Origin: Candidatus Rokuibacteriota bacterium
GTDB taxonomy: Bacteria; Methylomirabilota; Methylomirabilia; Rokubacteriales; CSP1-6
NCBI GenBank assembly: GCA_023248995.1
Contig: JAHFDN010000023.1
Coordinates: 4,731 to 46,317 of the forward strand
Reading direction: 5' to 3'
DNA length: 41,587 bases
The notes beneath the pieces were generated by a model. That model was not told the DNA's origin. It did no database searches and saw only the letters and a list, made by a program, of their open reading frames with translations. Shown here piece by piece: positions 1 to 41,587 of this stretch. Position 1 is the stretch's first letter, and every line of letters starts with the position of its first letter. Position numbers and translations under genes: made by a program.

Positions 1-1
1 C

Positions 2-868
2 TCAGCGGGCCAGGGCCACGCAGGCCACCCCGGCCAGGATCACGCCGGCGCCCAGGAGGCGCGGGCCGAGCGGCCCCTCCCCGAGCCAGAGGCTTCCGAT
101 GATCGCGGAGAACACGATGGAAAGCTCCCGCGCGGCCACCACGTAGGCCGTTTTCGACAGCCGGAACGCGAAGAGGACGAGCAGGTAGGCCGTCAGGGTC
201 ATCGTCGAGGCGACCAGGATGGTGAGCCAGTTCGCGGCCCATTCGCGCCTGAGCGCGTCCGGCTTCGCCAGGATGGTGGGGAGAAGGAGCACGACCGACC
301 CCAGCCCCAGGAGCCCGATGTACGGGACGGGATGCAGACGCGCGACGCCGGCCTTGTCCACCAGGGAGTAGCCGGCGATGGTGAGGCCGGTCAGGAGCGC
401 CCACCACGTGCCGGCGCCCATGCGGGTCCAGCTGGCGGCCACGCCGCTCCGGGAACGCGGGATCAGGTGCAGGGCGATGATGCCGCTCACGACGAGGGCC
501 ACCCCCGCCGTCCCGAGGGGCGAGAGGCGCTCGTCAAAGAGGAGGAGCGCCAGGATCGGAACCAGCGCCACGCCGAGCCCCCGCGCAACGGGGTAGACCA
601 GGGAGAACTCCCCCGACCGGTAGGAGCGGCCGAGTGCCACGAAGTAGAGGGCGTGGAGGAGGATCGTCGCGGCGACGAACGGCAGTGCGGCCGCGGGGAG
701 CCCCTGCTCGCCAAGCATCGGGAGCCAGAACGGCAGGAGGAGGAGGGTGGCGAGGGAGACCGACGACCAGAGAAACGCGAGCTGGTCGTGCGCCCGCTTG
801 ACCAGCGCGTTCCAGGCCGCGTGGAGGACCGCCGCTCCGATCACGAGCGCGAGGGCGGTGGCCGTCAT
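2..868 (-). CDS. EamA/DMT-family membrane permease
   Basis: A 288-residue, highly hydrophobic protein with about ten predicted membrane helices arranged as two repeated halves, the usual length and layout of the drug/metabolite transporter (EamA) family. It probably moves a small metabolite across the inner membrane; the substrate cannot be read from sequence. Each half carries a helix ending in the family-typical Glu-containing turn (LFDERLSPLG near residue 110, LWLGEGPLG near 260). The ATG at 868 lies 21 bases after the cytochrome stop on the same strand, so it may be the last gene of the sulfite dehydrogenase transcript. No clear ribosome binding site precedes it. The stop is complete at the window edge. 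A functional link with sulfite oxidation is possible but not shown. Confidence 0.85.
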   Translation of the reverse strand: MTATALALVIGAAVLHAAWNALVKRAHDQLAFLWSSVSLATLLLLPFWLPMLGEQGLPAAALPFVAATILLHALYFVALGRSYRSGEFSLVYPVARGLGVALVPILALLLFDERLSPLGTAGVALVVSGIIALHLIPRSRSGVAASWTRMGAGTWWALLTGLTIAGYSLVDKAGVARLHPVPYIGLLGLGSVVLLLPTILAKPDALRREWAANWLTILVASTMTLTAYLLVLFAFRLSKTAYVVAARELSIVFSAIIGSLWLGEGPLGPRLLGAGVILAGVACVALAR

Positions 869-889
869 TTTTCGGGACGTCGCGGCGGC

Positions 890-1282
890 TTATTTGGCGA
901 GACGGGTGCTCTCCGCAGTCTCAGGCCCCAGGGGGACACCTGGAGCGGCGATGCCGGCCACCGAGAGGACGTGAGCCAGGATATCCCAATACTCCTGCTC
1001 TTTCAGGCTTCCCGGGGCGTTCTGAGGCATGGCAGCTCTGGTGAACTCAAAGAGGCCGCGAGCCGTGCCCATGGGAGCCAGCACATCCGGAGTCAGCTCT
1101 GGTCCGATACCGCCCGGGGTATGGCAGGTGGCGCAGTGCTGTCCAAAAAGCGTCCGCCCTCGGGCGACTTGGTTCTTCGCCGACTGACTATCTCCCGCGC
1201 CCGCTTCCCGAGAGGCGGAAACGCTGAGGCCGCCCACGACGATCCCCAGCGCAACCGCCAGAAGCTGCCCAGCCGCCTTCAC
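890..1282 (-). CDS. Monohaem cytochrome c, probable electron acceptor of the sulfite dehydrogenase
   Basis: A 130-residue periplasmic c-type cytochrome. I place the start at the GTG at 1282: it gives a clean signal peptide (VKAAGQLLAVALGIVVGG) and begins 17 bases past the upstream stop, whereas longer starts run into the upstream gene. One haem site, CATCH, lies at residues 50-54, and a later Met in AAMPQNAP is a likely distal ligand. Known sulfite dehydrogenases of the SorAB type pair a molybdenum subunit with a small monohaem cytochrome encoded next door, which matches this arrangement. It would pass electrons from sulfite to the respiratory chain. It is too small to be the dihaem SoxD partner of SoxC. 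Confidence 0.8.
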   Translation of the reverse strand: MKAAGQLLAVALGIVVGGLSVSASREAGAGDSQSAKNQVARGRTLFGQHCATCHTPGGIGPELTPDVLAPMGTARGLFEFTRAAMPQNAPGSLKEQEYWDILAHVLSVAGIAAPGVPLGPETAESTRLAK

Positions 1283-1298
1283 TCCGCGCCGGGCGACT

Positions 1299-2492
1299 CT
1301 AGCTGACCTTGATCGGGTGGGCCACGGGGACGTTGTAGCCGTACCCCTGTCGGTTCCAGGGAATACTGGCAGGCTGTGTGTTGCCCTTGTCGTCCGTCGC
1401 GCGGGCCATGAGGCTATGATCCCCCGGCTTGGCATCCCACTCAAAGTCCCACCGGCCCCACGCCCGCGGGATGTTGGGATCGCGGAGGTTCGCCGCGCGC
1501 CACGTGGCGCCGCGGTCCAGGCTCACCTCCACCTTCGTGATCCGGCCGACAGGAGACCACGCAAACCCTCGGATCCGCTGGCGGCCCCCCGGTATGGTGC
1601 CGCCCCACGGAAGGGCGACGGCGCTCTTCAACGTCTGAAGGCGAAGCGGCGGGTTGTCTGGATAGTCCGGCCCTTCCAGGATGTAGGTTTTCGTGGTCGT
1701 CGCGACATCGATCTTGCTGTCCCGGACCTCGATCCGCCCCACCCATTTGACGTTGTTGATGCCCACCCAGCCGGGGACGATGGCACGGGCGGGGAAGCCA
1801 TGATCAGCAGCCAGCGGTTCCCCGTTCATGGCGTAGGCGAGGAGCGTCTCGTTATCCAGGGCCTTTTCGAGCGTCATGGGCCGGCTGACTTTGTTAGCGT
1901 CGGCCCCCTCAATCAGGACATTCAGGGTGTCGTTGGGGAGGCCTTTTTTGAGACCGGCGATCTCCAGGACGGCCCCGAGCGGGACCCCGGTCCACTCGGC
2001 GACGCCAATGGCTCCGAGACGCCACTGCGTGCCCACCGCAGCGCGGCCCATGACATCTTTGAAGAACGACCGGCCATTTCCGGCGCACTCCACGAAGCAG
2101 ATGACCGATCGAGTCGGGAGCCGCAGAAGGTCGTCGAAGGTCAGCTCGAGAGGTCGCCCCACCCCGTTGCCCTCGACTTTGAGCCGCCAGGTCTTGACGT
2201 CGATGAGGGGGCTGGCTGTGTGGTTCCGGATGTAGAACTGGCCCGCGGGCGTCAGGTAGCCCATCAACCGCTCCAGGCGTGTCTCCTGGTTGATGCCGTG
2301 GTCGATGAACAGGTCCGACGGAAGTGGTTTGACGTGGAGTTTGGGCTTCTCGGTCTGGGCGAAAGCGGTTGTCCCGGCGGGGGACAGCACAGCAGCCGCC
2401 CCTCCCGCCCCCAGGGACAGCATGAACCCCCGGCGGGAGAGTTGCGCTTCGTGCAGGGGGAGATGATCAGTCTGCTCTCGCTGTGCTTCCAT
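1299..2492 (-). CDS. Tat-exported molybdopterin sulfite dehydrogenase (SorA/SoxC-like)
   Basis: A 397-residue sulfite-oxidase-family molybdoenzyme. The ATG at 2492 is chosen over one 57 bases upstream because a GAGGAGGG ribosome site sits about 8 bases before it. The N-terminus has a twin-arginine signal (LSRRGFMLSLG, Arg20-Arg21) with a likely cut after AFA near residue 46, so the folded cofactor-loaded enzyme goes to the periplasm. The Mo-ligand cysteine is in CFVECAGNGRSFF (Cys136). The C-terminal half has the Ig-like dimerisation domain. It oxidises sulfite to sulfate, or acts on a related S-compound, and passes electrons to the cytochrome just downstream. Exact SorA versus SoxC assignment is unsure; no other sox gene is present. 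The MoaD-MoaE fusion at 29.7 kb would help make its cofactor. Confidence 0.87.
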   Translation of the reverse strand: MEAQREQTDHLPLHEAQLSRRGFMLSLGAGGAAAVLSPAGTTAFAQTEKPKLHVKPLPSDLFIDHGINQETRLERLMGYLTPAGQFYIRNHTASPLIDVKTWRLKVEGNGVGRPLELTFDDLLRLPTRSVICFVECAGNGRSFFKDVMGRAAVGTQWRLGAIGVAEWTGVPLGAVLEIAGLKKGLPNDTLNVLIEGADANKVSRPMTLEKALDNETLLAYAMNGEPLAADHGFPARAIVPGWVGINNVKWVGRIEVRDSKIDVATTTKTYILEGPDYPDNPPLRLQTLKSAVALPWGGTIPGGRQRIRGFAWSPVGRITKVEVSLDRGATWRAANLRDPNIPRAWGRWDFEWDAKPGDHSLMARATDDKGNTQPASIPWNRQGYGYNVPVAHPIKVS

Positions 2493-2553
2493 GACCTTGC
2501 CCTCCTCGTGACCCGGTGGCTGGGGTTCGTCCTCGTGGTGGAATCCCAAGTGC

Positions 2554-2583
2554 CTTTTACCCCCGCTATGTGGACGATGTCAA
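2554..2583 (-). promoter_or_regulatory. Candidate sigma-70 promoter for the sulfite dehydrogenase gene
   Basis: On the minus strand a perfect TTGACA (2578-2583) is followed after 18 bases by TAAAAG (2554-2559), 4 of 6 to the -10 consensus. Transcription would start near 2546, about 55 bases before the ATG at 2492. It lies in the 129-base gap after purC. Confidence 0.4.
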
Positions 2584-2621
2584 GGATGGCCGCCGATGGC
2601 GCGGCGACGCTCCGAACCGCC

Positions 2622-3509
2622 TCAGAGCGGCTTCCCGGTCAGGAGACGATAGGCTTCCAGGTATTTCTCGGTCGTGCGGCGCACCACCTCGGGCGGCAGC
2701 GGCGGCGCCGGGGGCTGCTTGTTCCACGCTAGGGTCTCCAGGTAGTCGCGGACGTACTGCTTGTCGAACGAGGGGGGCGACATGCCCGGCGCATACTCCG
2801 ACGCCGGCCAGAACCGCGAGGAGTCGGGGGTGAGAACCTCGTCCACGAGGAGGACCTCCCCGCCCGCGCGGCCGAACTCGAACTTGGTGTCGGCGATGAG
2901 GATGCCGCGGGTGGCGGCGTAATCGGCGGCGCGCGCGTAAACGGCCAGCGTGAGTTGCCTGAGCCGCGCGGTCAGCTCCGCGCCCGTGGCCCTGGCCATC
3001 TCGACCTCCGGGACGTTCAGGTCGTGCCCGGACTCGGCCTTCGTAGCCGGGGTGAAAATTGGTCGCGGCAGTTTCTCGGCTTCCCGCAGGCCCGCAGGGA
3101 GCGGGATGCCGCAGACGGCGCCGGTCTTCTGGTACTCCTTCCACCCGGAGCCCGCCAGGTAGCCGCGCGCCACGCACTCGAAGGGCACCACGAGGGCGCG
3201 CCTCACGAGCATGGAGCGGCCCTCGAGGTCCCTCGCGAACTGGGTGAGCGGCGCCGGGTACCGGGCCACGTCCGCCGTGATCAAGTGGTTGGGGACGATG
3301 TCCTGGATCAGGTCGAGCCAGAAGAGGGTCAGCGCGGTGAGGACCCGGCCCTTCTCAGGGATCGCGTTCGGGAGCACGACGTCGAAAGCGGAGATCCGGT
3401 CCGTGGCGACGATGAGGAGCGTCTCCCGATCCACGGCGTAGACGTCCCGGACCTTCCCGCGGCGGAGCAGGCTCAAGTTCGGGAACGAGGTCTCGCGGAG
3501 CACCGTCAT
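2622..3509 (-). CDS. purC: Phosphoribosylaminoimidazole-succinocarboxamide synthase (SAICAR synthetase)
   Basis: A 295-residue PurC of the longer (ADE1-like) form. It joins aspartate to CAIR with ATP to make SAICAR in purine synthesis, in the cytoplasm. The family start is plain (TSFPNLSLLRRGKVRDVY, the ATP-binding RGKVRD loop), followed by ATDRISAFDVVLPNAIPEKG and, near the C-terminus, ADTKFEFG and LVDEVLTPDSSRFW. I use the ATG at 3509; a longer in-frame extension overlaps the upstream peptidase and has no family similarity. It begins 14 bases after the M20 peptidase stop, so the two are probably cotranscribed although functionally unrelated. No other pur gene is nearby. Confidence 0.95.
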   Translation of the reverse strand: MTVLRETSFPNLSLLRRGKVRDVYAVDRETLLIVATDRISAFDVVLPNAIPEKGRVLTALTLFWLDLIQDIVPNHLITADVARYPAPLTQFARDLEGRSMLVRRALVVPFECVARGYLAGSGWKEYQKTGAVCGIPLPAGLREAEKLPRPIFTPATKAESGHDLNVPEVEMARATGAELTARLRQLTLAVYARAADYAATRGILIADTKFEFGRAGGEVLLVDEVLTPDSSRFWPASEYAPGMSPPSFDKQYVRDYLETLAWNKQPPAPPLPPEVVRRTTEKYLEAYRLLTGKPL

Positions 3510-3523
3510 GGCGTCGGCGCCGG

Positions 3524-4693
3524 TCAGCGGGAGGCGGCGAACTCTTCCTTCGCCCGCTGCACGAGCCCGGGGTCGGCGAGGAGGTCCGTCGCGGTCATGG
3601 CCATCGTCTTTGCCGCCGTCAGCAGCCCCTGGCGGGCCAGCGGCTTCATCGCGGCCTCCGCAAACGCGCGCGAGTGAATCGGCGTCCCCAGATCGGCGAT
3701 CTTGACGTACGGCTGGATCGCCGGGAGCACCTGGCTCACGTTGCCGATGTCCGACGACCCCCAACGGTTGGGGATCGGCGGCTCGTCGGTCACCCCGAGG
3801 CGCTGGAGGTTCGTCTTGAAGACGCCGAGCAGGGTGTCGTTTCGCTTGAGGGGCTCATAGATCGTCGGGAGCTGGACGACGCGGAGCTCGGTTCCGGTCG
3901 CCCGGGCCGCGCCCTCGGCGCAGGCCACCACCTTCTCGTAGACCTCCCACATGTAGTCGAGCCGGGCGGCGCGGACGTAGAACGTCGCGGCCGCGGCCTC
4001 GGGGATGATGTTCGGGGCCGCCCCGCCGTTGGTGATGATCCCGTGGACCCTGGCGTCGGGGCGCAGCTGCTGGCGCAGCGCGCTGATCGCGTTGAAGGTC
4101 TGGATGACCGCGTCGAGGGCGTTGATCCCCTCCCACGGGTCCACCGAGGCGTGGGCGGCCTTGCCCGTGAAGTCGAAGTTCACCCGCACGATCCCCAGGA
4201 GGTCCTGGTGAAGGACGTAGCGGTCGAAGCCGTGGATCATCATCGCGCAGTCCACGCCCTTGAAGACGCCGCCCTCGATCAGCTTGAGCTTGCCGCCGCC
4301 CCCCTCTTCCGCGGGCGTGCCGATGACCTGGACGCGCCCCGCGGGGAGCTGCCCACGCACCGCCGCCAGCGCCGCGCCCGCGCCCGCCCCGGAAGCCGCG
4401 ATCACGTTGTGGCCGCAGGCGTGTCCGAGCCCCGGGAGCGCGTCGTACTCGCAGAGGATCGCGATGGTGGGTCCCTCCCCGGTCTCGATGGTGGCGCGGA
4501 AGGCGGTGTCGACGCCGGCCACGCCCCTCTCGACCTTGAAGCCCTTGGCGGCCAGGAAGTCGCCGAGCCACCCCGAGGCCTTCACCTCCTGGTAGCCCAG
4601 CTCGGGGCTGGCGTGGATCCGGTGAGAGAGGGACTCGAGCTCGTCGGCCAGGCTCTCGACGGCGCGGCCGATCGCATCTTTCAACGCGCTCAT
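3524..4693 (-). CDS. M20 family metallo-amidohydrolase (M20D, AbgB/ACY1L2-like)
   Basis: A 389-residue zinc hydrolase of the M20 peptidase family, subgroup with p-aminobenzoyl-glutamate hydrolase and PM20D2-like proteins. It cleaves an N-acyl amino acid, short peptide or amide; the substrate is not known. Metal and catalytic residues are visible: HACGHN (His91, His95), the PAEEGGGG pair (Glu129, Glu130) and a late His in TPIHSRAFAEAA. The central lid domain (KAAHASVDPWEGINALDA to the Gly-rich NGGAAPNIIPE) mediates dimerisation in this family. The ATG at 4693 is supported by an AGGAGG site 8 bases upstream; an in-frame ATG at 4726 lacks one. Confidence 0.88.
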   Translation of the reverse strand: MSALKDAIGRAVESLADELESLSHRIHASPELGYQEVKASGWLGDFLAAKGFKVERGVAGVDTAFRATIETGEGPTIAILCEYDALPGLGHACGHNVIAASGAGAGAALAAVRGQLPAGRVQVIGTPAEEGGGGKLKLIEGGVFKGVDCAMMIHGFDRYVLHQDLLGIVRVNFDFTGKAAHASVDPWEGINALDAVIQTFNAISALRQQLRPDARVHGIITNGGAAPNIIPEAAAATFYVRAARLDYMWEVYEKVVACAEGAARATGTELRVVQLPTIYEPLKRNDTLLGVFKTNLQRLGVTDEPPIPNRWGSSDIGNVSQVLPAIQPYVKIADLGTPIHSRAFAEAAMKPLARQGLLTAAKTMAMTATDLLADPGLVQRAKEEFAASR

Positions 4694-4820
4694 GTGTGAT
4701 GCCTCCTGAGGGGACACTCGAAGCAAGACGGCTACGAACGGCGAGAGCCTACCACGGGAGCGCGGACGGGCTCAAGTCGCGGCGGAAAGGGTCGCGGGCG
4801 TGGACCTGGTTCGGCCGGGA

Positions 4821-5099
4821 CTACTTCGTGGCCGGAGGGGACGACGGCGTGGGCTGGCCGAGCGGCACGGCCCTCGAGCGGAACTGCTCGGGCACGCTGT
4901 TGAGGCCCTGGGAGTAGTGGACCTGGCCCGTGTCGTCCACCCACCGGTACAGGCCATTGGTGGATGTGGGCGCGGTCGGTTGGCTCGCCCGCTCAGGCTG
5001 ACGGGCGTCGGGATGCTCGCCGTGGCCTTCGTGAGCCAGGGACGGGATTGGAACCAGCAGCAGTACCGCCAGCAGCAGGACAGACAAGAAGCGGTTCAT
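4821..5099 (-). CDS. Small exported DUF4124-type protein
   Basis: A 92-residue protein with a signal peptide (MNRFLSVLLLAVLLLVPIPSLAHEG), a short His/Glu/Pro-rich linker and a C-terminal YRWVDDTGQVHYSQ segment, the hallmark of the DUF4124 domain found in many envelope proteins of proteobacteria and relatives. The biochemical role of the domain is unknown. It is the third gene of the PilX-like operon: 10 bases separate it from the TPR lipoprotein stop. The HEGHGEH stretch just after the likely cleavage site could bind a metal, but this is speculation. It ends with a Pro/Ser/Thr tail. Confidence 0.7.
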   Translation of the reverse strand: MNRFLSVLLLAVLLLVPIPSLAHEGHGEHPDARQPERASQPTAPTSTNGLYRWVDDTGQVHYSQGLNSVPEQFRSRAVPLGQPTPSSPPATK

Positions 5100-5109
5100 G
5101 GTCGCCCCC

Positions 5110-5925
5110 TTACCTCCCCACCCCGGCGGGCGGCAGCCCTCCTTGACCGTGAGGAATCAGTTCCGGTTGTCCGTGCCTCCCTCCCGCCCCGGCAACGGCC
5201 TTGGGGATTTCGAGGGAGGCCTGGCTGGTCGCCGAGGTGAGATCCAAGACGGTCTGACGATCGGTTTCCACGGTCACCCGCTGCTCCCAGAGCTGAGTGT
5301 CCCCCGAAGCCGCGATCAGCCGATAGGTCCCTGAAGGGATGTCGGCGAACTCATAGGGTTCGCCGAGCCAGAGCCGCCGGGAAAAGTTGAGACCCTTCGT
5401 CGAGGACTCGTCCCCGGAGAGCACGATCATGACCGAAAGCCGGGCCTCGGCGGGAAGCCCCGCCCACTGGGTTGTTCCCCGAAGCGCACCCTTTGGCCCC
5501 TGAAGAGCGCGGGCTGCCGCCGCCCGCTGCGACGACGCGCGGCCCTCCGATGGCGACGCGAGGGAAAGTGACTCCCCACCAAGCACTCCGGCGCTCACCA
5601 GCCACCGCCGGGCCACCTGCACTTCCTGGGAGTCGGGCTGGCCCAGCTGGACCACGCGCCGGAACGCCTGGATGGTCTCCTCTCGCTGCCCCAGGTGGGA
5701 GAGCGCCGTCCCGAGGGCGAACCAAAACGTGCTATTGCCCGGCTCCTGGCTGACGGCGACCTGGTACTTGACCGCTGCGGCCGCATACTCGCCCCGGGCC
5801 GCGAGCTGATCGCCCTCGGCCTTGAGCTGGAGGGTCAGCGATCCCACGGGCGCCTGCGCCGGCCCCGGCGCCTCCTGGCACCCCAGGAAGAGCGAAAGGA
5901 CCGCCGCGATCAGAAGGCGCCACAT
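5110..5925 (-). CDS. TPR-repeat lipoprotein
   Basis: A 271-residue predicted lipoprotein: signal MWRLLIAAVLSLFLGC with a lipobox LFLGC (Cys16). Residues about 35-105 form two TPR-like helix pairs (GEYAAAAVKYQVAVSQEPGN, then FWFALGTALSHLGQREETIQAFRRVVQLG). The C-terminal half (residues about 155-235) is beta-rich, with LWLGEPYEFADIPSGTYRLIA, reminiscent of a carboxypeptidase-regulatory-like or PEGA-type beta domain. The tail is Gly/Pro rich. Two bases after the PilX-like stop and ahead of the DUF4124 gene, it probably serves pilus or surface-structure assembly in a role comparable to PilF-type pilotins. That role is inferred only from position and TPR fold. Confidence 0.65.
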   Translation of the reverse strand: MWRLLIAAVLSLFLGCQEAPGPAQAPVGSLTLQLKAEGDQLAARGEYAAAAVKYQVAVSQEPGNSTFWFALGTALSHLGQREETIQAFRRVVQLGQPDSQEVQVARRWLVSAGVLGGESLSLASPSEGRASSQRAAAARALQGPKGALRGTTQWAGLPAEARLSVMIVLSGDESSTKGLNFSRRLWLGEPYEFADIPSGTYRLIAASGDTQLWEQRVTVETDRQTVLDLTSATSQASLEIPKAVAGAGGRHGQPELIPHGQGGLPPAGVGR

Positions 5926-5927
5926 CC

Positions 5928-7421
5928 TTAGATCTCCCGCCAGCCCGAGAGCCTGAGGACAGACCGAATTCCCTGCTGCGCCTGCTTGATCCTCTGCGAG
6001 CTCGAGTACATCTTCGTCCAGCTATCGTCATTCCCACCGCACGCGGAGCCGTCCTCGCTGTGGGTGCAGTTCTTCTGGAGCTGCAGCTCGTAGTTCGGGG
6101 TGTCCAGGCCATTCTGCGTCTCGTTCAGGATGACCGCGCCGTAGACATCGGCCTTGACAACCTTGTCGAACGTGATCGCCACGTTCTTCCCCGTGAGGAT
6201 GATGATCCCGTCCCAGCGGAAGGAGTCGTAGATCAGCAGGGTGCCGTTTTCCACGATCAGGATCCCCGCGCCGGAGTTGGTCCCCTTCAGGCTGAGGACT
6301 CTGTCGTTGTTCGATGGGTTCGTGTCACCTACGAAATACGAGATGGTGGGGCTCTGCGTGGTCCCGAGATCGAATGAGAGGTTTTTGTTGGCGCCGGTAG
6401 TCTTCCCGTTCGTGATCGTCACGCCGCCCCCGCCTGTTATGCTCTGCAGGATATTCACGCCGGGTTGCCCCTTGAGCATGTTGACGAAGTTGCTGGTCGG
6501 ATTGGAGAGGAAGTTCCCGCTGCCGTCCACTTTGGAGGTGAGCGTTGAGTCGCCGGCGATGGTTTTACCCCCTGCGCCGTCATACTGCCTCGACACGACC
6601 GCGGTCCCGGGGGGCTGGGTCTGGTCCTGCCCGTCCATCTCGTTGATCTGATGCTTGTTCAGGGCGTTCTCCATCCTGCTCTCGAAGGACTGGCCGGTGC
6701 CGGCCTGGCTGCCGGTTGGCCCCGCGATGGCGTACTTCATGTTTCCGCTGACCCCGATCATGTTGGCGGGGTCAAGGGGGTCCTGAGCGTAGTCGAGGCC
6801 GTTGCTGTGGAAGTGATGGTTCGTCCAGTCGGACACCACGCCCATGTCGAAGTCACACTGGAGGCCCCCGCAGTTCAGCGCCCCCGGCATCGGCGGGAGC
6901 CGCCTGTTGATGACCACCTGGATCTGGCGGCTCAGCCCGCGGTAGGTCCCCGCGGCGGTGAGGATGAGGGTGTCGTTGAGGTCGGTGGTTGCCCCTCCCG
7001 TGTCCGCAGCCACACCCGTGAGAGCGGTATCAGCGGCAAGGGTGTCGTTCCGGACGGTTACGGTAAAGGTTCCGGAGGTAGGGGCGAGTCCGGGGACCGT
7101 CATCGCGGCCCCGTTGGCCCCTGTCATCCAGGCGGCCCGGGGGTTGCTGGCGCTGGTTCCGGTGCCGGCTACCTGGGGACCCGCCAGGACTGTGCTCCAG
7201 GTCGTCGCGGGGTTAGCGAGCTGGTCGAAGGCCCACTCGATCGCAGCATCGGCCACGTAGCGGGCCTGGGCCGTATCGCTCAGGTTGCGGGCGATCTGCG
7301 GCTCCATCCCTCCCATGGAAAGAAAGGCCAAGACGAGGACGGACAACGACACGAGCACAAAGAGCGCCAGGGGCAGGGCCACGCCCCCTTCATTCCGAAA
7401 TCTGCCGGCCCATGACTTCAT
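5928..7421 (-). CDS. PilX-like pilus-associated protein (type IV pilin-type N-terminus)
   Basis: A 497-residue protein with a short basic leader, then GGVALPLALFVLVSLSVLVLAFLSMGG, and AQARYVADAAIEWAFDQLA, the pattern of PilX N-terminal-domain minor pilins, where an Ala/Glu-rich segment follows the single membrane helix. The Glu normally at position +5 of mature pilins is not obvious. The long C-terminal part is beta-rich, with repeated Thr/Gly/Asn segments and few Cys (pairs near LNCGGLQCDFD and KNCTHSEDGSACGG). The ATG at 7421 has a GAGGAG ribosome site about 8 bases upstream. It is the first of three genes expressed from the sigma-54 promoter at 7525-7541. No other pilin, PilB, PilC or prepilin peptidase gene is nearby. 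Confidence 0.7.
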   Translation of the reverse strand: MKSWAGRFRNEGGVALPLALFVLVSLSVLVLAFLSMGGMEPQIARNLSDTAQARYVADAAIEWAFDQLANPATTWSTVLAGPQVAGTGTSASNPRAAWMTGANGAAMTVPGLAPTSGTFTVTVRNDTLAADTALTGVAADTGGATTDLNDTLILTAAGTYRGLSRQIQVVINRRLPPMPGALNCGGLQCDFDMGVVSDWTNHHFHSNGLDYAQDPLDPANMIGVSGNMKYAIAGPTGSQAGTGQSFESRMENALNKHQINEMDGQDQTQPPGTAVVSRQYDGAGGKTIAGDSTLTSKVDGSGNFLSNPTSNFVNMLKGQPGVNILQSITGGGGVTITNGKTTGANKNLSFDLGTTQSPTISYFVGDTNPSNNDRVLSLKGTNSGAGILIVENGTLLIYDSFRWDGIIILTGKNVAITFDKVVKADVYGAVILNETQNGLDTPNYELQLQKNCTHSEDGSACGGNDDSWTKMYSSSQRIKQAQQGIRSVLRLSGWREI

Positions 7422-7524
7422 GTGCGAGCTCCTCTGGGAATTCGGTTCTTCAGGCGGGTCCGGCCAGTTATCGTCACCTGTGGACCCTCCCGGTCAGCTA
7501 CATCATAATAAGAATAAAGACTTA

Positions 7525-7541
7525 AGCAAGTCCACTGCCAG
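7525..7541 (-). promoter_or_regulatory. Sigma-54 (RpoN) promoter of the PilX-like operon
   Basis: On the minus strand the sequence CTGGCAGTGGACTTGCT carries the -24 GG and -12 GC elements: TGGCAG, exactly five bases, then TTGCT, against the consensus TGGCAC-N5-TTGCW. The predicted start is about 12 bases further on, near 7513, leaving a 5-prime leader of about 90 bases before the ATG at 7421. Pilin operons are often RpoN dependent, and an NtrC-type activator is encoded at 33.2 kb. Confidence 0.65.
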
Positions 7542-7574
7542 ATCCCGTCGCCTGGTAGAAGGGCTTTAACCCAC

Positions 7575-7670
7575 TGACAAATAAGGAGGAGCAAGTCCCC
7601 GGGCCTATTCCGAATCGGCAAATTGTGCGGGCATTTGTGAACGGATGACACAGGGCTGGAAAAACTGTCA
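7575..7670 (-). promoter_or_regulatory. Candidate upstream activator sites (TGTCA/TGACA half-sites)
   Basis: Three TGACA/TGTCA half-sites stand upstream of the sigma-54 promoter: 7575-7579, 7646-7650 and 7666-7670. The last two form an inverted pair spaced 20 bp centre to centre, about two helical turns. The distance of 35-130 bp upstream suits an enhancer-binding protein. The rest of the 7542-7674 stretch shows no gene. Confidence 0.3.
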
Positions 7671-7674
7671 CCCG

Positions 7675-8538
7675 CTAGGCCTTGTAGCGCTCCCCCAGCC
7701 CCATCTGCTCGGTCACGCCGATCAGGTCGTTGAATTCCTCGAAGGGGACGTAACGGTCGGCGAAGGCCAGCACGTCGTCCTTCTCCTTCACCCCCGCGAG
7801 GAAGCCCTGGATCGCCTTGACCGCCACGAAGAGCGTGTCCACCGGCAGGAGGATGATCGCGTACTCGAGCTCCCGGAGGCGCTTCCAGGGGAGGAGCGGG
7901 GAGCGGCCGCCCGGGGCGTAGTTGAAGAGGAGCGGGGCGTCGAAGGTCTTCGCCACGGTCTCGATCTGCTCCACCGAGGTCGGGGCCTCGACGAACAGGA
8001 TGTCGGCGCCCGCCTTGATCGCCGCCTCCCCGCGGCGGAGGGCGTCGTCGAAGCCTGTCACGCCAATAGCATCAGTCCGCGCGATGACGAGGAGGTCGGG
8101 ATCGGTCCGAGCCTCCACCGCCGCGCTGATCTTCCGACGGAATTCCTCGATGGGAACGACCTGCTTCCCTGTCAGGTGGCCGCAGCGCTTGGGGAGCATC
8201 TGGTCCTCCAGGTGGAGCGCCGCGACCCCCGCGGCCTCGTACATCTGGACCGTGCGGCGGACGTTCAGGGCGTTTCCGTAGCCGGTGTCGGCGTCGGCGA
8301 TCAGCGGGATGGAAACTGCGCTCGCCATATTTCTTGCCTGATCGCTCATCTCCGAGAGCCCTGCGAAGCCCAGGTCGGGAAGCCCCAGGCGCGACGCGGA
8401 CGTACCGTAGCCCGTCATATAGACGGCCTGGAAGCGCGCCCGCTCCACCAGCTTGGCGGAGACGCAGTCGTACGCGCCGGGCACGACGAGGCCCCGCTTT
8501 TTCAGCACCAGCTCGTGCAGCCGCTTCCGCGGGTTCAT
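7675..8538 (-). CDS. Isocitrate lyase/PEP mutase family enzyme
   Basis: A 287-residue TIM-barrel enzyme of the isocitrate lyase/phosphoenolpyruvate mutase superfamily, close in pattern to 2-methylisocitrate lyase, carboxyphosphonoenolpyruvate mutase and oxaloacetate decarboxylase. Metal-binding ADADTGYGN and the LEDQMLPKRCGHL loop (catalytic Cys of the lyase branch) are intact. It probably cleaves or rearranges a C-C or P-C bond of a small organic acid with Mg2+. The missing partner genes (methylcitrate synthase and dehydratase, or phosphonate genes) leave the substrate open. The ATG at 8538 has an AAGGAGG site 10 bases upstream. It lies 30 bases after the M48 protease stop and may share its transcript. 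Confidence 0.85.
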   Translation of the reverse strand: MNPRKRLHELVLKKRGLVVPGAYDCVSAKLVERARFQAVYMTGYGTSASRLGLPDLGFAGLSEMSDQARNMASAVSIPLIADADTGYGNALNVRRTVQMYEAAGVAALHLEDQMLPKRCGHLTGKQVVPIEEFRRKISAAVEARTDPDLLVIARTDAIGVTGFDDALRRGEAAIKAGADILFVEAPTSVEQIETVAKTFDAPLLFNYAPGGRSPLLPWKRLRELEYAIILLPVDTLFVAVKAIQGFLAGVKEKDDVLAFADRYVPFEEFNDLIGVTEQMGLGERYKA

Positions 8539-8563
8539 GCCGGGTCGCCTCCTTGCTCCTGTC

Positions 8564-8615
8564 CCCCCTCACCCAGCCCTCTCCCCCAGCGGGGGAGAGG
8601 ATAAAGGTGAGGGGG
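8564..8615. repeat. Nested inverted repeat (dispersed-repeat or terminator-like)
   Basis: A perfect 10-bp stem (8578-8587 with 8591-8600, loop AGC) sits inside a second pair of arms, CCCCCTCAC (8564-8572) and GTGAGGGGG (8607-8615). No T-run follows on either strand. The M48 gene runs into it: its stop is at 8569-8571, so the last dozen residues (Ser/Pro-rich) are encoded by the repeat. The form resembles intergenic palindromic elements common in GC-rich genomes. Confidence 0.65.
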
Positions 8616-9702
8616 AGAGCATCCTCCTCGCCATTTCGATGCGGCGGTCAATGGACGGGTGGGAATAGAGGAAGAACTCCTTCAGGCGGCTGGGACGACG
8701 CTCGGCCAGGTTCAGGCGCGCAAGCCGCTCCATAGCGCCGATGAACGCCCCCGGGTTCTTCGTGGCGGCGAGGGCGAAGCCGTCGGCCTGGCGTTCGACC
8801 CGGCGCGAGAAGCCGTTGGCGAGCGGTGCGGCGACGAGCCCCAGGAGGAGCAGGATCAGGGCGAAGAGCGGCAGCCCCGCCGGGTCCGCCGGGCCCTCCA
8901 GGCCGAGGCGACCGTTCGTCATCGCGAGCAGCCGGCCCGCGACCCAGAAGGTTCCCAGGAGCACGGCCCCCTGGACCAGGAGCCCCCGGCGGACGTCGCC
9001 GTGGACGTGGTGGGCGAGCTCGTGGGCGAGGACCGACTCGATCTCCTCAGGGGGGAACTCGGCGAGCAGCGTGTCGAAGAGGAGGATCCGTCGAGTCCCG
9101 CCGAGGCCGGTGAGGGCCGCGTTGGCGGTGCGGCTCTTTCTCGACTGGTCCGCGACCCAGACCCCGATCACCGTCACGCCCGCCCGCCGGGCGAGATCGA
9201 GGAGGCGCTCCTTGAGCCCTTGGTCCTCGAGCGGGTCGAGCCGGTAGAAGAGCGGGACGATCCAGACCGGCACCACCACCGTCAAGAGGACCGAGCCGCC
9301 GAACAGGACGAGGGCGGCCCAGAGCCACCACCAGGCAGACACCCGGAGAAGGCCGTAGACCAGTTCCAGCGCGAGCAGGGCGAGGGCGCCGCCGAGGGCG
9401 CCGGCCTTCACCCGGTCCCAGCACCAGCGCCCGAACGGCTGATGGAGGAGCCCGAAGCGCCTGGGGAACCAGTACCCCCGCACCCACTCGAGCGGCAGGG
9501 TCAGGAGCCTCCGCCCGAGGCTCAGCACGACGGCGAGCGCCGCCACGTGGAGCCACCAGGGAGGCGGGGGGGCCGGGCTCAGCCGACGCGCGACGCCCCC
9601 CCAGAGGATCGTCCCCAGGTAGGCGATCGTGACCACCAGGTTGAAAACGGCGAGCCAGAACTGCCAGCGGTGAAAGACGGTGGCCCGGTCGCCCTCGGTC
9701 AA
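8569..9702 (-). CDS. M48 family (Ste24-like) membrane zinc protease
   Basis: A 377-residue integral membrane metalloprotease. The zinc site is HELAHH (His227, Glu228, His231) with a third ligand in the ERQADGFALA segment, typical for CAAX-protease-1/Ste24 and HtpX relatives. About six membrane helices surround it; FSRRVERQAD and SHPSIDRRIEMARRM are family signatures. It probably cleaves membrane or misfolded proteins. I place the start at the TTG at 9702, which overlaps the PilZ stop (TTGA); no ATG or GTG lies close, and upstream codons fall inside the PilZ gene. The C-terminus is extended into an inverted repeat. The start is uncertain; the protein is slightly shorter than many Ste24 homologues. 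Confidence 0.82.
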   Translation of the reverse strand: MTEGDRATVFHRWQFWLAVFNLVVTIAYLGTILWGGVARRLSPAPPPPWWLHVAALAVVLSLGRRLLTLPLEWVRGYWFPRRFGLLHQPFGRWCWDRVKAGALGGALALLALELVYGLLRVSAWWWLWAALVLFGGSVLLTVVVPVWIVPLFYRLDPLEDQGLKERLLDLARRAGVTVIGVWVADQSRKSRTANAALTGLGGTRRILLFDTLLAEFPPEEIESVLAHELAHHVHGDVRRGLLVQGAVLLGTFWVAGRLLAMTNGRLGLEGPADPAGLPLFALILLLLGLVAAPLANGFSRRVERQADGFALAATKNPGAFIGAMERLARLNLAERRPSRLKEFFLYSHPSIDRRIEMARRMLSPSPLSSPPLGERAG

Positions 9703-10022
9703 GTACGCGCCTTGACGATTTTCTGGAGTCGGACGAAGTCGGCGTAGGAGAGGTGCGCGAACGCGAAGGCCTGCCCTTGGGCGTCCTTCCGGGCGACGGC
9801 CGATATGGCGGCGATCATGGGGCCGCCGTCCGGAGGTATGAAGATGAGCGTGACCTGTGTGCCGGGCTTGAGGTCCCCGGAGAACCTGACCTTCAGGCCG
9901 CCCGGGCTCAGGTCCACGGATTCCCCCGCCCATTCCTGGCCGGCCACGCTCTCCACCAAGACCTTCCAGACGGTGACGTCCCCGGAGACCCGGACGCGGG
10001 GGTACTTCCGGCGCTCCTCCAT
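9699..10022 (-). CDS. PilZ-domain protein (c-di-GMP binding)
   Basis: A 107-residue single PilZ domain. Both binding motifs of the family are present: RRKYPR (residues 4-9, the RxxxR loop) and DLSPGG (Asp37, Ser39, Gly42, the [D/N]xSxxG motif). It should bind cyclic di-GMP and act as an adaptor on motility, secretion or polysaccharide machinery. Its C-terminal stretch (GQAFAFAHLSYADFVRLQK) is very like the tail of the receiver-PilZ protein at 23.3-24.0 kb, so the two are paralogues. The start has a GGAGGG site about 8 bases upstream. The M48 gene overlaps its stop, implying coupled translation. Confidence 0.88.
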   Translation of the reverse strand: MEERRKYPRVRVSGDVTVWKVLVESVAGQEWAGESVDLSPGGLKVRFSGDLKPGTQVTLIFIPPDGGPMIAAISAVARKDAQGQAFAFAHLSYADFVRLQKIVKART

Positions 10023-10051
10023 CGGGGAACCCTCCCCTCTCTCCCAGTTTC

Positions 10052-10080
10052 AAGATACCCGGAAGAGGGCGGCCCATCAA
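10052..10080 (-). promoter_or_regulatory. Candidate sigma-70 promoter of the PilZ/M48 genes
   Basis: Minus strand TTGATG (10075-10080), 17 bases, TATCTT (10052-10057), each 4 of 6 to consensus. The start site would fall near 10045, giving a leader of about 23 bases before the ATG at 10022. Confidence 0.4.
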
Positions 10081-10109
10081 GCGCAGTGAGATGCCCCGCT
10101 CCGCGGGTA

Positions 10110-10118
10110 TGGTAGAAT
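10110..10118 (+). promoter_or_regulatory. Extended -10 promoter for the MoxR/CoxE genes
   Basis: Plus strand TGG-TAGAAT: a TGN extension followed by a 5-of-6 -10 hexamer at 10113-10118. No good -35 is present, as expected for extended -10 promoters. The start would be near 10125, about 24 bases before the ATG at 10149. It is divergent from the PilZ promoter. Confidence 0.45.
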
Positions 10119-10148
10119 GAACCGCAATTCAGCGAGCGAGGAACCCTC

Positions 10149-11063
10149 ATGTTCGGGTCCGTCGAGGAGGTTCAGGAGCGCTTCCACCGGGCGCGCTACA
10201 TCGCGAGCCGCCGGATCGCGACGGTGGTCTTTCTGGCCGAGCGAATGGGCCGGCCCGTCCTGATCGAGGGGCCGGCGGGCGTGGGCAAGACCGAGCTGGC
10301 CAAGGTGCTGGCGGAGGCCACCGGTCGCCGCCTGATCCGGCTCCAGTGCTACGAGGGGCTCGACGAGGGCAAGGCGCTCTACGAGTGGAAGTACGCCAAG
10401 CAGCTCCTCTACACCCAGCTCCTCAAGGAACGGATCGGCGAGCTGATCGAGGACACCCACTCGCTCCCCGAGGCGGTGGCCAAGATCGCCGGTCAGGACG
10501 ACGCGTTCTTCTCCTACCACTTCCTCTCGCCCCGCCCGCTCCTCTCGGCCATCCAGGCGGAGGACGAGGTGGTCCTCCTCGTGGACGAGATCGACAAGGC
10601 GGAGCCGGAGTTCGAGGCGTTCCTCCTCGAGGTGCTCTCCGACTTCCAGGTCTCGGTCCCGGAGCTGGGGACGATCACGGCCAAGCACATTCCCCTCGTC
10701 GCCCTGACCTCGAACAACGCCCGCGAGCTCTCCGACGGGCTCAAGCGCCGGTGCCTGCACCTGTTCATTGATTTTCCCGCGCCCCAGGAGGAGCTCCAGA
10801 TCCTGCGCCTCAAGGTGCCCGAGATCACGGAGCGCCTGGCCGGGGCCGTCGTGACGGTCGTCCACCGGATCCGCGCGCTCGAGCTCCGGAAGCCGCCGTC
10901 GGTGTCGGAGAGCCTCGACTGGGCGCGCTCGCTGGTGATCCTGAACGCCGCCGCGCTCGAGCCCGGCCTCGTCGAGAGCACGCTCACGATGCTGGTGAAG
11001 TACGAGAGGGACCTGGAGCGCGTGCGGGGCGCGCTCGACAAGGTCCTCGCCGATCTGGGATGA
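10149..11063 (+). CDS. MoxR/CoxD-type AAA+ ATPase
   Basis: A 304-residue MoxR-family AAA+ ATPase. Walker A GPAGVGKT is at residues 41-48, Walker B is LLVDEIDK near residue 140, and the sensor/arginine-finger region is SNNARELSDGLKRRC. In the MoxR/CbbQ/NirQ/CoxD group such ATPases work with a VWA-domain partner to mature or activate metalloenzymes; CoxD helps assemble the copper-molybdenum centre of CO dehydrogenase. The VWA partner is the second gene downstream. A GAGGAA ribosome site precedes the ATG. The stop overlaps the next gene by ATGA. The client enzyme is not encoded beside it. Confidence 0.9.
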   Translation: MFGSVEEVQERFHRARYIASRRIATVVFLAERMGRPVLIEGPAGVGKTELAKVLAEATGRRLIRLQCYEGLDEGKALYEWKYAKQLLYTQLLKERIGELIEDTHSLPEAVAKIAGQDDAFFSYHFLSPRPLLSAIQAEDEVVLLVDEIDKAEPEFEAFLLEVLSDFQVSVPELGTITAKHIPLVALTSNNARELSDGLKRRCLHLFIDFPAPQEELQILRLKVPEITERLAGAVVTVVHRIRALELRKPPSVSESLDWARSLVILNAAALEPGLVESTLTMLVKYERDLERVRGALDKVLADLG

Positions 11064-11617
11064 ACGACTGGAAGACCCTCACGGAATTTCGGGAGCTCTG
11101 GTTTCCGTCCCCCCGGATCCGGCTGCCCGAGCTAGGGCCGGCCGGACCGGTCTTCATCGAGGGCGGGCGCTGCATTTCCGGCCTCTTCGGTGAGTACAGG
11201 AAGCTCTGGCTCCTGGCCGCGGGGCGCTGGCACTTCTACTACGTCCATCCGCTGCCGCGCGACTTCTTCCTGGCGACGATGCCCGAGGCGGTGGCGCACC
11301 TCTTGAAGCCGGACGAGCTCACCGTCGAGACGTTCCGCCAGGGGCTCTCCTACAAGGTGGTGCTGGGGCTCCGATCCGCCGAGGGGCCGGTGCGGGTGCT
11401 CCACCTGGTCGGCGACGTCCCCGACCTGACCCGGTGCGCCGAACGCGTCGAGGACGTCCCGTCGGGCCCGCTCGGCTGGAAGCTCTCGCTGACCCACGTC
11501 ATCGGGCAGGGCTCGTTCCACGGCCTGATCCGCCTGGAGGACGGACGCCTCTGCCCGATCAGCCGCGAGCGGAACGAGGACGTCTTCAAAGCCTCCTGGG
11601 TCACCTTCACCCGGTAG
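11060..11617 (+). CDS. Unknown protein between MoxR and CoxE-type genes
   Basis: A 185-residue cytoplasmic-looking protein that I do not recognise. There is no signal peptide, membrane helix or Cys motif. It is rich in aromatic residues (WHFYYVHPLPRDFF near residue 60; NDWKTLTEFRELWFP at the start) and probably folds into mixed alpha/beta. It overlaps the MoxR stop by ATGA, and its own stop TAG shares a base with the GTG of the VWA gene, so the three are translationally coupled. It is likely a co-factor of the MoxR/VWA chaperone pair. Confidence 0.7.
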   Translation: MNDWKTLTEFRELWFPSPRIRLPELGPAGPVFIEGGRCISGLFGEYRKLWLLAAGRWHFYYVHPLPRDFFLATMPEAVAHLLKPDELTVETFRQGLSYKVVLGLRSAEGPVRVLHLVGDVPDLTRCAERVEDVPSGPLGWKLSLTHVIGQGSFHGLIRLEDGRLCPISRERNEDVFKASWVTFTR

Positions 11618-13026
11618 TGGATCAGAGAATCCTGGAGTTCATCGGGGATTTGAGACGCGCCGAGATCCGGATCTCGCCGTCGGAGGCGCTGGACGCCCTG
11701 TCCGCGTCCGCCGAGGTGGGGCTCCTCGACCGTGAGACCTTCAAGACGGCGCTCGCCGCCACCCTCGTCAAGGAGTTCCGGGATCTCCCCGTGTTCAACC
11801 GGCTGTTCGATCTCTACTTCCTCGATCTCGAGACGCTCGGAAGGGGAGTGAAGAAGGCGCTGGGACCGGCGGACCCGGGGATCCAGGACCAACTGGAACG
11901 GCTCCTGACCCAGGAACAGGTGGACCTCGACCCGCTGACCGAGCTCCTCCTCCGGGGCGAGGGGAGCGAGCTCGAGCTGGCCATCCGCGAGGGTGGCCGG
12001 CATGTCGGCCTCGAGCGGCTCCTCTACTTCCTCCAGATCGCGTACTTTTCCCAGCGCATCCGGGATCGCTTCGACTGGGAGGCCATCGAGCGGGATCTGG
12101 CCCGGCTCATGCGGCTCTTGGAGGCGCAAGGGATCGATCCGGGGCGGCTGGCGCGCGTCAGGAACTACCTCGACCTTCGCCTCGAGGCGTTCCGCCGGAT
12201 GATCCGGCAGCACGTCGAGCGCGAGCTGGAGCGCCGCGCCTTCCGCCAGGGCGAAAGGCTCATCCGCGAGACGCTGACCGACAAGCCACTCTTCGCCCTC
12301 TCGGCCGAGGAGGTGGCGCAGCTCCAGGCCGTCGTCGCCCGCCTCGCCCGGAAGATCAAGGACGCCCTCGTCCTGCGCCAGCGCCAGGAGGCCAAAGGGC
12401 GCCTGGACTCGCGCCGGACGGTCCGGAGGAGCCTCCAGTACGGCGGGATCCCGATGGAGCTCCGGTTCCGCCGCCGCCGCCGGGAGAGGCCCAAGCTCGT
12501 CACGATCTGCGACGTCTCCGACTCGGTGCGCAACGCCTCGCGCTTCATGCTCCAGCTCGTCTGGAGCCTTCAGGAGTGCTTCAGCCGGGTCCGGAGCTAC
12601 GTCTTCGTCTCGGAGATCGCCGAGGTGACCCAGGCCTTCAACACCTATCCCGTGGACAAGGCCCTGGACTGGGCGCTCGGCGGGGCGCCCGTGGATTACC
12701 ACTGCCGCTCCGACTTCGGCTACGCCTTCAGCCGCTTCTGCCACACCGAGCTGGAGAGTCTGGACCGGAAGACGACGATCCTCGTCCTCGGCGACGCGCG
12801 CAACAACTACAACGATCCCCAGTCCTGGGCCCTCAAGAGCATGCGGGAGCGCGTGAAGGGGATCATCTGGCTGAACCCGGAGGGACAGTGGGGCTGGGGG
12901 ATCGGCGATAGCGTCCTGCCCCTGTATGCGCCGCATTGTGACGTCGTGAGGGAGTGCCGGACGATCGGCCAGCTCGCCCACGTCGTGGATAACCTCGTCC
13001 ACCACTGGTGGCGCCGCGGCCGCTAG
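11617..13026 (+). CDS. CoxE-type VWA-domain protein
   Basis: A 469-residue protein starting at the GTG at 11617, which overlaps the previous TAG by one base; upstream codons in frame lie inside the preceding gene. The first 290 residues are helical with heavy charge (several ER/LR-rich segments). The C-terminal third is a von Willebrand A domain with the metal-ion-dependent adhesion motif DVSDS (Asp299, Ser301, Ser303). CoxE-family proteins are cytoplasmic partners of MoxR/CoxD ATPases in metallocluster assembly. No coxL, coxM or coxS gene for CO dehydrogenase is in view, so the client is unknown; the neighbouring 357-residue protein and selenoprotein are candidates only by position. Confidence 0.85.
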   Translation: MDQRILEFIGDLRRAEIRISPSEALDALSASAEVGLLDRETFKTALAATLVKEFRDLPVFNRLFDLYFLDLETLGRGVKKALGPADPGIQDQLERLLTQEQVDLDPLTELLLRGEGSELELAIREGGRHVGLERLLYFLQIAYFSQRIRDRFDWEAIERDLARLMRLLEAQGIDPGRLARVRNYLDLRLEAFRRMIRQHVERELERRAFRQGERLIRETLTDKPLFALSAEEVAQLQAVVARLARKIKDALVLRQRQEAKGRLDSRRTVRRSLQYGGIPMELRFRRRRRERPKLVTICDVSDSVRNASRFMLQLVWSLQECFSRVRSYVFVSEIAEVTQAFNTYPVDKALDWALGGAPVDYHCRSDFGYAFSRFCHTELESLDRKTTILVLGDARNNYNDPQSWALKSMRERVKGIIWLNPEGQWGWGIGDSVLPLYAPHCDVVRECRTIGQLAHVVDNLVHHWWRRGR

Positions 13027-13043
13027 TCTGATAGGCTTGGCCC

Positions 13044-14117
13044 ATGCCGCGGACGACCAGGCGCTCCAGCGGGCCGGAGTCCCAGGCCGACGCCATCGAG
13101 GAGCTCTACGCGCGGGGCGTCACCGACGGCCTGCCGGTCGTTCCGCCGACGCTCCGGCGCGTCGAACAGGCGATCGCCGCCTCCGGACGTGAGGCCGACG
13201 ACCTGATCGCCCTCGTCCCCCCGAACTACGGCCGCGCCACCGTGGAGAAGATCGCGGTGAACGCGGTCATGGCCGGGTGCCGTCCGGAATACCTCTCCGT
13301 GGTGATCGCCGGCGTCGAGGCGATGTGCGACGAGGCCTTCGATCTCCACGGCGTGTCGGCCACCACCAACTTCTCCTCGCCCCTTTTTATTATCAACGGC
13401 CCGATCCGCAAGCGCCTCGACGTGAACTCGGGGGTCGGCGTCTTCGGCCCGGGCTGGCGCGCCAACGCGACGATCGGGCGCGCCCTCCGCCTGATCGCCG
13501 TCAACCTCGGGGGCGCGAGGCCAGGGATCATCAGCATGTCCACCATGGGCCATCCCGGCCGCTACACGTACTGCATCGGCGAGAACGAAGAGGAGAACCC
13601 GTGGGAGCCGCTCCACGTGGAGCACGGCTTCCAGCTGTCCGAGAGCACGGTGGCCGCGTTTGCCGGAGAAGCGCCCCACGGGATCTACGACCACAAGAGC
13701 CGCACCGCCAAAGATCTCCTGACCACCATCGCCCGGAGCCTGGAGGTGATCTGGCATCACAAGGCGACGGCGCTGGGCGACACGCTGGTCGTCCTCTCCC
13801 CCGAGCACGCCCGGACGATTGCCGGCGACGGCTGGTCAAAGAAAGACATCCAGCGCTTCCTCTGGGAGCTGCTCCAGAAGCCGGTGAAGGATCTGCTGCC
13901 GGGCCGAGACGGCGGCGAGGGGCTGCCCGAGGCTGTCCTCACGCGGTTTCAGCACCCGGAAACGGACGAGACGCTGGTCCCCAAGTTCCGCGCGCCCGAG
14001 CACTTAAAGATTCTGGTGGCCGGGGGGACGGCGGGAAGGTTTTCGGCGGTGATCCCGGGGTGGACGTTCCCCAACGGCTCCAACCTCGTGGTCAAGAAGG
14101 TCCGCATCCGAGAGTGA
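13044..14117 (+). CDS. Unknown protein paired with the UGSC selenoprotein
   Basis: A 357-residue soluble protein with no signal peptide. I cannot name its function. A notable segment is GVTDGLPVVPPTLRRVEQ (near residue 28), followed by a well-ordered Gly/Asn-rich region including SSPLFIINGPI, GVGVFGPGWRANATIGRA and MSTMGHPGRYTYCIGENEEENPWEPLH. Conserved Cys, His and Asn in this region would suit a catalytic or metal site. It ends 12 bases before the selenoprotein start and is clearly cotranscribed with it. From memory, proteins with this DGLPVxPPT signature accompany UGSC proteins in other genomes; that recollection is unchecked. The ATG has only a weak ribosome site. Confidence 0.7.
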   Translation: MPRTTRRSSGPESQADAIEELYARGVTDGLPVVPPTLRRVEQAIAASGREADDLIALVPPNYGRATVEKIAVNAVMAGCRPEYLSVVIAGVEAMCDEAFDLHGVSATTNFSSPLFIINGPIRKRLDVNSGVGVFGPGWRANATIGRALRLIAVNLGGARPGIISMSTMGHPGRYTYCIGENEEENPWEPLHVEHGFQLSESTVAAFAGEAPHGIYDHKSRTAKDLLTTIARSLEVIWHHKATALGDTLVVLSPEHARTIAGDGWSKKDIQRFLWELLQKPVKDLLPGRDGGEGLPEAVLTRFQHPETDETLVPKFRAPEHLKILVAGGTAGRFSAVIPGWTFPNGSNLVVKKVRIRE

Positions 14118-14129
14118 AGGAGGCGACGC

Positions 14130-14660
14130 ATGGCCAAGGATGATCGCTACCTGGATCCTACTGATTCCGTGGCGGTGCCGCGGAAGACGGCCCCGCGGCC
14201 GCCGAGCCTCGACGGCAAGGTGGTCACGCTCCTCGACATCTCCAAGGCCAAGGGGGATCACCTCCTCGACCGCCTCGAGGAGCTCCTGCGCGAGCGCGCG
14301 AAGCCCAAGGCCATCCTCCGGCGGAAGAAGCCGACCTTCGCCCGGCCGGCGCCGGATGACCTCCGCCGGCAGATCCTGAAGGAGAGCGACGTCGTCGTCG
14401 AAGCCCTGGCCGACTGAGGGTCGTGCACAACGTGCAGTGTGCACGACGGCGTGTTCTTCGAAGATCAGGGGCTCCCGACGGCGACGGTGATCTCGGCGGA
14501 GTTCGTGAAGGCGGCCCGGGCCCAGGCCGAGGCGCTCGGCGCGCGCGCGTACAAGACGGTGGTGGTCCCGCATCCGATCCAGCCGCTGACGCGGGATGAG
14601 GTGCGCGTCCTCGCCGACAAGGTCTGGGACGAGATCCTGGCCCGGTTGACCCACGCCTAG
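14130..14660 (+). CDS. UGSC-family selenoprotein with in-frame TGA (selenocysteine)
   Basis: Read through the TGA at 14415-14417 as selenocysteine, this is one 176-residue protein. Sec96 starts the motif U-G-S-C-T-T-C (Sec96, Cys99, Cys102), which matches the family named for its UGSC motif; related proteins have Cys in place of Sec. The sequence continues without a frame change into SVHDGVFFEDQGLPTATVI and a conserved C-terminal half ending at TAG 14660. A perfect 10-bp hairpin follows the TGA directly, as a bacterial SECIS should. An AGGAGG site precedes the ATG at 14130. The chemistry is probably thiol/selenol redox or a selenolate-based reduction; it is unproven. As two separate genes neither half has a ribosome site or a sensible terminus at the junction. 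It needs selA, selB, selC and selD elsewhere in the genome. Confidence 0.85.
14415..14447 (+). promoter_or_regulatory. Sec codon (TGA) and putative bacterial SECIS hairpin
   Basis: The TGA (14415-14417) is followed by a perfect inverted repeat: GTCGTGCACA (14420-14429) and TGTGCACGAC (14438-14447) around the loop ACGTGCAG. With a C-G closing pair the apical loop becomes GUGCA, starting with the G expected in bacterial SECIS elements. The loop begins about 14 bases after the TGA, slightly nearer than the usual 16-37. No T-run follows, so it is not a terminator. Confidence 0.75.
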
Positions 14661-14721
14661 CTTCGAACAGCCTGATGCCGCCGCGACCGAGAATTGCTGC
14701 TCCTGAGTGTGTCTTGCCTGA

Positions 14722-14868
14722 CCGCTACTCTCGCGGCTGCCGAAACGAACAGTCCCTGAGTTCGATGTGCCGCGGCCGGCCAACGTCTACGGGGTGAGCA
14801 AGCTCGCCGGTGAGCAGGCGGTGGCCGCGCTGCTCCAGGGGCTCTCCGGGGCGCCTGGGGAGCGGTGA
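14722..14868 (+). pseudogene. 3-prime remnant of an RmlD/epimerase-type sugar-nucleotide reductase
   Basis: A 48-codon open stretch ends at TGA 14868. Its core reads PRPANVYGVSKLAGEQAV, the YxxxK active-site helix of dTDP-4-dehydrorhamnose reductase/extended-SDR proteins, where Tyr and Lys are catalytic. No Rossmann N-terminal half is present upstream, and a stop occurs at 14719. The remnant ends in a GTGA overlap with the glycosyltransferase start, so an intact gene probably once preceded it. The remaining bases 14661-14721 show nothing. Confidence 0.55.
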
Positions 14869-15665
14869 GCGCTCGCGTCACCCTGGTGCTGTCCGTATTC
14901 AACCAGCTCGCGCTGACGCGGGCCTGCATGGAGAGCCTGCGCGCGAGCACGGAGCCCTTCCGGCTGGTCGTCATCGACAACGGCTCGACCGATGGCACCC
15001 GCGAGTTCTTCGAGCGGTTCGCCTACCCCTTCCCCCTCCGCTACGACCACTACGGTGTCAACACCTCGGTGATCGCCTCGCTGAACCGGGCGTGGCGGCA
15101 GGCGGAAACCGAGTTCATCTGCCTCATGCACAACGACACCCTGATGGTGACGCCGGACTGGCTCGCCCGGCTGCTCGCCCCCTTCGCCGACCCCGGCGTG
15201 GGGATGACCGGGCTCTTCGGCGTCAAGCGCGTGCGCCGGACGGGGAACTTCGTGGGGCGCACGATCGTCCACAGCCTGGCCGAGGGACCGACCGTGAGAC
15301 CGCCGTGGGAGGAGGTCGCGGTCGTCGACGGCGTGTGCATGTGCCTGCGCCGCGATGTGATGGAGGCCGTCGGCGGCCTCGACGAGGCGTACGGCTTCTT
15401 CCACGGTTTCGACAAGGACCTCTCCTTCGCCGTCCGGGAGACGGGCCGCCGCTGCCTCGTCGTCCACGCGCCCTTCCACCACCGGGGCGGCGGCACCCGC
15501 GCGCGGGACTTCGCCGCACGGCCCGAGCGCGAGCGGACCGATCTCGTCCTCCGCCGGGCGGTCATAGAGCGTTTCGTGCGGAAGTGGGGCCACCGGCTGC
15601 CGGCCGACGTCCGCCCCGTCCGCGCCCGCGTGCGCGACTGGGTGGGGGCGAAGCTCCTCCGTTGA
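14865..15665 (+). CDS. Family 2 glycosyltransferase
   Basis: A 266-residue GT-A fold glycosyltransferase (GT2). It starts at the GTG at 14865, overlapping the stop of the reductase remnant. Visible landmarks are the nucleotide-binding VVIDNGSTDGTREFF, the metal-binding HND (LMHNDTLMVTPDW, a DXD variant) and the acceptor/catalytic region YGFFHGFDKDLSFAVRETG. It probably adds a sugar to a cell-surface polysaccharide or lipid carrier in the cytoplasm. It stands alone: the gene to the right is convergent uvrA, and only a fragment remains to the left, so the original polysaccharide locus seems to have been lost or moved. Confidence 0.85.
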   Translation: MSARVTLVLSVFNQLALTRACMESLRASTEPFRLVVIDNGSTDGTREFFERFAYPFPLRYDHYGVNTSVIASLNRAWRQAETEFICLMHNDTLMVTPDWLARLLAPFADPGVGMTGLFGVKRVRRTGNFVGRTIVHSLAEGPTVRPPWEEVAVVDGVCMCLRRDVMEAVGGLDEAYGFFHGFDKDLSFAVRETGRRCLVVHAPFHHRGGGTRARDFAARPERERTDLVLRRAVIERFVRKWGHRLPADVRPVRARVRDWVGAKLLR

Positions 15666-15684
15666 GGCGGCGATCTCCGCGGGC

Positions 15685-18489
15685 TCAGCGCCCCCGGCCG
15701 GCGCGGCCGTTGAGTCTCGGGAGCACGTCGCGGAGGAACTTGCCCGTGTAGGAGCCTTCCGTCTGGGCCACCAGCTCGGGCGTGCCTTCGGCGACGAGCT
15801 CGCCCCCCGCGTCGCCGCCTTCGGGCCCCAGGTCCACGATCCAGTCGGCGGTCTTGATGACGTCCAGGTGGTGCTCGACGACGACGACGGTGTTGCCCGC
15901 GTTCACGAGGCGATTCAGCACGGCGAGCAGCTTTTTCACGTCGTCCAGGTGGAGGCCGGTCGTCGGTTCGTCCAGGATGTAGAGAACGTCGGTCGTCGGG
16001 CGCGCCCCGAGCTCGGCGGCGATCTTGAGGCGCTGGGCTTCACCCCCCGACAGGGTCGTGGCCGGCTGGCCGAGTCTCAAGTACCCGAGCCCCACTTCCT
16101 GGAGCACCTGGAGCCGGCGAACGAGGGCCGACTGCGCGGAGAAGAACTGGACGGCCTCGTCGACGGTCAGCCGGAGGGCCTGGCTCACATCCTTTCCCTT
16201 GTACGCGACCTGAAGGACGTCGGGGCGGAAGCGCTTGCCGGCGCACTCCTGGCAGGTGACGTAGACATCCTCGAAGAAGTACATCTCGAGCTTCTGGAAG
16301 CCGTTTCCCTGGCAGACCTCGCAGCGCCCGCCCGGGACGTTGAAGGAGAACGCGCCCGAGTGGAGCCCCAGCGCCCTGGCGCGCGGGAGGCCGGCGTACA
16401 CCTTCCGGATCTCGTCGAAAGCCTTGATGTATGTCACGGGGTTGGAGCGCGGGGTGCGGCCGATCGGCTCCTGGTCAATGAGACGCACGCCCTTGACGTA
16501 CTCCAGGCCGAGCAGCGCGTCGTACGCTCCCGGCGGCTGGAACTCGACCTTGAAGGCCCGCGCCGCCGCCCGGTAGAGCGTGTCGTGCACGAGCGTGGAC
16601 TTGCCCGAGCCCGACACGCCCGTGACGCAGGTGAGCGTCTGGAGGGGGAACTTCACCGTCAGGCCTTTGAGGTTGTGCTCGTGCGCGCCCACGAGCGTGA
16701 GATGGCGGCGCCCCTGCCGGCGCGCCGGCGGCGTCGGAATCGAGTCGCGCCCGGTGAGATAGCGGGCCGTCAGCGACCGGGGATCCTGGAGGAATAGGGC
16801 GCGGCTGCCGGCGAAGATCACCTGGCCCCCGCGTTCCCCCGAGCCCGGGCCCAACTCCACGAGGTAATCGGCGGACTCGATGAAGTTCCGGTCGTGCTCG
16901 ACGATCACGACGGTGTTGCCCCTGCTGGCCAGCTCCCGGCAGAGCTCGCTCAGGCGGGCGGTATCGCGCGCGTGGAGGCCGATGGAAGGCTCGTCGAGCA
17001 CGTAGAGGGTCCCCACCAGCTGGGAGCCCAACTGGTTGGCCAGGTTGATGCGCTGCGCCTCCCCTCCGGAGAGGGTGCGCGTCTGGCGCGAGAGCGTGAG
17101 GTACCCGAGGCCCACGCGGAGGAGGAAGCCGACCTTGGCCTGGAGCTGCTTCAGGATCTCGCGCGCCACGGCCGCTTCCCAGGTCGTCAGCGGCACGGCG
17201 GCGACGAAGCGCGCCAGCTCTTCCACGGTCATCGCCGTGCAGTCGGCGATCGTCCGCCCCCCCACCTTCACCGCCAGCGCCGCGGGCTTGAGGCGCGCCC
17301 CGGCGCACCGCGGGCAGCGGAACTGGCTCCGGTAGCGGGAGAGGAAGACCCGGATGTGAAGCTTGTACCGGTAGGACTCCACCTCCTCGAAGAAGCCGCG
17401 GATCCCGGGGAATTTCTTATCCCCCTCGTGGAGCCAGTGCCGATCCTCCGGCGTGAGCAGGGCGTAGGGGCGGGCGGGGTCCAGTCCGCGGCGCTTGGCC
17501 GCCTTGAGGAGCTCCTTCTGGTACCACCGGCTCGACGGATGGCTCCACGGCTCGACGGCGCCGTCCGCCAGGCTCCGGGACGGGTCGGGGATCAGGCGCG
17601 CCTCGTCGTAGCGGAGGATGTTGCCGAAGCCCTTGCAGTCCGGACAGGCCCCGAGCGGGTGATTGAAGGAAAAGAAGAGAGGCTGGGGCCGCGCCAGGGC
17701 CAGCCGGCAGACGGGGCAGCGGAACTCCTGCGCGAACACGCGGGGCTTCCGGCCGAGGACCTCCACCTCCACCGTCCCGCCTCCCTCGCGGAACGCCGTC
17801 TCCAGCGAATCCGTGAGCCGGGCCCGCTGCTCCGCCGCCAGGCTCACGCGGTCCAGCACGACGAGGACCTCGCGGGTCTCGGACAGATCCAGGGCGGGGG
17901 AGGGGGACAGATCGAGCACCTGTTCCCCGACCTTCACGCGGGCAAAGCCGCGCTTGACGAGGCTCGCGAAGAATTCCGCTCTCCCGGCGTCTTGGGTGCG
18001 GGCCGCCGGCGGCACCGGCACCGGGAAGCAGAGGAGTGCGCGCTCGCCCGGATGTTCCCGCAGGAGCCCCTCGGCCACCGTGTCGACCGAGTCGGAGGCG
18101 CCCGGCGTCCCGCACTGGGGGCAGTGGACGCGGCCGATCTTGGCGAAGAGGAGGCGCAGGTAGTCGTAGACCTCGGTGGCCGTCCCGACCGTGGAGCGCG
18201 CCGTCCTGACCGGGTTCTTCTGCTCGATGGCGACCGAGGGGCGGATCTGCTCGATGCGGTCCACGTCCGGACGGTCCACGCGCTCCAGAAACATCCGGGC
18301 GTAGGTGGAGAGCGACTCGACGTAGCGCCATTGCCCCTCGGCGAAGAGGGTGTCGAAGGCGAGGGAGGACTTGCCGGAACCGGAGACGCCCGTGATGACC
18401 GTGACGCGGTCGTGGGGGAGGGCCAGCGAGATGTTTTTCAGGTTGTTCTGCCTGGCTCCTTCGACCCGGAGCCAGAGGGGCTGGGCCAT
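15685..18489 (-). CDS. uvrA: Excinuclease ABC subunit A
   Basis: A 934-residue UvrA, about the normal 940. It recognises damaged DNA in nucleotide excision repair and loads UvrB. Two ABC ATPase modules are complete: Walker A GVSGSGKSS at residues 34-42 and GVSGSGKSTLVHDTLY in the second half, with ABC signatures LSGGEAQRI and LSGGEAQRL. Zinc modules are visible (CPVC...CPDC and CEVC...CQEC). The ATG at 18489 has an AGGAGGT site upstream; longer in-frame starts overlap the divergent promoter region. No uvrB or uvrC gene is nearby, which is usual. It converges with the GT2 gene. Confidence 0.96.
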   Translation of the reverse strand: MAQPLWLRVEGARQNNLKNISLALPHDRVTVITGVSGSGKSSLAFDTLFAEGQWRYVESLSTYARMFLERVDRPDVDRIEQIRPSVAIEQKNPVRTARSTVGTATEVYDYLRLLFAKIGRVHCPQCGTPGASDSVDTVAEGLLREHPGERALLCFPVPVPPAARTQDAGRAEFFASLVKRGFARVKVGEQVLDLSPSPALDLSETREVLVVLDRVSLAAEQRARLTDSLETAFREGGGTVEVEVLGRKPRVFAQEFRCPVCRLALARPQPLFFSFNHPLGACPDCKGFGNILRYDEARLIPDPSRSLADGAVEPWSHPSSRWYQKELLKAAKRRGLDPARPYALLTPEDRHWLHEGDKKFPGIRGFFEEVESYRYKLHIRVFLSRYRSQFRCPRCAGARLKPAALAVKVGGRTIADCTAMTVEELARFVAAVPLTTWEAAVAREILKQLQAKVGFLLRVGLGYLTLSRQTRTLSGGEAQRINLANQLGSQLVGTLYVLDEPSIGLHARDTARLSELCRELASRGNTVVIVEHDRNFIESADYLVELGPGSGERGGQVIFAGSRALFLQDPRSLTARYLTGRDSIPTPPARRQGRRHLTLVGAHEHNLKGLTVKFPLQTLTCVTGVSGSGKSTLVHDTLYRAAARAFKVEFQPPGAYDALLGLEYVKGVRLIDQEPIGRTPRSNPVTYIKAFDEIRKVYAGLPRARALGLHSGAFSFNVPGGRCEVCQGNGFQKLEMYFFEDVYVTCQECAGKRFRPDVLQVAYKGKDVSQALRLTVDEAVQFFSAQSALVRRLQVLQEVGLGYLRLGQPATTLSGGEAQRLKIAAELGARPTTDVLYILDEPTTGLHLDDVKKLLAVLNRLVNAGNTVVVVEHHLDVIKTADWIVDLGPEGGDAGGELVAEGTPELVAQTEGSYTGKFLRDVLPRLNGRAGRGR

Positions 18490-18512
18490 CGGCGCTGACC
18501 TCCTGAGGTGGC

Positions 18513-18542
18513 ATTGTACCCCGCGCGTTCCCGCCCGGGCAA
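18513..18542 (-). promoter_or_regulatory. Sigma-70 promoter of uvrA
   Basis: Minus strand TTGCCC (18537-18542), 18 bases, TACAAT (18513-18518, 5 of 6). The start would be near 18506, 17 bases before the uvrA ATG. I see no LexA box overlapping it. Confidence 0.5.
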
Positions 18543-18571
18543 TCCGCGGGGACGGGGCCTGCTGCTTCCGC

Positions 18572-18600
18572 TTGACAGGTCGGCGGGGCGGGGGTACGCT
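18572..18600 (+). promoter_or_regulatory. Sigma-70 promoter of the Fur-family regulator gene
   Basis: Perfect TTGACA (18572-18577), 17 bases, TACGCT (18595-18600). Transcription would start near 18607, four bases before the ATG at 18611, so the messenger is nearly leaderless. It is divergent from the uvrA promoter. Confidence 0.6.
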
Positions 18601-18610
18601 GACCGTCGTA

Positions 18611-19105
18611 ATGAGAATGATTCCTAAAAGCTCTCCGCCCCTCCTGGACCCGGAGGTCCTCCGCCGCCGTGGTCTCAGGCTGACCGGACCGCGCCGGCTC
18701 CTCCTCGAGGTCATCCGGAGCACCGACGTCCATCCGACCGCGGAGTGGCTCTACCGGCGGGTCCGGCGCCGCCTGCCCCGCGTGAGCCTCGGCACCGTCT
18801 ATCGGAATCTCCGCTTCCTGGTGGAGGAGGGGATCGTCAAGGAGCTGCCCGGGCCGACCGGCCGCTCTACCGGAGCCTCGCGGCCGTCTCGCTTCGACGG
18901 CAACACGAGCGTGCACCACCACTTCACGTGCTCCGCGTGCGGCCGCATTCAGGATCTGAGCGAGCCGGTGGACCGGTCGCTCGACCGGCGCATGACCGCC
19001 CGGACCGGGCACGACATCTCGCACCATCGCATCGAGTTCTACGGTCGCTGCGCGGCCTGTCGCGTCCGGCGGGGACGCCGGAGCCGCGCGCGAAACAAGC
19101 GGTAA
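18611..19105 (+). CDS. Fur-family metal/peroxide-sensing repressor (PerR-like)
   Basis: A 164-residue Fur-family regulator: N-terminal winged helix ([15 protein letters not shown], then [34 protein letters not shown]) and a C-terminal metal-binding dimer domain with [11 protein letters not shown] and two CxxC pairs (CSAC, CAAC), the structural zinc site. The gene just downstream is rubrerythrin, which favours a PerR-like peroxide sensor over an iron-uptake Fur, though sequence alone does not settle it. The ATG at 18611 has no Shine-Dalgarno site and lies at the predicted transcript start. A longer in-frame open region extends into uvrA antisense and is ignored. The C-terminal tail is Arg-rich ([11 protein letters not shown]). 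Confidence 0.85.
18612..18626 (+). promoter_or_regulatory. Fur/PerR-box-like operator overlapping the regulator start
   Basis: TGAGAAT-G-ATTCCTA matches the 7-1-7 Fur box (TGATAAT-N-ATTATCA) at 10 of 14 positions. It stands out in GC-rich surroundings and sits directly at the predicted transcription start and first codons, an arrangement suited to self-repression. Confidence 0.5.
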
Positions 19106-19141
19106 CAGTCGCCCACTTCACCCACGAAGGAGGAACGCATC

Positions 19142-19591
19142 ATGGCAGGGAAGAGTCTCAAGGGGACCAAGAGCCACGACAATCTCAAGGAGGCCTTTGC
19201 CGGCGAGTCCCAGGCCAACCGGCGGTACATGTACTTCGCCCGGCAGGCCGACATCGAGGGCTTTCCGGACATGGCCGGTCTCTTCAAGGACACCGCGGAT
19301 GCCGAGACCGGCCACGCCTTCGGCCACTTGGATTTCCTGAAGCAGGTCGGCGATCCGGTGACCGGCGTCAGCATCGGCAAAACCGAGCTGAATCTCAAAT
19401 CCGCCGTCGAAGGGGAGACGTACGAGTACACCCAGATGTACCCGGGCATGGCCAAGGCGGCCCGGGAGGAGGGGTTCCCCGAGCTGGCCGAGTGGTTCGA
19501 GACGCTCGCCAAGGCCGAGAAGTCCCACGCCGGCCGTTTCAGCAAGGGGCTGAAGCAGATCGCCGGCAAAGACCCGGCGGACGCGATCTAG
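19142..19591 (+). CDS. Rubrerythrin (erythrin domain only)
   Basis: A 149-residue ferritin-like di-iron protein without the C-terminal rubredoxin domain. Iron ligands lie in [35 protein letters not shown] and AEKSHAGRF, the paired ExxH/E pattern of rubrerythrins. It reduces hydrogen peroxide in the cytoplasm, taking electrons from a rubredoxin or another Fe-S partner; the FeS protein encoded 29 bases downstream is a candidate. An AAGGAGGAA ribosome site precedes the ATG. Placement right after the Fur-family regulator suggests peroxide- or iron-responsive control. Confidence 0.92.
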
Positions 19592-19620
19592 CGTCGGGCA
19601 GGGTCGGTCCCGGGAGGCGT

Positions 19621-20886
19621 ATGACGCTCGATATCCGTCTGCCCGAGTTCTGGAGTCTCGCGCACGTCGAGCAGGAGCTCCGGCGGGTCTACGACATCTG
19701 TAACGGCTGTCGTCGCTGCATCACGCTCTGCCCCTCGTTCAAGGATCTGTTCAAGAGCCTCGACACCGAGGAGGTGGACGGCGAGGCCGGGCAACTGGCC
19801 CCCGCCGCCCTCAAGCGGGTCGTGGATCTCTGCTATCAGTGTAAGCTCTGCTTCAACCACTGCCCGTACACGCCGCCGCATCGCTGGCAGGTGGATTTTC
19901 CGCGCCTCATGCTGCGCGCGCGGGCCGCCGAGGCGAAGCAGAACGGAGTCACGCTCCAGGACCGGATGCTCGGCAACACCGATCTCGTGGGGCGCCTCGG
20001 CACCCTGATGGCGCCGCTGGCCAACTGGGCCAACACCCTGGCGCCGCACCGCGCCTTTCTCCAGGCCGTGGCGGGGATCCACAGGCGCCGGAACCTGCCG
20101 CGCTTTGCCCGGCCGCGGTTTTCCGCCTGGTTCGGGCGGCGCGCTCCCGCCGCCTTCGTCCCCCAGGCCCAAGTCGCGCTCTTCGCCACCTGCGTCGTGG
20201 AATACAACGACCCGGCCGTCGGCAAGGCCGCGGTGGCGGTCCTCGAGCGGAACCGGGTGGACGTGGCGTTCCCCGCCCAGCGCTGCTGCGGCATGCCGTA
20301 CCTGGACGGGGGCGCCGTCGAGGAGGCCCAGGCTCTCATCCGCGAGAACGTCCGCTCGCTGGCGGCGGCGGTGAGGGAAGGGCGCGAGATCGTCGTCCCC
20401 GGCCCCACGTGCAGCTACATGCTCAAGCAGGAGTACCCGTGGCTCGACGGTTCCGACGACGCCCGACTGGTGGCGAGCCGCACCCGGGACCTCTTCGAGT
20501 ACCTCATGCGGCTCGCCGCCCTTGGGAAGCTGGACATGGGCTTTTCGCGGCGTCCCGGCAAGATCGCCTACCACCTGCCGTGCCACCTCAGGGCCCAGAA
20601 CCTCGGGACCAAGTCCGCCGACCTGCTCCGCTTGATCCCGGGGGCCGAGGTGGAGGTGATCGAGCGCTGTTCGGGCGTGGACGGGACCTGGGGGTTCAAG
20701 CGGGAGTACTACGAGCTCTCGCTCCAGGTGGCGGAGCCCCTCTTCAAAGAGCTCGGGGACGCGCGACCCGATCGAGTCGCCAGCGACTGCCCGCTGGCAG
20801 GGCTCCAGATCGCCCAGGGCACCGGCCTCGCGCCCCGCCACCCCATCCAGATCGTGGCGGACGCCTACGGCCTCGATCCCGAATGA
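19621..20886 (+). CDS. GlpC/HdrD-like Fe-S oxidoreductase with CCG domains
   Basis: A 421-residue protein with two ferredoxin-type [4Fe-4S] motifs (CNGCRRCITLCP near residue 24 and CYQCKLCFNHCP near 78), followed by two CCG-type cysteine-rich domains (CVVEYND...QRCCGMPYLDGG and CHLRAQN...RCSGVDGTWG), the layout of GlpC, LutA and heterodisulfide reductase subunit D. It probably shuttles electrons to rubrerythrin or a membrane quinone. The second CCG domain has CSG in place of CCG. The ATG at 19621 has a GGGAGG site. It overlaps the next gene by ATGA. The same trio (rubrerythrin, this protein, DUF3501) recurs in other bacteria, to my knowledge. Confidence 0.88.
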   Translation: MTLDIRLPEFWSLAHVEQELRRVYDICNGCRRCITLCPSFKDLFKSLDTEEVDGEAGQLAPAALKRVVDLCYQCKLCFNHCPYTPPHRWQVDFPRLMLRARAAEAKQNGVTLQDRMLGNTDLVGRLGTLMAPLANWANTLAPHRAFLQAVAGIHRRRNLPRFARPRFSAWFGRRAPAAFVPQAQVALFATCVVEYNDPAVGKAAVAVLERNRVDVAFPAQRCCGMPYLDGGAVEEAQALIRENVRSLAAAVREGREIVVPGPTCSYMLKQEYPWLDGSDDARLVASRTRDLFEYLMRLAALGKLDMGFSRRPGKIAYHLPCHLRAQNLGTKSADLLRLIPGAEVEVIERCSGVDGTWGFKREYYELSLQVAEPLFKELGDARPDRVASDCPLAGLQIAQGTGLAPRHPIQIVADAYGLDPE

Positions 20887-21470
20887 AGAAGCTCGAGCTT
20901 TCGGACGTCAAGAACATCTACGAGTACGAGAAGGGGCGCGAGGAGGCGCTCCGGCGCATCATCGAGCTCAAACGCCGGCGCCGGGTGCCGGTCGGCCGTC
21001 ATCTCTCGTTCGTCTTCGAGAACCGGGAGACCGTGCTCTACCAGATCCAGGAGATGTGCCGTGCCGAGCGGATCGTGGACGACGCCAGGGTCCAGGAGGA
21101 GGTGGACGTCTACAACGACCTGATCCCCGGTGCCAGCGAGCTCTCGGCGACGCTCCTCATCGAGATCGAGGACAAGGCCGAGATCCAGGCGATTCTGGAC
21201 CGCCTCATGGGGATCGACTCCGGCGACCACGTGTGGATCCAGGTCGGGAGGGACTACGCCATCCCGGCAGAGTTCGAGCCGGGCCGGTCCGATGCGGAGC
21301 GCGGCAAGATCAGCGCCGTCCACTTCGTGCGGTTCGCCTTTCCCCCCGAGGCCATCAGGGCCTTTGGCGAGCAGGACGCCTATCTGGTGGTGGACCACCC
21401 GGGGGAGAAGGCGCGGACGCGGCTCCCCGACGAGGTCAAGGCCTCCCTCCTCGAGGATCTTCGCTCGTGA
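20883..21470 (+). CDS. DUF3501 family protein
   Basis: A 195-residue soluble protein that matches the DUF3501 family from start (MKKLELSDVKNIYEYEKGRE) to end. Features are a basic N-terminal helix (ELKRRRRVPVG), the conserved SFVFENRETVLYQIQEMCRAERI block, and an acidic middle (ELSATLLIEIEDKAEIQAIL). The function is unknown; family members sit next to rubrerythrin and GlpC-like FeS proteins, implying a part in peroxide defence or assembly of the FeS protein. It overlaps both neighbours (ATGA and GTGA), so expression is coupled. Confidence 0.85.
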   Translation: MKKLELSDVKNIYEYEKGREEALRRIIELKRRRRVPVGRHLSFVFENRETVLYQIQEMCRAERIVDDARVQEEVDVYNDLIPGASELSATLLIEIEDKAEIQAILDRLMGIDSGDHVWIQVGRDYAIPAEFEPGRSDAERGKISAVHFVRFAFPPEAIRAFGEQDAYLVVDHPGEKARTRLPDEVKASLLEDLRS

Positions 21471-21787
21471 CCGCGTCCGGGCGCGGGCTGGGTCTGGTGA
21501 CGCTGACGCTGGCTCTGGGGCTCGCGGGCTGCGCCGGGGACGGAGGCCCCGCCGCCCGCGGCAAACAGGTTTATCTCGCGCAGTGCATCGCCTGCCACAA
21601 CAGCGACCCGGCCCGGGACGGCCCGCTGGGCCCAGCCGTCAAGGGATCGTCGCGGGAGCTGCTCGAGGCCCGGGTAGTCCGCGGGGCCTATCCGCCGGGC
21701 TACAAGCCCAAACGCGGGACCGCGATCATGAAGCCTCTGCCCCAGCTCGCCTCCACGATCGACGATCTCGCCGCTTTCCTGAAATGA
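21467..21787 (+). CDS. Lipoprotein cytochrome c
   Basis: A 106-residue c-type cytochrome anchored by a lipid: signal LVTLTLALGLAGC with lipobox Cys22, then one haem motif CIACH (Cys40, Cys43, His44) and a Met in AIMKPLPQLA as probable sixth ligand. It starts at the GTG overlapping the DUF3501 stop. It would carry electrons on the outer face of the membrane. Its place at the end of the rubrerythrin operon suggests it links that system to respiration, but rubrerythrin is cytoplasmic, so the connection must be indirect. Confidence 0.82.
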   Translation: MTASGRGLGLVTLTLALGLAGCAGDGGPAARGKQVYLAQCIACHNSDPARDGPLGPAVKGSSRELLEARVVRGAYPPGYKPKRGTAIMKPLPQLASTIDDLAAFLK

Positions 21788-21802
21788 CGCCGATCCCTAG
21801 TG

Positions 21803-22060
21803 TTCCGTCCGGTAAGCCGCGTTCTGTCACGATGGCCAGCAGGGCCTGTCGCCCCCTCCCCACGCGCCACGCCTTCAGCGTGAGCGCGTCGGGGGCCCAG
21901 CCCCACGGTGCTCGCTCCCGCGTGGCCGGCGCCTTGTCTCCGCCGTATCTGCTCATGCCGAACGCCGGCAGCCCAGAGGCGGTCCGCTCCGCGCCGCGGG
22001 GCTCCCCGCTCGCTGCGCCACCCGCTGGCCCTTCAGCTCTCGTTCACATGACTTTCCAGA
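21803..22060 (-). ncRNA. Gene-free, hairpin-rich stretch with RNase P-like words (tentative)
   Basis: Between the cytochrome stop (21787) and the PuuD-like stop (22068) I see no gene. The minus strand has many GC hairpins, a GGAAAGTC word at 22050-22057 and, 222 bases on, GACAGAACGCGGCTTA at 21813-21828, which resembles the conserved 3-prime region of RNase P RNA (ACAGAACCCGGCUUA). The full CR-I block and the internal GGTAA-type blocks are not found, and the P4 pairing is not satisfied, so a canonical rnpB gene is doubtful. It may be another structured RNA or spacer. Confidence 0.2.
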
Positions 22061-22067
22061 CAGATTA

Positions 22068-22790
22068 CTAGAGGATGATCTCGAACAGCACGTAGAAGAC
22101 CGCGGACAGGATGAACCCGGCCCAGAGCGTCCCCTTCACGGTGGCGAGCGGCTTTACCGCCCCCTGCCCGGGGGTGCCCCAGAGCGCGTTGGCCTCGATC
22201 AGCAGGATGATGGCCGCGGAGACCAGCCCCATGGCGATTTTCCGGTTCCGCGTGAAGGTCTCGGCGAGGTCTGGCAAGTGGCTGGCCGCGCCCATGTAGA
22301 AGAGCATCGGGATCGAGAAGACCACGTTGGCCCGGGAGGCAAGACCGGCGCGGGCACCCGCGGGTGCCGCCGCCGGATTGGCGGGCTTCCCGCCGGCCGT
22401 GTCGATGGCGTTGGCGATCACGATCTTCTGCTTCGGCCAGATGACGAACCAGACGTTGGCCCACATGAAGGAGCCCAGCGCCCCTCCCAGAAAGATCGCC
22501 CAGCCGTACGAGGTGGTGAAGAACTCCCTCGGTCCGCCAAACTGCCCCATCCGGTGGAGCAGGATGAGCCAGCCGGAGAAGAACGTGAACATGGCGCCCC
22601 AGCGGAACCACCAGAGCGCGCGCGGGACCAGCTTCTGCACCGCGCCGCCTCGGACGGCGGGCTCGGTCTCGGCGAAGAACGGCGTCTGGACGAAATTGAA
22701 ATAGTAGAGGATTCCGATCCAGGTGATGCCGGCGAGAAAGTGAATCCACCGCAGCAGAAAGAGCCATCCCTCTGTGCTCAGGAGCGCCAT
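22068..22790 (-). CDS. PuuD/DUF989-like multi-helix membrane protein
   Basis: A 240-residue inner-membrane protein with about six helices. It resembles the N-terminal membrane domain of the urate hydroxylase PuuD family: FLLRWIHFLAGITWIGILYYFNFVQ, then WFRWGAMFTFFSGWL and MWANVWFVIWPKQKIVIAN. Conserved His in helix 1 (WIHF) could bind haem. The cytochrome c tail of full-length PuuD is absent, as in many short homologues. A purine role is not supported by the neighbours; the family may be a general haem-containing oxidoreductase module. An Ala/Pro/Gly-rich loop (about residues 133-148) is inserted mid-protein. A GGAGGAGGG ribosome site precedes the ATG. Confidence 0.65.
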   Translation of the reverse strand: MALLSTEGWLFLLRWIHFLAGITWIGILYYFNFVQTPFFAETEPAVRGGAVQKLVPRALWWFRWGAMFTFFSGWLILLHRMGQFGGPREFFTTSYGWAIFLGGALGSFMWANVWFVIWPKQKIVIANAIDTAGGKPANPAAAPAGARAGLASRANVVFSIPMLFYMGAASHLPDLAETFTRNRKIAMGLVSAAIILLIEANALWGTPGQGAVKPLATVKGTLWAGFILSAVFYVLFEIIL

Positions 22791-22823
22791 TGAATCGTCC
22801 CTCCTCCGCGTCCGTGTAGGGGA

Positions 22824-23018
22824 TTACTTGTCGTCAGTCTCATCTTCGGGGTCCTCGTCTTCGAGCTCCTCGTCCTCGTCCTCGAGGTCGTCGTCAAAGT
22901 CCTCGTCGAACTCGTCGTCCTCGTCCTCGAGGTTCTCGTCCTCGCCCTCGTCGTCCTCCTCGGCGTAGTAGAGATTTTCCTCATCCGCGATGGAAGGCCG
23001 CCCGGGCAGCCGCGCCAT
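22824..23018 (-). CDS. Small, extremely acidic protein
   Basis: A 64-residue protein. The first 22 residues are mixed (MARLPGRPSIADEENLYYAE), and the remaining two thirds consist almost only of Asp and Glu with scattered Leu/Phe, ending in DETDDK. No family is recognisable. A GGAGG site lies 6-7 bases before the ATG at 23018 and a near-consensus promoter at 23091-23118, so it is very probably expressed, perhaps strongly. Possible roles include a nucleic-acid mimic, a chaperone-like tail or an ion buffer; none is shown. It is followed after 33 bases by the PuuD-like gene, which may share its transcript. Confidence 0.75.
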   Translation of the reverse strand: MARLPGRPSIADEENLYYAEEDDEGEDENLEDEDDEFDEDFDDDLEDEDEELEDEDPEDETDDK

Positions 23019-23090
23019 AATGGTCCTCCGCGTTGCTCCTAACTTGACTTGGCAAACGGGACTCGATAATGTGTGAAACAGTTTGGGCGA

Positions 23091-23118
23091 ATTATAGCAA
23101 AAGGGTCGAAGCTGTCCA
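23091..23118 (-). promoter_or_regulatory. Strong sigma-70 promoter for the acidic-protein gene
   Basis: Minus strand TGGACA (23113-23118, 5 of 6), 16 bases, perfect TATAAT (23091-23096) with a TGC extension. The start would be near 23084, a 65-base leader before the ATG at 23018. It is the best-matching promoter in the window. Confidence 0.65.
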
Positions 23119-23128
23119 CGGGATTTTG

Positions 23129-23204
23129 GGCGGTGTAGCTCAGAAGGCAGAGCAGGGGTCTCATAAGCCCTTTGTCGCAGGTTCGAGTCCTGCCACCGCC
23201 ACCA
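23129..23204 (+). tRNA. tRNA-Met (anticodon CAT), CCA encoded
   Basis: A full cloverleaf: acceptor GGCGGTG/CACCGCC, D-arm GCTC...GAGC, anticodon stem GGGGT/GCCCT around CTCATAA, and T-arm GCAGG-TTCGAGT-CCTGC, then discriminator A and genomic CCA (23202-23204). The sequence is closest to elongator tRNA-Met; a CAT anticodon could also denote tRNA-Ile2 modified by TilS, but the acceptor and T-arm fit Met. A weak promoter-like TTGACT lies at 23044-23049. Confidence 0.95.
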
Positions 23205-23278
23205 ACGCTCCCCCCGTAGGTTCCCGGATTGCTCCCGTCGGCGGGCGTCGCGCGTCCGGGTCGCCGGCCCGGCGGCCG

Positions 23279-23986
23279 CTATGTCACAAGGCGGAGGCGC
23301 GCGTCCACGAAGCTCTTGAGGCGCGTGAACTCCGAGTTCGTCAGGTTGATGAAAGCGAAGGCCTGTCCGTCGGGATCGCTCCGGACCATGACCGACAGGA
23401 CGCTGATGCGCGCGTCGCCGTCGGGCGGGCTGAAGGACAGCCGGGCGGTGGCGCCCGTCTGAGTGGTGGCCGCCGAGCGCACCTTCAAGCCGAAAGGGCT
23501 CAGGTCCACGCTCTGGCCCCGCCAGTGTCTGCCCAGCAGGTCCTCCAGCGTCACGTCGAAGGAGACCTCGACCCGCGGGTACCGCCGCCGGTTGGCGTTC
23601 GGCGCGTCTTCCGTCAGGCGCCGGGCGAGCAGCTGCGCCTCGAGGAAGGTCAGGACCATCTCCAACTGGTCCACGGTGAGCGGCTTCGGCAAGAATTCCA
23701 CCGCGCCCAGATCGAGGCATTGTCGCGCCTGATCCTCGCTGGCGAGGCCGGAGATGGCCACCACCGGGAGCCGCTGCCGGCGGGCCGACAGGACCTTCAG
23801 GAACTCGAGACCGCTCATCCCGGGCAGCACGAGGTCCAGGAGGACGGCGTCCGGGGAAGCGGTGGACAGGCTCTCGAGCGCCGCCTCGGCGCTGGTCGCC
23901 ACGATGGGATCGTGCCCCTGGTGCGCGATCAGATCCGCGAGCAGTTCGGCCTCGTCGGGCGCGTCTTCGACGATGAGCACTCGCAT
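23279..23986 (-). CDS. Response regulator: receiver domain plus PilZ domain
   Basis: A 235-residue protein. Residues 1-120 form a CheY-like receiver: acid pocket Glu7-Asp8, phospho-acceptor Asp51 (LLDLVLPG), SGLA switch Ser and the LPKP Lys near 101. Residues about 132-228 form a PilZ domain with RRRYPR and DLSPFG, so it should bind c-di-GMP. It couples a phosphorelay to c-di-GMP control of motility or surface structures; no kinase is encoded next to it. I use the ATG at 23986 because the predicted promoter puts the transcript start near 24012, excluding an in-frame ATG at 24028; an AGGAGG lies 11 bases upstream. The PilZ half is paralogous to the protein at 9.7-10.0 kb. Confidence 0.87.
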   Translation of the reverse strand: MRVLIVEDAPDEAELLADLIAHQGHDPIVATSAEAALESLSTASPDAVLLDLVLPGMSGLEFLKVLSARRQRLPVVAISGLASEDQARQCLDLGAVEFLPKPLTVDQLEMVLTFLEAQLLARRLTEDAPNANRRRYPRVEVSFDVTLEDLLGRHWRGQSVDLSPFGLKVRSAATTQTGATARLSFSPPDGDARISVLSVMVRSDPDGQAFAFINLTNSEFTRLKSFVDARLRLVT

Positions 23987-24018
23987 CTCCGGCGGTGGCC
24001 TCCTTCCGGTAGGCTCAC

Positions 24019-24047
24019 CATGTAGCATTGCGGGCGAAGGCTGTCAA
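24019..24047 (-). promoter_or_regulatory. Sigma-70 promoter of the receiver-PilZ gene
   Basis: Minus strand TTGACA (24042-24047, perfect), 17 bases, TACATG (24019-24024) with TGC extension. The start near 24012 lies downstream of the ATG at 24028, so translation must start at 23986. Confidence 0.5.
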
Positions 24048-24058
24048 GCCTCGGTTCC

Positions 24059-24087
24059 TTGCGGTTGTCGCTCCCATTCGCTACACT
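24059..24087 (+). promoter_or_regulatory. Candidate promoter of the CoA-transferase to SDR operon
   Basis: TTGCGG (24059-24064), 17 bases, TACACT (24082-24087, 4 of 6). The start would be near 24094, with a leader of about 18 bases. It is divergent from the receiver-PilZ promoter and would serve seven genes. Confidence 0.35.
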
Positions 24088-24111
24088 GAAATCCTCGTTG
24101 GAGCCGACCGA

Positions 24112-25284
24112 ATGCCGCTGTCGCCCTATCGGGTCCTCGACCTCACGACGGTGCGGTCCGGGCCGACCTGCACGAAGGTGCTGGCCGACCTGGGAGCCGC
24201 GGTCCTGCGCGTCGAGCGGCCGGGGGACTCGGGCCGGGATCGCGCCTACTTCGACCAGGCTGATCTCCAGCGCAACAAGAAGAGCCTGGTCCTGAACCTG
24301 CAGCACCCCAAAGGGGTGGCGATCCTCCGGGCGCTCGCCGCCCGCGCCGACGTGGTGGTGGAGAACTACCGGCCCGACGTCAAGCACCGCCTGGGCATCG
24401 ATGACGACTCCCTCCGCGGCGACAATCCCCGGTTGATCTACGCCAGCATCTCCGGCTTCGGCCAGGACGGTCCCTACCGGGACCGGCCGGGCTACGACCA
24501 GATCGTGCAGGGCATGTCGGGCCTCATGTCCCTCACGGGCACGGCCGAGACCGCGCCGCTCCGGATCGGGATCCCCATCGGCGATCTGCTGGCCGGCTAC
24601 TTCGCGGCGCTCGGGATCGTGGCGGCGCTGATCGAGCGCGAGCGCTCCGGGCTCGGCCAGCGGGTGGAGACCTCGTTGCTGGAGGCGCTGGTCGGGAGCC
24701 TCTCCTTTCAGTCCGTGCGCTATCTGAACACCGGGGAGGTGCCTCCGCCGGTGGGTAACCATCACCCGCTGACCGCTCCCATGGGCGTCTATCGCGTCAA
24801 GGACGGTCATGTGAACCTCGCCGTGGGCAATGACGACATGTGGGGACGGCTCTGCCGGTCGCTCGACCTGCCGGAGCTGGCCGGCGACCCGCGCTTCGCC
24901 ACGAACGCGAGCCGGCTCCGACACCGGGCCGCGATGGACGAGATTCTCGAAGCCGCGCTGGCGAAGAAGCCCGCCGCCGAGTGGGTGGATCTCCTGAACG
25001 CGGCGGGTGTGGCCTGCGGCCCGATCTACACGGTGGAGCAGGTCTTCGCCGATCCGCAGGTCGCCCGGGCGGGGCTTGTCCACGAGCTCAACCATCCGGT
25101 GTGGGGGCTCCACAGGGTGATGGGACTCCCCGTGCGCCTCGGCCGGACGCCCGCCCGGGTCACGACCGCGGCGCCGATCCCGGGCGCCCACACGCGCGAG
25201 GTGCTGGGCGAGCTCGGCTACGACGAGCGCGCGATCGGGGCGCTGCTCGCCGACGGCGTGGTCGAGGAGGCAAAACACCGATGA
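24112..25284 (+). CDS. Family III CoA-transferase (CaiB/BaiF)
   Basis: A 390-residue class III CoA-transferase, the normal length. It moves CoA between carboxylic acids in the cytoplasm. The family start is clear (PYRVLDLTTVRSGPTCTKVLADLGAAVLRVE), followed by RNKKSLVLNL and NYRPDVKHRLGID, and the catalytic Asp in IGIPIGDLLAGYFAALG (near residue 162), where an aspartyl-CoA intermediate forms. The substrate acid is unknown. The ATG at 24112 has GGAG upstream. It overlaps the enoyl-CoA hydratase-like gene by ATGA, making a CoA-activation plus hydration pair for acid catabolism. Confidence 0.92.
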   Translation: MPLSPYRVLDLTTVRSGPTCTKVLADLGAAVLRVERPGDSGRDRAYFDQADLQRNKKSLVLNLQHPKGVAILRALAARADVVVENYRPDVKHRLGIDDDSLRGDNPRLIYASISGFGQDGPYRDRPGYDQIVQGMSGLMSLTGTAETAPLRIGIPIGDLLAGYFAALGIVAALIERERSGLGQRVETSLLEALVGSLSFQSVRYLNTGEVPPPVGNHHPLTAPMGVYRVKDGHVNLAVGNDDMWGRLCRSLDLPELAGDPRFATNASRLRHRAAMDEILEAALAKKPAAEWVDLLNAAGVACGPIYTVEQVFADPQVARAGLVHELNHPVWGLHRVMGLPVRLGRTPARVTTAAPIPGAHTREVLGELGYDERAIGALLADGVVEEAKHR

Positions 25285-26066
25285 GCGACCTCATTCGCGT
25301 CGAGGAGAAGGACGCCATTGCCACGGTGGTCTTCAACCGTCCCAACCTGCGCAACGCCATCAGCCTCGCGATGTGGCGGGAGATCGCGCTGGTGACCGAG
25401 GGGCTCGGCAAGGAGCCGGGCGTCCGTGCCGTCGTCTACCGGGGCGCGGGGACGGAGGCGTTCGCCTCGGGCGCCGACATCTCCGAGTTCAAGGAGGTCC
25501 GCAAGGACGTGGCGACGGCCCAGGCCTACAGCAAGGAGACCGATGCCGCCTACCAGGCGATCCGCCATTGCCCGAAGCCCACGGTGGCCATGATCTTCGG
25601 CTTCTGCATGGGCGGGGGGATGGCGATCGCCATGGCCTGCGACTGGCGCTTCGCCGCGGAGGGCTCGAAGTTCGGCATTCCGGCGGCGCGCCTCGGCATC
25701 ATCTACGGGCTCGAGAGCGTCCGGCAGCTGGTAGATCTCGTCGGCCCGGCCCACGCCAAAGACATTCTGTTTTCCGCGCGGACCGTCGAGGCGGCGGAGG
25801 CGCTCGCCATGGGGTTCCTCAACCGGGTGCTGCCCGCCTCTGAACTCCCGGCCCACACGTACGACTACCTCAAGAAGGTCGCGGCGAACGCGCCGCTGTC
25901 CGTCCGGGGCGCCAAGGTGATCATCGAGGCCATCCTCGAGGACGGCGGGGTCCGCCAGCGGGAGCGGATCCGCCAGCTCTCGCTCGAGGCGTACGAGAGC
26001 CAGGATTACAAGGAAGGCACGCAGGCCTTTTTGGAGAAGCGTCCGCCCCGATTTGAAGGCCGTTAG
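25281..26066 (+). CDS. Enoyl-CoA hydratase/isomerase family protein
   Basis: A 261-residue crotonase-fold protein. Oxyanion-hole segments are present (ASGADISEF and FGFCMGGGMAIAMACDWRFA). The usual catalytic Glu in PE(I/L)xLG is replaced: the segment reads IPAARLGIIYG, so classic hydratase activity is doubtful and another crotonase reaction (isomerisation, decarboxylation, C-C cleavage) is possible. It probably acts on the CoA ester made by the upstream transferase; the two overlap by ATGA. Its TAG stop abuts the GTG of the glycosyltransferase. Confidence 0.85.
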   Translation: MSDLIRVEEKDAIATVVFNRPNLRNAISLAMWREIALVTEGLGKEPGVRAVVYRGAGTEAFASGADISEFKEVRKDVATAQAYSKETDAAYQAIRHCPKPTVAMIFGFCMGGGMAIAMACDWRFAAEGSKFGIPAARLGIIYGLESVRQLVDLVGPAHAKDILFSARTVEAAEALAMGFLNRVLPASELPAHTYDYLKKVAANAPLSVRGAKVIIEAILEDGGVRQRERIRQLSLEAYESQDYKEGTQAFLEKRPPRFEGR

Positions 26067-27125
26067 GTGAAGCTCGCCTTTCTCACCTCGACCCCGCTGA
26101 CCCCCACGGAAGGGAGCGGGACCTTCGTCGGGATCCGCGAGCTGGAGCGGGCCCTCGTGGGGCTGGGCCACCAGGTGGAGACCCGCGCGCTGGCTTTCCG
26201 CTCGGGCTGTCACACGCTGGACCGCTGGCTCTACAACCTGGGCCTCGTCGTGATGCCCCCCGTGGCCGACCTCGCGGTGGGGTTCGACCTGGACGGCTTT
26301 CTCTGGGCGCGCCGCCGCCGGATCCCCTTCGTGGCGAGCCTCAAAGGCGTCATCGCCGACGAGCTCCTGAACGAGCGGGGGGTGACCCGCGTGCTCCTCT
26401 CCGTCCAGGCTGCCTGGGAGCGCAAGAACGTGGGCCGCGCCGACCGCGTTCTGGTCACGAGTCGCTACTCAGCCGGAATCGTCGAGCGCGCGTACAGGGT
26501 GCCCGCCGAGAAGGTCGCCCTCGTCCCGGATCCGATCGACCTCGCCGACTGGGAGCAGCGCTTCGCGCGGGTGGTGCGCCGACCCGCCGAGGGGCCGACC
26601 GTCCTGTGCGTGGCGCGGATGTACCCGCGCAAGCGGATTGGGGATCTCCTGGAAGCGGTCTCCCGCCTCAGGCAGAGGCTGCCCGGCGTCCAGGTTCGCA
26701 TCGTGGGGAGCGGACCCGAGCGCGAGCGCCTGGGTCGTCTCCACGCCCGGCTCGGCCTGGCCGACACGGTCCAGCTCCTGGGGGAGGTGTCGCGGAGCCG
26801 GCTCGCCGAGGAGTACGTCAACGCCGACTGCTTCTGCCTACCGAGCGTCCAGGAAGGGTTCGGGATCGTCTTCCTGGAAGCGATGGCCGCGGGCCTGCCG
26901 ATCGTCGCCTGCCGGGCCGCGGCCGTGCCCGAGGTCGTCCCCGACGGCGTGGCAGGGCTGCTCGTGGAGCCCCGCCAGCCCGAGCGACTCGCGGCGGCGC
27001 TGGAGGAGGTCCTGACCGACTCGCGCCGTCGCAAGGAGTACGGAGAAGCGGGGCGCCGGCGCGCGGCGGAGTTCGACGCCCCGCGCGTCGCCGAGCGCTT
27101 CCTCGAGGCCGTGAGGCCGGGATGA
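26067..27125 (+). CDS. Family 4 glycosyltransferase
   Basis: A 352-residue GT-B glycosyltransferase (GT4). The C-terminal nucleotide-sugar site is well conserved: CVARMYPRKRIGDLLEAV, VRIVGSGPERERLGRL and the EGFGIVFLEAMAAGLPIVA motif with two catalytic/ligand Glu. The N-terminal acceptor domain begins with KLAFLTSTPLTPTEGSGTFVG. It starts at a GTG directly after the previous TAG, and overlaps the first pterin synthase gene by ATGA. A glycosyltransferase inside a pterin operon may glycosylate the pterin, as cyanobacteria do for biopterin glucoside, or make an unrelated surface glycan. The choice is open. Confidence 0.88.
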   Translation: MKLAFLTSTPLTPTEGSGTFVGIRELERALVGLGHQVETRALAFRSGCHTLDRWLYNLGLVVMPPVADLAVGFDLDGFLWARRRRIPFVASLKGVIADELLNERGVTRVLLSVQAAWERKNVGRADRVLVTSRYSAGIVERAYRVPAEKVALVPDPIDLADWEQRFARVVRRPAEGPTVLCVARMYPRKRIGDLLEAVSRLRQRLPGVQVRIVGSGPERERLGRLHARLGLADTVQLLGEVSRSRLAEEYVNADCFCLPSVQEGFGIVFLEAMAAGLPIVACRAAAVPEVVPDGVAGLLVEPRQPERLAAALEEVLTDSRRRKEYGEAGRRRAAEFDAPRVAERFLEAVRPG

Positions 27126-27544
27126 AACGACCCGAGCGGGGGCTGATCTACGCGACCCGTCGCTTCACCTTCTCGGCGGCGCACCGGTACTGGCGGCGCG
27201 GGTGGAGCCCGGCGGAGAACGATGAGGCCTTCGGGAACCTCACGCGCGTGCACGGCCACAACTACGCGCTCGAGCTCACCATCCGGGGGACCGTGGACGA
27301 GCGGACCGGCATGCTCTTGGACTTGGCGGAGCTGAAGCGGGTGGTGGGAGAGACCGTGATCCAGCGTTTCGACCACGCCGACCTGAACGCGGATCCCTTC
27401 TTCTCGAATGACACGATCCCGACGACCGAGAACCTCGCCCGAGCGTTGTGGGAGCTCCTGGCCCCCAAGCTCGGGGCCGACCGTCTCTGGCGCGTGCGGC
27501 TGTGGGAGGATCCGACCTTCTATGTCGAGTACTATGGGCCCTGA
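27122..27544 (+). CDS. 6-pyruvoyl-tetrahydropterin synthase homologue 1 (catalytic Cys missing)
   Basis: A 140-residue T-fold protein of the PTPS/QueD family. Zinc ligands are visible: His in FSAAHRYW and the HGHNYALEL pair. The FDHADLN (Asp-His) and [12 protein letters not shown] (Glu) catalytic parts remain. The catalytic Cys that family enzymes carry four or six residues before HGH is absent: the segment reads GNLTRVHGH. Activity may therefore differ (retro-aldol only, or a partner role). It overlaps both neighbours (ATGA in front, 11 bases behind) and is directly followed by a paralogue that keeps the Cys. Confidence 0.85.
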   Translation: MKRPERGLIYATRRFTFSAAHRYWRRGWSPAENDEAFGNLTRVHGHNYALELTIRGTVDERTGMLLDLAELKRVVGETVIQRFDHADLNADPFFSNDTIPTTENLARALWELLAPKLGADRLWRVRLWEDPTFYVEYYGP

Positions 27545-27968
27545 GGCGCTGTTCCTGAGCCGGACGTTCCACTTCAGCGCCGGTCACCGTCTGGCGAGTC
27601 CCGTGCTCGGCGAGGCGGAAAACCAGGCGCTGTACGGCCCCTGCTTCCGCGCTCACGGCCACAACTACCTCCTCGAGGTGACCGTAGGCGGCGGGGTGGA
27701 TCCCCTCACGGGCATGGCCGCCGATCTGACGGGGCTCGAATCCACCGTCGGGCGGGCGGTGCTGGACTTGGTGGATCACCGCACCCTCGACGCCGACGTG
27801 CCGGCGCTGGAGGGAATCATCACCACCGGCGAGAACCTGGCGCGGGCCTTCTGGCGGATGCTCTCCAGGGCTCTTCCGCCGGGATCCCTCCGTCGGGTCG
27901 CGGTGATCGAGACGGCCAACAACACCTTCGAGTACTACGGAGACGCCACCGACGGAGACGCCGGATGA
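27534..27968 (+). CDS. 6-pyruvoyl-tetrahydropterin synthase / 6-carboxytetrahydropterin synthase homologue 2
   Basis: A 144-residue PTPS/QueD-family enzyme with all catalytic features: His in FSAGHRL, Cys in [11 protein letters not shown] (four residues before the zinc HGH), Asp-His in VDHRTLDAD and Glu in FEYYGD. It would convert 7,8-dihydroneopterin triphosphate to 6-pyruvoyl-tetrahydropterin or 6-carboxytetrahydropterin; Cys at the minus-four position is the QueD-like spacing. The start at 27534 lies inside the end of the previous gene. It overlaps folE by ATGA. No queC or queE is present, so queuosine synthesis is not indicated locally. Confidence 0.88.
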
Positions 27969-28525
27969 TTGACGAACTGGTCGCGCGGATCCTGAAAGAG
28001 CTGGGGGAGAACGTGCAGCGGGCGGGGCTGGAGCGGACTCCCGAGCGCGTGGCGAAAGCGCTCAAGTTCCTGACGTCGGGATACGATAAGGACGTCAGGG
28101 ACGTGCTCAACGACGCCCTCTTCGTCGAGGACTACGACGAGATGGTCCTGGTCAAGGACATCGACGTGTTCTCACTCTGTGAGCACCACCTCCTGCCGTT
28201 TTTCGGCAAGTGCCACGTCGCCTACCTCCCGGGGAAAAAGATCGTCGGGCTGTCCAAGATCCCCCGGCTGGTGGAGATGTTCAGCCGGCGCCTCCAGGTG
28301 CAGGAGCGCCTCACCACCCAGATCGCCCAGACGCTCAAGGACGCGCTCCAGCCCCGGGGCGTGGCGGTGGTGATCGAGGCCGTTCACCTCTGCATGGTCA
28401 TGCGCGGGGTGGAGAAGCAGAACTCCAGGGCGGTCACGTCGGCCATGCTGGGGGCCTTTCGCGACCGCCCCGAGACCCGGGCCGAGTTCATGGAGCTGAT
28501 CAAACCGCGGGGAAACATGGTGTGA
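27965..28525 (+). CDS. folE: GTP cyclohydrolase I
   Basis: A 186-residue type I GTP cyclohydrolase, normal length. It converts GTP to 7,8-dihydroneopterin triphosphate, the first step of folate and biopterin synthesis. The zinc ligands are in [10 protein letters not shown] (Cys, His) and [14 protein letters not shown] (Cys); the active-site loop [23 protein letters not shown] is intact. It is placed after the two PTPS genes that would use its product, and overlaps the following SDR gene by GTGA. Confidence 0.95.
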
Positions 28526-29238
28526 GGCTCAGGGAGCAGGTGGCGATCGTCACGGGCGCCGGGCGGGGGATCGGCCGGGCCGTGGCTCTGGCCTTCGCGC
28601 GCGAGGGCGCGGCCGTGGCGCTGGCGGCGCGCACCGCCTCCGAGCTGGAGCTGGTCGCGGCTCAGATCCGGAGCCGGGTGGGCCGCGCGCTGGCGGTCCC
28701 GACCGACGTCACGCAGGAGACGTCCGTCGCCGCCCTCGTGGATCGCGTGCTCGCGGAGCTAGGGAAGGTGGATATCCTGGTCACGGCGGCGGGCGTGGCT
28801 ACCTTCGGGCCCCTGGTGGACACCAAGACAGAAGATTGGGACCGGATGGTGGCGGTCAACCTGCGGGGCGTGTTTCTCGCCTGCCGCGCCGTCCTTCCCC
28901 CGATGATGCGGCAGCGCCGCGGGACGATCATCAACATCGCCTCCGTCGCGGCCAAGCGCCCGATCCCCGGCAGCGGCGCCTACGCGGCCGGCAAGCACGC
29001 GGTCCTGGGCCTCACCCTGGTGCTGGCCGAGGAGATGCGGCCTCACGGGATTCGGGTGGGCGCGCTCTCCCCCGGCGCCGTGGACACCCCGCTCTGGGAT
29101 GCCGTCCCGAACGCGCCGGAGCGCTCGCGAATGCTGAGACCCGAGGACGTGGCGGAGGCGGCGCTCCTGATGGCGAGCCTTTCCCCGGGGGCGTCGCTCG
29201 AGGATCTCACGCTTCTCCCCCGGGGAGGGATTCTCTGA
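28522..29238 (+). CDS. SDR-family reductase (possible sepiapterin/pteridine reductase)
   Basis: A 238-residue classical short-chain dehydrogenase. NADP(H)-binding TGAGRGIG is at residues 11-18; [10 protein letters not shown] (Arg after the second strand) favours NADPH; the Ser-Tyr-Lys set is in [10 protein letters not shown] and AYAAGK. Its GTG start overlaps the folE stop. Being last in a folE/PTPS operon, it may reduce the 6-pyruvoyl side chain as sepiapterin reductase does, or act as dihydropteridine reductase. General SDRs of the FabG type look alike, so this role rests on context. Confidence 0.85.
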
Positions 29239-29239
29239 C

Positions 29240-29268
29240 CTGAGAGGCCCGCTCCGGTCTGCTATAAT
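29240..29268 (+). promoter_or_regulatory. Sigma-70 promoter of the A-type Fe-S carrier gene
   Basis: CTGAGA (29240-29245), 17 bases, perfect TATAAT (29263-29268) with TGC extension. The start would be near 29275, a 40-base leader before the ATG at 29315. It begins right at the SDR stop. Confidence 0.55.
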
Positions 29269-29314
29269 CAGGACGAGGTGGAATCGAGGAACGACACTTT
29301 ACGGGAGGAACCGA

Positions 29315-29641
29315 ATGGTCACGCTGAGCGAGATGGCGGCGAAAAAGGTGGGTGACCTTCGCCTCGCGGAGGGCAAGCCCGAGTGGGGGCTCCGCATCCG
29401 GGTCGTGGGCGGGGGGTGCTCCGGGATGTCCTACGAACTCGGGTGGGAGGATGCGGTGGCCGAGGGTGACAGCGTCATCGAGTCCCACGGGATCAAGCTT
29501 TACGTGGACTCCCAGAGCGCGCCCTACGTGGACGGCAGCGAGATTGACTTCGTGGACAACAGCATGATGGGCGCCGGCTTCGCCGTCAAGAACCCGAACG
29601 TGAAATCGTCCTGCGGATGCGGCCAGTCCCACCAATTCTAA
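29315..29641 (+). CDS. A-type Fe-S cluster carrier (IscA/ErpA family)
   Basis: A 108-residue HesB/IscA/ErpA protein with the three cluster-binding Cys: VGGGCSGMSY (Cys35) and SCGCG near the C-terminus. It accepts [2Fe-2S] or [4Fe-4S] clusters from a scaffold and passes them to target enzymes. ErpA versus IscA cannot be settled by eye. A GGAGGAA ribosome site precedes the ATG. No iscS/iscU or suf genes are nearby. Its own promoter separates it from the pterin operon; moaDE follows after 17 bases. Confidence 0.92.
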   Translation: MVTLSEMAAKKVGDLRLAEGKPEWGLRIRVVGGGCSGMSYELGWEDAVAEGDSVIESHGIKLYVDSQSAPYVDGSEIDFVDNSMMGAGFAVKNPNVKSSCGCGQSHQF

Positions 29642-29658
29642 CCGCGGCAGGTCAGGCG

Positions 29659-30348
29659 ATGAAGGTCGAGGTGCGCCTCTTCGCCCGCTACCGTGAAGCG
29701 GCGGGGCGGGACCGCGTCGAGCTCGAGCTCCCGGAGGACGGCACCGTCGAGACCGCCTGGGCCGCCGTCACCGAACGTTACCCCGCGCTCCTGCCGTACC
29801 GTCCCCACACGCTCTTCGCCGTGGGGCAGGAGTACGTGAACGCGGAGCACCGGCTCCGGGCCGGCGACGAGCTCTGCCTCTTTCCGCCGGTCAGCGGGGG
29901 TGCGGGAGGCCATGACCTCTACCGCCTGGGCTCCGAGCCTCTCTCCCAGGCCGCGGCGACCGCTGCGGTGGCGCATCCCGAGGCCGGAGGGCTCGTCGTC
30001 TTCTCCGGCGTCGTGAGAAACGAGACCGGGGGCCGGCGGGTGAAGTTCCTCGAGTACGAGGCGCACGAGCCCATGGCCGAAGCCAAGATGCGCGAGATCG
30101 GCCGCGCGGTGCACGCCCGCTGGTCCGGCGTCAAGGCCGTCGCCATCCTGCAGCGGCTGGGGCGGCTCGAGATCGGGGAGGCGAGCGTCCTGATCGCGGT
30201 CTCGGCGGCGCACCGGGCCGAGGCCTTCGAGGCGTGCCGCTACGCCATCGATCGCCTGAAGGAGACGGTCCCCGTCTGGAAGAAGGAGCACTTCGAGGAC
30301 GGGGACGTGTGGGTCGGGCTCCAGTCCGAATGTGACCACCGACGCTGA
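29659..30348 (+). CDS. Molybdopterin synthase, MoaD-MoaE fusion
   Basis: A 229-residue fusion. Residues 1-81 are a MoaD ubiquitin-like domain (KVEVRLFARYREAAGRD to LFPPVSGG), and residues about 86-229 are MoaE (GLVVFSGVVRNETGG, LEYEAHEPMAEAKM, VPVWKKEHFEDG). It adds the two sulfurs that turn cyclic pyranopterin into molybdopterin. The MoaD Gly80-Gly81 pair, whose free carboxylate must be thiolated, is internal (SGGAGGH), so cleavage after it is required, as reported for the M. tuberculosis fusion MoaX. I use the ATG at 29659, the MoaD start. It supports Mo enzymes such as the sulfite dehydrogenase at 1.3 kb. Confidence 0.92.
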   Translation: MKVEVRLFARYREAAGRDRVELELPEDGTVETAWAAVTERYPALLPYRPHTLFAVGQEYVNAEHRLRAGDELCLFPPVSGGAGGHDLYRLGSEPLSQAAATAAVAHPEAGGLVVFSGVVRNETGGRRVKFLEYEAHEPMAEAKMREIGRAVHARWSGVKAVAILQRLGRLEIGEASVLIAVSAAHRAEAFEACRYAIDRLKETVPVWKKEHFEDGDVWVGLQSECDHRR

Positions 30349-31726
30349 GTTTGCCGAGCGGGCGCTCCGCACCGTTCGCCGCCACGCGATGCTCGCCGGC
30401 GGCGAAACTGTTCTCGTGGGCGTGTCGGGCGGCGCCGACTCCGTCGCCCTCGCCCGCGTGCTGCTGGCCCTTGGCCCTCGCCTCGACCTGACTCTCAAGA
30501 TCCTGCACGTGAACCACGGCCTCCGCGCGGAGGCGGACGCGGAGGCAGCCTTCGTCGAGGCCCTGGGCCGCCGCTGGGGCGTCCCCGTGGTCGTGGAGCG
30601 TCTGGGGCTGACGCCCGGACCGGGACAGTCGCTGGAAGCGCGCGCGCGCGGGGAGCGCTACGCGGCGTTCAGGAGGTGGGCCGGCGCCCTCGGGGCCTCT
30701 CGGGTCGCCCTCGGCCACACGGCCGACGATCAGGCCGAGACCGTGCTCATGCGGCTTCTGGAAGGCGCCGGTCCCCGGGGTCTGGCCGGAATTCCCGCCG
30801 TGAGGGGCCTCTTCATCCGGCCGCTGATCGAGGTGCGCCGCCAGGAGATCGAGGCCGAGTTGCGCCGGGCCGGCGTCGAATGGGTGGAGGATCCGTCCAA
30901 CCGCGATCTCAAACTCCTCCGAAACCGGATTCGTCACGACCTGCTCCCGTTCCTCGCGTCCACGTACAATCCACGGATCACCGAGGCGCTCGGCCGTGCC
31001 GGGGCTCTCGTGCGCGAGCTGGTGCAGGACCTGGAACGATCGGCGGTGGCTGAGCTGGCTCGCCTCGTCGAGACGGACGAGGGGGGGCTGGTCCTTTCCC
31101 GCACCGCTCTCCGGGCGCTGCCGCGCGGGATCGCCGAGGAAATTCTCCGTCAGGCCCTCGGGCGGCTCGGCGAGCGGGGGCCGCTCAGGGCGTGGGCCCA
31201 GCGCGCGCTGACGAGGCCGCTCGACCTCGACAGGCCGGCGCCACTCAGGCTCGGCCGCGCGTGGCTCGAGGTGAGCGGGGATCGGGTCCGCCTTTCTCGC
31301 GGCCCCGCGCTTGCCCTGACCGAGGGCGTTCTTCCCGTGCCGGGCTCGGTCGTACTCCCCGAGGCCGGGCTAAGGCTCGAGGCGCGGGAGTTCGAGCGCC
31401 CCGACGGCTACCGGCCACCCACCGATCCCTCGACCGCGGCCTTCGACCGCGCCCGCCTCGCCGGCACCCTCGGCGTCAGGAGCCGTCGAGCGGGCGACCG
31501 CTTCCACCCGTTCGGGGCTCCCGGCGGAAAGCGGCTCAAGGCCTTCCTGATTGACGTCAAGATCCCTCGCTGGCGCCGCGACCGCCTGCCCCTCCTTCTG
31601 GCGAACGGCGAGGTCGCCTGGGTGGTGGGCGTGCGTCGTGGCGCGATCGCGCCGATCACAGAAGCCACCCAGTGTATCCTCGAGGTGACGGCGACCCCTC
31701 TTGGCGGGGGTCGGGCACCGGAGTAA
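30332..31726 (+). CDS. tilS: tRNA(Ile)-lysidine synthase
   Basis: A 464-residue TilS. It modifies C34 of the CAT-anticodon tRNA-Ile to lysidine using ATP, so the tRNA reads AUA. The PP-loop VSGGADSVALARVL is near residue 33; further family blocks are LGHTADDQAETVLMRLL, GLAGIPAVRG, EDPSNRD and RNRIRHDLLPFL. The C-terminal tRNA-binding domain ends in WRRDRLPLLLANGEVAWVVGVR. It starts at a GTG that overlaps the moaDE gene by 17 bases. Confidence 0.93.
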   Translation: MTTDAEFAERALRTVRRHAMLAGGETVLVGVSGGADSVALARVLLALGPRLDLTLKILHVNHGLRAEADAEAAFVEALGRRWGVPVVVERLGLTPGPGQSLEARARGERYAAFRRWAGALGASRVALGHTADDQAETVLMRLLEGAGPRGLAGIPAVRGLFIRPLIEVRRQEIEAELRRAGVEWVEDPSNRDLKLLRNRIRHDLLPFLASTYNPRITEALGRAGALVRELVQDLERSAVAELARLVETDEGGLVLSRTALRALPRGIAEEILRQALGRLGERGPLRAWAQRALTRPLDLDRPAPLRLGRAWLEVSGDRVRLSRGPALALTEGVLPVPGSVVLPEAGLRLEAREFERPDGYRPPTDPSTAAFDRARLAGTLGVRSRRAGDRFHPFGAPGGKRLKAFLIDVKIPRWRRDRLPLLLANGEVAWVVGVRRGAIAPITEATQCILEVTATPLGGGRAPE

Positions 31727-31771
31727 GATGGAAGTCTGATTCTCCCCCGCTCCCCACAAGGAGGGTGTTCG

Positions 31772-32908
31772 GTGCCGGCCAGGTGGCTTCTACTTCTTCT
31801 CGCAGGCTTCCTTCTGCTGCCGTCGCCCCGGAGCGCCGCCGCCCAAGAGTCGCCCGACCCCAGGGCCGTGCTGCGCGCTATGGAGGAAGCCTTCGTGGCC
31901 GTCGCGGAGCACGTCATGCCGTCGGTGGTCAACGTCACGACCACGCCGAAGCGGGAAGCGGGCCCCGGAAGACCCGAGGTCGAGGAACGCTTCCGGGAAT
32001 TCTTCGGGCCCGAGTTCTACGAGCGCTTCTTCCGGGAGCGAGGGCCACGCGAACACGTGCGCGCCGCGGGATCGGGGGTGATCGTGGATTCCCGCGGCTA
32101 CATCCTCACCAACAATCACGTCATCGAGAACGCCGCGGAGATCCAGGTGCGGCTGTCGGATCAGCGGAAGCTGCCGGCCCGACTCGTCGGTCGGGATCCC
32201 AAAACGGATCTCGCGGTGCTCAAGGTCGAGGCGGACGGGCCGCTGCCGGTGGCTCCGCTGGGGGACTCGGACCGCCTTCGGGTCGGCCAATGGGCGATCG
32301 CCATCGGGAATCCCTTCGGCCTGGATCGGACCGTGACCCTCGGCATCATCTCCGCCACCGGCCGGATGCGGCTGGGGGTTTCGCAGTTCGAGAACTTCAT
32401 CCAGACGGACGCCTCCATCAACCCGGGCAACTCCGGCGGGCCGCTCTTGGACTTGGACGGCAAGGTGATCGGCGTCAACAGCGCCATCGTCTCGACCGGG
32501 CAGGGGATCGGGTTTTCCATTCCGATCAATATGGCCAAGGAGGTCATGGGGCAGCTCATCGAGAAAGGGCGTGTCGTTCGCGGGTGGCTCGGCGTCGTGA
32601 TCCAGGATCTGAGCGACGACTTGGCGCCGGGCTTCGGCGTGCCGGCACGGAGCGGCGTCCTCGTCTCCGACGTCATGACGGGCAGCCCCGCCGAGACGGC
32701 CGGCGTCCGCGTGGGAGACATCATCGTCGAGTTTGCCGGCCACGCCATCCGGGAGGTGCCGGACCTCCAGCGGCGCGTGGCCGCGACGTCGCCCGCCCGC
32801 CCCGTCGCGCTCACGGTGCTGCGAGACAAGAAATCCTCCCGCCTCACGGTCACGCTCGGCGAGATGCCCGCGGAGGAAACCCTGGTCGCCGCCGCGCCCG
32901 CGCCGTAG
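31772..32908 (+). CDS. HtrA/DegP-type serine protease, ended early by an amber codon
   Basis: A 378-residue periplasmic trypsin-like protease: signal peptide (PARWLLLLLAGFLLLPSPRSAAAQ), protease domain with His116 (TNNHVI), Asp146 (KTDLAVLKV) and Ser221 (NPGNSGGP), then PDZ1 (residues about 270-360). It stops at TAG 32906-32908. The same frame continues at once with GWGLTVAALTPELA and a second PDZ domain, which in DegP/DegQ belongs to the same chain. The product as read has one PDZ, like DegS-type proteases, and may still be active. The GTG start at 31772 has an AAGGAGG site upstream. It degrades or refolds damaged envelope proteins. Confidence 0.88.
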   Translation: MPARWLLLLLAGFLLLPSPRSAAAQESPDPRAVLRAMEEAFVAVAEHVMPSVVNVTTTPKREAGPGRPEVEERFREFFGPEFYERFFRERGPREHVRAAGSGVIVDSRGYILTNNHVIENAAEIQVRLSDQRKLPARLVGRDPKTDLAVLKVEADGPLPVAPLGDSDRLRVGQWAIAIGNPFGLDRTVTLGIISATGRMRLGVSQFENFIQTDASINPGNSGGPLLDLDGKVIGVNSAIVSTGQGIGFSIPINMAKEVMGQLIEKGRVVRGWLGVVIQDLSDDLAPGFGVPARSGVLVSDVMTGSPAETAGVRVGDIIVEFAGHAIREVPDLQRRVAATSPARPVALTVLRDKKSSRLTVTLGEMPAEETLVAAAPAP

Positions 32909-33199
32909 GGCTGGGGGCTGACGGTGGCCGCGCTGACCCCGGAGCTGGCGGCGCGATACGAGCTCAGCACCGGGGAGGGCGTGGTGGTCACCGACGTCGC
33001 CCCCGGCGGGCCTGCCGACCGGGCCGGGATCCGGGAAGGCGACGCGATCCTCCAGGTGGACCGCGCCCCCGTCCAGAGCGCCCAGGGGCTCCGGCAGGCT
33101 CTCGCGAAGGTCAAGCCGGGGGAGCTGGTCGCCGTCTACCTCCAGCGTGGGGGCGGCCGGAACGAGTACGTGGTCCTGAAGGGACCCGAGCCCAAGTAG
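32909..33199 (+). pseudogene. Second PDZ domain of the HtrA protease, cut off by the amber codon
   Basis: In the same frame as the protease, after TAG 32906-32908, about 97 codons encode GWGLTVAALTPELAARYELS and a full PDZ domain (GVVVTDVAPGGPADRAGIREGDAILQVD), ending in TAG at 33199. A GTG at 32924 could start a free 91-residue PDZ protein, but no Shine-Dalgarno site precedes it. Together with the upstream part the length would be about 476 residues, normal for DegP/DegQ. It may be a true nonsense mutation, a sequence error or a read-through site. Confidence 0.75.
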
Positions 33200-33213
33200 G
33201 CCGGAGCGCGGCT

Positions 33214-34632
33214 GTGGTGGGAGAGCTCGCGAGGGGCGACCGGCCCGTGGTCATGACGGTGGACGACGAGGTCGGAGTGCGGGAGTCCTTCCGCCAGGTC
33301 CTCAAGGACGAGTGCGACGTCCTGGAGGCCACCGAGGGCACCGAAGCGCTGGCCCAGCTCCAGGCCCGGGAGGTGGATCTGGTCCTGCTCGACGTGCGCC
33401 TTCCGGCCCTGACCGGCCTCGAAGTCCTGGATCGGATCAAGGCGCTCGAGGACTCGGTGGAGGTCATCATGGTCACGGCGGTGCTCGACGTCCGGACTGC
33501 CGTGGAGGCCATCAAGCGGGGCGCCTACGACTACGTCACCAAGCCCTTCGACGTGGACGAGATGCTGGCGCTCGTCCGCCGCGCCCTCGAAAAGCGCGCG
33601 CTGCAGCGGGAGGTGCTGTACCTCCGCTCCGAGCTGGACCACGCCCGCGGTTTCGGCGACATCATCGGTCGTCACCCCGAGATGGTGCGGATCTACGAGC
33701 GCATCGCCCAGGTGGCCGAGACCACGGCGACCGTGCTCATCACCGGCGAGAGCGGGACCGGCAAGGAGCTCATCGCCCGCGCGATCCACCGCCAGGGTCC
33801 GCGGCGCGAGCGGCCGTTCGTGGCCGTCAACCTCGCGGCGATCCCGGAGCCGCTCCTGGAGTCCGAGCTGTTCGGCCACGAGAGAGGCGCCTTCACCGGC
33901 GCGTACCAGAAGAAGCTGGGGAAGTTCGAGCTGGCCCACAGCGGCACGCTCTTTCTGGACGAGGTGGGGGCGCTCCGGGTGGACCTGCAGGCGAAGCTGC
34001 TCCGGGCGATTCAGGAGCGCGAGATCGAGCGCATCGGCGGGACGCGGACCGTCAAGGTGGACGTCCGGATCATCGCCGCGACGAACGTGAACCTCAAGCA
34101 GGCCGTCCGGGATCGAGCCTTTCGCGAGGATCTGTACTACCGGCTCAACGTGATCCCGCTCGCCGTGCCGTCGCTCCGGGAGCGGCGGGAGGACATCCCG
34201 CTCCTGGTGGACCACTTCGTGAAAAAGCATAGCCGGGACTTCGGCAAGGCGGTTCGCGGGATCAGCCCGGGCGCGCTCCCGGTCCTCCTGGGCTACGACT
34301 GGCCGGGGAACGTCCGCGAGCTGGAAAACATCATCGAGCGCTCGGTCGTGCTGGCCACGGGGCCGGTCATCTATCTGCGGGATCTGCCCCTGGACCTGGC
34401 GCTGCCGGACGCGGCAGGGCGGAGCGATGAGCAGGGGCTGTCGCTCAGGGCGGCGCGGGAGCGCTTCGAGCGGCAGTTCATCCTGCGCGTGCTCGAGCGC
34501 GTGGAGTGGAACCAGAGCCGGGCGGCGCGCCTCCTGGGGCTCCACCGGAACACGCTGACGGCCAAGCTGGCCGGCTGGGGGCTCCGCCGCGGCGCGGCCC
34601 CCGGCCTTGATAGTTTCTCCGCCCCCGCCTAG
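33214..34632 (+). CDS. NtrC-family sigma-54-dependent response regulator
   Basis: A 472-residue activator with receiver, AAA+ and Fis-type helix-turn-helix domains. Receiver: acid pair Asp17-Asp18, phospho-Asp60 (LLDVRLPALTG), Lys in YVTKPFD. AAA+: Walker A GESGTGKE near 180, the sigma-54 contact loop GAFTGA intact, Walker B GTLFLDEVG, Arg-finger region RAFREDLYYRLNVIPL. The C-terminal helix-turn-helix (NQSRAARLLGLHRNTLTAKL) binds enhancer DNA. It opens RpoN promoters when phosphorylated. No kinase gene adjoins it. The start is one of two tandem GTG codons (33214 or 33217) with GGAG about 8 bases before. The PilX-like operon promoter at 7.5 kb is a possible target. Confidence 0.93.
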   Translation: MVGELARGDRPVVMTVDDEVGVRESFRQVLKDECDVLEATEGTEALAQLQAREVDLVLLDVRLPALTGLEVLDRIKALEDSVEVIMVTAVLDVRTAVEAIKRGAYDYVTKPFDVDEMLALVRRALEKRALQREVLYLRSELDHARGFGDIIGRHPEMVRIYERIAQVAETTATVLITGESGTGKELIARAIHRQGPRRERPFVAVNLAAIPEPLLESELFGHERGAFTGAYQKKLGKFELAHSGTLFLDEVGALRVDLQAKLLRAIQEREIERIGGTRTVKVDVRIIAATNVNLKQAVRDRAFREDLYYRLNVIPLAVPSLRERREDIPLLVDHFVKKHSRDFGKAVRGISPGALPVLLGYDWPGNVRELENIIERSVVLATGPVIYLRDLPLDLALPDAAGRSDEQGLSLRAARERFERQFILRVLERVEWNQSRAARLLGLHRNTLTAKLAGWGLRRGAAPGLDSFSAPA

Positions 34633-34675
34633 ACTCCCTCCAAGTCAGATGCCCGCGTGGCAGTCCGGCCGGCCC

Positions 34676-35731
34676 TCACGCGCCGGATAGAAACTCCAGC
34701 ATCAGGGTCCAGAGCCGCCAGAGATCGCCGAGCCGCTCTCCCTGGCCGGGATAGGTCTCCCCGGGCTCCACGTGGCCGACCGCACCCGCCACGACCAGGC
34801 GCGTTCCCGCCTTGCCGCTTGCCGCGGCGGCGAGCCTCAGGCTCTCGGTGAACGGCACCGCGGGATCCTGTCGGCCGTGGAGCAGCAGGAGCCGGGCGTG
34901 GATCCGGGGAACCACGTGCTCGGGCGAGAGGCGCTGCAGGAGATCCTGAAGCCCGGGCGGCAGCGCCCGCACCAGCGCGTCCACCCGCTCCGGGTCCCGG
35001 TTTTCCACGAGGCGCAGGACGGCCGCGCCCTCGGCCGAGAGGCTCCGCGGCGGTTCGCGGCTCGGGTCCGCCAGCCACGCGTCGAGCGCCCGTCGGTCGT
35101 CGGCCCTCGTCAGCAGGTCGAGATTCAGCCGAAGGAAGAGGCGGGCAGCCTCGGGCTGGGGCGAAGTGCGGCCTGAAATTCCGTCGTACGCGTACGCGCC
35201 CGTCAGGAAGTAACGGAGCAGTTCCACCGTGGAGGCGTACCCCCCCACGCTCAACACCACGCCGACCTCGCCCGCCACGCGCGGGTCGGCGGCCGCCAGG
35301 AGGGCCGGCCCCGCGCCCACGCTGACTCCCAGAAGGGCGACCTTTTCATCGGGGGTCTCGCGGCGGAGCGCCTGAATCGCCGTCACGACGGGCTCGGCGT
35401 CCTCCGGCCGGAGCCGGAGGCGCGTGAGGCCGGGGATGGTCGGGACCGCCACGCGAAATCCCGTCCGGGCGAGCAACCGGGCCGCCTGGCTGAGCCGCGG
35501 GTCGTCCTTCCCCCGGGCGGCCAGGCCGTGAACGAGGACCAGGCCCCGCGGGGTGCCAAGGCCGAGAGGGCGATAGATGTCGGCGCCCGTCGTGCCTCTG
35601 CCCAGCGGCTCCCTCACCGGGTCCGGCGTCAACGTGGAGAGGAGCGGGAATCTTCCGTCGGAGAGGAACTCGCTCAGGAAGGCCGTGATGACCCAACCGG
35701 TCCTTCCGGCTCCGAGGGCCGGAAGTGCCAC
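34676..35731 (-). CDS. Alpha/beta-hydrolase fold protein
   Basis: A 351-residue hydrolase. The first 20 residues are hydrophobic, so it is probably exported or anchored. Strand beta3 with the oxyanion turn reads GLVLVHGLAARG; the nucleophile elbow is LLGVSVGAGPALL (Ser of G-x-S-x-G); Asp is in LLLLHGRQDPAVPF and His in AVGHVEPGETYPGQG, so the triad is complete. The substrate is unknown, perhaps an ester or small amide. The GTG at 35731 is the first possible start after an in-frame TGA; the hydrophobic run continues a few codons upstream, so the true start may be a rarer codon. It lies 43 bases after the methyltransferase stop. Confidence 0.8.
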   Translation of the reverse strand: MALPALGAGRTGWVITAFLSEFLSDGRFPLLSTLTPDPVREPLGRGTTGADIYRPLGLGTPRGLVLVHGLAARGKDDPRLSQAARLLARTGFRVAVPTIPGLTRLRLRPEDAEPVVTAIQALRRETPDEKVALLGVSVGAGPALLAAADPRVAGEVGVVLSVGGYASTVELLRYFLTGAYAYDGISGRTSPQPEAARLFLRLNLDLLTRADDRRALDAWLADPSREPPRSLSAEGAAVLRLVENRDPERVDALVRALPPGLQDLLQRLSPEHVVPRIHARLLLLHGRQDPAVPFTESLRLAAAASGKAGTRLVVAGAVGHVEPGETYPGQGERLGDLWRLWTLMLEFLSGA

Positions 35732-35774
35732 GAGGAGGGAGAGGACGAGCCAGGCGAGCCGGGCGGCTATCGGC

Positions 35775-36425
35775 TTACTTCCGGTTCACGCACCAGAGCA
35801 GGCGCCAGCCGTTGAACAGGTTGACCTTCGTGTTGAGGTCGGCGGTGAGCCCGACCTCCATGAGCAGCGGCTCGAGGGCGAGGTTGGACTTCCAGCCGAG
35901 CCGCGTGCAGAGTGGGGCCACCAGGTCCTCCAGCGTCCCCGCCAGGCGGGAGGCGCTCCGGAAGTGGTTCAGGATCACGATGGTGCCCCCGGGCTTCACC
36001 ACCCGGCGCATTTCGCGGAGCACGCCCAGGGGATCGGGCACCGCGCTGATCACGTACGTGGCGAGCGCCCGGTCGAACTCGTTGTCGCCGAAGTCCACGG
36101 CCGCCGCGTCCATCACCTTCAGAGTGACGTTGGCCAGCCCGAGCTCTTCGACTTTCGCCTGGGCTTTCTCCAGCATCTTGTCCGACAGGTCTATGCCGGT
36201 GAGTCGGACGGGAGGGGGATACAGCGGAAGGTTCAGGCCGGTGCCGATCCCGACCTCGAGAATGCTCTCCTCCGGCTGGATGTCCAGGAGCTTGAGGGCC
36301 GCGACGCGTCCGGGGTGGAAGATCCGATCGAAAATGAAGTCGTAGACGGGAGAGTAGAGCGCGTAGGCACGCGTGACCTGCCGCTTCTCCAGCGCCGCGT
36401 CCACCAGTTCAAGCCTCCGTGCCAC
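35775..36425 (-). CDS. Class I SAM methyltransferase (PmtA/UbiE-like)
   Basis: A 216-residue methyltransferase. Motif I is LEVGIGTGLNLPLYP, motif II GIDLSDKMLEKAQ, then DAAAVDFGDNEFDRALATYVISAVPDP and PGGTIVILNHF. The GxGTGLNLPLY form and length match phosphatidylethanolamine N-methyltransferase of the Rhodobacter (PmtA) type, which makes phosphatidylcholine precursors at the membrane; menaquinone/ubiquinone methylation (UbiE) is the alternative. The GTG start at 36425 has only a poor ribosome site. The 97-base gap upstream to mgtE holds nothing I recognise. Confidence 0.82.
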   Translation of the reverse strand: MARRLELVDAALEKRQVTRAYALYSPVYDFIFDRIFHPGRVAALKLLDIQPEESILEVGIGTGLNLPLYPPPVRLTGIDLSDKMLEKAQAKVEELGLANVTLKVMDAAAVDFGDNEFDRALATYVISAVPDPLGVLREMRRVVKPGGTIVILNHFRSASRLAGTLEDLVAPLCTRLGWKSNLALEPLLMEVGLTADLNTKVNLFNGWRLLWCVNRK

Positions 36426-36522
36426 GCCGAGCCGTGAAACAGCCGCTGAGTCGCGCAGAGGGGGCGACCGCGCGTTATGTCTACCACACCACGAGCGCTC
36501 CTGCCAAGGGGATATTTCGCGC

Positions 36523-37869
36523 CTAGAGCAGGAACTTGATCAGGAGGGTCGCCAGCCCCAAAAAGGAAAAAAAGCCGAACACATCGGTGAAGGTGGTGAT
36601 GATCACGCTCGAGGCAATGGCGGGATCCATCCGGAAGACCTTGAGCACCAGCGGGACCAGCGTTCCCACGACCGCCGCGACCATCATGTTCAGGGTGAGG
36701 GCGACCCCGAGGATCAGGCTCAGGAGGATCTGGCCTTTCCACAGGTAGGCGATGAGGGCCATGACCACCCCGTTGGCGGCGCCCGTGGTGAGGCCGAGTA
36801 TGAGCTCCTTCTGGAGCACCCGCCGGAGCACGGAGAAGGTCATATCGCCGAGCGCGATGCCCCGGACCACCACGGTGGCGGTCTGGGTCGTTCCGATCCC
36901 CCCCATGGAAGCCACGATCGGCATGAACACGGCCAGGACCGCCAGCGTCTGGATGGAGCTCTCGAAGAGACCGATCACGGAGGCCGCCAGGATGGCCGTG
37001 GCCAGGTTGATGAGCAGCCAGACGAGCCGCTTGGGGAACGCTCTCTGAGGCGGGTCCAGGACGGTCTCGTCCCCGGCGACTCCGCCGAAGCGCTGGATGT
37101 CTTCGGTGGCCTCTTGCTGGATGACGTCGATGACGTCGTCCACCGTGACGGTGCCGAGCAGCCGGCGGTCGCCGTCCACCACGGGAACGGCCACGAGGTT
37201 GTACTTGGCCACCATGCGGGCGACCTCTTCCTGGTCGGTCTCGGGCGTCACGCTCACGATGTCCTCGTGCCGGATCAGCCGGATGGGGGTCGCCGGGTCG
37301 GCGGTGATCAGCCGACGGAGGGGCACCACGCCGACCAGGTGGTCGTGGTCGTCCACCACGTACAGGTAAAAGGCGTGTTCGGCGGACGCCGCCTTGCGGA
37401 CGTGGTCGAGGACCTGGGCGACGGTCATCTCCTCGTGGACCGCGACGAACTCGGGGGACATGATGCGGCCCGCGGTCTTTTCGCCGTACTCGAGGAGTTC
37501 CTGCACCTCTTCGGACTTTTCCTCCTCCATGAGGTCCAGGACCTTCTCGGCCTGCTCCTCCGAAAGCTCGTCCACCACCTGGGCCGCGTTGTCCGCGGGC
37601 ATCCGCTCGAGGATGCCGGACAGCTCGAGCTCGTCCAGGGCCCGGACGAGTTCCAGGAGCGTCTGGTCGTCCACCTCGTGAAGGGCCGCGCCCGCCTGCT
37701 CCGGGGGCAAGAGCCGGAAGACGATGGTCTGTTGCTCCACCGGCAGCTCCCGGAGCGTCCGCGCGATATCCTCGGGGTGGGCCTCCTCGAGGATCTGGGC
37801 GAGCCGCTCGCGGCGACCGCTCTCGAGCAGGTCCTTGACGGTCTCGACGAGGAGGACGGTCTCTTCCAT
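36523..37869 (-). CDS. mgtE: Magnesium transporter MgtE
   Basis: A 448-residue MgtE. The N-terminal helical domain (residues about 10-130) and two CBS domains (about 135-260; MSPEFVAVHEEMTVAQVL and VPVVDGDRRLLGTVTVDDVIDVI) close the channel when Mg2+ is high. Five C-terminal helices form the pore, with the conserved PIVASMGGIGTTQT and LTLNMMVAAVVGTLVPLVL segments. It imports Mg2+ through the inner membrane. Its ATG overlaps the stop of the LapA-like gene by one base (TGATG). It is the last gene of the DHH/LapA/MgtE operon. Confidence 0.95.
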   Translation of the reverse strand: MEETVLLVETVKDLLESGRRERLAQILEEAHPEDIARTLRELPVEQQTIVFRLLPPEQAGAALHEVDDQTLLELVRALDELELSGILERMPADNAAQVVDELSEEQAEKVLDLMEEEKSEEVQELLEYGEKTAGRIMSPEFVAVHEEMTVAQVLDHVRKAASAEHAFYLYVVDDHDHLVGVVPLRRLITADPATPIRLIRHEDIVSVTPETDQEEVARMVAKYNLVAVPVVDGDRRLLGTVTVDDVIDVIQQEATEDIQRFGGVAGDETVLDPPQRAFPKRLVWLLINLATAILAASVIGLFESSIQTLAVLAVFMPIVASMGGIGTTQTATVVVRGIALGDMTFSVLRRVLQKELILGLTTGAANGVVMALIAYLWKGQILLSLILGVALTLNMMVAAVVGTLVPLVLKVFRMDPAIASSVIITTFTDVFGFFSFLGLATLLIKFLL

Positions 37870-38150
37870 CAGCGGGTTTTTCCGATGGCCGATTCCGGTT
37901 TCCCGGCTTCGAGGTCGCGGAGGCGCGCCTCGAGCTGGCGGACCCGGGACCGGAGTTTCCAGTGCTGGACGAATGCGACCAGGCTCACGAGGATCGCCCC
38001 GACCGCGCCCGCGACCAGGACCACCGCGGCGAGGGGGGCGCGCTCGACCTGCCAGGCCAGGAACCGCACCGTGACCTGGTCGGCATTCTGGAGCGCGAAG
38101 ATCGCGATCGCGACCGCGACGAGGGCGATCAGGACGTAGACGGCTGGCAT
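37869..38150 (-). CDS. LapA-domain (DUF1049) membrane protein
   Basis: A 93-residue protein with two membrane helices (residues about 3-19, AIFALQNADQVTVRFL between, and 39-61) and a C-terminal coiled coil (KLRSRVRQLEARLRDLEAG), the standard layout of the LapA/DUF1049 family. In E. coli LapA takes part with LapB in controlling lipopolysaccharide synthesis; here no lapB gene is present, so only the family is claimed. It starts four bases after the DHH gene and overlaps mgtE by one base. Confidence 0.82.
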   Translation of the reverse strand: MPAVYVLIALVAVAIAIFALQNADQVTVRFLAWQVERAPLAAVVLVAGAVGAILVSLVAFVQHWKLRSRVRQLEARLRDLEAGKPESAIGKTR

Positions 38151-38154
38151 CGGG

Positions 38155-39561
38155 TCAACTCCGCTCCTGGCCCGCGGGGCCCGGACCGCTCTCGCCGAGC
38201 GCCCGGAGGAAGCGCTCCATCACGCCCTGGTGCACGATCTCGCTGGTGGCGTCGCCGAGCTCGGGGCGCCAGTCGGTGAGTCGGATGACCGCCTTCGCCA
38301 TGGCCCGGTGGCCGCCCGCTGCCCCGAGGTCCGCGAACGCCGCGCGCACCACGTCTCCCGCGCTTTTTACGTACCCCACATTCCGCACCGAGATGTGTGC
38401 CTCCCCGTTGACGACCCCAGACACCACCGACCACTCCACCCCTTCGACCTGGAGGAAGAGGTCGGCAAACTGGGGGATCAGGTCCACGTACGGGACGGCT
38501 CCCAGGTGGGAGAAGAGGACCCCACGGATCAGCTGGCGTCGGGCGAGGCCGCGGGCCAGCACGTCCAGCGCTTCGGCGGGCAGCTCGGGCCGCTCGATCC
38601 GTCGGAGCCAGTTGTGGTTCGCCAGGAGGTAGAGATGGGCGAAGGCCTCCATGTCCGCGCGCGTCCCGCCCCGCTCGAGGTGGAGCGTGTCCGACTTGAT
38701 CCCGTAGAGGAGGGCCGTGGCCAGCCGCTGGGAGATTTTCACCTCCGCGGCGCGCAGGTACTCGGTGAGGATGGTCGAGGTCGCCCCGTAGGTGGGGCGG
38801 ATGTCCTTCAAGCGCGCCCGGACCGTCCGGTCCTCGGGGTGGTGGTCGATCACCAGGTCCACGTCCTCGAAGCGCCCCTGGAAGAACCCGGGCTGCGTGT
38901 CCACCATGACCACGCGCTCGAACTCCCGCGCCGTCCCGGCGGTAACCTCGTCCACCTCGATCTCCAGGATCCGACACAGGGCGCGGTTCTCCGGCCGGGT
39001 GATCGCGCCGAAGGTGCCGATGGGGGCCGAGCTCCTGTTGCGTCCCAGGAGCGTCCGGAGGGCGAGCGCGGACGCGAGGGCGTCCGGGTCGGGGTCGTCC
39101 TGCATCAGGATCAGCACGCGCTGGGCGTCCTCGAAGTGCTGCCGGATGCGCTCGACCCGCGCGCGGAGCGCGGCCCGCTCCAGCTCCGGCTGAATGACGC
39201 GCTCGCCGAACGCGGAGATCGGGAGCGTGGTCACGCCGCCCGGGAGCTCCCCGAGGTGCCGCTCGGGATCGCGGAGGACGAGGACGGGGGACTGAGGCGC
39301 CACCGCCCGGACGGCCGCCACGATCTTCGTCGCGCGTTCCGCGGGTGCGTTGAGCAGCACCGGCTCGTGCCCGGTCCGGAAGGCGCGCCGGTAGAGCGCC
39401 GGGTCTTCGAGATCTCCGGAGACGGCCTGGTCACCGCTCCGGACGATCCGCGCCCGGACCCCGGGTTCGGCCACGACGTACAGCGGGGCGTCCCCCGGGA
39501 AGGTCGTGCCGCGGAGGAGGTGGTAGAGAAAGTCGTCGGGACAGATCACCACGTGGCGCAT
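38155..39561 (-). CDS. DHH/DHHA1 phosphoesterase with N-terminal TrkA-N-like domain
   Basis: A 468-residue protein. Residues 1-115 look like a degenerate Rossmann/TrkA-N domain (AVSGDLEDPALYRRAF; VLVLRDPERHLGEL) without a clear glycine-rich loop. Then comes a DHH phosphoesterase: DDPDPDALASALAL, VMVDTQPG, VIDHHPEDR and LLYGIKSDTL give the four metal-binding Asp/His motifs, and DHHA1 ends with GAAGGHRAMAKA. Relatives include NrnA and GdpP-type enzymes that cleave short RNAs, pAp or c-di-AMP. The RCK-like front end together with the Mg2+ transporter behind it hints at ion- or dinucleotide-linked control. Start: the ATG at 39561. Confidence 0.88.
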   Translation of the reverse strand: MRHVVICPDDFLYHLLRGTTFPGDAPLYVVAEPGVRARIVRSGDQAVSGDLEDPALYRRAFRTGHEPVLLNAPAERATKIVAAVRAVAPQSPVLVLRDPERHLGELPGGVTTLPISAFGERVIQPELERAALRARVERIRQHFEDAQRVLILMQDDPDPDALASALALRTLLGRNRSSAPIGTFGAITRPENRALCRILEIEVDEVTAGTAREFERVVMVDTQPGFFQGRFEDVDLVIDHHPEDRTVRARLKDIRPTYGATSTILTEYLRAAEVKISQRLATALLYGIKSDTLHLERGGTRADMEAFAHLYLLANHNWLRRIERPELPAEALDVLARGLARRQLIRGVLFSHLGAVPYVDLIPQFADLFLQVEGVEWSVVSGVVNGEAHISVRNVGYVKSAGDVVRAAFADLGAAGGHRAMAKAVIRLTDWRPELGDATSEIVHQGVMERFLRALGESGPGPAGQERS

Positions 39562-39581
39562 GGGTTCGTCTCAGCCCGTCA

Positions 39582-39610
39582 ATTCTACTCCTCCCCGGAG
39601 CGAGGGCCAA
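39582..39610 (-). promoter_or_regulatory. Candidate promoter of the DHH/LapA/MgtE operon
   Basis: Minus strand TTGGCC (39605-39610), 17 bases, TAGAAT (39582-39587, 5 of 6). The start near 39575 gives a short leader of about 14 bases before the ATG at 39561. The 115-base gap otherwise holds nothing obvious. Confidence 0.4.
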
Positions 39611-39676
39611 CGTTTTGCCCGGGGGCCCGCTCACCGCCTTGCCGGTGGGCGCGGCGTCCGCGCGGCCGCCCCGTTC

Positions 39677-40093
39677 TTACGCGCGGCGGGAACGGCGGAA
39701 GGCTTCCCGCCCGGCCTTGACGCCCGCCCTGAGGCCGCGGGACAGGAGGCGGGCCTCCACCGCCGACGCGCGCGCCAGATCGCGTCCCTGAGCGAGCGAC
39801 TTCTGGAGCGTCGGTTCCACGGAGCGCATCAGTTTCTCCACGCGGCGGCGCCCGGTGTGAAGCACGTCCGTGATCCGCTCCGTGGAGAGTCCAAGCGCCG
39901 CCTGGACCCGCGCCACCTGGCTCGCCGCGGTCTTCTCTAGTCGCGCGAGGCGCACGCGGGCCTGGCCCCGCGCCTGGCGCGTCTGGCCCTGCAGGACCTT
40001 GAGCTGGCCCTCGAGCTTCAAGAGCCGGCCTTCGAGCTCCCTGATCTTTCCCCGCGCCTGATCGATTCTCCCTTGCCGAGTTCCTCCTGCCAT
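39677..40093 (-). CDS. Basic coiled-coil protein of unknown function
   Basis: A 138-residue, very Arg/Lys-rich protein. Residues about 8-60 are a strong coiled coil (ARGKIRELEGRLLKLEGQLK and following heptads), with amphipathic helices after it and a basic tail (KAGREAFRRSRRA). The shape recalls phasin-like or nucleoid/membrane-binding helical proteins, but no family is clear. Its ATG overlaps the fumarase-like stop by one base (TGATG), with an AAAGGAG site upstream, so the two are translationally coupled. Confidence 0.7.
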   Translation of the reverse strand: MAGGTRQGRIDQARGKIRELEGRLLKLEGQLKVLQGQTRQARGQARVRLARLEKTAASQVARVQAALGLSTERITDVLHTGRRRVEKLMRSVEPTLQKSLAQGRDLARASAVEARLLSRGLRAGVKAGREAFRRSRRA

Positions 40094-41569
40094 CAGTTGA
40101 CTCCTTTCTTCAAGGCCTTGAAGGCCGGCGCGGCTTGAACTCTTCGTCGGAGCGCCCTGTCCAGGCGCTGGGGCCGCGTGATGGCCGCGGGCGCTAGTAA
40201 TCGGTCCAGCACCCCGGGCTCGACGAGACGGCGGGCGAGCACCACCTCCCGCAATGGCCGCCGTTTGTCCAGCGCCTCCTTCACCAGGCTGGCAGTTACA
40301 TCGTACCCCAGGTACGGCGAGAGGGCAGTCGCCTGAATCAGGCTTTCCTCTACGAGGGTCCGAGCCCGCCGGCGGTCCGCCGAAAGCCCTTCCACGCACC
40401 GGGTGCGCAGCAGGCGGACCGCGTTGGTGAGGAGCTCAAGGCTCCACCAGAGGTCGAACGCGATCAACGGGGTCATCACGTTCAGCTCGAGCTCACCGGC
40501 CTCGCCGGCGCGGGCCACGGCTAGGTCGTTGCCGATGATCTGGAAGCACACCATCTGCACCGCCTCGGGGACCGACGGGTTGATCTTCCCGGGCATGATG
40601 GAGGACCCGGGTTCGACCGGCGGCAGGCGCACCTCCCCCAGGCCCGTATGGGGGCCGGAGGCCAGCAGGCGGAGGTCGAAGCAGATCTTGGAGACGGTGA
40701 GCGCCAGTTCCCGGAGCGCCGCTGAGCAGCCGACCAGGGGGGTCATGTTCCAGGTGGTTTCCACGGGACTCCGGGCTGCTCTGAGAGGGAGGCGCGCGAT
40801 CCGGGCCAGCGCCCGGACACAGAGCCGCCTGAAGCGGGGATGGGCGGTGATCCCCGTTCCCACGGCGGTGCCGCCGAGACCGATCTCGAGCAAATCGCGG
40901 CGAGAGCCGTCGAGGCGGCGACGAGCGCGCGCGAGAGCCTCGGCATAGCCCGTGAACACCTGCCCGAACGTGATCGGGACCGCATCCTGGAGGTGGGTGC
41001 GTCCCGGCTTGACCACCCGCAGGTCGGCGCGGGCCCGGGTCCTGAAGGCTCGTTCGAGGAGGCTCAACTCTTGACGCAGCGGCGTGAGCAGCTGGAGCGC
41101 GGTCAGGCGCGCCGCGGTCGGGGTGACGTCGTTGGAGGATTGGGCGAGGTTCACGTGGTTGTTCGGATGGACGGGGTCGTAGGTGCCGCGGCGGCGGCCG
41201 AGCCGCTCGTTGGCGAGGTTGGCGATCACCTCGTTGGCGTTCATGTGATGGGGCGTCCCCGCGCCGGCCTGGAAGACGTCGAGGACGAAGGCCTCGTCCA
41301 CCCGGTTGGCGATGACGTGGTCCGCGGCCCACTCGATGGCGCGCGCCAGGCGGGATGGCAGGGCGCCGAGGCGGCGGTTGGTCCGGGCCGCGGCCTTCTT
41401 GATCATGCCGAGGGAGCCGATGAACGCCGGGTGGGCGCGGAGCCCGCTGAGCGCAAACGTCTCGCGCGCGCTGGGTGAAGATCCCGTAGAGAGCCCTGGC
41501 CGGGACCGCCTTCACGCCGAGGCTATCCCGCTCGATCCGGGCGCGTGGGCGGACCCGTCGGCGTTCCAT
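40093..41569 (-). pseudogene. Fumarase/aspartase superfamily gene with a frameshift
   Basis: A class II fumarase/aspartate ammonia-lyase homologue of about 490 residues in two frames. The N-terminus (ATG 41569) reads RIERDSLGVKAVPARALYGIFTQRA in one frame; from about 41465 on, RETFALSGLRAHPAFIGSLG and the rest continue in another. The break falls in an alternating CG run at 41463-41471, where a two-base loss (or one-base gain) would explain it. The main part is intact: HMNANEVIANLA, QSSNDVTPT, GGTAVGTG and the signature GSSIMPGKINPSVPE with its catalytic Ser loop. AspA-like N-terminal wording favours aspartase, but fumarase is possible. It may be a real lesion or a sequencing error. Confidence 0.8.
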
Positions 41570-41587
41570 CAGCGGGCGTAGAGGGCC
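41569..41587 (-). CDS. 3-prime end of an upstream gene cut by the window edge
   Basis: The last five codons before TGA (41569-41571) read ALYAR and overlap the fumarase-like ATG by one base (TGATG), the same coupling seen elsewhere here. Too little remains to identify it. Confidence 0.45.

Follow-up and report, generated by a model that had tools for sequence, protein, structure and literature searches.

The window analysed here, a 41.6-kb stretch of DNA, belongs to a Rokubacteria MAG (G000; 2.34 Mb, 97% complete). On its forward strand lies a gene of the UGSC family that is interrupted by an in-frame TGA codon and preceded by a second gene, here called UP, with three further genes upstream of the pair. 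The features of the locus are as follows.

10149-11063, forward strand: AAA ATPase (Pfam AAA_5)
11060-11617, forward strand: gene without an assigned family, between the AAA ATPase and VWA genes
11617-13026, forward strand: CoxE-like VWA protein (Pfam VWA_CoxE)
13044-14117, forward strand: partner gene UP, 357 residues, 12 bases upstream of the UGSC start and in the same frame
14117-14123, forward strand: Shine-Dalgarno-like AAGGAGG ahead of the ATG at 14130, read from the sequence
14130-14660, forward strand: UGSC-family selenoprotein gene, 176 residues with selenocysteine (Sec) at residue 96, assigned by NF041046 and PF24696 matches
14415-14417, forward strand: UGA codon read as Sec96 within the UGSC motif, assigned by TGA/Cys conservation
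14431-14445, forward strand: core of the proposed SECIS hairpin, CGUGC-AGUGU-GCACG, assigned by pairing, covariation and synonymous constraint

With TGA translated as Sec, the frame runs to the TAG at 14658-14660 and yields a protein of 176 residues that includes ADUGSCTTCSVHD. The positions of the ATG, TGA and TAG and the joined protein are exactly those given by the first-pass annotation, which had also seen no ribosome site at the junction; this holds on direct reading, as the earliest start codon past the TGA (GTG 14439) has no Shine-Dalgarno-like site. Across the whole window, the only TGA codons with a coding-like frame on both sides are 14415-14417 and the stop of the upstream gene, which is in the same frame as the UGSC gene. 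The joined protein matches the NCBIfam model NF041046, "UGSC family (seleno)protein", at 163.4 bits (cut-off 125) over positions 1-147 of 147 and the Pfam model PF24696 at 173.2 bits (cut-off 25) over positions 2-171 of 172. Since both models are matched end to end, chance is excluded, and the proposal that this is a Sec-bearing member of the UGSC family is borne out by full-length matches above both curated cut-offs.

Is the TGA a recoded codon or simply a stop? Two adjacent open frames would also result from two independent short genes, or from one gene disrupted by a nonsense mutation or an error in sequencing, and the stop codon itself speaks for such a reading; nothing else was found that does. 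A scan of named genomes recovered 39 homologous loci (33 from Rokubacteria, Rokuibacteriota or Methylomirabilota, one from Hydrogenedentota and five from proteobacteria). The same TGA stands at the site in all 38 loci that reach it, while the 39th is cut off before the site. Within the phylum, the family is present in 72 of 95 genomes, with as many as 12 matches in a single genome; among the matches listed, every one carries one TGA. The reading frame is maintained before and after the codon, and the hairpin that follows it is constrained. This conservation refutes two genes or a broken gene as a likely explanation, and we give that reading next to no weight. In the alignment of homologues that had been suggested as a check, Sec or Cys falls at residue 96 and the homologues continue through the site; none of those reaching it ends naturally at residue 95. 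Profile matches in three control genomes stayed below the cut-off.

The sequence just 3' of the UGA is under unusual constraint. In the 32 Rokubacteria genes nearest to this one, codons +1 to +13 downstream of the TGA have a synonymous entropy of 0.23 bits vs 0.83 bits elsewhere, and the lowest value of 154 twelve-codon intervals, the strongest constraint in the gene, starts at +3. A stem of 5 to 7 bp with the loop AGUGU is paired in 88.9% of cells across 36 distinct Sec-coding sequences. Its covariation score is 0.249, compared with 0.061 in shuffles (a value reached by none of 500) and no more than 0.071 when the hairpin is slid along the alignment, a signal that falls partly on codons with changing amino acids, so that protein constraint may contribute; the pair formed by columns 21 and 27 includes a third codon position where changes are largely synonymous. 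The loop begins 18 nt past the UGA. In bacteria, the loop of a SECIS lies 16-37 nt after the UGA, and the observed distance fits this rule. The putative hairpin thus has the small loop and the position immediately 3' of the UGA that are expected of a SECIS, and it is conserved and covarying. In Rfam, no SECIS family scored above threshold. Taken by itself, the region of the hairpin has an unremarkable folding energy (z -1.2), so the case for the hairpin is one of conservation.

The genome also encodes the proteins and the tRNA that a bacterial selenoprotein requires, as a search for sel genes, named beforehand as a further check, makes plain. tRNA-Sec (SelC) is found at 70.9 bits, with ARAGORN in agreement (tRNA-SeC), and is adjoined on contig 51 by SelB (380 bits) and SelA (593 bits). 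SelD (G000:C22:271492-272433, 347 bits) contains one in-frame TGA and is therefore probably a selenoprotein itself. With SelA, SelB, SelC and SelD all present, it is close to certain that the gene specifies one selenocysteine-containing UGSC-family protein, its UGA recoded via the 3' hairpin and the SelA/B/C/D of the cell. The UGSC family was described in 2008; as a selenoprotein, the window protein is an ordinary further member of it and no new kind. It shares with the family the UGSC motif and Sec or Cys at the same position and differs in nothing essential, the Rokubacteria forming a subfamily with an extra Cys at residue 102.

Sec is found at residue 96 in Rokubacteria, Hydrogenedentota, marine proteobacteria, Acidovorax sp. 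T1 and Paracoccus versutus, and Cys in cultured relatives, in plasmid-borne homologues of Natrinema, Halorientalis, Halalkalicoccus, Roseovarius, Arthrobacter, Embleya and Variovorax. In a 30-sequence alignment, position 96 (Sec or Cys in the typical family), Ser98 and Cys99 are invariant. Hence the motif U-G-S-C-T-T-C of the first-pass annotation stands for Sec96 and Cys99; as a family feature Cys102 does not, residue 102 being W, G, S or C in relatives. One family member (L098, 3145-3669) has USSC in place of UGSC. Plasmid-borne UGSC-UP fusions of Sporomusa (L121, 6317-8041) and Vibrio (L122, 6377-8062) have M-G-T-S replacing U-G-S-C and are apparently selenol-free versions; both adjoin genes for aconitase X and DUF126.

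No Pfam or NCBIfam model matches UP. For 53 of 55 UGSC genes, UP is either fused to UGSC or no more than 200 bases from it; the other two are L013, with no UP nearby, and L028, where the distance is 1,050 bases. Both gene orders occur (UP-UGSC and UGSC-UP), the arrangement in haloarchaea is UP-UGSC-UP, and in five loci (L087-L091) the two form a single chain of 522-528 residues. Among 94 genomes, 70 contain both genes, 23 neither, one UGSC only and none UP only (hypergeometric P 5e-21, uncorrected, which is no true probability because many of these genomes are close relatives). By these comparisons, UGSC is one half of a two-gene unit with UP, which seems to be new. A passage of the 2008 GOS survey (PMC2398784) reports a UGSC/Unknown_1 fusion, in which UGSC is joined to an unnamed domain; this domain may well be UP.

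A lone extra copy of UP is present in the genome of the window (G000:C36), beside a TRAP transporter fragment. In the window, the stop codon of UP (TGA 14115) and 12 bases are all that separates the same-frame UP and UGSC frames (13044-14660); a read-through UP-UGSC fusion is conceivable and is not needed as an explanation. Long open frames of about 530 codons turned out, in the first loci examined, to be shadow frames in GC-rich sequence; the real fusions are L087-L091. UP has no invariant Cys and many invariant polar residues. A profile search of the PDB gave no sequence relative of UP and Foldseek no confident fold match; a Foldseek match to the class I fumarate hydratase fold is not believed, at 17-19 A rmsd.

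The three genes upstream (10149-13026) possibly form one operon with UP and UGSC. They occur near UGSC in many Rokubacteria and were not found there in other phyla, which makes their operon membership uncertain. Downstream, a UvrA-like ABC ATPase (15685-18489, reverse strand) is conserved near the locus in several relatives. In cultured relatives, the neighbours of UGSC and UP include transporters of the TRAP, TAXI and TTT types as well as CoA-transferases, a CoA ester lyase and isocitrate lyase/PEP mutase homologues, and these neighbours point to the breakdown of organic acids.

A thioredoxin system recurs beside the pair. The Arthrobacter operon reads trxB-trxA-UP-UGSC, Roseovarius has UP-UGSC-trxB, and in Variovorax trxB lies three genes upstream of UP. 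In marine proteobacteria and Hydrogenedentota (five loci among L041-L046), the N-terminal part of UP itself is a thioredoxin-like domain bearing a CPTC motif, scored by Pfam at E 4e-4 and 1e-2 in two loci, below the cut-off, and by profile comparison at E 1e-4. There is no trx gene beside the UP-UGSC pair of the window, and a thioredoxin reductase gene is found elsewhere in its genome.

What kind of protein is UGSC? The AlphaFold2 model (Cys for Sec, pLDDT 92) alternates strands and helices and places residue 96 between the strand 88-94 and the helix 97-112. The predicted fold is Rossmann-like, in contrast to the thioredoxin-like fold that the GOS survey had suggested (PMC2398784), and no thioredoxin fold is present among the best 50 PDB matches of the model. 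A profile search of UGSC against the PDB returned nothing convincing, and Foldseek gave only generic Rossmann/flavodoxin-like matches with TM-scores of about 0.5 or below. In an hmmscan of 30 UGSC members, nine matched the GrdB model TIGR01917 (best E 8e-5), seven weakly matched PrdB (TIGR04483, best E 0.005), and the GrdF, GrdH and general selenoprotein B models were also matched. In the opposite direction, the TIGR01918 model finds the UGSC gene G080:C41 at its Sec region. Compared by profile with the Sec regions of six GrdB proteins from relatives, UGSC scores 86% (E 5e-6) with Sec on Sec, UGSCTTC aligning on UGTCNRC; the confident part of the match is limited to some 28 columns at the motif. 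These matches, together with the Rossmann-like model, support UGSC as a free-standing relative of the Sec domain of GrdB and PrdB, a relationship that has good support at the motif and is plausible over the entire domain.

With GrdB, GrdF and GrdH (TIGR01917, TIGR01918), UGSC shares Sec-X-X-Cys followed by an E..G.P segment. A further likeness is a thioredoxin system as electron donor, which UGSC has nearby in some lineages; in glycine reductase the electrons pass from NADPH to thioredoxin reductase and on to thioredoxin (PMC3091704). Unlike GrdB, UGSC has no GrdB N-terminal domain, and its partner is UP instead of a GrdE or pyruvoyl-type subunit, none of which was found. Like PrdB of D-proline reductase, UGSC is a short selenoprotein with Sec mid-chain, whereas no PrdA-like partner was found for it and the similarity is weak. 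In the genome of the window, neither PF07355 nor TIGR01918 finds a GrdB, and UGSC relatives match at the Sec region only; GrdE (PF09338) gave no match in a weak search that matched no control genome either. By profile comparison UP and GrdE are unrelated (0.2%). Short PF07355 matches in relatives resembled UGSC at first sight; the three that were read (L108-L110) belong to another small protein family with a different sequence. Several Rokubacteria relatives, though not the genome of the window, have full-length GrdB-type selenoproteins with an in-frame TGA (L124-L142), and some of these genes adjoin GrdE-like genes.

What, then, does the pair do? Taken as a whole, the locus is best explained by a recoded UGSC selenoprotein that acts with UP as a thioredoxin-fed selenol reductase, to which we assign a probability of roughly 0.6. 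We infer the catalysis, substrate class and electron flow of the pair as follows. UGSC and UP would form one two-component enzyme, in which UP binds a small organic acid and holds it in place. The selenolate of Sec96, at the N-terminus of a helix in the Rossmann-like domain, would attack or reduce the substrate, Cys99 would resolve the resulting bond as a selenenylsulfide, and thioredoxin with thioredoxin reductase would restore the selenol. The electron logic would be that of GrdB and PrdB in glycine reductase and proline reductase; the subunit that binds the substrate would differ. For this mechanism as a whole the odds are about even. As the Sporomusa and Vibrio fusions have MGTS, the reaction of UP may not always need a selenol.

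Two other functions deserve weighing. UP could be an enzyme without redox chemistry, such as a lyase or hydratase, and UGSC a regulatory or metal-binding subunit whose selenol stays outside the turnover. Such a division of labour would suit the loss of both Sec and Cys in the fused Sporomusa and Vibrio forms, the existence of lone UP genes and the lack of an invariant Cys in UP with its many invariant polar residues; it sits poorly with the invariance of Sec/Cys96 and Cys99 in the typical family and with the thioredoxin genes or domains that recur beside the pair, and we consider it unlikely. A general thiol-disulfide or peroxide-reducing selenoprotein with a thioredoxin-like fold, the suggestion of earlier surveys, with UP as an accessory, is slightly less likely still. 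Sec-X-X-Cys is common to many redox proteins, and a title in the reference list of PMC3091704 reports a peroxidase activity of GrdB; against this, the fold predicted is Rossmann-like, the best 50 PDB matches include no thioredoxin fold, and the strict pairing or fusion with a 357-residue partner, in operons for organic acids, suits a dedicated enzyme.

Taking the selenol reductase further, UGSC-UP could be a third branch of GrdB/PrdB-type selenol reductases, thioredoxin-fed and two-component, that reductively cleave organic acids and reach a dozen or so copies in some Rokubacteria genomes; its substrate-binding subunit would then be unlike any known one. We put forward this broader proposal tentatively, at somewhat less than even chances. 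The literature mentioning UGSC, as far as it was searched, gave neither the UP pairing nor the fold nor the GrdB/PrdB link, and the UP partner and the GrdB/PrdB link go beyond the first-pass annotation. Now that UGSC has a partner that is constant, a likely donor of electrons and a relative in mechanism, its function becomes directly testable.

Annotation can split or truncate selenoprotein genes of this kind. On the IncP conjugative plasmid p2-T1 of Acidovorax sp. T1, a UGSC selenoprotein (L116, 7923-8213) is annotated as a hypothetical protein of 96 residues because its Sec UGA was taken as a stop.
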